From Candidatus Fokinia cryptica (GTDB taxonomy: Bacteria; Pseudomonadota; Alphaproteobacteria; Rickettsiales; Midichloriaceae): DNA of 64,000 nt. Made by a program: the position numbers and the translations under genes. Position 1 is the first letter of the stretch; every line of letters starts with the position of its first letter. Shown here one piece after another: positions 1 through 64,000 of the stretch. The notes below the pieces were generated by a model. It was not told the DNA's origin, made no database searches, and saw nothing but the letters and a program-made list of their open reading frames with translations. The stretch is from contig NZ_CP110343.1 in assembly GCF_034359305.1 (NCBI RefSeq), positions 21,823-85,822 of the forward strand, given 5' to 3'.

Positions 1-759
1 GAAAAAGAAAAGCTAAAGACAGTATATGAGAGATTGGAGGTAGAAGGAGAAAAACTTGTAAGGATATTACAGGACTCACGAGAATATATAGAAACACATC
101 CAGAAGTAAAAACTGAGAAAGAGAGAATGACATTATTGGCTCATAAAATGAATGAGTCATTTACTGAAGCAGATATACTACATAATAAAGCAGATAAAAA
201 GGAAATAGAAGGTAAATATGAAGAAGCAGCTGAGCTTATGAAGCAACAAAGAATCCTTGTCGAAGAAGGTGCTAGATTTGGTGAAAAGATGCGTGATCTA
301 ACAGCAGTGATTGTCGAAACATCAAAATTGTCCGATAAAAATGTTACAATGAAAGGTCATGAGAAAATTGCAGATAGGATGTATACTTCGGTACACGTTC
401 ATGATAAAAGCAGCTTATTTATCTATAGTTCTGAAAAATTTGCAGAGGCGTTAAAATTATATGCAGGTAATATATATTTCTGTAAGCCTAGATATGTTGG
501 GCATTATAATCCCGCTATATTTAGTGGAGAAAGAAAGAGTGAGATAAAAATTCTCCCTATGTGTACGCGAAACTTACCAAATTGTTGTCCAGGCAATGAG
601 ATGTCAATATTCGACGTATTCCATCCTCATTTTAATTTTGACGAGATAGATATGCTCTCACTTACTCAAGGTAATGTTGTATATACTAATTATGATGGTC
701 AAGTTGAATATTCTACTGGCATTGATGATGCAATAAGTATTCTTTCTGATACTCAATAA
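1..759 (+). CDS. Hypothetical coiled-coil protein, 5' end outside the window
   Basis: The reading frame is open from base 1 to the TAA at 759, so this is the C-terminal 252 residues of a longer protein; a TTG at 34 is possible as a start but nothing favours it. The first part is rich in Glu, Lys and Leu with heptad-like spacing, as in a coiled coil (roughly residues 1-110 of the fragment). The last part is more globular, with aromatic residues and a Cys-Cys pair in the motif NLPNCCPGN. No signal peptide or membrane segment is visible in this portion. I do not recognise the family. The next gene, fusA, converges on it across a 249-base gap. Confidence 0.6.
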   Translation, partial: EKEKLKTVYERLEVEGEKLVRILQDSREYIETHPEVKTEKERMTLLAHKMNESFTEADILHNKADKKEIEGKYEEAAELMKQQRILVEEGARFGEKMRDLTAVIVETSKLSDKNVTMKGHEKIADRMYTSVHVHDKSSLFIYSSEKFAEALKLYAGNIYFCKPRYVGHYNPAIFSGERKSEIKILPMCTRNLPNCCPGNEMSIFDVFHPHFNFDEIDMLSLTQGNVVYTNYDGQVEYSTGIDDAISILSDTQ

Positions 760-1008
760 ATCCTAGAAATTTATCAATCTCCACAAAAATATTATCCTTC
801 TTGCTTGGTATTATACAGTCCCACCTAAATGACTTACAGTTCTTAATTTTTATCTCTTGTCAACACCTATATTTTCCTCCCTCACCTTAGATCTCACAAC
901 TCAATACCTTCTCCATACTGATCCTTCTATCCTCCTCTTTCCTTTTATATTCACTTTTTAATCCTTTCCATCTAACTCTTTTTTTTTATGTATTTCCTAC
1001 ACTCCTCC
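760..1008. other. Intergenic region with extreme C-over-G strand bias
   Basis: This spacer lies between the convergent ends of the coiled-coil gene and fusA. Between 841 and 1008 the plus strand has about 53 C and only 4 G in 168 bases, so the RNA continuing from fusA would be almost pure purine plus U. I see no hairpin followed by a T run, no tRNA and no credible ORF. Confidence 0.6.
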
Positions 1009-3105
1009 TTATGCTTTCTCTTTATTAATTATAGCATCACTTACTGCTTGTGGCACAAATTCATATGAATCAAACACCATTGTATAATTGGCTCTTCCCT
1101 GTGTCGCAGATCTCAAAACACTAACAAAACCAAACATAGTCCCAAGAGGAACCTTAGCAGTGATCACTTTTCCACTGTAATTATCTTCAATTTCTGTTAT
1201 TCTACCGCGTCTGCTATTTAGTAAGCCCATTACATCTCCCATAAAATCAACAGGAGTCACCACCTCAACTTTCATTATCGGCTCCAAAAGCCTAGGACTT
1301 GCCTTAGCCATCCCCTCTCTGAAGGCTGCTTTTGCGGCAATCTCAAATGCTAATGCACTAGAATCTACATCATGGTATGCTCCATCGGTAAGCACAGCAC
1401 GAAAATCCTGTAACTTATACCCAGCAAGTACCCCATTTTCCGCAGCATCATATATACCATGCTCAATTGCTGGAATGTACTCTTTCGGAATCGCTCCTCC
1501 AACGATTTTATTCTCAAATTTTATCCCTGTCTCGCCATTCTCAAGTGGTGCGAATGTAATAATAACACGTGCAAATTGCCCTGCACCACCTGTTTGCTTT
1601 TTATGTAAATAGTCTACAGTATAACTCTTAGTAATTGCTTCACGATAAGCAACTTGAGGCTCTCCATGTCTTACTTCTAAACCAAATTCTCTTTTCATCC
1701 TATCAAGAATAATATCGAGATGTAGCTCTCCCATACCTGCTAATACTGTCTGACCTGTTTCGTGATTCACTTCAACTCTTAAACTTGGATCTTCATTACT
1801 AAGTTTATTAATCACCAAACTCATTTTTTCTTGATCTGCCTTGTTTTTTGGTTCTATAGAAATTTTTATCACACTCTCTGGAACTTCAATTTTTTCTAAT
1901 ATTACTTTTGAACCTGCTTTTGAACATAAAGTATTACCCGTACTAGTATTCTTGAGGCCTGCAAGAGCTACTATATCTCCGGCTTTTGCACTTTTTATAT
2001 CCTCTCTCTCATTAGCGTGCATAAGCAATATTCTACCAACTCTTTCATCAGAATCTTTAGAGGTATTAGTCAGTGCAGTACCGCTTTCAATAGAACCGCA
2101 ATAGATTCGTACAAATGTGATTGAGCCAACAAATTTATCATTCATTATCTTAAATGCAAGAGCGACCGTCTGCTCTTTTTCAGAATGAGAAAATTCAACT
2201 TCTTCATTTTTCGCAACTGTCAAAGCTTTAATAGGTGGTAGATCTAAGGGACTAGGAAGATAATCCACAACAGCATCTAATATCATCTGCACTCCTTTAT
2301 TTTTAAAAGCACTTCCACAAAAAACGGGAAATATAGCACACTTAATCGTAGCACGACGTATACATTTTTTTATTTCTTGAATGGTTATTTCCTGCCCGTT
2401 CAAATACTTTTCGAAACACTCTTCGTCATACTCTATTGCACTTTCTATTATCAGACTACGAAACTTTTTAGCTTCTTCCAACATATGATCGGGAACTGGA
2501 ATTTCATCAAACTTAGCACCATTATCATCACTACTCCAACGAAATCCTTTAAATTCTACTAAATCCACTATTCCAACGAATTGATCTTCCGTACCAATAG
2601 GAAGCTGCATAAGCACTGTCTTCACTCCAAATCTATCATTCATCATGTCAATACAACGCATTAGGTTGGCACCTATCCTATCCATCTTATTTACGAAGCA
2701 TATTCTCGCTACATTATGCTTATTTGCTTGTCTCCAAACAGTTTCTGATTGAGGCTCAACACCACTCACAGCATCAAAGACAGCTATAGCTCCATCTAAA
2801 ACACGCATAGACCTTTCTACTTCGATGGTGAAATCTACGTGTCCCGGCGTATCAATTATATTGATTCTATAATCAAGATTATTCATTTTCCAAAAGCACG
2901 TGGTAGCAGCTGAAGTTATAGTAATTCCTCTTTCTTGTTCTTGCACCATCCAGTCCATGGTAGCACTACCATCATGTACTTCACCAATAGAATGAGATTT
3001 CCCAGTATAGTAGAGTATTCTTTCAGTAGTTGTAGTCTTTCCTGCATCAATATGAGCAGCAATACCTATATTTCTATATCTTTCGGAAGGAACATTAACA
3101 CTCAT
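1009..3105 (-). CDS. fusA: Elongation factor G
   Basis: EF-G is the translational GTPase that drives tRNA-mRNA translocation on the ribosome and, with RRF, ribosome recycling. The 698 residues match the usual full length. The GTPase P-loop [11 protein letters not shown] is at about residues 17-27, the G3 motif DTPGH near 86 and the G4 motif NKMD near 140. Domain IV, with GGAGQFARV and the loop GAYHDVDSS, and the C-terminal domain V are also present. The gene ends a minus-strand str-type operon after rpsL and rpsG. The tuf gene that often follows fusA is absent here, since the next gene is convergent and unrelated. Identification is certain. Confidence 0.98.
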
Positions 3106-3151
3106 CGCAATAAAAAAATCAAAACTTTTATAATCTCCGTACGAAACGAGA

Positions 3152-3625
3152 TTACCATTTCAGGTGAGCAAAAGCTCTATTAGCTTCAGCCATTTTATGT
3201 ACTTCTTCGCGTTTTTTCAATACAGTACCACGAGATTCTACAATCTCAGCAAAACATGCTGCCAGAGAAGCCTTCATTCCACCTCTCTTTCTGTTATTTC
3301 TAGCTTCACTAATAATCCACCTCATTGCAAGAGCAATACCACGACGTAAACTAACTTCATGAGGTACTTGATACGTAGCTCCTCCTACTCTTTTAGAGCG
3401 TACTTCTACTAAGGGTCTCGATTTCTCTATACACTCTGAAAACATGACAAGTGGCTCGATTTTTTTCGACTCAGCAACTTCTTCCATTGCTTCATAGGTT
3501 ATAAACTGAGCTTTTGCCTTTAAACCGTCGTGCATCATGTAATTTATAAATCTTTGAACTACAGAATCAGAGTATCTGTGATCCTTTGGTATCTGTCTTA
3601 TCTTAGCACGAGAACGTCTAGACAT
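3152..3625 (-). CDS. rpsG: 30S ribosomal protein S7
   Basis: S7 binds the 3' major domain of 16S rRNA, nucleates assembly of the small-subunit head and lies next to the E site. The protein is 157 residues, the usual length, begins MSRRSRA and has the characteristic basic N-terminus and the segment [12 protein letters not shown]. It sits 28 bases after rpsL and 46 bases before fusA on the same strand, the conserved str-operon order, so it is almost certainly co-transcribed with them. Confidence 0.97.
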
Positions 3626-3653
3626 AGTAAAGAAATTTACTTATTAAACAAAA

Positions 3654-4031
3654 TTAACTTTTAGGGCGCTTCGCACCATATCTAGAGCGAGATTGCATTC
3701 TATTTTTCACACCTTGCGTATCTAAGGTACCACGCTCTACATGATAACGAACACCTGGCAGATCTGGCACACGTCCACCTCTTACAAGAACAACGGAATG
3801 TTCTTGTAAATTATGTCCTATACCTCCTATGTAAGCTATCACTTCAAAGCCAGTAGTAAGTCTAACACGAGCTACCTTACGCAACGCGGAATTAGGCTTC
3901 TTAGGAGTAGTAGTATACACCTTCGTACAAACACCACGTCTCTGAGAGCACCCACACAGAGCAGGAACTTTTGACTTCCTTTTCTTGTTTACTCTTACTT
4001 TATTTCTTATGAGCTGATTAATCGTTGGCAT
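3654..4031 (-). CDS. rpsL: 30S ribosomal protein S12
   Basis: S12 sits at the decoding centre of the 30S subunit and influences accuracy; it is the classical site of streptomycin-resistance mutations. The 125 residues include the hallmark [18 protein letters not shown] around residues 40-58 and the C-terminal segment DLPGVRYH near 90. The Lys positions altered in streptomycin-resistant mutants appear as the sensitive form (PKKPNS). It starts four bases after the stop of the upstream DUF2335 gene, so the membrane protein and S12 are probably on one transcript. Confidence 0.97.
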
Positions 4032-4035
4032 AAAT

Positions 4036-4530
4036 TCATTTAACCTTTCGCGTATTACTCTTTTTCAAAACGACGCCATTACCAAAATCCCAACTCTGCT
4101 TATCTTTATAAAACATCGGAACAACGCATAATCTGCCGTCAAGAAAAAACATTCTCCTAAATAGGTAATACATTACTACTGTGAATGTCAAGCCTAAAGT
4201 ACTAGTAAGTAGCATTACAGGCACACTATTCGTGATTTTATAAGCAACAACTGATGTGAATATAAATGCAAGTCCGGAAGTAAAAGCTAGATAATTCATG
4301 ATTTGAATCATAAGACCAGTTTTATATGAATATACCTTATCCAACTCTCTTTGCCTTTTTACGTTTTGAAAAACCATTTGTACTAATGTTCTAGAGATAC
4401 CAGGACATATCTCTTCATAACTTTCTAGAAATGCTGGAGATGGGAAAGCACCAAGATTAAGTCTTTTTATCTCATAAACTAACTCATCTATATCCTTTGC
4501 ACTACATTTATCACGATATGTTTTATTCAT
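4036..4530 (-). CDS. DUF2335-type predicted membrane protein
   Basis: A 164-residue protein with a soluble N-terminal half containing the segment [17 protein letters not shown], which resembles the DUF2335 signature (a YxEIxPG core followed by a helix rich in Gln and Arg). Two hydrophobic segments follow, at about residues 92-112 and 116-136, and then a basic tail. DUF2335 proteins are small bacterial membrane proteins of unknown function. The stop lies only 4 bases before rpsL, so it appears to be the first gene of the str operon here, an unusual position. The family call is by eye from the motif and the two-helix layout. Confidence 0.7.
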
Positions 4531-4579
4531 TTTTTCCCTGTTTTTGTTTAGCTATTTGCTTTATTCATATGGAATAATA

Positions 4580-5788
4580 TTAATGAGGCGTCCTATATCT
4601 TTTTACCAACGAAAACACTTTATCCAAATACAATATAAAAATATTATTTGCAAAAACACTACACGCAGTAATTAAAGGATCTAACACTATATACAACATG
4701 GTAATCACCATGCCAAGTGTTTCATCAAAACAAAGATAATTTTCTAATATAGGTATCATCACAATAATAGTGCCGCCTGGTACTCCCGCACCAGAAAATT
4801 TGGTTAAAACAAACCATATAGTAAAAAGCATATAACTAGAATATGACGGCATCACAAAACCGTTTGTCAATAATATAGTAATGGCTAAAAGTGGTATAAA
4901 TATTGCATCTCCAATCATATGAGTGGTAACAGTAGCATTAGCGGATGCTACACATAATTCCTTATTGCGAGTACCATTTTCTATATTTCTTATTGTAAAT
5001 GGCAGAGCAGCTAAACTAGACATCGTACAAAATGCTGTCATTACTGGTACAATCGCACCTGCTATATTTTCCTTCCAATTCCTCAACGGATCTATTAATA
5101 ATGTTCCTCCAAATATAGCAAACAGATAACAAGTAATACTAATACAACTTATAATCATGAATTCTCCACTAAATTGCATCAGATCATAGAACGTTTTTTC
5201 ATACACTAACTTCATCACAAAGCCAGCAACAAACAGTGGTAACAATTGAAAAAATAAATTACGCAAAAAGAATACGCATGCTTTTTCGACATAATTAGTT
5301 ACTTGAATAATAAAAGCGTTAATACTTATGTACCATTTTTTTCTAATACCTAACTTCCCAAAAATTACACATAAAACACTCGCTAAAAAAGCTTCTCCAT
5401 TAGAAAGGGATTTTATCATAGGAAGTATAAATGCTGGCTTCAAGCAGCCATCATTCGATATCTTTTGCAACAACATATCACTAGTATTAGAAGCAAGAAA
5501 TGAATATCCTACAATTCCAGCAAAAGTCACCGCTAAGAAATTAGATATTATTATAGTGAGTAGTATTACAAAAATAAAAACAATACTTTCCGTCACTATT
5601 CTGGAAAAAGCTTTATAAATAGAAGAAAAAATTACAAAAGGTATCACGCTCATTAAAATATTTTTAAGAGCTATACTAATACCAAGTAATATCTCTTTAC
5701 AGCTAAGTGAAATGATACTTTCACATGTTACTATTACTATGCATAGCAATACAGTTGCAAGAATCGGAAAAAACTTCAAAAACAACAT
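4580..5788 (-). CDS. SDF-family dicarboxylate/amino acid:cation symporter, copy 1
   Basis: An inner-membrane secondary transporter of the SDF (DAACS, GltP-like) family with many hydrophobic segments. The best-conserved part is the C-terminal transport core: the HP1 region with FCTMSSLAALPF, the HP2-like loop GAGVPGGTIIVMIPIL and the last helix with LDPLITACSVFANN. The TM7 NMDGT motif reads HMIGD here, and the TM8 arginine that binds acidic side chains in archaeal GltPh is isoleucine, so the substrate may not be acidic. I chose the ATG at 5788 (402 residues); a TTG at 5833 would add 15 residues. A divergent paralogue lies at 12106. It is divergently transcribed from cutA. Confidence 0.85.
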   Translation of the reverse strand: MLFLKFFPILATVLLCIVIVTCESIISLSCKEILLGISIALKNILMSVIPFVIFSSIYKAFSRIVTESIVFIFVILLTIIISNFLAVTFAGIVGYSFLASNTSDMLLQKISNDGCLKPAFILPMIKSLSNGEAFLASVLCVIFGKLGIRKKWYISINAFIIQVTNYVEKACVFFLRNLFFQLLPLFVAGFVMKLVYEKTFYDLMQFSGEFMIISCISITCYLFAIFGGTLLIDPLRNWKENIAGAIVPVMTAFCTMSSLAALPFTIRNIENGTRNKELCVASANATVTTHMIGDAIFIPLLAITILLTNGFVMPSYSSYMLFTIWFVLTKFSGAGVPGGTIIVMIPILENYLCFDETLGMVITMLYIVLDPLITACSVFANNIFILYLDKVFSLVKRYRTPH

Positions 5789-5886
5789 AGTAAATGCCGG
5801 ATAAAATATTATGATGTGAATACTTATAAACAATCTAAGTATCTAAAGCACTAGAGTCTACCTGCTTTTTTAATCTATTTTCGAAT

Positions 5887-6219
5887 ATGATATCAATTAT
5901 TTATACTACCTTTAAAACAGAACATGATGCAAAAGAACTAGCAATGAGAATATTGCACGAAAAGCTTGCATTTTGCGTTAACATGATACCGAAAATCACT
6001 TCTTTTTATATTTCCGAAACTGCAATACAAAATAGTGAAGAAGTTGTTCTCATTGTAAAGACTATGGAAAAATATGAGGATGAGCTCATAAGATTCATTT
6101 CAAAACATCATCCTTATGATATTCCTTTTGTAGCAAAAATAGCTTCAATCTCTAATGATAAATGCAATGATTTATACGTAAGTTGGCTCAAAACACTTGA
6201 ATTAAGCAATATTTCTTAA
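5887..6219 (+). CDS. cutA: Divalent-cation tolerance protein CutA
   Basis: A 110-residue protein matching the CutA1 family, small trimeric ferredoxin-fold proteins linked to copper tolerance in E. coli but of unclear biochemical role. Recognisable family features in order are the N-terminal strand IIYTTF, the EKLAFCVNMIPKITSFY segment and HPYDIPFV near residue 79. Length is normal. It opens a plus-strand run cutA-recR-lnt with gaps of 18 and 6 bases, so the three are probably one transcript. The 98 bases between the ATG at 5788 on the other strand and this start must hold both divergent promoters. Confidence 0.93.
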   Translation: MISIIYTTFKTEHDAKELAMRILHEKLAFCVNMIPKITSFYISETAIQNSEEVVLIVKTMEKYEDELIRFISKHHPYDIPFVAKIASISNDKCNDLYVSWLKTLELSNIS

Positions 6220-6237
6220 TCTGCATTTATTACAACT

Positions 6238-6846
6238 ATGAAGTCGACACATCCTTTCAATAATACGATAACTCTGATGAGAAGATTACCAACATTCGGT
6301 AATAGATCTGCTCAAAGAGTACTTCTGCATCTCACCGAAAATAAAAACTTACTCAGAGAAATAATCACCGCATTGCACATTATAGATGAAAAAGCTCAAA
6401 AATGTGATATATGTTGCAATATTGACGTTGAAAATCCATGCTATATATGCAGAGATGAACGGAGAAATGACTCCGTAATATGCATAGTGCAAGACGTAAA
6501 TGCTCTCTGGGCTATGGAAAAAGCACATGCTTTTAAAGGAAAATATCACGTCCTTGGAGGACTATTATCAGCATTAAATAATGTTACTCCTACATCATTA
6601 CCTATAGAACAATTACTCTCTAGGATTGCTAACGATTCAGTAAAAGAGATAATAATTGGTATAGGTGCAACATTAGACGGACAAGTAACATCACATTATA
6701 TATCTGGTATTATAGCAAAAAATAATTACAACATAAAAGTATCAAAAATTGCATTCGGTATACCAATGGGAGGAGATTTAGATTATATGGATGAAAGCAC
6801 TCTGAAAGTTGCCTTAGAAATGCGTACAAATGTCACACCAGTATAA
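6238..6846 (+). CDS. recR: Recombination mediator protein RecR
   Basis: RecR works with RecO (and RecF) to load RecA on SSB-coated single-stranded DNA during gap repair. The 202 residues show the N-terminal helix-hairpin-helix region, a Cys4 zinc motif (CDICCNID then CYICRD) at about residues 57-74 and a Toprim domain beginning ICIVQDVNALWAME. Length is standard. The TAA at 6846 is six bases before the lnt start. In many alphaproteobacteria recR sits beside dnaX and ybaB; that linkage is not present here. Confidence 0.95.
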   Translation: MKSTHPFNNTITLMRRLPTFGNRSAQRVLLHLTENKNLLREIITALHIIDEKAQKCDICCNIDVENPCYICRDERRNDSVICIVQDVNALWAMEKAHAFKGKYHVLGGLLSALNNVTPTSLPIEQLLSRIANDSVKEIIIGIGATLDGQVTSHYISGIIAKNNYNIKVSKIAFGIPMGGDLDYMDESTLKVALEMRTNVTPV

Positions 6847-6852
6847 ACGACG

Positions 6853-8454
6853 ATGAATTACACTAAATATATAATATGCTTTATTGCAGGCATACTTCTT
6901 ACTTTAGGGTTTGCACCATATCATTCTTTTACAAGTACTCCAGTAAGTTTTTTTACGCTCTTTTATTGCATCTATTTTTGTAATAAAAGCCATACTGAAG
7001 CATTCAAAAGCGGTTTCTTCTTCAATTTAGGATATCTATACACCAGTCTATCATGGCTGAAAGATCCACCATTTCTAGCAATACCGGAACAGAAATTAGT
7101 ATGCTACTTACTAGCAGTTGGATTATTCACAATAGCTATTCCAACATTAGCACTGTTTCAAGGATTATGTGCAGTTGTTTTTTATCATTTGGAAAGATAT
7201 ACGACAAAGAATTCTAAACGTATAGCAATAAATTCAATAATAACATTTAGCGTTCTATCAGTAGCATTCGAAGATCTAAGACACTTTATTTGTATAAGAT
7301 TTCCGTGGAATCCACTTGGTCATATTTTACTAAATTCTAGAATTCTTAAACAATTCATCTCATCAGTTGGAAGTTGGGGAGGAGGACTATTAGTAATATT
7401 TTTCTCAATTTTCATCCCAGCTCTTTTTTTAGGAATGCTCGATAAGAAAGATAACAAAATGTATATCTCTATATTATGCTTGCTGATTTGTTCACTTTTA
7501 GCTCAATACATTGGTATATCACAATACCAAGAAAATCATACTAACTTACTCCAAAATGCGAAAATCCACATCATACAACTCAACCATCGCAAGGAAGTTA
7601 ATATATCAAATTATGAATCATTGTATAAACTGAATAATGCAACACATACAGTATTAAAAAATAATACTCGAAACCATAACATAATAGTTTTTTCCGAAAG
7701 TGCTTTTCCATTCTTATTATCTAGAGATACTCCATTTGTTGAATGTGTAGAATGTTTATATGGTAACCTCGAGCTAATAATAGGAGCAGATTCATACTCA
7801 AAGCATCAGATAGGACAACGCGTAAACTACACGCATTATAACTCCATGATACATATAGATCATTCAGGAAGAATTAAAACTATTTATGATAAACGAGCTC
7901 TTGTCCCGTTTGGAGAATATAATCCTTTAAAATTCATATTACAGTCTGTTTACCCTCTTGTATCTATTAACATAGAGGAATATACAGCAGGCTCTAGTAA
8001 AAGCACTATCATTATGGAGAATGGTAATATTAGAGCTGCACCATACATATGTTATGAAATTATTTTTGATTGTTATTATCTCGATAATGTTAAAGGAAAT
8101 GAAAACGTCATTTTAAATATTACAAATGATATATGGTGCTCTGGTACCATAGGAATGCAACAACATTTCTCACACGCAATAACTAGGGCTTTAGAATATG
8201 GAAAATCAGTTATTAGAGTTTCTAATAATGGAATTAGTGCCATCATTAATCCACTTGGAGATGTAATAAAAAAGAGTGAAATGGATACGGAATGTATAAT
8301 TTCCTCCGATATCATACCATCCACAAAAAATACTTTATATCCACAAATTGCATATCCTTTAAGAATATTTTTATATGTTCTCTTGATACTCCGAATTGGA
8401 ATGCATTTCATCTCTAGAGATAAACATTATTTACGTAATGGTGATATAGTATAA
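6853..8454 (+). CDS. lnt: Apolipoprotein N-acyltransferase
   Basis: Lnt adds the third acyl chain to the N-terminal cysteine of lipoproteins at the periplasmic face of the inner membrane. The 533-residue protein has about eight N-terminal hydrophobic segments followed by a nitrilase-like periplasmic domain and a final membrane anchor. The Glu-Lys-Cys catalytic triad is visible: Glu in VVFSESAFPF, Lys in YDKRALVPFGEY and Cys in PYICYEI. Its last 28 bases overlap the convergent pseudouridine synthase gene. A functional Lnt is relevant to the lipoprotein adenylate kinase at 40887. Confidence 0.95.
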   Translation: MNYTKYIICFIAGILLTLGFAPYHSFTSTPVSFFTLFYCIYFCNKSHTEAFKSGFFFNLGYLYTSLSWLKDPPFLAIPEQKLVCYLLAVGLFTIAIPTLALFQGLCAVVFYHLERYTTKNSKRIAINSIITFSVLSVAFEDLRHFICIRFPWNPLGHILLNSRILKQFISSVGSWGGGLLVIFFSIFIPALFLGMLDKKDNKMYISILCLLICSLLAQYIGISQYQENHTNLLQNAKIHIIQLNHRKEVNISNYESLYKLNNATHTVLKNNTRNHNIIVFSESAFPFLLSRDTPFVECVECLYGNLELIIGADSYSKHQIGQRVNYTHYNSMIHIDHSGRIKTIYDKRALVPFGEYNPLKFILQSVYPLVSINIEEYTAGSSKSTIIMENGNIRAAPYICYEIIFDCYYLDNVKGNENVILNITNDIWCSGTIGMQQHFSHAITRALEYGKSVIRVSNNGISAIINPLGDVIKKSEMDTECIISSDIIPSTKNTLYPQIAYPLRIFLYVLLILRIGMHFISRDKHYLRNGDIV

Positions 8455-9515
8455 GTGGCTAATACTTCCATATCTTGTCTTAACTGAGCTTCAATTGTAA
8501 AATATTGCTCAGTTATAGGATGTGTAAAAGATACAACTTTTGAATGCAAAAGTTGCCTTTTGACTTTTGATAAATCATTGGAAATTTGTTCGATTATTTG
8601 AACTTCATTAGTGTCACTTTCGGTCGCTAATTTTTGTAACCTTGCAATAAGATGCTTTACACATTTTTCTTTAGAATATACTAAATCTCCTATAACAGGA
8701 TGACCATGCTCGCTCATATGTACTCTAATCTGATGCGTGCGCCCTGTTTCTAATTCGCATTCAACAGCACTAAATATATTCGATATATTTCCTAATACTC
8801 GGTAATTTGTGACAGCATATTTTCCATTTTCATTCTCAGCATTTTTCATCTTAACATTATTTGAGTTCCTATCTTTCACAATATAACTAGCAATCCTCAT
8901 TACTGGAGGAATTGGCACTCCATATACAAAGCATATATATCTTCTTCTCATTTCCTTATTTCGTATTTTCTCAGAAATTTTATTATGAAATATTTCTGTT
9001 TTAGCAATGAGCATCACTCCACTAGTATCTTTATCTAAACGATGAACTATTCCAGCTCTAAAAGAATCACTAAATGATAATTGCAAACCCACAACACGAG
9101 ATAATACATCGGTGAGAGTGATAATTCCCGAAGTTCCTGCTCCGTGATGAACTATAAGATTTGGTGGTTTATCTATGGCAAGAAAATGTTCATCTTCATA
9201 AAGTAATCGTATATCATATTCAGCAAAAATATCATTCATACTCTTCTTTAAAGTAATAGCATCTGAGATGTGATTTTTTGCCACAAATAAAATTTGTATG
9301 ATATCGTCTCTTTTAACCTTATGGGATGACTTTACAATAACATTCTCATTACACGATACGAATCCACCCACAATTAGATTTTGCACTGAATTTCTAGAAT
9401 AGATCGTACCATCGTATGCCGAAATCGTTTTGAGATTACAAAGTATGAATGAGTCTATTCTTAGACCAGCACTATCATTATCCACACATAACTTACATAC
9501 CGCACTTTCATTCAT
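8427..9515 (-). CDS. RluA-family 23S rRNA pseudouridine synthase (RluC/RluD type)
   Basis: The enzyme isomerises specific uridines of large-subunit rRNA to pseudouridine. The 362 residues comprise an N-terminal S4-like RNA-binding domain (about residues 10-80) and a catalytic domain with GIVHRLDKDTSGVMLIAKT, whose Asp is the nucleophile, followed by the conserved TGRTHQIRVHM. Choosing between RluC and RluD requires a tree. The ATG directly abuts the gltX stop, giving a minus-strand operon pdxY-gltX-this gene. The C-terminus overlaps the 3' end of lnt by 28 bases. Confidence 0.92.
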   Translation of the reverse strand: MNESAVCKLCVDNDSAGLRIDSFILCNLKTISAYDGTIYSRNSVQNLIVGGFVSCNENVIVKSSHKVKRDDIIQILFVAKNHISDAITLKKSMNDIFAEYDIRLLYEDEHFLAIDKPPNLIVHHGAGTSGIITLTDVLSRVVGLQLSFSDSFRAGIVHRLDKDTSGVMLIAKTEIFHNKISEKIRNKEMRRRYICFVYGVPIPPVMRIASYIVKDRNSNNVKMKNAENENGKYAVTNYRVLGNISNIFSAVECELETGRTHQIRVHMSEHGHPVIGDLVYSKEKCVKHLIARLQKLATESDTNEVQIIEQISNDLSKVKRQLLHSKVVSFTHPITEQYFTIEAQLRQDMEVLATYTISPLRK

Positions 9516-11087
9516 TTATTCCACAAACTCAAGCTTACGTTGTACTCTCTCACGACCAAGTGCAGTAAGAATTTTCCATACCTCGGGACCAACTTCTCTT
9601 CCTATCAAGGTCTTTCTAAATACTTTAAAAAATTTCACCTTATCTAATCCAATTGCATCCTTCAATTCGTGCATGAACATCTTCGCTTTTTCCTCATCAA
9701 AGAAATCGTATTTCTGTATCAACGTTAAAGCTTTATCGGCAAATTCTTTACTCATGCAAAAACGTGATTCTATATTACCGTATAATGCTATCAACCATTC
9801 ATACACATCTGAAAACGTACTCACTTCTTCTCTTACAATTCTCCAAAACATATCATTGTCGCCTTCTGCTTTTTCAACTAAGGAATGACCCTGAATACTC
9901 TTTTCTATATTATTCTTTACACACACATCGTGATATTCTCGAAAGGCTCTTATAAAAATACTATTACTCATATTACGAAATAGAGCAGCGTTTAAAGATA
10001 TAAGATTGCTTTTATCATAGCAAACATTACTCTTATTATAGCATTCTATACCAAAATCATTGATCAATTCATTCAATGAATTAGAAACATCTATTGTCAT
10101 AGATGTATTGATCTTTGCTAAAAAACTATTGATCGCCATAGGATGAATTCCGTCTTCTCTGAGACCTTTAATATCAAACCCACCAAGACGTTTTGAGATT
10201 TCTGCATCATGTCCATAGAACAATGAAAGATGTGCAAAAATCGGTATATCCCTGATTTTTTTTCTATCATTAAAAGACTGAAAATCCTCTTGAGGCTTAT
10301 ATTTACTATCAATTTCTTTAAATTTTGCTAAGTTATCGCTTTGTTGCTTCAGTAAGCAGAATTTTCGATTCTTCAACATCACATCATCAGTAATACTTTC
10401 CTCTTCTCCTCTTTCCACAGCTCCTAATGCTTTGAATAATAGTATCTGAGAAGCAGTATTTGTAAGGTGATCCTCTCCTCTAATGATGTGAGTTACTCCA
10501 TAATCATAGTCATCAACAACTGATGCGAAATTGTACAACGGATGATGATCTGACGTCATTATTATTGGATCGCTCAAAGAATTACTAGGAACAGAAATTG
10601 CCCCCTTTATCTCATCCATCCAAGTAATTTCGATATCATTCGGAATCTTAAAACGAAAATAGCCTTTTCTACCCTCAGCCTCAAATTTTCTTCTTTGTTC
10701 GTCCGTTAAGTGAAGTGATTCTCTATCGTAGATTGGTGGCTTTTTCTCTATTAAGCTTTTTTCTTTTTTTGCCTGTAACTCGTCCTTAGTTTCATAACAC
10801 TTATACAAAAATCCTCCCTCGTATAACATCTGCACTACTTCCTGATACCTATTCCTTCTCGAAGTTTGAGTGAATTTATAATCCCAGTCGATACCAAGCC
10901 AAGATAAATCAGTCATTATTTGCTCGGTATAGCGCTCCTCCGAGCGAGTAGGATCTAAATCATCAACTCTTAATAACATATAACCTTTATGCGAACGCGC
11001 AAACAACCAAGTAATTAGTGCAGCACGTGCATTGCCAACGTGTATATAACCTGTTGGAGATGGTGCAAATCTTACAACTACTGCCAC
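9516..11087 (-). CDS. gltX: Glutamate--tRNA ligase with a large internal insertion
   Basis: GluRS charges tRNA(Glu), and in many Rickettsiales a second paralogue handles tRNA(Gln). The N-terminal class I signature RFAPSPTGYIHVGNARAA and the GEDHLTNT motif are intact. Between QILLFKALGAV and IPIFAHL, which are adjacent in ordinary GluRS, there is an extra polar segment of about 56 residues (bases 10248-10415). The KMSKS-type loop follows as EISKR, with Glu in place of the first Lys. I prefer the GTG at 11087, which begins VAVVVRFAPSP as is typical; a TTG at 11108 is the alternative (530 residues). The C-terminal anticodon-binding region is present. Confidence 0.93.
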   Translation of the reverse strand: MAVVVRFAPSPTGYIHVGNARAALITWLFARSHKGYMLLRVDDLDPTRSEERYTEQIMTDLSWLGIDWDYKFTQTSRRNRYQEVVQMLYEGGFLYKCYETKDELQAKKEKSLIEKKPPIYDRESLHLTDEQRRKFEAEGRKGYFRFKIPNDIEITWMDEIKGAISVPSNSLSDPIIMTSDHHPLYNFASVVDDYDYGVTHIIRGEDHLTNTASQILLFKALGAVERGEEESITDDVMLKNRKFCLLKQQSDNLAKFKEIDSKYKPQEDFQSFNDRKKIRDIPIFAHLSLFYGHDAEISKRLGGFDIKGLREDGIHPMAINSFLAKINTSMTIDVSNSLNELINDFGIECYNKSNVCYDKSNLISLNAALFRNMSNSIFIRAFREYHDVCVKNNIEKSIQGHSLVEKAEGDNDMFWRIVREEVSTFSDVYEWLIALYGNIESRFCMSKEFADKALTLIQKYDFFDEEKAKMFMHELKDAIGLDKVKFFKVFRKTLIGREVGPEVWKILTALGRERVQRKLEFVE

Positions 11088-11150
11088 TGAAAAAATAACC
11101 TCAAACAAAAAACTATCCGTCTATATAATATCACCATCATTTTTCATGTT

Positions 11151-12035
11151 CTATATCTTTTTTGCTAGAAATCTATTGCACCTCTGTAATATTCCAATTT
11201 CTTCCTGACAATTAATGACATCTAATTCTTTTCTCTTTTTTTTAAAGGTATTTTCTGTGATCATAAAAATAATATTTGTAGCATTCTCAAAAGCAGATAT
11301 TGGATCTTTTGTAACAATATGATTGCTTGAAAATAAAGCCATAAAAACATCGCCAAACCCACCAGGAATACGCATATCATGCATAGCAAAGTCATATGAT
11401 TTAGTAGTAATCAAAAAATACTCACTTCCATCAAACATAAGATTTGATAATTCATGACCAACATCATGTAAAATACTTTTTATTATGATTAATTTTCCGT
11501 TATTTTTACCCTTCATTCGCTTATATAAACACATAGCTACTTTCTTCGCATCTTCTATATTTCTTATTTTCATTTCTGAAAGAAGTTCTGCTTCAAATTG
11601 ATTAGGAGTGATCACATCGGCATACTTTAAAGCATTTTTCCTAAAAAAATTCACAACATCATCTTTCACAAATATTCCCCTTCCTATATCTCCCATTACT
11701 GGATCTATAAATATCGGTATTTCTAAAGAACATTGTGTGGATTTTTCTATCATTTCTAGCAAAGCATTTCCATTTGTTTCAGAACCAACGTAACCAGATA
11801 CAATAGCACTAATATTTTGCCAAAAGCCCATTTCCCACAAACCATTTAAAATAACATTCACATCTTCGTGAGGAATTATTCTACCAAACGCTTTACCGTA
11901 GCCAGTATGATTAGTGAAATATACTGTATGTACTATAACTGGCTCTAAAAAATATCTCTGAAAAATAAAGGTTGCAGCACTGTTGCCTGCATATCCATAA
12001 CAAACATGCGATTGAAATGATAATATCGTATGCAT
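11151..12035 (-). CDS. pdxY: Pyridoxal kinase
   Basis: PdxY phosphorylates pyridoxal (and related vitamers) to pyridoxal 5'-phosphate as a salvage step, useful to a bacterium that imports B6 from its host. The 294 residues begin with the family pattern ILSFQSHVCYGYAGNSAA and contain IDPVMGD near residue 112, ITPNQFEAELL near 145 and the ribokinase-type GGFGDVFMALF near 230, whose Asp is the catalytic base. Length is normal. It is the first gene of a minus-strand run with gltX and the pseudouridine synthase. Confidence 0.93.
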   Translation of the reverse strand: MHTILSFQSHVCYGYAGNSAATFIFQRYFLEPVIVHTVYFTNHTGYGKAFGRIIPHEDVNVILNGLWEMGFWQNISAIVSGYVGSETNGNALLEMIEKSTQCSLEIPIFIDPVMGDIGRGIFVKDDVVNFFRKNALKYADVITPNQFEAELLSEMKIRNIEDAKKVAMCLYKRMKGKNNGKLIIIKSILHDVGHELSNLMFDGSEYFLITTKSYDFAMHDMRIPGGFGDVFMALFSSNHIVTKDPISAFENATNIIFMITENTFKKKRKELDVINCQEEIGILQRCNRFLAKKI

Positions 12036-12105
12036 CTATTTAATTTAAATTTTTGTAAAAAATAGTATAGTTTGCGTCGTCCACAATTAGTTAATAGAAA
12101 AAACA

Positions 12106-13254
12106 ATGAATAGAGCATTTCAATTAATTTTCTTTGCCATAATAGTCCTCATAATATTGGATGATGGTAAATACATGTCAATGCATGTCAAAGAGATACT
12201 ATACACAATTAGTGTAAACGCGAAAGAAATAATATTATTCATATTACCATTCGGAATAATTACTCTCTTTGCCAAAAATACTGCTAAAATAGGTATGAAT
12301 ATGACGAAAATCGCAGCTATTGCGATAATTGGTATTGTACTGTCTAATACATTTGGAACCCTTTCAGCATATGCATTCAAAAGCATGATAAATAAAACAT
12401 TCTCAGTGACTACACACGCTGATAATCCCGAGAAATTGAATGCTCTTTATCGCATGAAATTGCCTCAATCTATTCCAGCTCATCTCACAATAGTACTAGG
12501 TATTGCTATCGGAATAGCAGTAAAAAAAATAAATAATAGCAAGCTATTAGAAGGATTAGAAACTGTTTTGAAATACTTCTTCAGATTCATAAGGCTTATG
12601 ATACCGCTTTATGTAATAGGAGGGGTATCTAAACTACAACATGATGGACTGATATCCATGTTGTCAGAAAATTTTCAGGATGTAATAGTACTCTTACTAG
12701 TTGCATATGCTATCTACTTATTTATGGTGGGATTCATATGTTTCCAAAGTCTTGACGAGATGTATGAATTTATGGGTAAAGTAATACCAATTGCGCTATT
12801 AGGAGGAGTAAGTATGTGTAGTATGATAACACTACCAATGCTACTTCAAACTCTTAAAAAGAAATACAATACCAATGAAATTACTGAAATAGCAGCTCCA
12901 ATAAGCATCAATAATCATTTAATAGGAGACTGTATTACAATACCAATCATTAGTTTTATAGTTGGAAAAATGTATGGATTTCCTGCTATAGATATTTACT
13001 CATATATTATTTTTACCGTCTATTTCGTAATAGCTAAATTCTCAATATTAGCAATACCTGGTGGTGGAATTATTGTGATGCTACCAATTCTTCAGCATTG
13101 TTTCGGGTATGGAGAGAGAGAGCTTGCAACTATTACGGCATTATACATACTGTTGGATTTTCTCATTACTTTCGTTAACGTACTTGCCAATGCAATGTTT
13201 ATGGTACTTCTGAATAGAGTTGTCATAAGAGTAAACTATAAAGTATTACGATGA
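12106..13254 (+). CDS. SDF-family dicarboxylate/amino acid:cation symporter, copy 2
   Basis: A 382-residue multi-helix membrane protein, a divergent paralogue of the one at 4580-5788. Shared features include HLIGDCITIP (HMIGDAIFIP in copy 1), the IPGGGIIVMLPIL loop and the last helix LDFLITFVNVLANAMF. It lacks the canonical NMDGT motif and the TM8 arginine, like copy 1, so the pair probably belongs to one divergent subfamily. Start is the ATG at 12106; the end overlaps dnaQ by four bases (ATGA), implying translational coupling. Confidence 0.85.
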   Translation: MNRAFQLIFFAIIVLIILDDGKYMSMHVKEILYTISVNAKEIILFILPFGIITLFAKNTAKIGMNMTKIAAIAIIGIVLSNTFGTLSAYAFKSMINKTFSVTTHADNPEKLNALYRMKLPQSIPAHLTIVLGIAIGIAVKKINNSKLLEGLETVLKYFFRFIRLMIPLYVIGGVSKLQHDGLISMLSENFQDVIVLLLVAYAIYLFMVGFICFQSLDEMYEFMGKVIPIALLGGVSMCSMITLPMLLQTLKKKYNTNEITEIAAPISINNHLIGDCITIPIISFIVGKMYGFPAIDIYSYIIFTVYFVIAKFSILAIPGGGIIVMLPILQHCFGYGERELATITALYILLDFLITFVNVLANAMFMVLLNRVVIRVNYKVLR

Positions 13255-13907
13255 GGGAAATAGTATTAGATCTCGAAACTTCTGGTCTGAATCCGGAAAA
13301 GGGCGACAAAATAATAGAAATTGCATGTATAGAAGTTCTAGATCGTAAAACAATTGGAGAGTCTTTCCATACGTATGTAAATCCGAATGTTACTATATCA
13401 GAAGAGGCTTTTAAAATTCATGGTATTTCAGCTGAATTTCTAAAAAAATACAGCGACTTCTCAAAGATAGTAGATGAATTTTTAGCTTTTATAGGAAATT
13501 CTGTACTGATAATACACAATGCGAAATTTGATATTAAATTTTTAAATCACGAGCTTGGGCAAATACCAAATAAAAGACTTATATCTAATAAAGTAATAGA
13601 TACACTTCAAATAGCACGAGAAAAGTATCCTGGTGCACAAAACTCATTAGATGCTTTATGTAGAAGATTTTCTATATCATTAAATCAAAGAGAGAAGCAT
13701 GGAGCTCTTATAGATGTCAACCTTTTAGCTCGTGTCTTCATGAATATGATGGCACCAACTCAAAATGAGATCTTACTGACTAGAACAATTCATACAGAAA
13801 TACAAAAAGTACGAGACATATCAAAGATTCCTCTCTCAAAGGAAGAAAAACAAAAACATATCAATCTGATAGAGACGCTCGATTTAAATCTTTGGAAAAG
13901 AAAATAA
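13251..13907 (+). CDS. dnaQ: DNA polymerase III epsilon subunit (3'-5' exonuclease)
   Basis: The proofreading exonuclease of the replicative polymerase. The DEDDh motifs are visible: Exo I LDLETSGLNP with Asp7 and Glu9, Exo II HNAKFDIKFLNHE near residue 87, and Exo III HGALIDVNLLARVF near 145. The 218-residue length fits the family, with a short C-terminal tail that would bind the alpha subunit. The start codon overlaps the stop of the preceding symporter gene, an unrelated partner that probably reflects genome compaction. Confidence 0.94.
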   Translation: MREIVLDLETSGLNPEKGDKIIEIACIEVLDRKTIGESFHTYVNPNVTISEEAFKIHGISAEFLKKYSDFSKIVDEFLAFIGNSVLIIHNAKFDIKFLNHELGQIPNKRLISNKVIDTLQIAREKYPGAQNSLDALCRRFSISLNQREKHGALIDVNLLARVFMNMMAPTQNEILLTRTIHTEIQKVRDISKIPLSKEEKQKHINLIETLDLNLWKRK

Positions 13908-13925
13908 TCTTAATATTAATATTCT

Positions 13926-15716
13926 ATGAAAAACTTTCTATCTTCATTTAGAAGTAAGATGCTACATCACAATATTGATTGTGCAATTATTACAAATAAA
14001 AAAGAAGACGTATTTTCTTCTCCAAAGAGCAATATTTTTCCAAATGTCGTATCACACACCATAAACTTTCAGTCTTCAAATTATATTTTTCTTCTCACGC
14101 ACAAACATCTTACTATAATGGTAGATGGACGATATACATCGTATGCAGAAAGAGACTTCAAGCTTCAACAACCAATACACTTGCAAGAAAGTATTACAAT
14201 ACTCAACGTAACAACGCGCTCTTTCTTAGAAACACTAAATTCTTTATTATCTAACGAAAAAGCTAAAGTATGGTACGATGATAACAATACAACAATAAGT
14301 GAGCTTTTTCTTTACCAGAAATTCTCTAAATTCGACTTTATAGCTATACCAGATGATATATTATGTGCTTTTGAACATAAGAATCAGTTTAAGCAAAATA
14401 TAATTTTTTTAGACAAGAAGACGAATGCTAGAATAGAACAAATACGAGATAAGAAAAATGCTAAACTTATATCATCAATAGAATCTGTCTCATGGCTTCT
14501 TGGGATCAGAGATATTGAAAATGGCTATAGCATTGCATTTAATGGAATGCTGCTAATAATGCCATCTATATATAATCAAAAAGATATCCTCTTTCAAAAC
14601 GAATATGCAAATAGCGTATCGAATATTTCGTATGACGTGGTGCATATCTCAGAATTACAAAAAAATGTTGTAAACTTAGCAAACAATAACATCAAAATAG
14701 AAATAGAACATTGGTCTTTTCCTGCTAATCTTTATAATAAGCTTATTGCAACAACTTTTGAATATGCGCATTCTGAAACATTCATAAATAGTATCGATCT
14801 TTCAAAAAAATTAAGAGCAATAAAAACTCCGGAAGAACTAGAAAATATGAAAGTAGCTCACAAAAATGACGCTATTGCATTTGATAAATTTTTTGAATTC
14901 ATCAACAATTTTAAAGGTACTAATTCTACCATTGAAGAAGATTTTTCTGATGCTTTACATAGATATAAAGCTGAACAACAAAATTATATCAAAGAAAGCT
15001 TTTCAACAATCTCAGCACTTAATGAAAATGCCGCACTACCTCATTACAATTATAAATTCTCCTTACAAAAACCTTCACTTCATACATATTGTAATAATTC
15101 ATATAATCTATATCTCATAGATGCAGGCTCTCAATATACACATGGCACTACAGATGTTACACGTACTATATTGTTAAGATCTGCTCATGGAAAATTCTCA
15201 AAAAACGATTTGATAGAAATAAAAAAGCATTTTACCGTTGTACTAAAATCTCATATTATGCTTGCAAGTGCTATTTTCCCAGAATGGACAACTGGAGCAC
15301 AATTAGATTCATTAGCACGCTACAACATATGGCAACAACATCTAGATTATCAACATTCCACCGGTCATGGAGTTGGATTTGCTTTAAATGTACACGAAGG
15401 ACCATACTATATATCTCAAAATTGTAATGAAGCAATTGTCGAGAATGTAGTTTTATCGATAGAGCCTGCATTATACTTCACACAAAAATATGGAATCAGA
15501 ATAGAAAATCTTTACTATGTGAAAAGATGTTCATCTCTATCTCCAATTGAAAGAAGCATGCTAAAGGAACAATTACACAGCTCTTATATGTGTTTCATTC
15601 CGCTTACTATAATACCATTCGACTCAAATCTTATAGAATATTCTATGCTTCACAAGGATGAAATAGCATGGCTTGAAAGATATAATCGATTTATCAATTT
15701 GATGAAAATCACTTAA
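13926..15716 (+). CDS. pepP: Xaa-Pro aminopeptidase, M24B family long form
   Basis: This metallopeptidase removes N-terminal residues preceding proline, useful for using imported peptides. The 596 residues are typical of the long form with two creatinase-like N-terminal domains, the pita-bread catalytic domain and a C-terminal extension. Metal ligands are recognisable in YLIDAGSQYTHGTTDVTRTI (two Asp), STGHGVGFALNVHEGP (His), LSIEPALY (Glu) and GIRIENLYYV (Glu). Eight bases at the 3' end overlap the convergent sspB gene. Confidence 0.92.
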   Translation: MKNFLSSFRSKMLHHNIDCAIITNKKEDVFSSPKSNIFPNVVSHTINFQSSNYIFLLTHKHLTIMVDGRYTSYAERDFKLQQPIHLQESITILNVTTRSFLETLNSLLSNEKAKVWYDDNNTTISELFLYQKFSKFDFIAIPDDILCAFEHKNQFKQNIIFLDKKTNARIEQIRDKKNAKLISSIESVSWLLGIRDIENGYSIAFNGMLLIMPSIYNQKDILFQNEYANSVSNISYDVVHISELQKNVVNLANNNIKIEIEHWSFPANLYNKLIATTFEYAHSETFINSIDLSKKLRAIKTPEELENMKVAHKNDAIAFDKFFEFINNFKGTNSTIEEDFSDALHRYKAEQQNYIKESFSTISALNENAALPHYNYKFSLQKPSLHTYCNNSYNLYLIDAGSQYTHGTTDVTRTILLRSAHGKFSKNDLIEIKKHFTVVLKSHIMLASAIFPEWTTGAQLDSLARYNIWQQHLDYQHSTGHGVGFALNVHEGPYYISQNCNEAIVENVVLSIEPALYFTQKYGIRIENLYYVKRCSSLSPIERSMLKEQLHSSYMCFIPLTIIPFDSNLIEYSMLHKDEIAWLERYNRFINLMKIT

Positions 15717-16185
15717 TTTTTCCAAAAATATTCCTTGCATCCAATACGGCAACTCCATCACTATCAATAAATTCATTTAAAGAAGTTAGATCGATGTTAC
15801 TTTGGTAATTAGCGGGTCTTTTATCAGCACTTCTGAGTGCTTCAAAATCAATACTAATACCAGCAACTACATCTTCAAATTGCTTCAAAGCTGCCAACGG
15901 TATGGTGACGTGCTCTGTCAATTCGTCAAATGATGCGGTAACAGAAAATTTTTCATGAGAGGCCTTAAAATCCTGGCATGGATGTTGCAATGTAATCTTT
16001 AATTCGTATGGATATCTCTCCTTCAGAACAGGTGGCACTTCAACACCATGATGATGAATATCACATGTAATGTTAATACAAAAGTGCAAGACATCCTCTT
16101 TGTTTTCTATCATTTTTAATACATCAGTAATCATAAGACGTACTATGCTAGGATATAACTTACCATACTCAAATTTTTTTTTCAT
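15709..16185 (-). CDS. sspB: SspB-family ClpXP adaptor
   Basis: SspB tethers ssrA-tagged and other substrates to ClpX for degradation by ClpXP. The 158-residue sequence resembles the alphaproteobacterial SspB form: HFCINITCDIHHHGVEVPP, RYPYELKITLQH, then FSVTASFDELTEHVTIPLAAL and SIDFE. The C-terminal tail ends with VAVLDARNIFGKIK, which resembles the short ClpX-binding peptide of the family after a flexible linker. The proteolytic partner clpP is in this window at 18547. It is transcribed away from comF across a 108-base gap. Confidence 0.85.
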   Translation of the reverse strand: MKKKFEYGKLYPSIVRLMITDVLKMIENKEDVLHFCINITCDIHHHGVEVPPVLKERYPYELKITLQHPCQDFKASHEKFSVTASFDELTEHVTIPLAALKQFEDVVAGISIDFEALRSADKRPANYQSNIDLTSLNEFIDSDGVAVLDARNIFGKIK

Positions 16186-16293
16186 TATCTCTCTTTTTTA
16201 CAATATACATATATGATAAGCATAAAAAGCTCAACATTTCAATTTATCTTATACATTCATCACACTTTAATTAGTATTTAAGTTTTGGATTTT

Positions 16294-17073
16294 ATGATAT
16301 CAACTAAAAAAATATTTCATTTAATATTAAGATTAATACGTTTCCTTTTAACCTTCATAAGTCCACCTTCATGCATATGCTGTAAAAGTGAGGTGCTAGA
16401 TTACGATACTTTATGTGCTAATTGTTGGAATGATATCTATTTTATATGGAACTCACACTGTAAGTACTGTGGAGAAATAATAGAATATAATAGCCCTTTT
16501 TATTGTTTATGCGAGAAACAATATTTGATGCATGATAAAGAGGCATTTATACCTTTTGAAGAGTTATATGAGCGCAGAGAACAGTATACAATAATATGTC
16601 TCACTCTATATACTCATATCGTAATCAATTTAATGATATCATTTAAGAATAATGCTCAATACTTTATCCATATCTTACTTTCCAAAATATTCCTTATACA
16701 TAGAGAAAAATTTGAAATGACTTCATTAGTAGTACCAATACCAATGCATGATAGTGCTGTTCGCAGAAGAGGATACAATCATACTGCTATAATGGCTAAA
16801 AACATCAGTACTTCTATCAAGAAACCGTACTTACATAACATTCTTATAAAACAATATAATAAAATACAAAAAACCCTATCGGAAAAAGATAGAGTGAAAA
16901 ACGTAAAAAGTGCTTTTACAATAAACAGGAAATTATTACATCAAATAAAGAATGAGCACATATTACTAGTAGATGACGTAATGACAACTGGTGCTACAAT
17001 GCAACAATGTACAAGCTTATTATTAAACAATGGTGCTTCTTTTGTCACAATCTTATCATTTGCAAAAACATAA
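16294..17073 (+). CDS. comF: ComF-family phosphoribosyltransferase-like protein
   Basis: ComF/GntX-type proteins couple a small N-terminal zinc-ribbon to a phosphoribosyltransferase fold; in competent bacteria they help DNA uptake, elsewhere the role is unclear. Cys pairs (CICC near residue 27, CANC near 40 and CKYC near 54) form the zinc site. VPIPMHDSAVRRRGYNHT and the PRPP-binding loop ILLVDDVMTTGATM identify the catalytic domain. The ATG at 16294 is used (259 residues); a TTG nine bases upstream is possible. The gap to mnmE is 19 bases. Confidence 0.9.
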   Translation: MISTKKIFHLILRLIRFLLTFISPPSCICCKSEVLDYDTLCANCWNDIYFIWNSHCKYCGEIIEYNSPFYCLCEKQYLMHDKEAFIPFEELYERREQYTIICLTLYTHIVINLMISFKNNAQYFIHILLSKIFLIHREKFEMTSLVVPIPMHDSAVRRRGYNHTAIMAKNISTSIKKPYLHNILIKQYNKIQKTLSEKDRVKNVKSAFTINRKLLHQIKNEHILLVDDVMTTGATMQQCTSLLLNNGASFVTILSFAKT

Positions 17074-17092
17074 TAATTCATAACTTCATAAT

Positions 17093-18484
17093 ATGGATAG
17101 TACAATTTACGCTCTCTCTACTCCATTTGGTAAATCAGGTGTCGCCATCATCAGAATCACAGGAAGTCGTGCTATAGATGCTGCACAATTGCTCAAATGC
17201 ACTACACATTCGAGAGATAGAACACTTTTTCGGACAAAACTTTTCTCACCCTCTGATGGTACTCAACTCGATGACTGCATGTATGTATATTTTCGAGCTC
17301 CTAATACATTTACAGGGGAAGATATAGTAGAATTGCACACACATGGTAGTATTGCCGTTATAAACGGAATACTTGAAGAATTAGAAAAAATACCTTTTTT
17401 AAGGAAAGCAGAAAGAGGTGAATTCACAAAACTTGCTTTCAAAAATGGCAAAATGTCACTATCAGACGTAGAAGCATTATCCGAACTACTGCAAGCTGAG
17501 ACTAGTATGCAACGACGTGCAATACTGGCGCAAATGTCAGGAAAATTACATAAAACATATAAACGATGGCGAACTACTGTCGTAGAATGCATGTATAAAA
17601 TGGAAGCATTAATAGATTTTTCATCAGATGAAGTACCAGAAAATGAGTTGCATTACGTTGAGCGCATAATTTTAGAGCTACAAAATGACATGCAAGAACA
17701 TTACACGCATAGCAATAAATGCCGCACTATATTCGAAGGAATTAAAGTACTTATTATTGGCTCACCGAACGTTGGTAAATCTTCTATTATTAATCTTATT
17801 ACCAACGAGGAAGTAGCTATAGTTTCTGAGATTCCAGGGACTACCAGAGATATAATTTCCGTATCTAAAGAAATTAATGGTATAAAATACACATTTTACG
17901 ATACTGCAGGATTTCGAGAAAATAGTTCAGATACTATTGAAAAGCTCGGAATGCACCGTGCAATAGAATATTCTACATCAGTTCACATAATACTTATTGT
18001 GATAGATGCAACTACTAATATTGAAGAACAGTATCAACAGATAGAATCTAAGATACCTCTAGAAAATATAGAATTCTTACAAAAAGTGTTGCTTCTATAT
18101 AATAAAAGCGATATATCAACTACACAAGAATGTAATATAGATATAATAAAGGCGATAAAAACTCGTATAAAGGATCACATTGAAGTACACTTCATCATTT
18201 TTTCCGCTAAGACAGCAACAGGATTATCTGAATTAATAAATGCACTGGAAAAAACATATATTGAGTACGACGATCTTACTCTTACGAGCAATCTTCGTCA
18301 GCTAGACGTTATAAAACACACTCTTGTAAAAATAAAAGAATACATCAATCTTCCAGTAACATACATCGACATAAAGGCACACCTAATAAGAGAAGTTGCA
18401 AAATCCCTCGAACTACTAATAGGTGAAGTGGATATAGAGGAGATATTAGACAACATATTTCACAATTTTTGTATAGGAAAATAG
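17093..18484 (+). CDS. mnmE: tRNA modification GTPase MnmE
   Basis: MnmE together with MnmG installs the 5-carboxymethylaminomethyl group at wobble U34 of several tRNAs. The 463-residue protein has the N-terminal folate-binding domain, a helical domain, an inserted G domain with GSPNVGKSSIINLI (about residues 222-235), DTAGFRE and NKSD motifs, and the C-terminal CIGK ending that contains the essential cysteine. Length is normal. It is convergent with clpP across 62 bases without an obvious hairpin terminator. Confidence 0.96.
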   Translation: MDSTIYALSTPFGKSGVAIIRITGSRAIDAAQLLKCTTHSRDRTLFRTKLFSPSDGTQLDDCMYVYFRAPNTFTGEDIVELHTHGSIAVINGILEELEKIPFLRKAERGEFTKLAFKNGKMSLSDVEALSELLQAETSMQRRAILAQMSGKLHKTYKRWRTTVVECMYKMEALIDFSSDEVPENELHYVERIILELQNDMQEHYTHSNKCRTIFEGIKVLIIGSPNVGKSSIINLITNEEVAIVSEIPGTTRDIISVSKEINGIKYTFYDTAGFRENSSDTIEKLGMHRAIEYSTSVHIILIVIDATTNIEEQYQQIESKIPLENIEFLQKVLLLYNKSDISTTQECNIDIIKAIKTRIKDHIEVHFIIFSAKTATGLSELINALEKTYIEYDDLTLTSNLRQLDVIKHTLVKIKEYINLPVTYIDIKAHLIREVAKSLELLIGEVDIEEILDNIFHNFCIGK

Positions 18485-18546
18485 CACCATGATAGAAATT
18501 TAAAGATTCTACCACTTGCTTTTCACAAAAATATTAAAGAAAAAAC

Positions 18547-19149
18547 CTAAGAAAGAAGACCACTCTTACTCTCTAGTACTTTATCTACTATACGAAATTT
18601 CATAGCTTCATCTGCAGACATAAAATTATCTCTCTCCATGGCATTAAACAAAACCTTTTCGCTATGTCCTGTATGTTTGGAATATAACTGAATCAGCATC
18701 TTTTTTACCTTCGCCATTTCAGCAGCATGAATCTGTATATCGGTAGCCTGCCCTCTATACCCTCCTAATGGCTGATGTATCATCACTCTAGAATTTTTCA
18801 ATGCATACCGTTTTCCAGGAGCTCCTCCAGCTAATAACATTGAGCCCATAGAACAGGCCTGCCCTATGCATACTGTCATTACATCTGATGTGATGAATTG
18901 CATTGTATCATATATAGCCATACCTGCTGTTATAACTCCACCAGGTGAGTTAATATACATTGATATAGGTTTATCCGAAGCTTCGGACTCTAAAAATAAT
19001 AGCTGAGCCACTATAACAGAAGCCATATTATCTTCAATTTGTCCATTAACAAACACAACTCTATCTCTCAGTAATCTTGAATAAATGTCAAAAGCTCTCT
19101 CACTTCTGCCAGATTTTTCTATGACAATTGGTACAAGAGTGTTTTCCAT
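18547..19149 (-). CDS. clpP: ATP-dependent Clp protease proteolytic subunit
   Basis: ClpP forms the tetradecameric serine-protease chamber that works with ClpX or ClpA. The 200 residues contain the catalytic Ser in [14 protein letters not shown] near residue 98, the His in [10 protein letters not shown] near 123 and an Asp further on. The clpX gene that commonly follows clpP is not here, and the downstream neighbour is convergent. The SspB adaptor encoded at 15709 would feed the same protease. Confidence 0.97.
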
Positions 19150-19277
19150 ACTAAATATGCAATTTTTCTAAATATCTTAGAGATTAACTAAAAACGCACT
19201 ATGACACAATACAAGATCAACAAACATACTATAAATTGCCATTCAGACTAAAAATATAGAATAATATAAAACAATAA

Positions 19278-19694
19278 TTACTTACTATTATTTAGCCTAA
19301 ATCTCGGCTTTTTTCTGTTACCATTATTATTACTGAAGTCTCCTTCTTTTTTAACGATGCCACTCTTTTCTTTATTGTTATTGAGTTCTGCTTTTACAGT
19401 TGTTTTACTATCATCTTCAGTAATAATGTGCGTTATAGATTCAGCAACAACTGCTACTACTACATCTCTAGCTATCTCTAGCATTAGAAATTTCTCATCT
19501 TCTCTTCTCAAGAAAATTCCCCTAATGCCATTTGCAAATATCACGCCAGTACCAGACTTCATTTCACTTACTGCTTTTTGATGTTCTTTAGCTTTTTTTT
19601 GCTGTGGTCTTACAATGAATAACCAAAATATCAGTATTATGATTACTAAAGGACCTATATTCACTAAAATCGTCGTCAATTCGTTTGATGACAT
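19278..19694 (-). CDS. yajC: Sec translocase accessory subunit YajC
   Basis: YajC is a small inner-membrane protein associated with SecDF at the translocon. The 138-residue sequence has one N-terminal membrane helix (about residues 9-27) followed by RPQQKKAKEHQKAV and the conserved segment MKSGTGVIFANGIRGIFL. A charged, Asn- and Lys-rich C-terminal tail is longer than in many homologues. SecD and SecF, the usual neighbours, are not adjacent. It is transcribed divergently from pheT. Confidence 0.92.
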   Translation of the reverse strand: MSSNELTTILVNIGPLVIIILIFWLFIVRPQQKKAKEHQKAVSEMKSGTGVIFANGIRGIFLRREDEKFLMLEIARDVVVAVVAESITHIITEDDSKTTVKAELNNNKEKSGIVKKEGDFSNNNGNRKKPRFRLNNSK

Positions 19695-19828
19695 AATCTA
19701 TTTACGTATAAATATAACGAAATTTCTATTACTGCAGAAAGGTATACTATATCGGTAATTATTGCAATTACGTTCTGCAAAAGCTAAGTATTACGATATC
19801 AATAAGTAAATATAAGCTTCAAAATACC

Positions 19829-22336
19829 ATGCTGTTGACACTAAATTGGTTAAAAAAGTATGGAAATCTACTCGTACAATGCGATGAATTAATTGATCGA
19901 TTAGGACGAATTGGGTTTGAATGCGAGATACAGGAGAACTATAGAAAGCTATATAACAACTTCGTAGTAGGAGAAGTCATTGAACATATAAAGCACCCTA
20001 ATGCATCGAATTTGTCTGTATGTTCGGTTCTCACTGAGAAAAACGGCTCTCCAGAACAAATCGTCTGTGGTGCAAGTAATGTCAGAAAAGGTAAAGTAAT
20101 TGTTGCAAAAATCGGAGCAGTTATCCCTACAGAAAATGGTTTAACCATTGTCAAAAGGGTAATTCGAGATGTAGAAAGTAGTGGTATGTTATGCAGCATA
20201 GAAGAACTGGGAATTCCTGAATTTGCCTTCAAACCAAGAGCACAAATGGAAAAAAGTATTGGCGGTATTGTTATAATAAACGATGACGTAGCAACAGGTA
20301 CACCGTTAGTAGAAGCACTCAATATCGACGACGTGCTAATAGAGATATCAGTACTACCAAATAGACGAAGCGACTGTTTAAGTATGATCGGATTACTAAG
20401 AGAAATGAATGCAGCTCAACTAATTAAGTTGCATGACGACTATCAGAAAATACCATCTTATTTTAAGACTAACGAAAAACTCGAAGTCAATAAGATATCA
20501 AAAATTCATGAAATCGATAAAGAATTATGCAAAAGCTTTATCGCGGTATCATTAAAAAATGGGCAAATATCCGAAGAAGGAGTAAAAACACAAGATATAA
20601 GGTTACTTATGTTTTGCATGAAAGCTTTATCCGATAACCCTATTGTAGACGTTGGGAATTTCTTTATGATGGAAAGCGGTATTCCCATACACATGTATGA
20701 CATGGCAAGAATATCAGGAAAAATTTCTATCAAGAAATTTGAGAAACCTAAAAAATTTGTAGCGTTAAATGGTAAAGAGTATGATGCTACCGATTGGGGA
20801 GTAGTGGATGAAAGTCAACTTATTTCACTACCTGGTATCATGGGTTCTGATGATACTAAAATTACATCTGAAACTCGCAACATTCTTTTAGAAATTGCAG
20901 AATTTGAACCTTCTGCTGTACAAAGAGTCGCTAATTCAACAGGAATTATTAGTGAAGCAGCACTACGATTTATCGGAAAAAAAACTTGCTATAAATATCA
21001 AAACAATGAGGAAGAAATTTTTCGAAAAACTCTTATCAATCAATTTATAAATTTCTTAAGAAAAGAGTTTCATTTCTCTGTAGAAGGGATAGATAGTAGA
21101 GAGTCTAAAATGCCAGAATCTGCGAAAAAGATAATATCATTTTCACTCACAGAAATCGCATCTATTATAGGAATAGAATTGTCGGAGAAAATACTTGTCG
21201 ATACTCTACACCCACTTGGTTTTTATGTAAAAAATATCGGAAATAATGAGTTTGAATTAAGTGTTCCATATTATAGGGTAGGTGATGTATCACATATTGA
21301 GGACATCGCAGAAGAAATCGCAAGATTCCTTAATTTAGATGAAATTTCCAACAAATTCGAAGGTATTAATGTGCAATTAACTCCTGAAAATTTAGCCATA
21401 ACTTCAAACAATAATGAAGAAACAATAAAAAAAATATTACTGGCACGCGGTTTAAATGAGGCTATAACATGGAGCTTCATAAGTGAGGAAACTAGCAAAC
21501 TGTTCTACAATAATAACCAACTTAAAATACAAAATCCCATTAATAAGGATTTTACAATTATGCGGCATAACATTCCTTCCAGTATGCTCGGTATGATTAA
21601 AAAAAACCTTAGTAGAGGTAATAAAAACATGTCTCTTTTTGAAATCGGGAGTGTTTTTGAGCAACATGAAGAAGTAAAAGAATACAAAATGATTAGCGGC
21701 ATGAGAGTGGGAAGTAATTCCCAAAGGGAATACGATTTCTTTGATGTCAGAGACGACGTAATAGCCGTTATCAGTAAGTTCACAAATTTTGAGCAATCAT
21801 TACTAAAGGACGACAATATGCTTCACTATAACTACGAATTAAGTAATGCAAATACTTCACAATATTATCATCCTTATCAAAGTGCTGTAATAACGTGTAA
21901 TAACTCTATCGTGGGATATTGTGGTAGACTACACCCTACTATAGCGGAACATTATGAAGTCGACATCAATGTATTTTTATTCGAAATTTTTTATGAAAAA
22001 TTAAATAATTTACAAGCTGCTACAGTTAGGAAAAAAACTTTTTCAGAATTTCAAAAAACAACAAGAGATTTATCTATAGGAGTTGTTTCTCAAATAGAAT
22101 CTTCTTTGATAATTCAAAAGCTACATTCTTTCTGCAAAGATTTTGCTGTTATCAAAGAAATAAGATTATTCGATGTATATCAACCATCAACAGCAGATAT
22201 TACATACTTTGGAATAAGATTCGAATTGCAAAAAGATAATGGTACTCTTTTGACTGAAGAAATTGATTCTATTCTGAATAAAATAGTTATCTTTGTAAAA
22301 GAACAGTTTTCAGCAGAAATAAGAGGATTGCAATGA
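19829..22336 (+). CDS. pheT: Phenylalanine--tRNA ligase beta subunit
   Basis: The beta subunit of the alpha2-beta2 PheRS carries tRNA-binding and editing functions. The 835 residues show the N-terminal tRNA-binding OB domain (VVGEVIEHIKHPNAS, then CGASNVRKGKVIVAKIGAV), the B3/B4 editing region, the B5 domain and a C-terminal ferredoxin-like anticodon-binding domain (KTTRDLSIGVVSQ onward). Length is near the usual 790-830. The catalytic alpha-subunit gene pheS, usually directly upstream, is absent: the upstream neighbour is divergent yajC. Confidence 0.96.
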   Translation: MLLTLNWLKKYGNLLVQCDELIDRLGRIGFECEIQENYRKLYNNFVVGEVIEHIKHPNASNLSVCSVLTEKNGSPEQIVCGASNVRKGKVIVAKIGAVIPTENGLTIVKRVIRDVESSGMLCSIEELGIPEFAFKPRAQMEKSIGGIVIINDDVATGTPLVEALNIDDVLIEISVLPNRRSDCLSMIGLLREMNAAQLIKLHDDYQKIPSYFKTNEKLEVNKISKIHEIDKELCKSFIAVSLKNGQISEEGVKTQDIRLLMFCMKALSDNPIVDVGNFFMMESGIPIHMYDMARISGKISIKKFEKPKKFVALNGKEYDATDWGVVDESQLISLPGIMGSDDTKITSETRNILLEIAEFEPSAVQRVANSTGIISEAALRFIGKKTCYKYQNNEEEIFRKTLINQFINFLRKEFHFSVEGIDSRESKMPESAKKIISFSLTEIASIIGIELSEKILVDTLHPLGFYVKNIGNNEFELSVPYYRVGDVSHIEDIAEEIARFLNLDEISNKFEGINVQLTPENLAITSNNNEETIKKILLARGLNEAITWSFISEETSKLFYNNNQLKIQNPINKDFTIMRHNIPSSMLGMIKKNLSRGNKNMSLFEIGSVFEQHEEVKEYKMISGMRVGSNSQREYDFFDVRDDVIAVISKFTNFEQSLLKDDNMLHYNYELSNANTSQYYHPYQSAVITCNNSIVGYCGRLHPTIAEHYEVDINVFLFEIFYEKLNNLQAATVRKKTFSEFQKTTRDLSIGVVSQIESSLIIQKLHSFCKDFAVIKEIRLFDVYQPSTADITYFGIRFELQKDNGTLLTEEIDSILNKIVIFVKEQFSAEIRGLQ

Positions 22337-22403
22337 ATCATAATTAATCCATAAGTCTGTAGAAAATACCTAGATATCCACTAATTTTATAGTGTCCCCT
22401 TTC

Positions 22404-23063
22404 ATGTCCAAAATCAGAACATCTCCCTCATCTCAATATGAATACATCTCTAAATTCATTAAAAATGAGCAACATAGTTGTTTCGAGAAAATTAGAGACT
22501 CAGCACCCGCTGAACTTTCACATATGCAAATCACATCGGTAGAAGGTTCTATATTACGATGGTTGGTAGCTACACAACAACCAACTTTGGCATTAGAAAT
22601 TGGAACATTTGTCGGATATTCTACCGCATGGTTAGCAGATCATATGCATTATGACAGCACTCTGATTTCTATAGAAAAATCATATGAGAGACTTGAATTG
22701 GCAAAAAGAAATATAGAACGATGTCATTTTAAATGCGAAATACAATTACTTTTAAATGATGGTAAATCCAAAGAAGAAAGAGATGCAAACCTTAGAAAAA
22801 TCTTAGAAAAATATGGTGACAACTTTGGACTTATATTTTGTGATGGAGCTAAAGCTGAGTATATTAATTACTTTCAAACAACATCAAAATACTTGAAAAA
22901 AGGTGGGTTGTTTATTGCGGATAATGTCACATCATTCCATTCTTGTACTTCTGATATCGGAAACGCTATAGATGCTTTCAACTCATATGTTTGCAGTAAT
23001 GATGCATTCGATACAACCATCATCCCAACTTGTGATGGCTTAATGATTGCAAGGAAAAAGTAA
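22404..23063 (+). CDS. SAM-dependent O-methyltransferase, COMT/CaiE-like
   Basis: A class I methyltransferase of the O-methyltransferase family 3 type. Features in order: the helix preceding the SAM site (SVEGSILRWLVA), motif I ALEIGTFVGYSTAWLA at about residues 64-79, the acidic SIEKS that contacts SAM ribose, and the metal-binding DGAKAEYINYF and DNVTS. Substrate cannot be told from sequence. I use the ATG at 22404 (219 residues); a GTG at 22392 is the longer option. Confidence 0.85.
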   Translation: MSKIRTSPSSQYEYISKFIKNEQHSCFEKIRDSAPAELSHMQITSVEGSILRWLVATQQPTLALEIGTFVGYSTAWLADHMHYDSTLISIEKSYERLELAKRNIERCHFKCEIQLLLNDGKSKEERDANLRKILEKYGDNFGLIFCDGAKAEYINYFQTTSKYLKKGGLFIADNVTSFHSCTSDIGNAIDAFNSYVCSNDAFDTTIIPTCDGLMIARKK

Positions 23064-23065
23064 AC

Positions 23066-23095
23066 TAATTGTTACGAATTTAATTGTTACGAATT
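23066..23095. repeat. Two perfect tandem copies of a 15-bp unit
   Basis: The unit TAATTGTTACGAATT occurs at 23066-23080 and again at 23081-23095 with no mismatch, just after the methyltransferase stop and about 80 bases before the repeat-rich ATPase gene. Confidence 0.9.
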
Positions 23096-23174
23096 TCTTT
23101 AATAGACAATTAATAGAAAATGTTTTACGTTCACCCTACGGATTATTTTTTATACTTGCGATTACGCTGGAAGA

Positions 23175-25484
23175 ATGAGCATTTTTTTTAAAGAAGTAAC
23201 AATAGAAAATTATAAATTCTTTAAAACAATAGAAAATTATAAATTCTTTAAAAATAAAAAGATTCCTAATGAAGAGCGGGGAAGCGGCCTCACTGTCGAG
23301 CTGAACGTTCCTAATGGAAAGCGGGGAAGAGGTCTTACTGTCCTTATTGGAGATAATGGAACAGGTAAAACTAGTATATTAGAGGCTATATCCATCCTAG
23401 ACTATCCTGCAAATATTGATGGTAGTGAGTTTCCTAATCGTCAGAGCTTGATAAAAATTAGTGCAATTAAGGTAGAAGTAATAGAGGGCAAAGTGTTCTC
23501 TTCCACTACCATTGAAACGACTGCTAAAATAATCGCTGAAACATGTCACGCTTTTTCTCGTAAAGGTAGAATATTCCAGAAACCTCCTGATCTTAAAAAT
23601 GTAAGCATCCTCCTTTTCTGTCGCAACAAAAGGAAAGAAATTTCCGTCTCAGGATATAGAACGGCATTTCGGAAAATTATAGATGAGTTAAATCGGTGTT
23701 TTGACAAAAGTATCAGAGACATTGAACGAAACACCAATACATCTGAATTAGAAAAGGTAAGGAAAGAGTTAGAAGCTCTTTTTTCCGAACAAAAAGATAT
23801 TCTTCAAAATTTTTTTTCAGAGTTAGAAGAGTATCAAGAAGGCGTTATGAAAGACGTTCGCCAAAAGATCAAAGAATATGAAGAGAAATTTAAGAAAATG
23901 GAAATAGATGATCATCGAATAGAGTACTACTACAATCATGATAGGCTTGCTATCCAGATAGATGAGATGATACGAGCTTACTTTCAAAAACGTAATGAGC
24001 TAGTAACTAGATTTGTCAGTGACTGTAAGAAACGAATCTTTATTCAAAAGCTTGGTGGACTAATAACTGGGCATGATATACTAATTAGGATTACAGAGTA
24101 TGGTGAACCAATAACTGGATCTCTCAATGAGAATGATATACTAATTAGTCGAAAGCTTGGTGAACTAATAACTGGTTTTCTCAATGAGGATGATATACTA
24201 ATTAAGATTCAAAAGCTTGGTGAGGAATTAATCGACCGCAACCATCTTTCTTATTGGGAACTAACCGACACCAGCTACATTCCTCATTGTGGACTAACCG
24301 ATCGCAATCATCTTTCTCATCAGGAACTAACCAACCTCAACTACATTCCTTATTGGAAAAAACGAGAAAAATTGTTGAAATATTTTAATGAAATAGCAGA
24401 AATTCCACTATCAAAATATTTTCGTGCATATGAAGAACTCCACCACATATTTCTACAAATTCCTAGACTTCTTAACAAAAAATATATGTACAAAAATGAG
24501 AAGTATGCTCATATTGCCGAAAAATTTGAAAATATACATAAGATCGCACCATTCAATTTACTGTCTCACTTTGGTGAAACATCTCTTGCATTAAACACAG
24601 ACACATTACTATCTCAAATAGATATATCAAATTTAGGATCTGGTGTTCAAATGCTAGCGGGATTACTTATCTTGAAACACATCCTAGAACCATCAAAGAC
24701 GAAGAAAGAAAATGAGGAAGATGGAGAAATAAAAAGCACAAACTTCATCTACTTGATTGATGAACCTGAGCTACACTTACATCCAGAAGCACAAAACGCA
24801 CTGATGGAATTACTGCTCGAAGAGTCGAAAACAAAACAAATAGTAATCTCCACTCATTCAATAGAACTGATAAGTAGGATATTTCGACCTATAAGAACCA
24901 CAGATAAAGCTCAAAAGCAGAATAGTAAAAGCGGAGATACAGAAGATAACGCTCAATCTCAAGATCAGAATAATAAAAGCGAAGATACAGAAACGAAATC
25001 TCATGCACCAGTTAAATTCTACCTTTGTAAGAGAAACGATAACGGGAAGATAGAACTAACGGAACCATTACCAGAAAGTTCTGACTATCCTTATCCACTA
25101 TCACGAGGAGCGATAGCTTTTCATGCTTTTGGTATCTGTACTACGGATTTCCATAATGAACTTTATGGTTACTTATACTCATTATATGAACCAGAAACAC
25201 AAAAGGAAAAATATAAAACAGAGATGTTCGATAAAGAGCTGGAAAAATATAAAAAGATGCAGATAAAACGTTGGATAGAAATAAGTAATAAGAGTTATGA
25301 TGTGACGATATGCACTTATATCAGGCATTCCATACATCATCCTGAAAACAACAAAAATGCCCCTTATACTGATGATGAGTTGAAATTTTCAATAGAAGGC
25401 TTGATAGAAATAATAAGGAAGAGAAAAAAAGCTGAAAAAACGAATAGAGAAGAACCAACAGAATCAGGACAAGCTAATAATTGA
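23175..25484 (+). CDS. OLD/AAA_21-like ATPase with internal tandem repeats and a C-terminal HEPN-like motif
   Basis: A 769-residue P-loop ATPase of the SMC/RecF/OLD type. Walker A is GDNGTGKTS at residues 59-67, the signature-like NLGSGVQML precedes Walker B YLIDEPELHLHPEAQ, and a His switch follows in VISTHSIELI. The middle is helical and charged. The C-terminal region contains FHNELYGYLYSLYE and then YIRHSIHHPEN, an R-x4-H arrangement as in HEPN RNases, followed by TDDELKFSIEGL. No Toprim domain is evident, unlike classical OLD. Four sets of in-frame tandem duplications occur. The gene stands alone with no recognisable partner nuclease. The ATP-binding fold is clear; a role in defence is inference. 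Confidence 0.85.
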   Translation: MSIFFKEVTIENYKFFKTIENYKFFKNKKIPNEERGSGLTVELNVPNGKRGRGLTVLIGDNGTGKTSILEAISILDYPANIDGSEFPNRQSLIKISAIKVEVIEGKVFSSTTIETTAKIIAETCHAFSRKGRIFQKPPDLKNVSILLFCRNKRKEISVSGYRTAFRKIIDELNRCFDKSIRDIERNTNTSELEKVRKELEALFSEQKDILQNFFSELEEYQEGVMKDVRQKIKEYEEKFKKMEIDDHRIEYYYNHDRLAIQIDEMIRAYFQKRNELVTRFVSDCKKRIFIQKLGGLITGHDILIRITEYGEPITGSLNENDILISRKLGELITGFLNEDDILIKIQKLGEELIDRNHLSYWELTDTSYIPHCGLTDRNHLSHQELTNLNYIPYWKKREKLLKYFNEIAEIPLSKYFRAYEELHHIFLQIPRLLNKKYMYKNEKYAHIAEKFENIHKIAPFNLLSHFGETSLALNTDTLLSQIDISNLGSGVQMLAGLLILKHILEPSKTKKENEEDGEIKSTNFIYLIDEPELHLHPEAQNALMELLLEESKTKQIVISTHSIELISRIFRPIRTTDKAQKQNSKSGDTEDNAQSQDQNNKSEDTETKSHAPVKFYLCKRNDNGKIELTEPLPESSDYPYPLSRGAIAFHAFGICTTDFHNELYGYLYSLYEPETQKEKYKTEMFDKELEKYKKMQIKRWIEISNKSYDVTICTYIRHSIHHPENNKNAPYTDDELKFSIEGLIEIIRKRKKAEKTNREEPTESGQANN
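23199..23252 (+). repeat. Perfect in-frame 27-bp tandem duplication in the ATPase gene
   Basis: Unit 23199-23225 is repeated exactly at 23226-23252, duplicating nine codons (TIENYKFFK) in the first beta strand region. Perfect identity suggests a recent event. Confidence 0.95.
23263..23352 (+). repeat. Imperfect 45-bp tandem repeat directly before Walker A
   Basis: A 45-base (15-codon) period gives PNEERGSGLTV and then PNGKRGRGLTV, the second copy leading directly into the Walker A strand. In related ATPases one such segment is expected. Confidence 0.85.
24048..24233 (+). repeat. About three copies of a roughly 20-residue coding repeat
   Basis: The translated units share the pattern KLGxLITGxLNExDILI: they begin KLGGLITG, EYGEPITG and KLGELITG, and a fourth partial copy reads KLGEELI. 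Nucleotide similarity between units is also evident (repeats of gatatactaatta). Confidence 0.85.
24234..24365 (+). repeat. Four copies of an 11-residue coding repeat
   Basis: The units read DRNHLSYWELT, DTSYIPHCGLT, DRNHLSHQELT and NLNYIPYWKKR. Copies 1 and 3 and copies 2 and 4 are most alike, so a 22-residue block was duplicated after an earlier 11-residue duplication. Confidence 0.85.
24909..24992 (+). repeat. Imperfect repeat of about 42 bp encoding a hydrophilic linker
   Basis: Two units encode AQKQNSKSGDTE and AQSQDQNNKSEDTE, differing by a small in-frame insertion. The segment lies between the His-switch region and the C-terminal domain of the ATPase. Confidence 0.7.
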
Positions 25485-25803
25485 TAAAGAAGCACAACGT
25501 ACAAATTCCTACTAAAAGTATACACCAACTTTTTGTCGTAACTTTTTACAGAATTGTATGTATAGCTAACCATACACCAAAAGATAATAAGCAAGAGCCA
25601 AGATAAAGCAGTGTTCAATACTTACTGAAAGAAATTCAGTATTTTAGATGGAGTATTTTGATATCACACAACACATCAATTACTAAAACTACGTAAAGAG
25701 TTTCAAAAATCTATCGAACATTTACCTTAACTATAAATCCCCCTAAACGCTCGATTTATCAATTTTTTCTAATAAATAATAAATAATAAATACTTTGATA
25801 CAT
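25485..25803. other. 319-bp intergenic region, no gene seen
   Basis: AT-rich spacer between the convergent ATPase and uvrA genes. It holds a short AATAAATAATAAATAATAAATA-like run near 25773-25794 and no credible ORF, tRNA or strong hairpin. Confidence 0.5.
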
Positions 25804-28770
25804 CTATGAAGATAGCCTACTCAGATACTCTTTCAAATATATCCCTGTGAGACTATCTGGATGTTGACATATATCTTCTGGTCGACCCACGCACAATACT
25901 TTACCTCCCTTAGGTCCTCCTCCCGGACCAAAATCTATAACATAATCAGCTTGTGCTACAATACTCATATTATGCTCCACAACAATCACGGTATCGCCTC
26001 TATCAACCAACCTGTTAATCGTAGATATCAATTTTGTGACATCTTCCGGATGTAGTCCTTTGCTTGGTTCATCTAATAAATATACAGTATGACTTTTAGA
26101 AAACTCTTCCACTCCTCCCCTATCATTACCAATTACACCTATATGTGCTCTTTTGGACAATTCTCTAGACAATTTGACGCGTTGTGCTTCACCACCAGAA
26201 AGAGTCGTTGCTGATTGCCCCATCTGCATATACCCTAAACCTACTTCTTGCAATAAAGATATCTTTTCTCTTATAGCTGGTACATCTGTGAAAGCTTCCA
26301 TTGCTTCATCTATAGAAAGCTCAAGTATATCAGCTATGGAATAGCCATTCCATTTTATTTGCAATGTATCCTGATTATAACGCTTCCCACCGCATGCATC
26401 ACACTGTATATATACATCTGGCAAAAAGTACATCTCTACCTTAATTACACCATCACCTTCACAAACTTCACATCTTCCACCTTTAATGTTAAATGAAAAT
26501 CTTGCCGCGGTATAACCATTACTAATAGAATCCGGAAGATTAGCATATAATTCTCTAATTTGCGTAAATACATTAATGTACGTAGCAGGATTAGATCGCG
26601 GTGTTCTACCTATTGGAGATTGATCTATTCTGATAATCTTATCAACGTTTTCAACTCCGGTAATTTTTTTATAAAGACTTGAATTAGTGAGCATTCCGTT
26701 GATTTTGTTATTTACAGCTTTATAAAAAAGCTCAACAAAAGTAGATTTCCCACTACCAGAAACTCCCGTAATAGCTGTAAGTACACCACATGGAACATCA
26801 ATATTAACATCTTTTATGTTATATGCAGTTGCTCCATAAATGGATAACATATCAGTATTAAGAGTCCTTCTCACACTCGGACAACCGATATTTCTTCTAC
26901 CTGAAAGATAAAGACCAGTGATACTCTCAGGACACTCTCCAATTTCCTCAGGAGTTCCTGTTGCTACTATATAGCCTCCTGATTTTCCAGCCCCTGGACC
27001 GACATCGATCACATAATCGGCTCTTCTTATTATGTTCAGATCATGCTCAACTACCAGAAGTGAATTACCCATTTTAGTAAGTGAACATATGATATCTATT
27101 ATCCTGTGTTTATCGTGCTCATGAGCACCAGCACATGGTTCATCCAAGACATATACTATTCCGCTTAAGCTGGATCCTACTTGCCGTGTAATTTTTACAC
27201 GCTGACCTTCACCACCGGAAAGAGTTTGGGCTTGTCTATCTAAACTTAAATATCCTACACCTATCTCTTCCAATAACATAAGACGTTTTATAACCTCTTC
27301 TATTAATTGATTCGCGATTTGTTTTTTCTTTTCATCTAATTTTCCATCCAATTCTCTGAACCATTGTATTGCATCTGTAATACTCATTTGGCACAATTCT
27401 CCAATATGTATACCAGCAACTTTTACATGAAGAGCTTTGTTATTAAGTCTATATCCGTTACAACACCTGCAATTCCTTACATCTCTATATTTCGTCAATT
27501 CATCCGCTAAGTGTGTGTTAGTTGTAGCATCTGCTCTCTTTTCAAGAAATTGAATAACACCTTCAAATTCTTCTTCAATTACCGTGTACCTCGCACCATC
27601 GCTATACTGAATTCTGAGCAATTCTCCATTCGAACCATCAAAAATAATATTCTGGATTTTTTCAGGCAATTTACAAAACTGAGTTGTAGGATCGAACGAA
27701 TACTTTTCAGATAATGCTCGAAAAACTTGTACACACTTTTTACGAAAACTTTCAGGAACAATCTTGCTCTCTGCTGACCACGGATGTATTGCTCCTTCCA
27801 CTAAGCTAAGACGAGGTTGAGGTACTACTAATTCTCTGGAAAAAAACGACTCTTTACCAAGGCCATCGCACTCCGGACATGTTCCTTGAGGTACGTTAAA
27901 TGAAAACATTTTTGGATTAGGCTCCTCGATTGTAAATCCAGAAACGGGACAAGAAAATCCTTGAGATAGTATCATCTCTTGTTGCTGCTGATCTACTGAG
28001 ACGATATGCAACTCCAATATTCCTTTACTTAGCCTAGTAGCAGTATTAACGAATGAAAAAATTTGCTCTTTTAAACCGTGATACGCTGTTTTATTCTTTC
28101 CGGACAATGATAACTCAGAAAGGAAAAGATTACCTATAACAGCCTTTATCGTATGCGATACATTCGACTCCAGTATAGGTAAATGATCTACATCGTACTG
28201 AACATTATCTATAGTAAATTTTCTGTAACCATTCTTTTTAAGAAGAGCCAATTCTTTTCTGAAATCTCCCTTTTGATTCTTTGCGATCAAAGCATAAAAT
28301 GTAATATTCGAATCTGGAGGTAAAGATAATATTTTTTCCACCACTTCCGTAGCAGCTTGTCTTTTTATTATCTTTCCAGTTACTGGTGAATGCGGCTCTC
28401 CAACCGAAGCAAATAATACACGTAAAAAATCATATATATCCGTAATTGTAGCTACAGTAGAGCGTGGATTTCGAGAAAATCCTTTCTGATCAATTGCTAT
28501 CGGAGCACCCATGCCATGTATGTTACCAAGCTTAGGTTTTGCTTGCTCTTCAAATTGTCTTGCATACGTACTAAGGCCAAGATATAGTCTTTTTCCCTCT
28601 GCATTTAATACATCTATCGCTAGCGAACTCTTTCCAGAACCGCTAACTCCAGAAAAGACAACAAACTTCTCTTTAGGTACTTTAACACTTACTTTTTTAA
28701 GATTGTTTTCAGATGCATCCGAGATAGTTATAAATTCCACTTTATTAGAAGAAGTTGACATGCCATGCAC
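25804..28770 (-). CDS. uvrA: UvrABC system protein A
   Basis: UvrA is the damage-recognition ATPase of nucleotide excision repair. The 988 residues contain two ABC modules. The first Walker A is FSGVSGSGKSSLAI near residue 40, with a zinc-binding CPECDGLG and a later CRCCNGYR. The second has ITGVSGSGKSTFVE near 670 with zinc ligands CEVCEGDG and CDACGGKRY. Both ABC signatures (LSGGEGQR and LSGGEAQR) and Walker B motifs (VLDEPCAG and LLDEPSKG) are present. Length is slightly above the E. coli 940. It is monocistronic here as far as spacing shows. Confidence 0.98.
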   Translation of the reverse strand: MHGMSTSSNKVEFITISDASENNLKKVSVKVPKEKFVVFSGVSGSGKSSLAIDVLNAEGKRLYLGLSTYARQFEEQAKPKLGNIHGMGAPIAIDQKGFSRNPRSTVATITDIYDFLRVLFASVGEPHSPVTGKIIKRQAATEVVEKILSLPPDSNITFYALIAKNQKGDFRKELALLKKNGYRKFTIDNVQYDVDHLPILESNVSHTIKAVIGNLFLSELSLSGKNKTAYHGLKEQIFSFVNTATRLSKGILELHIVSVDQQQQEMILSQGFSCPVSGFTIEEPNPKMFSFNVPQGTCPECDGLGKESFFSRELVVPQPRLSLVEGAIHPWSAESKIVPESFRKKCVQVFRALSEKYSFDPTTQFCKLPEKIQNIIFDGSNGELLRIQYSDGARYTVIEEEFEGVIQFLEKRADATTNTHLADELTKYRDVRNCRCCNGYRLNNKALHVKVAGIHIGELCQMSITDAIQWFRELDGKLDEKKKQIANQLIEEVIKRLMLLEEIGVGYLSLDRQAQTLSGGEGQRVKITRQVGSSLSGIVYVLDEPCAGAHEHDKHRIIDIICSLTKMGNSLLVVEHDLNIIRRADYVIDVGPGAGKSGGYIVATGTPEEIGECPESITGLYLSGRRNIGCPSVRRTLNTDMLSIYGATAYNIKDVNIDVPCGVLTAITGVSGSGKSTFVELFYKAVNNKINGMLTNSSLYKKITGVENVDKIIRIDQSPIGRTPRSNPATYINVFTQIRELYANLPDSISNGYTAARFSFNIKGGRCEVCEGDGVIKVEMYFLPDVYIQCDACGGKRYNQDTLQIKWNGYSIADILELSIDEAMEAFTDVPAIREKISLLQEVGLGYMQMGQSATTLSGGEAQRVKLSRELSKRAHIGVIGNDRGGVEEFSKSHTVYLLDEPSKGLHPEDVTKLISTINRLVDRGDTVIVVEHNMSIVAQADYVIDFGPGGGPKGGKVLCVGRPEDICQHPDSLTGIYLKEYLSRLSS

Positions 28771-29018
28771 ACAGTAAGTTCCATTTTTTCAATAGCTGCT
28801 TCGCCATCTGACATTACAATAATACCACAACTAGGAAAAAAATCCATTCAGATTCATTGAATATGCACTTACTCTATATTTTTCAATATCATCATATAAA
28901 AATAGAACATCTTATAAGTGATTTAATTCATCTTTAAATAGGAGTTTTTTTCTTTACTATCGACGATTTAATATCGCTTATAATGCTTAAAAAAATAAAA
29001 AGGCTCAACCATAAATGA

Positions 29019-29759
29019 TTATCCTTCTCCTAGAAACTGAATTAATTCTAGAGATTTGAGTGAAGACTTTTCTTTTTCTTTAAATTGGTGAGTTATACTA
29101 CCATCATTCAGAATAATTAACTTATCACCATATTCTATTGCGTGATGCATATCGTGAGTTATCATCAAAACCGTTCGATCTCTCAAAATTTTTTTAGTCA
29201 ATTTCATTACATCATCAGATGTCTTTGGATCAAGTGCTGATGTTATCTCATCCATAAGAAGTATCTTAGACTCAGAAAGTAATGACATCACAACACTAAG
29301 AAGTTGCCGTTGCCCTCCTGATAAGGTAGCTACAAGTTGTGTTAATTTCCTTTCCAACCCTATATTCAACTCCTTTAACTTTTCTACAAAAAAACTCTTC
29401 CTCTCTTTCGTATTATACAACTTCATTCCTCTATTTTTCCCCTGCATATAAGCAAGATTAAGATTTTCAAAGACAGTCATATCGCTGACAGTATTGCTAT
29501 CAGGATATTGCGTTACATATGAAAAAAGTTTTGTCCGTTCAGAAGAAGACATTGATTTAATGTTATGGCCATTTACCACTACACTTCCAGTAAAATTCTT
29601 TATTTCACCATTTATAAGACGTAAAAAACTTGACTTTCCTACGCCATTCCTACCTATAATCATCACGAATTCATTTTCCATAATATCAATTGTTAAATTC
29701 CGAAATATGGAATAATCATCAGATTTCGCTTTTAAGCATACATTACTTATTTTTATCAT
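29019..29759 (-). CDS. ABC transporter ATP-binding protein (TrpXYZ-like importer)
   Basis: The ATPase of a three-gene importer. The 246 residues carry Walker A IGRNGVGKSSFLRL near residue 36, the Q-loop YVTQYPD, the signature TLSGGQRQLLS, Walker B ILLMDEITSALD and the His switch MITHDMHH. The start overlaps the permease gene by 17 bases, indicating translational coupling. The substrate is not determinable; related systems transport tryptophan/tyrosine or other small molecules. Confidence 0.9.
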   Translation of the reverse strand: MIKISNVCLKAKSDDYSIFRNLTIDIMENEFVMIIGRNGVGKSSFLRLINGEIKNFTGSVVVNGHNIKSMSSSERTKLFSYVTQYPDSNTVSDMTVFENLNLAYMQGKNRGMKLYNTKERKSFFVEKLKELNIGLERKLTQLVATLSGGQRQLLSVVMSLLSESKILLMDEITSALDPKTSDDVMKLTKKILRDRTVLMITHDMHHAIEYGDKLIILNDGSITHQFKEKEKSSLKSLELIQFLGEG

Positions 29760-30597
29760 CTGATATACGTATTTTTGTGAGATAAATTACTATTGTTACT
29801 ATAATACCTGTGATTAAATTCACATCATATACTTCCATATGAAGTAGATCTGCATGTAAAGCAAAAGCAATAATTACTCTATATAAAACAGAACCAGCTA
29901 TACATGAAAGTATGGAAAAAATGATAAACCTCCCTTTGAATATCTGTTCCCCAAGAAAAATTCCAGCAAATCCTACTACCAACGTACCAACTCCTTGTGA
30001 TGTATCGCATAACTGCTGATATTGAGCCATCAAGCTACCGCTTAATGCTATCGCACCATTACTAAGCCCTAACATTGCCAACGTAATACCACTAATACAT
30101 ATACCTACCGTTTTACATACTGATTTATTACGTCCTATTGCACGAGCAGCTAATCCAAAATCGGTACTTAAGACATATGAAAAAATACATAATATAAAAG
30201 CTAAAATACATGATAATACTAAAATTGGAGAAATGTCCGAAAATATGGTCTTATAACCCACTAACGATATATTGGAAATACCTCCCATAATACGCATATT
30301 TATAGAGTATAGCATGAAAGCCACCAGTATTCCGGCAAGTAAATTTTGCACCCTACAGTATATATGCAAAACTCCTGTAACAACACCTATTACTACTCCA
30401 ACAATAAAAGCACAAATTGTAGCTAACATCACAGATACTCCATTCGCAATCAAGGATCCGGAAACGGCAGCACCACTCATAAAACTTCCATCACATGTCA
30501 GATCAGGAAAATCTATTATCCTAAAAGTAAGATAAATACCTATAGCTACTATGCTGTATATCAACCCTACTTCTATAGAGGCAAAAATCTCTTCCAT
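29743..30597 (-). CDS. ABC transporter permease, LivH-like (TrpY type)
   Basis: An inner-membrane permease with about eight or nine hydrophobic segments, of the LivH/branched-chain type used with PF04392-type binding proteins. The conserved FPDLTCDGSFMSGAAV segment near residue 28 and the GLSNGAIALSGSLMAQYQ segment near 190 are typical. I chose the ATG at 30597, one base after the stop of the binding-protein gene (284 residues); the longer TTG start at 30621 would overlap that gene. Confidence 0.88.
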   Translation of the reverse strand: MEEIFASIEVGLIYSIVAIGIYLTFRIIDFPDLTCDGSFMSGAAVSGSLIANGVSVMLATICAFIVGVVIGVVTGVLHIYCRVQNLLAGILVAFMLYSINMRIMGGISNISLVGYKTIFSDISPILVLSCILAFILCIFSYVLSTDFGLAARAIGRNKSVCKTVGICISGITLAMLGLSNGAIALSGSLMAQYQQLCDTSQGVGTLVVGFAGIFLGEQIFKGRFIIFSILSCIAGSVLYRVIIAFALHADLLHMEVYDVNLITGIIVTIVIYLTKIRISDDKNK

Positions 30598-30598
30598 A

Positions 30599-31528
30599 TT
30601 ATTTCTGCAAATCATTAACAATCACAGATGCCTTTTCCATAATACTGCGTGGTATGGAAAAACCTATCTCATCACTCGTAACTTTATTAATAGCAATTTC
30701 AACTTTTTCTGGATATAGAACTGTACTATCTACTTTTTCGTGATTAAATGCTTTTTTAAGTAATTCCCCAGTCATGACACCAATTTTATACTGATTTGGC
30801 CCTATCGCTCCCAATACGCCAGCATACACTGTATCTACGTCTGTGCAGTACAAAGGTATTTTCCTTTTTTTACAAAATTCAGCAATATTTGATATACCAC
30901 TTAATGCAGTATTATCATTACTTATTACAATCGCATCAACTTTTTCAATAATGGAAGCTAAACAAGAATTTACATCAGTTACTTTTAATAAAGCACGTTT
31001 AACTAATTTAATATTATATTTAGAACATGCTTTTGACAAATCATTTACTATATATTGCGAATTTATCTCACTCGGATTATATAATATTCCCAATTTTTTT
31101 ATATAAGGTTGCATTTCAATCATTATTGCAAGATACCTTTCTGATGGCAAAAAATTGCTCACACCAGCTACATTTTCGTTTTTTAGCAAACCAGCTTTAT
31201 ATGGTTCGGTGACAGATGAAAAAACAACAAGAGTATCATGTTTCTTTCTAGCACTTAACAACATCTGAGCAGCCATTGTCCCTATACCAACTACTGCTTT
31301 CGGATGGGATGCAAAGCACTGGGAAGCAATCTGATGAGCAAGCACTATATTGCCTTGCGCAGATTTTACGCTTACTGACGCTATCCCCTTGATAGTATCG
31401 TAAATTGCAGAAGCAACAACATCAAGAGCTGGATGATCTGCTGACTTGACAACAAATACTGTATTTTCTGATGCACTAGCAATAAATGCATAACATATAA
31501 ATATCTTTATTAAGATATATCTAATCAT
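30599..31528 (-). CDS. ABC transporter substrate-binding protein (PF04392, TrpX-like)
   Basis: A 309-residue periplasmic binding protein. Residues 1-20 form a signal peptide (basic start, hydrophobic core, cleavage around ASA-SEN). The mature part shows family features: SADHPALDVVASAI, VGIGTMAAQML, VVFSSVTEPYKAGLL and AVIGPNQYKIGVMTGELL. It is the first gene of the importer operon, followed by permease and ATPase. The ligand may be an aromatic amino acid by analogy with TrpX, but this is inference. Confidence 0.9.
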   Translation of the reverse strand: MIRYILIKIFICYAFIASASENTVFVVKSADHPALDVVASAIYDTIKGIASVSVKSAQGNIVLAHQIASQCFASHPKAVVGIGTMAAQMLLSARKKHDTLVVFSSVTEPYKAGLLKNENVAGVSNFLPSERYLAIMIEMQPYIKKLGILYNPSEINSQYIVNDLSKACSKYNIKLVKRALLKVTDVNSCLASIIEKVDAIVISNDNTALSGISNIAEFCKKRKIPLYCTDVDTVYAGVLGAIGPNQYKIGVMTGELLKKAFNHEKVDSTVLYPEKVEIAINKVTSDEIGFSIPRSIMEKASVIVNDLQK

Positions 31529-31589
31529 TAGGCGTACAGTAAATAGTAACGTGTTCTCATATATTCATTTTCAAACAAATTGCAAATTA

Positions 31590-32903
31590 TTATTTCATTC
31601 TATTCCACGATAGAGAACTAGCGTGATTTGCTACTATAGACTCTTTATGCCCATTTATGTCAACAAAATATATGTTGCTAATACCTCCATTTCCTTTACG
31701 AGCACTAAACATCATACCAAATCCATTTGGAGCCCATACAACATTATCTACTAACAACGCACTATTCAAAAGCCTCTCTTCACTGCCATCAGATTTCATA
31801 ATACCAAGATAGAACATGCCACCTAAACGCTTGCTAAAGGCTATATAACTGCCATCAGGAGAATACGAAGGAGTAAAATATTGCCCCTCACCTGTACTGA
31901 CTGGTGTTATTTTTCTTGTAGTTGCATCAAGAAAATAGATTCTATTAGTACCACTATGATCAGAAGTAAATACCATCCTCGTTCCGTCATATGAATACTG
32001 AGCATTTGTGATAATAGCATTTTTCACAGAAAGTAATGGCACTGTCTTACCATTCTTGAAAAAATGCTCATATAAACCCGTAGTCCCCATATATGCAATA
32101 GAAAAAATCATCTTCTTCATATCTGGAGAGAAATTTATTGAAAAGATTGTCCCTTTTAATGAAAGAACTGGCTTAACACTACCACTCTCTAGATCAAGCT
32201 TCATTACCACTGTTCTATGATTCCAGTACTCAATGTAATATAGCTTCGTACCGCATGGAGTAAATCGCGGATCATGCACTATATTTCGACCATTCGTAAC
32301 ATATACAGCATTCTCTCCGTTGTAGTCTGATATTACTAACTTAGTAATCTGCTTTTTTGCCTTCTTCAATTCTTTTACAAATGCAATTTTCGTATTGAAA
32401 TAACCACTTCTTCCAGTTGTATACTGATAAATTCGGTTTGATATCGTGTGAGCTACCTCTCTCCATTTACTAACTTGCACTACTTTAGAAAATGCATCTA
32501 CCTGTTCCTTTAGTCTCACATCAAATAATTTATAAGATATAGACAATGATTCGGTACTTTTATTATACTCCACTTTACCTAACACTATAAGGGACGTATC
32601 GCTTTTCTTCCACAAAGAGAAATTTGGAATACCAGTAAATTCTACCTTTTCTAAAAAACTTTTTGAATCCGGAACACTGAAAACTCCCGAAAAAGAGAGA
32701 TCTTTTGCAATTATAGTAGAAATCTTTTGTGATATTGGAAGCGCATTACTACGAAATGGAAGAATCGCACAATCTACAAAACGCACTCTATTTTGAGAAA
32801 CCTTCAGCTCTAAAACAGCATGTGATATATTTGCAAATGCTAAAGAAAGTACAATAGAAGAGAGAAAGAAGGCTACTATGCGCCTAAAAGTAGAAAGACA
32901 CAT
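31590..32903 (-). CDS. tolB: Tol-Pal system protein TolB
   Basis: TolB is the periplasmic beta-propeller that links Pal to the TolQRA motor during outer-membrane constriction. The 437 residues start with a signal peptide ending near ISHA, then the TolB N-terminal domain and a propeller whose blades repeat patterns such as TPCGTKLYYIEY, SPDMKKMIFSIAY, SYDGTRMVFTSDHSG and SPDGSYIAFSKR. Length is typical. The tolQ, tolR and pal genes are not adjacent. Confidence 0.95.
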   Translation of the reverse strand: MCLSTFRRIVAFFLSSIVLSLAFANISHAVLELKVSQNRVRFVDCAILPFRSNALPISQKISTIIAKDLSFSGVFSVPDSKSFLEKVEFTGIPNFSLWKKSDTSLIVLGKVEYNKSTESLSISYKLFDVRLKEQVDAFSKVVQVSKWREVAHTISNRIYQYTTGRSGYFNTKIAFVKELKKAKKQITKLVISDYNGENAVYVTNGRNIVHDPRFTPCGTKLYYIEYWNHRTVVMKLDLESGSVKPVLSLKGTIFSINFSPDMKKMIFSIAYMGTTGLYEHFFKNGKTVPLLSVKNAIITNAQYSYDGTRMVFTSDHSGTNRIYFLDATTRKITPVSTGEGQYFTPSYSPDGSYIAFSKRLGGMFYLGIMKSDGSEERLLNSALLVDNVVWAPNGFGMMFSARKGNGGISNIYFVDINGHKESIVANHASSLSWNRMK

Positions 32904-33088
32904 CGCAGAAATTGGTTAATTCTCGTATGATTCTGAGTGTGTATACATACAACGAAAATGTCAACAATTTCAATAACACCAAACTTTTTTCTTACCAAAG
33001 CCCTAACTGAAACAACTGTACTAAAAAGAAATCTGACAGCGTTTCTAATTTTCATTAAATCACAAATCGCAAGATCGTAAATTGAGAC

Positions 33089-33130
33089 GCTGCAAACACC
33101 TCCAACAAAGAATCGAGAGTAATTTGCAGC
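33089..33130. other. Inverted repeat GCTGCAAA/TTTGCAGC in the rplX-tolB gap
   Basis: Perfect 8-base arms at 33089-33096 and 33123-33130 with a 26-base loop, between the rplX stop and the tolB start. A second weaker inverted pair (CAGCGTTTC with GAGACGCTG) overlaps it. No clear T run follows on either strand, so its role is unknown. Confidence 0.35.
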
Positions 33131-33184
33131 ATTATAACTTTCCTACCCTATGTACCCACACCTTTATCTAAAGGAATCAGGTCT

Positions 33185-33532
33185 TCAGCTAAGAGATTTC
33201 TCTACGTCTACTTTTTTGACATACTCAGGATGATGTATATCAGCACCACTCCTTTTACTATATCTTATTTTTTTGCCATCTAGTATCTTAAAGCCTATAC
33301 GACATGGTTTTCTGTCATTAGGATCAATATGCATTACTTTGGACAATGAAAGCGGGCATTCTATATTCTGATATCCATTGGCATTAGCTTTTTGCTTTTT
33401 ACGCCTAATATTTACACCAGAAACTACCACTTCATTCTCGTCTACTAGAACAGCAAGCACCTTCCCAGTTTTTCCTTTATATTTTCCAGAAATCACCACG
33501 ACTTCATCACCCTTTACAACTCTAGCAGCCAT
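33185..33532 (-). CDS. rplX: 50S ribosomal protein L24
   Basis: L24 is an assembly initiator of the large subunit and lies near the exit tunnel. The KOW motif is seen in KGDEVVVISGKYKGKTGKVLAV at the N-terminus, followed by GVNIRRKKQKA. The 115 residues are normal. It is the last gene of a three-gene piece of the spc operon; rplE, which should follow, is absent and the spacer toward tolB is 281 bases. Confidence 0.95.
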   Translation of the reverse strand: MAARVVKGDEVVVISGKYKGKTGKVLAVLVDENEVVVSGVNIRRKKQKANANGYQNIECPLSLSKVMHIDPNDRKPCRIGFKILDGKKIRYSKRSGADIHHPEYVKKVDVEKSLS

Positions 33533-33567
33533 AACAAAAATAAATTAATTTAATAATCAAAAACAAG

Positions 33568-33939
33568 CTATAACACTTCTTGTGCTAAGGAAATAATTTT
33601 AGTAAAACCCAACCCTCTCAATTCACGAGGCATAACACCGAACACTCTAGTCGCGAGAGGTTCACCAGCTTCATTTATTATAACCGCAGCATTTACATCA
33701 AATTTTATATAACTGCCATCTTTTCTTCTAATTTCTTTCTTTGTTCTCACAACAACAGCCTTATATACTCCTCCCGCTTTCACTAGCTTTGGATTTGGTA
33801 TCGCATCAACTACAGATACCACTATTCTATCACCAATAGAACCAAACCTTCTCCTCGAACCACCAAGCACTTTTATGCATTTGGCAAATTTAGCACCAGA
33901 GTTATCAGCAACTAGCAATACAGTACCAGGTATAATCAT
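33568..33939 (-). CDS. rplN: 50S ribosomal protein L14
   Basis: L14 lies at the interface with the 30S subunit and contacts L19. The 123-residue sequence shows [20 protein letters not shown] and the C-terminal [28 protein letters not shown] pattern expected of bacterial L14 (split across the family signature). It sits between rpsQ and rplX with gaps of 45 and 35 bases, the standard order. Confidence 0.96.
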
Positions 33940-33984
33940 AAGAAAAATAACAAAATAGTTTCAGTAGTCACAATAACAGATAAA

Positions 33985-34224
33985 TTAACGAGCCTTATCG
34001 TACAACACTAACCACTTCTTTAACTTAGAAATAGGTCTCGATTCGATGATAGAAACTACATCTCCGCACTTAAAAGCAGAATTAGGATCGTGGGCATGAT
34101 ACTTTTTCGTCACCGATACTATTTTTCTATATTTCGGATGCTGGAATTTTCTCTCAACCTCAACAACAACAGTACTCTGTTGTTTATCACTCACGACAAC
34201 ACCTTTTAGCACTCTTTTTGGCAT
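33985..34224 (-). CDS. rpsQ: 30S ribosomal protein S17
   Basis: S17 is a primary 16S rRNA binder near the platform. The 79-residue form from the ATG at 34224 begins [21 protein letters not shown], the usual start; the frame stays open to 34317 but the extra 31 residues do not look conserved. Core motifs include [22 protein letters not shown] and [14 protein letters not shown]. It is the first gene of the isolated rpsQ-rplN-rplX cluster; rpmC and rplP, which normally precede it, are missing and nuoB is divergent. Confidence 0.94.
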
Positions 34225-34516
34225 TTCTATTATTTTTTTCACATATCCAGAACTACGTCGGATGCTAGATAATTCATAAATAAAAGTCAAGCTATGATGG
34301 ACACAATTAACATACAATCTATCTTCAAAAGTAGCTTAATAAGACCATTTAAGAAGTAATTTATTTAGTATTCATATATTGATAAGTTATATCAAATTAT
34401 TTTATGATGCTTTTATGATTCGTCGGGTATGCAAAATACTAATTCTTGGATTTTACTAGTTTTATGAAAAATTCCACTGATCTTCACATACATTACTTTC
34501 TATAAGACATATTGGT

Positions 34517-35119
34517 ATGAGCAATAAAAAAAGTGATGATATACTGTGTAGCTATAATGGTATTAAATACGTTACGGTTACAGAGGAAGAGCGTTTGATT
34601 AAAGAAATCTCAGCTCAGTACTCAAAAACTGGGTTTATAAAAGCTAAATTTATGGATTTACTTGCATGGGCAAGAACAGGCTCTTTGTGGCCTATGACAT
34701 TTGGACTAGCATGTTGTGCCGTGGAGATGATGCATGCAGCAGGAAGCAGATATGATATGGACAGATTTGGAATGCTTTTTCGTGCAACACCACGACAGTC
34801 TGATGTAATCATAGTTGCAGGAACTTTAACCAATAAAATGGCAACTGCATTACGTACCGTCTACGATCAAATGCCTGAGCCAAGATGGGTGATATCGATG
34901 GGGAGCTGTGCTAATGGTGGTGGGTATTATCATTATTCATATTCTGTAGTAAGAGGTTGTGATAAAATTATACCGGTGGACGTATACGTTCCCGGATGCC
35001 CACCAACTCCCGAAGCATTACTATATGGATTTATGATTCTTCAAAGAAAAATTAGAAGACAACATAGAGAAGCTACCTATGACAAACTAAAACAAAACAT
35101 CACACCACTTCCGAACTAA
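34517..35119 (+). CDS. nuoB: NADH-quinone oxidoreductase subunit B
   Basis: NuoB carries the terminal iron-sulfur cluster N2 of Complex I next to the quinone site. The Cys ligands are visible in [14 protein letters not shown] near residue 67, [18 protein letters not shown] near 130 and [13 protein letters not shown] near 163. Length is 200 residues. Unusually the gene is isolated: nuoA and nuoC-nuoN are not nearby, and it is flanked by ribosomal genes and tolC. It is convergent with tolC across 17 bases. Confidence 0.97.
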
Positions 35120-35136
35120 AATTCTTTATAGCAATT

Positions 35137-36507
35137 TCAGGCATTTTCGTTGCCACATTCTACTGGTTGAATCCATTCTTTTCCTATAAGAACCTTAGGA
35201 GAAAGATACTTAAGAGTACCAGCATTGCTTAACATTTCGACTATTGAAATAGTGTAATACAGCACACTATCATAAAACGCTATCTCTGCTTCATATGCGT
35301 CAACCTGTGCCCTCATAGAATCTGAGAAATTCTTTGTGCCTACCTCATATTCCACCGCTGTATCTTTAGCAAGCTTTGTACGATGTATTAATGCAGCTTC
35401 ACGAGCCTTCATCAAGACCATGTTACTCTCCATTCTCCCCCATAATTTCTTAGCTTCTTCGACAGCAACCGCTTTTGCATCTCTCCAAACGATTTTAGCA
35501 CGATTTTTCTCGCTATTTTGAGTGTATATTCTAGTATAATCTACAGGAACAAATATTGGCATCTTTACGTTAAGAGAAACCGTTCTACCTCCAAATAAGT
35601 AAGCACTAGTCTCTGAATCGTACACACTCTGAGAAGTATCAGGAGCAATATTATAAGATACATCAACAGAAGGACCTAGCCTAGATAATGCAGCTACAGA
35701 ATGAGCTTTCTCTTTCTTATATGCAAAAGAGCTTTGAGCGATAGTATCGTTATATTGCATTGTAATGTCGATTAGAGCATCTAAAGAAGCAGGAATAGAA
35801 ACACTACTAAAGTCAACATGAGAGAGTTTTATGTTATCTTCTGGAAATTCTGTTCCTGTCAAGTAGCGAAATTTCCCTTTTTCCTCCTTAAGGGTCTCCT
35901 CAGCGGTAGTAAGCTGACTGACTGAATTTGCCATTTGGTATTCCGCTTCCGCTAAGTCAGAAGATGCAATCACTCCAAGAGAAAATTTTATCTTTGCTTT
36001 TTCTAAGGCACCTTCATAGTACTTCTTCTGTCTTTTCCTAATCACAACTACACTTTTATCGTGCAGTATTTTTTCATAACTCAATATTACCTGCGCTACT
36101 ATCTTAGTGACAGTATCATAAAATCCATATGTATCAGCATTTTTGTCAGCATTTGAAGAAACGATCTCCATCATATCTGCTCCACTCTTAAATATATTAC
36201 AACTTACTTGCAATGAAGCATTTTCGCTGATATCACGCTCTACTTTTTGCCCTGTAAACGTTCGTGCATCCTTTACAGTAGCAATCGTATAACCCCAATT
36301 TGCTGTCGGTAGTAAACTCGCAAGAGCAACATTTTCTCTACCGGATGACACATTTACACGCTCCTTTGCTGCTGCTATTTTCTGATTATTTTGCAGAGCC
36401 ACATCTATAGCCATAGAGACATCATATGCATGAGACTCCACAAACGAAAAACACGACGACACAAGCGTCACTACAACGAAAAAGAACTTCGACACTATAA
36501 TTATCAT
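35137..36507 (-). CDS. tolC: TolC-family outer-membrane channel protein
   Basis: TolC proteins form trimeric channels that complete type I secretion and efflux systems. The 456 residues start with a signal peptide (residues 1-28, cleavage near SHA-YDV), then two OEP repeats of long coiled helices rich in Ala, Glu, Lys and Gln. YDVSMAIDVALQNNQKIAAAKERV is typical of the first repeat (only part shown here as a family feature). No adaptor or ABC partner lies adjacent, so the secretion partner is elsewhere. Confidence 0.88.
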   Translation of the reverse strand: MIIIVSKFFFVVVTLVSSCFSFVESHAYDVSMAIDVALQNNQKIAAAKERVNVSSGRENVALASLLPTANWGYTIATVKDARTFTGQKVERDISENASLQVSCNIFKSGADMMEIVSSNADKNADTYGFYDTVTKIVAQVILSYEKILHDKSVVVIRKRQKKYYEGALEKAKIKFSLGVIASSDLAEAEYQMANSVSQLTTAEETLKEEKGKFRYLTGTEFPEDNIKLSHVDFSSVSIPASLDALIDITMQYNDTIAQSSFAYKKEKAHSVAALSRLGPSVDVSYNIAPDTSQSVYDSETSAYLFGGRTVSLNVKMPIFVPVDYTRIYTQNSEKNRAKIVWRDAKAVAVEEAKKLWGRMESNMVLMKAREAALIHRTKLAKDTAVEYEVGTKNFSDSMRAQVDAYEAEIAFYDSVLYYTISIVEMLSNAGTLKYLSPKVLIGKEWIQPVECGNENA

Positions 36508-36578
36508 CTACTATTCAAATTTCCACTAGTGGATTTTGGAGAGATAGCAGAACAATGTCAAGGCTGACTTAATATGCT

Positions 36579-36767
36579 ATGCCTTTACTTAAATTAGTAA
36601 AATCTAGAAAGTCATATACATTCATGAATTTGGAGAGACAAAAACTAATTCTAGCACTGACTCAGATAAGACATAATAAACATCTATCAAGAAATATATT
36701 AAAAAAAATTCCAGATACTAAAATCTTATCAGCACTTCACGATACTCTTGATCATTTCATTCCATGA
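36579..36767 (+). CDS. Possible small hypothetical protein upstream of fabI
   Basis: A 62-codon ORF from ATG at 36579, or 47 codons from the ATG at 36624. The sequence is basic and Leu-rich (QIRHNKHLSRNILKKIPD) and looks protein-like, but I do not recognise it. It precedes fabI by about 75 bases on the same strand. It could be chance. Confidence 0.25.
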   Translation: MPLLKLVKSRKSYTFMNLERQKLILALTQIRHNKHLSRNILKKIPDTKILSALHDTLDHFIP

Positions 36768-36842
36768 TTATAGATTACCGCAAGTATCCAGCTGTTGAGG
36801 ATTCTCAACTGCTTTACTTTAAAAACATATACCTTACCTAAC

Positions 36843-37610
36843 ATGCTAAAGAATAAAGTAGGTCTTATAGTAGGTCTATCAAACGAATACTCAATCGCAT
36901 ATAAAACCGCTGTACAGTGCCATAGTGCTGGAGCTACTCTCGCTCTTTCATGTCAAAAACAGCTTGCATCTCGTGCAATACCACTAGCTGAGAAAGTACA
37001 AGGAACATTATACGAATGCGATGCCATTGACGCTACTTCAGTTGATGAAATGATCAAACAGATTAAAGAGAAATTTGGCAAATTAGACTTTATTATACAT
37101 AGCGTAGCATTCGCTCCTAAAGATTGCTTATCAGGACGTTTTTTAGATACTTCATATGCTGATTTTGCATTAACAATGAATACATCATGCTTTTCATTTA
37201 TCTACTTAGCAAAAGTCGCATCAGAAATAATGCAAGATGGAGGAAGCATAGTTACAATGACATACTACGGCTCACAAAAAGTAATACCAAATTATAACAT
37301 AATGGGAGTAGCTAAAGCAGCACTAGAGGCTAGCGTTAGATATGCCGCTTTAGATCTTGGTATCAAAAAAATACGTGTTAACGCTATCTCGGCGGGGCCT
37401 ATCAAAACTCTAGCAGCTTCAGGGATAGGAGGTTTTAGCAAAATGCTTCACTGGGTGGAAAAAAACTCTATCATGAAAGAAAATGTAAGTGGTACAGATG
37501 TTGGAGATAGTGCAGTATATCTCGTAAGCGATATGAGTAAAAATGTCACAGGTCAAACCTTATTCGTTGACTCTGGCTATAGTGTCGTCGGTATGAAGCT
37601 GGAAGAGTAG
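36843..37610 (+). CDS. fabI: Enoyl-[acyl-carrier-protein] reductase (NADH)
   Basis: FabI catalyses the last reduction of each fatty acid elongation cycle and is the target of triclosan-type inhibitors. The 255-residue form from ATG 36843 begins MLKNKVGLIVGLSNEYSIAY, matching the N-terminal cofactor site; the ORF can be extended to 36795 but that part is not conserved. The catalytic Tyr-x6-Lys is seen in YNIMGVAK, the preceding Tyr pair in MTYYGSQKV and the segment RVNAISAGPIKTLAA follows. Confidence 0.95.
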   Translation: MLKNKVGLIVGLSNEYSIAYKTAVQCHSAGATLALSCQKQLASRAIPLAEKVQGTLYECDAIDATSVDEMIKQIKEKFGKLDFIIHSVAFAPKDCLSGRFLDTSYADFALTMNTSCFSFIYLAKVASEIMQDGGSIVTMTYYGSQKVIPNYNIMGVAKAALEASVRYAALDLGIKKIRVNAISAGPIKTLAASGIGGFSKMLHWVEKNSIMKENVSGTDVGDSAVYLVSDMSKNVTGQTLFVDSGYSVVGMKLEE

Positions 37611-37622
37611 TTAAAAAAAACA

Positions 37623-37681
37623 GGAGGAGAGTGCTAGCAGAACAATATTCACCTAATATAGTTAGTCCGTATTTCTCCTCC
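37623..37681. terminator. Inverted repeat between convergent fabI and the HU-like gene, possible bidirectional terminator
   Basis: GGAGGAGA at 37623-37630 pairs perfectly with TCTCCTCC at 37674-37681. The 43-base loop is long for an intrinsic terminator. An A run at 37613-37620 precedes it and would read as a T run on the minus strand. The stem is strikingly GC-rich for this AT-rich DNA. Confidence 0.35.
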
Positions 37682-37693
37682 CTTGAATAAAAG

Positions 37694-37981
37694 TCAAACT
37701 AAATCATTCTTTGATTTAAAAAAGAAGTGATCGAGCGATATTTTATTCTCAGCCATTTTCTCTAGTATGAAATTCGTAGGAGTAAATTTGAGAATTTCTT
37801 GTAAATCTTTTTCGTCCACGGAAATTGTACCAAGATACTTTATGGTCAACTTCTTTTCTGTTACGAGAGTTTCTATCATAGCACTTACTATCGTCTTCAA
37901 ACATTTTGAAGTTTTCTCTGTGCTGTAACCTATATCATTAGATACCTGTTGCAGCAACAACATAGAATTATTTGGTTCCAT
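37694..37981 (-). CDS. Divergent HU/IHF-like small DNA-binding protein
   Basis: A 95-residue protein whose N-terminal two helices (QVSNDIGYSTEKTSKCLKTIVSAMIETLVTEKKLTIKYLGTISV in outline) have the layout of HU/IHF proteins: two helices, then a strand with LGT in place of the usual FGTF. The DNA-binding arm is degenerate or short (FTPTNFILEKM) and the RNPxTG motif is missing. If it is an HU relative, DNA binding may be altered. It is convergent with fabI. This is a structural guess by eye. Confidence 0.45.
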   Translation of the reverse strand: MEPNNSMLLLQQVSNDIGYSTEKTSKCLKTIVSAMIETLVTEKKLTIKYLGTISVDEKDLQEILKFTPTNFILEKMAENKISLDHFFFKSKNDLV

Positions 37982-38531
37982 TTTAGATGTTTACGTTTAT
38001 TATTACTTACTTTTAGATTGTAGTCGATGCACCAAGAGTATAACAGACATACAAAATCCGCATAATCATACAAACGAGATGTAATATTGCAACAATGCTA
38101 AAAGCTTCACTTCACGGAAGTATACTACAATCATCTATTTATCACAAGAGAAATATTATGTAGATATAAATTAAAAGTATAAAATATGTATGTAAAATCA
38201 TATCACTCAACAAAGAAATATCGTCTCTCTTATTTCTTCTAGCTTTATTGTGAATTTAGTAAAAATTTTCCCTACTTTTTATCATTACTAACCATAGTAG
38301 AGTAATATTACGATTTTTTACCAAATATAAATGGAATTGATACGACATAAATTTAGAACTTTTAACACAATAAAAAATACACGCATAATAGCAGCTCGAA
38401 CATCTTTTTATCATAAAATATAAATCCTATAGCTGCCATTTAACATTAAAGATAAATTTAATTATTATTGATATATTAGAATAATGTATATTATAATTAA
38501 ACATATATCTTCATACTTGTTACGTTTTAAA
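37982..38531. other. 550-bp AT-rich intergenic region
   Basis: Spacer upstream of both the HU-like gene (minus) and a small hypothetical gene (plus), so it should hold two divergent promoters. I see many short A/T runs but no tRNA, strong hairpin or convincing ORF. Confidence 0.5.
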
Positions 38532-38852
38532 ATGCAAATCAATAACGGTAAGAATCCAAAAGTCTTCGAAGCAGTAGGGGATGAGGTTTCAAAAGGCATC
38601 GCGATGTCATTAGCTAAATTCAGCAATTCAAGATACAAAAAAATACAAAATAGACTTTTTATCAAGGCTACCCCAGATATAAAGGAAAATATCACAAAAA
38701 CTACTGCGGAAATTTTGGAATTAACAAAAGAAAAGAAACGTAACATAGGAACTTCTCTAAAAGAAAGTCTTATAGAAAAAATGAAGCATAAAGTAAGCTC
38801 ATTTAGGGAAAAATTACTACACAATAGTAATAATAAGGATAAACAAAGGTAA
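38532..38852 (+). CDS. Small basic hypothetical protein
   Basis: A 106-residue protein from the ATG at 38532 (the frame extends to 38484). It is rich in Lys and Glu, predicted to be helical, with no signal peptide or membrane segment: MQINNGKNPKVFEAVGDE at the N-terminus and LKESLIEKMKHKVSSFREK near the C-terminus. An ORF on the opposite strand covers the same bases but reads as an artificial hydrophobic sequence. I do not recognise the family. Confidence 0.45.
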   Translation: MQINNGKNPKVFEAVGDEVSKGIAMSLAKFSNSRYKKIQNRLFIKATPDIKENITKTTAEILELTKEKKRNIGTSLKESLIEKMKHKVSSFREKLLHNSNNKDKQR

Positions 38853-39050
38853 AAAAAACATTCACATTAACCTATGATAATTAGCAATTTTTTGAAATAT
38901 AAAACCAATATAAGTGTTTTATATGAAGCATATTTATCTTCTATTACCCACCATGCAAAGTCACTTTAAATTTTCCGCAATACTATCTACTGATGAACCT
39001 TATCAACCTTGCATATCATATCAAATCATAGTAAATTTAATAGTTGTTAT

Positions 39051-39794
39051 ATGAGTACGAAGTTCTTTATGCTAAACTCCATTAAGGCGATTTTATTAGG
39101 GTGCCCTGGTAGTGGTAAAGGCACTTTAGGTCAAAGGATATCAACATTTTTTTCAATTCCGGTTCTCTCTACCGGAAAATTGCTCAGAGCACGCTTTCCA
39201 CATGAAGAAAAAGATCATAGCAGTGGTATAGATAACGGAATGTTAATAGAAGATGAAAAAATAATAAGTATTTTAAAAGAAACATTAATAAAAAAAGAAT
39301 ATTCTCATGGAGTAATACTTGATGGATACCCTAGAACTATTAGACAGGCAAAACTACTAGATGACGAAACAAAAGAAAATGGAACTCATGTTGTAATACT
39401 TGATGTGATAGTAGATGCTAAAATCGCGATAAAACGAATCGTTGGAAGATTCATGTGTAGTGAATGCGATAGTATATATAACTTATTTTTCAAATTACCT
39501 AAGTCGAACAGTATCATTTTGACACACGACATGACTGTAAAAGATTTACTAAATGGCTCTTCGTTATGTAAATGTGACAATTGTGGTAGTGAAACATTCT
39601 ACAATCGTAAAGACGATACAGAAGAAATAGCTCTAAAAAGGTACGAAGAATACGTCAAAAATACCCTACCACTTAGCGAATATTACAAAGACAGAAGACT
39701 GTACTTTAATTTTGATGGAAACAACTCGCCTCAATCTTTATACGATAAGGTACAAAAGATACTCCAGATTAGGAAAAACACACCAATACATTAA
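39051..39794 (+). CDS. adk: Adenylate kinase, cytoplasmic paralogue
   Basis: Adenylate kinase interconverts ATP, ADP and AMP. P-loop GCPGSGKGT, STGKLLRARF, GVILDGYPRT, the LID arginine in VGRFMC, the zinc-type LID cysteines CSEC and CDNC, and RKDDTEEIALKRYEEY are all present. The AMP-binding lid between LLRA and DNGMLIEDE is shorter than in E. coli Adk, and the LID between the Cys pairs is longer. Start could be ATG 39051 (247 residues) or 39069 (241). A paralogue with an export signal is at 40887, with fmt between them. Confidence 0.88.
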   Translation: MSTKFFMLNSIKAILLGCPGSGKGTLGQRISTFFSIPVLSTGKLLRARFPHEEKDHSSGIDNGMLIEDEKIISILKETLIKKEYSHGVILDGYPRTIRQAKLLDDETKENGTHVVILDVIVDAKIAIKRIVGRFMCSECDSIYNLFFKLPKSNSIILTHDMTVKDLLNGSSLCKCDNCGSETFYNRKDDTEEIALKRYEEYVKNTLPLSEYYKDRRLYFNFDGNNSPQSLYDKVQKILQIRKNTPIH

Positions 39795-39818
39795 TTTTCA
39801 CACTATTCCTAATGCTAT

Positions 39819-40826
39819 ATGAAATTAGTATTTATGGGAACCGGAGAGTTTGCTTTGCATCCATTGTTAAAACTACTCAAAAGCAAGCATGAGGTTGTTG
39901 CAATATATACTAAATGCGGAAAAAATAATCCAATTTTAGATTTAGCATACAAGTACGACATTCAAGCCTTTACTCCAAACTCTTTAAAAAATGAAGAGCA
40001 TATTATACAATTGACCAAAATTGCACCGTCTGCATGTATAGTAGCATCATATGGACTCATAATTCCGTCACTTATGCTTAGCATCCCACCAAACGGATTT
40101 ATCAATATACATCCATCATCTCTACCTAGATGGCGTGGCGCAGCACCAATTCAACGTGCAATAATATCGGGCGATAAAAATATACAAGTATGCATTATGC
40201 AGATGGATGCTGGACTCGATACTGGAGATGTGATGCTATCTCAAACGGTTGCCATTGAGAACGAAACGTACTCCGAGATCTTACCAACCCTTTCTAACAT
40301 AGGAGGTAATCTACTCCTTCAAGTCTTAGAACTAATACAAGAAAATTCAGTAACATTAAAAAAACAAACCGAAGTCGGAATCACATATGCCAATAAGATC
40401 AAGAACACAGAATGCATAGTAGACTACGGTAAATCTGGATATGAAATACATAACTTAGTAAGAGGATTACCCAAAGTTACAAGTGCTTTTTTAGCATTTC
40501 AGCAAAAAAGACTAAATTTAATTAAAAGTACACTTTTGAGATTCCAAAGTATTGAATATGAAGAATACTTGCATACAGCTCGAGTAATCTACAATTTGGA
40601 ATTTTCTTCAAAGATCGAAACAAAATCTAAGTTAGAGTTACAAAACGCAGATCTTTTATTTGCTAAGAAAAAAGGAATAGGAATATATTTCGCACTTGAC
40701 AAAAGCGTACTTCTACTTGAAAAAGTTCAACTCGAAGGCAAAAAAATTATGTCGGGACTCGATTTTTTAAATGGCTTATGGGGGAAAATGCATTTTTTTC
40801 ACTTTATTTGTTTTTTTTTCATATAA
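39819..40826 (+). CDS. fmt: Methionyl-tRNA formyltransferase
   Basis: Fmt formylates initiator Met-tRNA using 10-formyltetrahydrofolate. The N-terminal domain shows LVFMGTGEFALHPLL, the loop SYGLIIP, the catalytic Asn-x-His in INIHPSSLPRWRGAAPIQRA and the Asp in MDAGLDTGDVM. The C-terminal tRNA-binding domain follows, and the total of 335 residues is normal. It is normally linked to def; here it lies between two adenylate kinase genes. Confidence 0.95.
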   Translation: MKLVFMGTGEFALHPLLKLLKSKHEVVAIYTKCGKNNPILDLAYKYDIQAFTPNSLKNEEHIIQLTKIAPSACIVASYGLIIPSLMLSIPPNGFINIHPSSLPRWRGAAPIQRAIISGDKNIQVCIMQMDAGLDTGDVMLSQTVAIENETYSEILPTLSNIGGNLLLQVLELIQENSVTLKKQTEVGITYANKIKNTECIVDYGKSGYEIHNLVRGLPKVTSAFLAFQQKRLNLIKSTLLRFQSIEYEEYLHTARVIYNLEFSSKIETKSKLELQNADLLFAKKKGIGIYFALDKSVLLLEKVQLEGKKIMSGLDFLNGLWGKMHFFHFICFFFI

Positions 40827-40849
40827 AAGGTTGTTTGTTGCAAACCTTT
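40826..40849 (+). other. Hairpin directly after the fmt stop
   Basis: AAAGGTT at 40826-40832 pairs with AACCTTT at 40843-40849 around a 10-base loop. A ten-base T run lies about 25 bases further on, near 40872-40883, too far for a classical terminator. It may be an attenuator or processing site before the lipoprotein adenylate kinase. Confidence 0.35.
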
Positions 40850-40886
40850 CAGTAATATCTACGAGTATAAAAGTTTTTTTTTAAAG

Positions 40887-41720
40887 ATGAAGAAATTCTT
40901 AGTAGCTGTATTGCTTTCTGTAGTTACTTTACTCAGCTCATGTAGTCCACAGAACACAGATCATAAGACTTCCGTTTCAGAAAATCCTGTACATAGAGTA
41001 AAGATAGTTCTTTTAGGAGCTCCTGGTAGTGGAAAAGGCACTTTTGGTGCAATGCTCTCATCTCAACTCAATATCCCAATACTTTCGATGGGTAGTGCGA
41101 TGAGAGAGTACTTCAAATCATCTACAAATCCTGAAATAGCACAACTACAAAGTGGTAAGCTGCTGGATGATAAAACCGTCACTCAAATTTTGAAGCAGAA
41201 GTTACTAGAACCACAATACGCAAATGGTGTTATATTAGATGGATACCCACGAACAGTTGCTCAAGGATTAATGCTAGATGAAGCTTTGGGCGATAGAAAT
41301 GGTTCTTTAATCATCGTAAATGTTAACGCAACTCTTAGTGCAATAGAAAAAAGAAGCTCTGGACGCTTTATGTGTGCAAAATGCGATGCAATCTACAACA
41401 TATATTCTAGTTTACCGAAAGTGCATGATAAATCTCTTGATAGCGGTAAGATTACAAGAGAACAAATGTTAGCACGTAGTAATATGTGTACGTGTGATCA
41501 CTGCGGAAGTAGTAAGTTTTATGCTAGAAAAGATGATACGCGTAAGGTGATATTATACAGGTATTGCGAATATCGAAAAAATACCCTACCTCTCATAAAG
41601 CATTATCAAAAGTATCAAGCTTTCTTTGATGTCGATGGCAACTGTGATATTTCTCTCTTATCTAAGCAAGCAATCGATCTAGCACAAAATTTACGCCCTC
41701 TTCTAGCTTTAAAAAAATAA
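40887..41720 (+). CDS. Adenylate kinase-like protein with lipoprotein signal peptide
   Basis: The 277-residue protein starts with MKKFLVAVLLSVVTLLSSCS, a type II signal peptide with lipobox L16-S17-S18-C19, so the mature protein should be lipid-anchored in the envelope. A full adenylate kinase fold follows: GAPGSGKGT, SMGSAMREYF, GVILDGYPRT, SGRFMCAKC, CDHC and RKDDTRKVILYRYCEY, with all the expected arginines kept. It is clearly paralogous to the protein at 39051. Lnt, needed to finish lipoproteins, is encoded at 6853. Export of a nucleotide kinase is inferred; its function there is unknown. Confidence 0.85.
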   Translation: MKKFLVAVLLSVVTLLSSCSPQNTDHKTSVSENPVHRVKIVLLGAPGSGKGTFGAMLSSQLNIPILSMGSAMREYFKSSTNPEIAQLQSGKLLDDKTVTQILKQKLLEPQYANGVILDGYPRTVAQGLMLDEALGDRNGSLIIVNVNATLSAIEKRSSGRFMCAKCDAIYNIYSSLPKVHDKSLDSGKITREQMLARSNMCTCDHCGSSKFYARKDDTRKVILYRYCEYRKNTLPLIKHYQKYQAFFDVDGNCDISLLSKQAIDLAQNLRPLLALKK

Positions 41721-41912
41721 CATCCAGAAATTGGAAAATTATCTGAACATTTTTTATTGCTCACGTAGTTTTCCAAAGATCCTTTCATTTTATTATTTTT
41801 TTGTAACTTGAATATTATACGATATGCGTAATAAGAATTGGCAGTTTCTAAATCTATTGTGATACTTAAATGTCTATTTACTTCTTACGTCTCAATCTTT
41901 AAAATCGCCGCC

Positions 41913-41939
41913 TTAGATAGGATATAAGTTTGTATCTAA
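41913..41939. promoter_or_regulatory. Short inverted repeat upstream of the POT transporter
   Basis: TTAGATA at 41913-41919 and TATCTAA at 41933-41939 form perfect 7-base arms around 13 bases, 40 bases before the transporter start. It could be an operator or mRNA leader hairpin; no regulator is identifiable nearby. Confidence 0.25.
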
Positions 41940-41978
41940 CGCTCATAATTATTTTGTAAAGTCTTCACTTCCTTTTCT

Positions 41979-43436
41979 ATGAGTAATACTAAAATTCTCG
42001 CAAATAGAACATTTCCCAACTTTCTATGTTTGCTTTTTTTTGTAGAAATGTGGGAACGTTTCAGTTATTACGGAATGAGAGCTCTACTCATACTATTTCT
42101 AACTTCGTATATCGGCATTACAGATAAGAAGGCATACGTTATATATTCACTTTTTGCAGCAGTGTCATATGCTGTACCGATTATAGGTGGTTATCTTGCA
42201 GATCGCATTATGGGCTTTAGGAAAATGGTCATAATAGGTGCTCTTATCATGACATTTGGACATACAGCATTAGCATTCTCTGGAATGGACTCATACGCAA
42301 TATTTTTAGGGCTAAGTTTGATAGGAGTAGGAACGGGCTTATTTAAAGGCAATATAACTAATCTTCTCGGAGAGTGTTATCGTAATAAAGAAGAGGACAG
42401 AAGTACAGGATTTGGATTATTCTATGTTGGTGTAAATGTTGGCTCATTTCTAGCATCTATCTCATGTGGAATTGTAGCACAACAATACGGATGGCATTGC
42501 GGTTTTGGATTAGCGGGGTTTGGAATGTTCTTAGGATTAATAACATTTATTAAATTTCAATATGTTTTAGGAGATACAGGGAAAAGCCCTATCGATAACA
42601 CAAAAGCAGCAAATATACTCCAATTTTCGGGAGTTATGGCATTTAGTATCATTCTTTCTCTTGTTTGTGCTACATCATTCGAAAATTCAGAATTATTCGT
42701 TAATGCACTGCAATATTTCGGCTGTGTGCTTCTTATAATATTTGGATATATCACTTATAAAACAGATACAAAGAACAGAGAAAATATGTACATTATAGCA
42801 ATAATGATAGTTTTTTTAATGCTATTCTTTGCACTAGAAATGCAACTTGGATCATTGATCAATTTATTTACGGAAAGGAATGTTGCTAGTACTGTTTTTG
42901 GAATACAAATCCCAGCCGCTATCTCTCAAGCAATTAACCCAATCTCTGTAATTTTATTTGGACTCTTATTTAACACTTTTTTTAAAATGCGGAAGTCGCT
43001 AGATACTTTCAGAATATTAATTGGGATAATCGCAATCGCAGTATGCTTTTTCATACTTTACATTGGCTGTATGAACGCCGATTCTACAAGCCGTGTACAT
43101 TACATATATCTTATAGTTAGTATATCTATTATGGGACTGGGAGAAATTTTTATTGCTCCTATAGTACAATCATACGTTTCTTTACTTGCCCCTCAAAAAT
43201 ATAAAGGGCTTATTATGGGAATAATGTTACTTTCTCTTGCTTTTTCTAATCTTGGAGGAGTGATAATCGCTGAATTTATGTCTATATCGAATGACAATGG
43301 ATTACTCGCAGCATCTAACTCTCTTCAAATATATAAAGAAGGCTTCTTAAATATAGCTATTTTCAATCTTTATATAGCTGTAGCTTTTATTCCATTCGGC
43401 TTATATATTCACAGAAAACTGTCGCAAAGGAAGTGA
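41979..43436 (+). CDS. Proton-dependent oligopeptide transporter (POT/PTR family)
   Basis: An MFS-type inner-membrane symporter for di- and tripeptides. The 485 residues have about 12-14 hydrophobic segments. The POT signature is evident early: FVEMWERFSYYGMRALLILF with the ExxER-type motif at residues 22-26, then GGYLADRIMGFRK and the FYVGVNVGSFL segment in TM5 (the PTR signature region). Imported peptides would feed PepP. Substrate specificity within the family is not resolvable. Confidence 0.93.
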   Translation: MSNTKILANRTFPNFLCLLFFVEMWERFSYYGMRALLILFLTSYIGITDKKAYVIYSLFAAVSYAVPIIGGYLADRIMGFRKMVIIGALIMTFGHTALAFSGMDSYAIFLGLSLIGVGTGLFKGNITNLLGECYRNKEEDRSTGFGLFYVGVNVGSFLASISCGIVAQQYGWHCGFGLAGFGMFLGLITFIKFQYVLGDTGKSPIDNTKAANILQFSGVMAFSIILSLVCATSFENSELFVNALQYFGCVLLIIFGYITYKTDTKNRENMYIIAIMIVFLMLFFALEMQLGSLINLFTERNVASTVFGIQIPAAISQAINPISVILFGLLFNTFFKMRKSLDTFRILIGIIAIAVCFFILYIGCMNADSTSRVHYIYLIVSISIMGLGEIFIAPIVQSYVSLLAPQKYKGLIMGIMLLSLAFSNLGGVIIAEFMSISNDNGLLAASNSLQIYKEGFLNIAIFNLYIAVAFIPFGLYIHRKLSQRK

Positions 43437-43656
43437 TTTTCTATAGAATCAACACAGATTAATAAAGGGTCGTTATCACAAATGAATAACAATCAAGAAT
43501 CTTCGCTCTTTCTTACGTATTTTCCTCTAAAAACAATCAAATATGTAATTAATACTAATAGCCTTCTCCCTGAAAAATACACAAACTAAAAAAAACAAAG
43601 CATCAAATTGATATCACAAATTCCAAAACTCACCACAACATGGAGCAAAAATTAGT

Positions 43657-44079
43657 TTAAAAATCAATAATGTCATCATCTTCTTCTGAATCGTGCTCTA
43701 TCTTTTGTTGTTGCCCTACATGCTCCAATTTTAATAGAGATGATGAATTACTTTGCAATACTACTTCAGTAACACTTCTTTTCTCATCTTGGCTACCTTT
43801 CCATAATCTAGTATGAACAGAACCTTCTATGTATAGCGCATCTCCTGCACGTACATTCTTCTTTATAAAATTAACAATCCAAGGAACAAAAACACATACT
43901 CTATGATACTCTTTCTTTGTTACTTTAGTTCTATCTCTCGTAATCCAATGCTCTACCGTATACAAGGTAAAATTCACTACCTCCTTTTCTTCACCCATTT
44001 TATCAGTTCCAGATGTTTTTCTGACTATAGGATCACGATCCACTATTCCAACTAACGTTATTTTATTTTTTGTTTTCAT
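43657..44079 (-). CDS. ssb: Single-stranded DNA-binding protein, single OB domain
   Basis: A 140-residue SSB with one OB fold: KNKITLVGIVDRDPIVRKT, FTLYTVEHWI, KEYHRVCVF, IEGSVHTRLW and SVTEVVLQ in order. The acidic C-terminus ends EEDDDIIDF, resembling the protein-binding tip (usually DDDIPF) but with IDF in place of IPF. A second, two-domain SSB is encoded at 60250. Upstream is the shortened glyS, 143 bases away. Confidence 0.85.
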   Translation of the reverse strand: MKTKNKITLVGIVDRDPIVRKTSGTDKMGEEKEVVNFTLYTVEHWITRDRTKVTKKEYHRVCVFVPWIVNFIKKNVRAGDALYIEGSVHTRLWKGSQDEKRSVTEVVLQSNSSSLLKLEHVGQQQKIEHDSEEDDDIIDF

Positions 44080-44222
44080 ATTGTACAGCTACTTGTCTCA
44101 GTAAAAATATTTATTGAGTCTGATAATGTTACAAGAGAAAGTCAATATACAAAATAAGACATAGCGCTTACACCACATAAAATAGTACTCTGACTTTACT
44201 AATGTCTGCAACAAACGATAAT

Positions 44223-45875
44223 TTACCTTTTTTCGTGCAGAAACTCTATTACGTCTGTTCGTACAAACTCTTGCATTATATCATACTCAAGAATATTGCT
44301 ATGTTTCAATATTCTATTAATTGATATCGCAGCTCTTCTGAGTGCATATGGATCTTTAGTGCTAGAAGGTTTTATTCCAATCGCAAACATTTGATTCAGA
44401 GTATCCAGTCTATCACTTAAACTCAATATTATACCTAAAGCTGATATTGGAAGTATTTTATCTCCTCTACCTAATGGATGATAGTGCTCCTTAATTGCCA
44501 TCACAACTTCATCACTTTCTCCATGCATTTTAGCATAATATGCTCCTATTATCCCTTGCAATTCTGGAAATTCTCTCACCATTTCTGTAGTTAAGTCCAC
44601 TTTTGATAAAAAGCAAGCTCTCTCGATAGAGTTTAAATCTACTACAGTAAAAAAATCATCTTTTATTCTTAGTTCATCATACAATTTCACACAGATATCT
44701 TTCATTCTCTCTGCTTTTTGATACATCGAGCCTACTTTTTCATGAAATATCAATTCCTTAAGCTTGCTAATTAATAGATCAAGTGGAGCATTACACTCCT
44801 TCAGAAAAATGAAACTTGCATCTTCCAATCTAGCTTGTACTACTTTTTCATTACCTCGAATAATACTATCTACATCATAGTGCTCCGAGATGATATCGTT
44901 AACTATAATAAAATATGGGGCAATATCTCCATTTTCATACTGCAACATCATACATCTCTGATGATGCTTAATGGTCGTAATCAATACTTCTCTTGGCAAT
45001 GACATATATTTTTCTGGTATTGTACCAAGTAGCACACTAGGAAATTCAGTAATTGCACTATTAACATACAACAACGTCTCATCTTCTATTACGCTTGTAT
45101 AATTTGGAATAATTGATGATATAGCATTTTTGATACATTCTATACGTTCTGTATTCGATATAATAACGTTATATCTTTTCAAAATATTCACATAATCAGA
45201 GGAATGAGAGAGCGTAACACATTCACCAAAATAACTTCCAGAAAGAACCTCAAGACTACACTGTGTCATCACAACAGGTGCTATATATACGTCATTATTA
45301 TATATTCTATGCCCAACTGTTTTATTAGATGAGTGCAAATGCCCTAACGTAAATGGTATTATATCTTCGTCATACATACATAGTACAGAATATAATGGTC
45401 TTACCCATTCTAACTCATAACTTCCCCATCTCATTGACTTCTCCCACTTATATGCTGTAATCGCATTACGTATTATTATCCCAAGATTTTCTAAGATTGC
45501 TTTTTTTCCATGTATTCTTTGATGATATATATAATTTACGCCATCACTCATTAAAGTATCTTTATTCGCTATTTCATGCTTTTTCATAAACGCAGTAAGT
45601 ATGTCATCGTCACAACTAATTTTTGGACCCTTGATTATATCCTTCACTAAAACAAGTTCTGAATGAAGAGATGGTAAATAATCTATAAATAATGCTATCC
45701 TCCTTGTGGAATACAAATCATACGACACAATAATGTTGTCCTTGTGAAAATCATCGTGATTCTCATAGTAAGCTATAATAGCATTTACTATATTCTTTCC
45801 TATACCCTCAGCAGCTTTCTTCTGCATACTCATTGGTATTTCGCCAGATAAAAGTTCTAAGACTAAAGAAGCCAT
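44223..45875 (-). CDS. glyS: Glycine--tRNA ligase beta subunit, C-terminally shortened
   Basis: GlyS is the tRNA-recognition subunit of the bacterial alpha2-beta2 GlyRS. The 550 residues match the family from the N-terminus (LVLELLSGEIPMSMQKKAAEG) through SDRLDTLNQMFAIGIKPSSTKDPYALRRAA, then stop at DVIEFLHEKR, where normal proteins continue for about 130-150 residues of DALR-type anticodon-binding domain. Only 143 bases separate the stop from the ssb start, so the missing part cannot simply be frameshifted. The glyQ gene is not adjacent. It may be a working reduced enzyme or a decaying gene; the open frame argues for the former. Confidence 0.9.
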   Translation of the reverse strand: MASLVLELLSGEIPMSMQKKAAEGIGKNIVNAIIAYYENHDDFHKDNIIVSYDLYSTRRIALFIDYLPSLHSELVLVKDIIKGPKISCDDDILTAFMKKHEIANKDTLMSDGVNYIYHQRIHGKKAILENLGIIIRNAITAYKWEKSMRWGSYELEWVRPLYSVLCMYDEDIIPFTLGHLHSSNKTVGHRIYNNDVYIAPVVMTQCSLEVLSGSYFGECVTLSHSSDYVNILKRYNVIISNTERIECIKNAISSIIPNYTSVIEDETLLYVNSAITEFPSVLLGTIPEKYMSLPREVLITTIKHHQRCMMLQYENGDIAPYFIIVNDIISEHYDVDSIIRGNEKVVQARLEDASFIFLKECNAPLDLLISKLKELIFHEKVGSMYQKAERMKDICVKLYDELRIKDDFFTVVDLNSIERACFLSKVDLTTEMVREFPELQGIIGAYYAKMHGESDEVVMAIKEHYHPLGRGDKILPISALGIILSLSDRLDTLNQMFAIGIKPSSTKDPYALRRAAISINRILKHSNILEYDIMQEFVRTDVIEFLHEKR

Positions 45876-45986
45876 GTATTTTTATAATGTATGATGTAAT
45901 TCTACTTAGATACCATTTTCTCCATATGATGTCATACAATATTTCCAGATATCTTCATATCATATACCTGTAACAGAAGTAGCTCT

Positions 45987-46667
45987 TCATTTGATAAAAG
46001 ATATGATGTAGTTGGAATCTATTTTACTACTAAGAATCCAATTTTTTTTAATAAAATCGTATTTCGTACCATGAACATTATATAATTGATATAACGGATA
46101 CATAGTATCTATTAACTCCGATGGTTTTACATAATTACACCAATCATGAGTTCCTTTAGGAACAAGATTTAAAACATATTCTCCTAAAAAAATAGTTTTA
46201 ATATATGAGAGTATAGTCCTATTAATAGAAGAGATAATGACAACTTTTGCCATACTGTTTTCTTTTATCCTCTGAAGTAAAACTTTCCATTCCTCCACAT
46301 GCTCTATACTCTCCATTACCAATAATACGTCAAAATAACATTTTGTATTCAAAAAAGTGAGTGCATTCTCACAAATAAAATTCACTGCAACATTCTCTTT
46401 TTCAGCTAACTTAAAAGCATAATAAATAGAATTTTCACTTTCATCTACTCCCGTCACATCAAATCCTAATTTTGCAAGTGGTACAGATAGTATCCCTCCT
46501 CCACAACCTAAATCTAGTATTTTTAATTCTTTGGAAGTGGCAAAAATCTCTCTCAGCACTCGTATTACATATTCTACTCTCATAACATTCATACGATGAA
46601 GCATTTTAAAAGCTCCATCGTTTTTTTCCCATTCTTGAGCAATTTTATCAAAACATTCGTATTGCAT
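45987..46667 (-). CDS. ubiG: Ubiquinone biosynthesis O-methyltransferase
   Basis: UbiG carries out both O-methylations in ubiquinone synthesis. The 226-residue form from ATG 46667 begins MQYECFDKIAQEWEKNDG, as in the family; the frame opens at a GTG at 46706. SAM motif I is LDLGCGGGILSVPLAKLG near residue 53, followed by VTGVDESE, VMESIEHVE and the C-terminal GTHDWCNYVKPSEL typical of UbiG. Ubiquinone would serve NuoB-containing Complex I and cytochrome bd. Confidence 0.93.
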   Translation of the reverse strand: MQYECFDKIAQEWEKNDGAFKMLHRMNVMRVEYVIRVLREIFATSKELKILDLGCGGGILSVPLAKLGFDVTGVDESENSIYYAFKLAEKENVAVNFICENALTFLNTKCYFDVLLVMESIEHVEEWKVLLQRIKENSMAKVVIISSINRTILSYIKTIFLGEYVLNLVPKGTHDWCNYVKPSELIDTMYPLYQLYNVHGTKYDFIKKNWILSSKIDSNYIISFIK

Positions 46668-46705
46668 ATTATCTAAACTTCTTTGTACATAACCATTATA
46701 TAGCA

Positions 46706-64000: not shown

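Follow-up and report, generated by a model that had tools for sequence, protein, structure and literature searches.

A predicted lipoprotein-type adenylate kinase in Candidatus Fokinia cryptica and the recurrence of signal-bearing adenylate kinases in Rickettsiales

The forward-strand gene at 40887..41720 of the 64,000-nucleotide stretch of the Candidatus Fokinia cryptica genome analysed here (contig NZ_CP110343.1, positions 21,823 to 85,822; hereafter the window) raises the question of whether an adenylate kinase (Adk) may be built as a lipoprotein, and what such an enzyme would do outside the inner membrane of a host-dependent bacterium. The gene, designated c2, begins with ATG and encodes an ORF of 277 amino acids whose N-terminus, MKKFLVAVLLSVVTLLSSC, consists of two Lys residues, a strongly hydrophobic core (mean hydropathy of 3.01 over 12 residues) and the lipobox L-S-S-C at residues 16-19, with a net charge of +2 ahead of the core and 0 across the following 15 residues. 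Lipoprotein signals were scored by a simple rule devised for this analysis, and by this rule, together with shuffling, charge and hydropathy, residues 1-19 (40887..40943) were assigned as a lipoprotein-type signal with Cys19 as the predicted lipidated residue; both the lipobox-containing signal and the Cys at the cleavage site looked for in a bacterial lipoprotein are present. Applied to the window's 58 long, non-overlapping ORFs, the rule picked out c2 alone; it was passed by 96 of 100,000 shuffles of its residues 2-41 and by 62 of 100,000 shuffles of its mature domain. The LSSC lipoprotein signal proposed at residues 16-19 by an earlier sequence-only reading was thus borne out. The signal is followed by a polar linker (residues 20-37, 40944..40997), the model confidence (pLDDT) being low up to about residue 30.

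The same reading had warned that translation might begin downstream of the lipobox. Within the first 60 codons of c2, in-frame ATG, GTG or TTG codons occur at residues 1, 9 and 56 alone, the last of which lies downstream of the P-loop. The objection of an internal start therefore fails, since none of these codons is found between the lipobox and the P-loop, and a start behind the lipobox would require a codon other than ATG, GTG or TTG, or else would yield a broken kinase. A search of the genome further revealed that Lgt and LspA are both encoded. Taken as a prediction from these features, export of c2 is highly probable.

The Adk domain of c2 (residues 38-277, 40998..41717) was delimited by Pfam, a structural model and PDB matches, the Pfam ADK match spanning residues 42-243 with an E value of 1e-24. 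Compared with the respective cut-offs, c2 scored 87.8 against 26.8 bits for PF00406, 156.3 against 168 for TIGR01351 and 24.1 against 26.6 for PF05191 (ADK_lid), PF00406 alone being exceeded. The AlphaFold2 model (mean pLDDT of 87.1, with ten-residue block means of 79-97 from residue 31 and 46-53 before it) has the Adk fold, as the best 50 of 188 PDB matches, with E values up to 0.001, were all adenylate kinases, headed by 5g3y at 3.2e-16. Sequence and alignment place the P-loop GAPGSGKGT at residues 44-52 (41016..41042). The residues K50, R73, D118, R122, Q126, R156, R160, R214, D216, D217 and R225 were identical in all 38 other Adk rows of the alignment and correspond to K13, R36, D84, R88, Q92, R119, R123, R156, D158, D159 and R167 of E. 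coli Adk, its active-site residues. The P-loop Lys, the six catalytic Arg residues, the Asp pair, the Mg-site Asp and the AMP-site Gln are all present. In addition, the LID stretch (residues 156-217, 41352..41537) is of the zinc type, with C163, C166, C203 and C206. The Pfam match, the residues conserved in 38 of 38 rows and the four Cys residues uphold the earlier description of a complete Adk domain with P-loop, arginines and zinc-type LID, and c2 is very likely an active adenylate kinase. With the signal, the lack of an internal start, the encoded Lgt and LspA and the conserved active site occurring together, the sequence speaks strongly for an Adk that is anchored in the envelope and catalytically complete.

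The genome, a single contig of 815,586 bp, contained two PF00406 matches, c2 and a further gene, c1, and no third Adk was found in the PF00406 search of its whole length. This second Adk (39009..39794, + strand; Pfam and TIGR matches), which was absent from the earlier reading, ends 1.1 kb upstream of c2 and bears no signal; it is listed from a TTG codon, and its true start may be the Met codon at residue 15 or 21. Between the two lies an fmt-like formyl transferase gene (39819..40826, + strand; Pfam Formyl_trans_N and Formyl_trans_C), and downstream of c2 a POT-family transporter gene (41979..43436, + strand; Pfam PTR2), linked to it by adjacency only. No terminator-like sites and no excess of promoter-like sites were found within 38700-42100, a result that is uninformative. 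In the Adk tree, in which several rows are long branches, c1 and c2 were sisters with a support of 100/99; they are 42% identical and share, between the two Cys pairs of the LID, an insertion absent from the other aligned rows. Given this sister relationship and the common insertion, c2 appears to be a local duplicate that arose in its own lineage. The terminal branch of c2 (1.59) is longer than that of c1 (0.60), and the codon use of c2 is near that of its neighbours, although all eight other genes scored are more typical.

At the AMP site c2 has Met where Thr occurs in 34 of the 38 rows and, two places on, Ser where Asp occurs in 30 of 38, and its phosphate acceptor could therefore differ. 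These substitutions at the adenine-binding part of the site, together with the longer branch of c2, would suit a change of c2 into a nucleoside-monophosphate kinase with a different specificity, or into a binding protein, outside the inner membrane; nevertheless, Gln126 and the phosphate-handling residues are retained, and Met stands at the same site in L049, the only Adk detected in a genome from a different family, which leaves this reading unlikely. Nor was the missing Thr accepted as the mark of a dead enzyme, as the site also varies in cytosolic Adk of other Rickettsiales.

To what extent the architecture of c2 recurs was assessed in 343 genomes of the order, at least 85 of which gave two or more matches to PF00406. 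All 85 of these multi-match genomes (14 within a 53-genome set and 71 others) were searched with c2, and two further families, represented by 18 and 85 genomes, were screened with an alignment of ten Adk copies. Nine genomes of the order showed two separate Adk genes, and in six of them (G000, G005, G009, G128, G131 and G216), the window's own included, one copy has a cleavable-type signal and the other is plain. N-termini were read for a subset of loci among the 343 genomes, several of which are incomplete, and the genomes with an exported copy accordingly number at least six. The same architecture, which the sequence-only reading had advised seeking in relatives, is hence found as a pair of signal-bearing and plain Adk in five other genomes. 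Since the six genomes fall in three family-level groups, a second Adk predicted to be exported is a recurrent feature of the order.

Beyond the window's genome, two of the five exported copies are of the lipoprotein type, with the N-termini MIKRISAIICITLLLVAC (G005) and MTKYFTLFLLFVSLVSC (G131), and three are of the peptidase-I type, their signals ending in GIAHA followed by QD (G009), DFALA followed by GD (G128) and TISEA followed by KN (G216). A hydrophobic N-terminal segment was seen on both Adk copies of G135 and G137, and on none in G272. Of 123 Adk-like ORFs in an initial set of loci, a few of which are truncated duplicates, a credible exported N-terminus was found in c2 and in the copies of G005 and G009 alone; a fourth flagged row, L118, was dismissed as a long read-through frame. 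A start codon between signal and P-loop is absent from four of the six exported copies (c2, G005, G131 and G128), and an in-frame ATG in or just behind the hydrophobic core occurs at residue 36 of the G009 copy (with another at 78) and residue 20 of the G216 copy, so that these two genes may also give a shorter, plain product. Several further matches were left out of the count of second copies: those of G154, G175, G293 and G335 are pieces, the two pieces of G136, found at contig ends, seem to belong to a single gene, and so do the pieces of G019, and a weak second match in G313 yielded no Adk ORF. The search with the ten-copy alignment gave weak extra matches with E values of 9.4e-8 and worse, and the loci L187 and L188 were scanned for the P-loop motif.

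In the ten aligned copies with an export signal or membrane segment, the P-loop Lys, the six Arg residues and the counterparts of D118 and D217 were kept throughout. Departures at other positions were seen in individual copies: the exported copies of G131 and G128 have Tyr in place of the P-loop Thr and no zinc stretch in the LID, the G009 copy has lost two of the four LID Cys residues, D216 is replaced by Ser in the G216 copy, and in both G135 and G137 the second copy has Asn for Q126. Separately, the plain Adk of G005 (L036:3030-3866) was observed to have a long insertion ahead of the LID.

Two of the exported copies share a genomic setting. In two genera of family f15 (L150:2611-3231 and L152:555-1163), the exported Adk gene stands behind rpoC, at a gap of 5 bases in G131 and 1 base in G128, rpoC having been identified by Pfam in the former and by likeness in the latter. 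The two proteins are sisters (100/98) and 38% identical, and the signal is of the lipoprotein type in G131 and of the peptidase-I type in G128. With sisters at the same place carrying different signal types, export seems to have been retained while the mode of signal processing was switched. Forcing all six exported copies into a single clade cost 40.7 log units (p-AU of 0.036), a weak result in that the group was picked after the tree had been seen, and one ancient exported Adk ancestral to all six is on this post hoc test disfavoured. Clades made up of the five exported copies without c2 (p-AU of 0.296) and of c2 with the G005 copy (p-AU of 0.116) were not rejected. From these topology tests, two origins of the exported Adk are likely and more are possible. 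The exported copy of G216 pairs, with weak support (86/52), with the plain Adk of its own genome.

What an Adk outside the inner membrane might do was considered in the light of nucleotide supply. A recent survey of host-dependent Rickettsiales ties their nucleotide supply to Tlc carriers (PMC10847448). The present genome has one full Tlc-type translocase match (276.6 bits; genome positions 328323-329744) and one partial match, and ATP/ADP exchange by the full protein is assumed, since it is divergent. The partial match (L135, genome positions 123800-125700) is a Tlc-like protein covering profile positions 8-264 of 491 alone, whose frame stops after about 270 residues. Across 23 genomes of the family, the best Tlc copy scored 442-626 bits in 17 and 157, 106 and 52 bits in others, and two genomes had none. 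A Tlc match is accordingly present in 21 of 23 family genomes and an exported Adk was found in three; because no exported Adk was seen in 18 of the 21 Tlc-bearing genomes, the enzyme would not be required for import and could be at most an addition to it. The adenylosuccinate synthetase gene purA (PF00709) was found in none of the 23 family genomes, as against 14 of 14 control genomes, and adenylates must therefore come from outside or from salvage.

A nucleoside transporter of the CNT type was also considered. The genome has one CNT match, and in G009 the exported Adk gene stands behind a CNT gene on the same strand, an order that would suit the uptake of adenosine made from AMP. CNT genes were found in 12 of 23 family genomes, including all three with an exported Adk, a co-occurrence that is not significant (P of 0.12). 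With a single adjacency and no significant co-occurrence, CNT was dropped as a partner. Elsewhere, two CNT matches (G017:C33:14217-14615 and G007:C1:610683-610931) contain internal stop codons and are apparently broken genes.

On the mechanism we propose, the duplicated Adk gained a lipoprotein signal, and c2 would leave the cytosol by Sec, receive its lipid at Cys19 from Lgt and be cut by LspA. The 18-residue tether would then hold it at the envelope, facing the periplasm, and there it would interconvert ATP plus AMP and two ADP. A cell lacking purA could not make AMP from IMP and would probably draw host adenylates through the Tlc-type translocase; c2 could then regenerate ATP, along with AMP, beside the carrier from the ADP that ATP/ADP exchange sets free, and convert host AMP into ADP acceptable to a carrier. 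The lack of purA and the probable uptake of host adenylates via Tlc are what make nucleotide import the likely service of c2. Location, activity and coupling to import are all inferred here, and the last is the weakest step: granted export and activity, a role in adenylate import is a matter of even chances, and the chain as a whole, from export through activity to a general role in import in whichever reaction direction, stands equally in the balance. The earlier proposal had been of an envelope-anchored Adk balancing ATP, ADP and AMP near translocases, of which the anchored, complete enzyme stands, as far as sequence can tell, and the balancing role fits a genome that has Tlc and gave no match to purA. 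More tentatively, and with rather less confidence than in the chain itself, the placing of a second Adk outside the inner membrane might be a step of host dependence that recurs in Rickettsiales and has evolved in part independently, giving a periplasmic adenylate converter, like the Adk of the mitochondrial intermembrane space, that recycles ADP leaving via Tlc and feeds AMP/adenosine salvage. The mitochondrial enzyme, AK2, is not known to be lipid-anchored, unlike the predicted c2.

If the proposed role in import is true, a periplasmic Adk would add an enzymatic step to ATP/ADP exchange with the host and alter the current picture of it. The presence of similar exported copies in several distant relatives suggests that host-dependent bacteria of this kind handle host ATP, ADP and AMP outside their cytoplasm. 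As the arrangement recurs in three family-level groups, with some copies lipid-anchored and others cleaved, the idea could be put to the test in laboratory E. coli, with no need to culture the symbionts.

The signal that would direct c2 out of the cytosol would also suit an action on the host side, in which the kinase would not serve import. Located at the bacterial surface, or once released, it would instead shift local host ATP, ADP and AMP in energy metabolism or purine signalling. The lipid anchor, however, favours retention, and the host cytosol already contains its own Adk. The peptidase-I-type forms of three relatives could leave the cell, given another export step. According to a review, several pathogenic bacteria secrete adenylate kinase as a virulence factor (PMC2680645). 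On balance, we regard action on the host as improbable.

Less probable again is that c2 keeps its N-terminal segment as a membrane anchor and turns its kinase domain towards the cytosol, where it would supply nucleotides on the inner side of the membrane. This reading draws on genus g61 of family f15, in which the hydrophobic segment of Adk is flanked by positive charges on both sides, the four copies of G135 and G137 having +2 to +4 before it and +3 to +4 after it; no plain Adk was found in the seven g61 genomes (75-89% complete), and G133, G134, G138 and G139, with one Adk gene each, have the segment on it as well, some copies having an ATG near the P-loop. In c2, by contrast, the charge falls from +2 before the segment to 0 after it and the lipobox Cys ends the segment, as in an N-in signal layout, and the genome encodes Lgt and LspA. 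The copies of g61 with a hydrophobic segment are found at loci L165-L170, L145, L147 and L154. Finally, that c2 is a decaying duplicate with a chance hydrophobic stretch at its N-terminus, as its longer branch might hint, is very improbable, given an ORF and active site intact despite divergence to 42% identity with c1, a codon use near the neighbours' (if least typical of the nine), a chance rate for such an N-terminus of about 1 in 1000 and the recurrence of signal-bearing Adk in five more genomes.

The preferred reading of c2, an anchored Adk on the periplasmic side, was finally compared with known systems. Among the matches listed in open-licence PMC literature, by titles and the starts of abstracts, no lipoprotein-type or signal-bearing Adk was described in Rickettsiales. 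Adk outside the cytosol is not new in itself, as the accessible part of the review already cited reports, besides the secreted bacterial enzymes, a myristoylated AK2 of Plasmodium falciparum and the AK2 of the mitochondrial intermembrane space (PMC2680645); neither an Adk in lipoprotein form nor its repeated occurrence within the order was found in print. That part names, for the secreted and lipid-modified enzymes, no lipoprotein signal, Rickettsiales, import role or secretion route (PMC2680645). In the excerpts of two other papers, Adk is listed in a table for a periplasm-enriched fraction of Xanthomonas (PMC7748154) and appears merely as a marker gene (PMC7789307). With the bacterial long-form adk (TIGR01351/PF00406), c2 shares the fold, the P-loop, the catalytic Arg and Asp residues and the four-Cys LID, and it differs in its lipoprotein signal and tether, the LID insertion in common with c1, its status as a second genomic copy and a TIGR01351 score below the cut-off. 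With lipoproteins processed by Lgt and LspA it shares the n-, h- and c-regions and the lipobox, both enzymes being encoded, and departs from the usual ones in its cargo, a central metabolic kinase that would need ATP outside the inner membrane. Exported alarmone synthetases, for which the excerpted source describes an N-terminal signal and suggests that export prevents self-toxicity, are like c2 in being nucleotide enzymes sent by a signal to where nucleotides are normally scarce, and differ in their product (PMC12691689). A likeness of place exists with mitochondrial AK2, which the same part of the review describes as needed for ADP/ATP traffic through the translocator: its position outside the inner membrane, beside an adenine nucleotide translocator, is that proposed for c2, an analogy of place only (PMC2680645).
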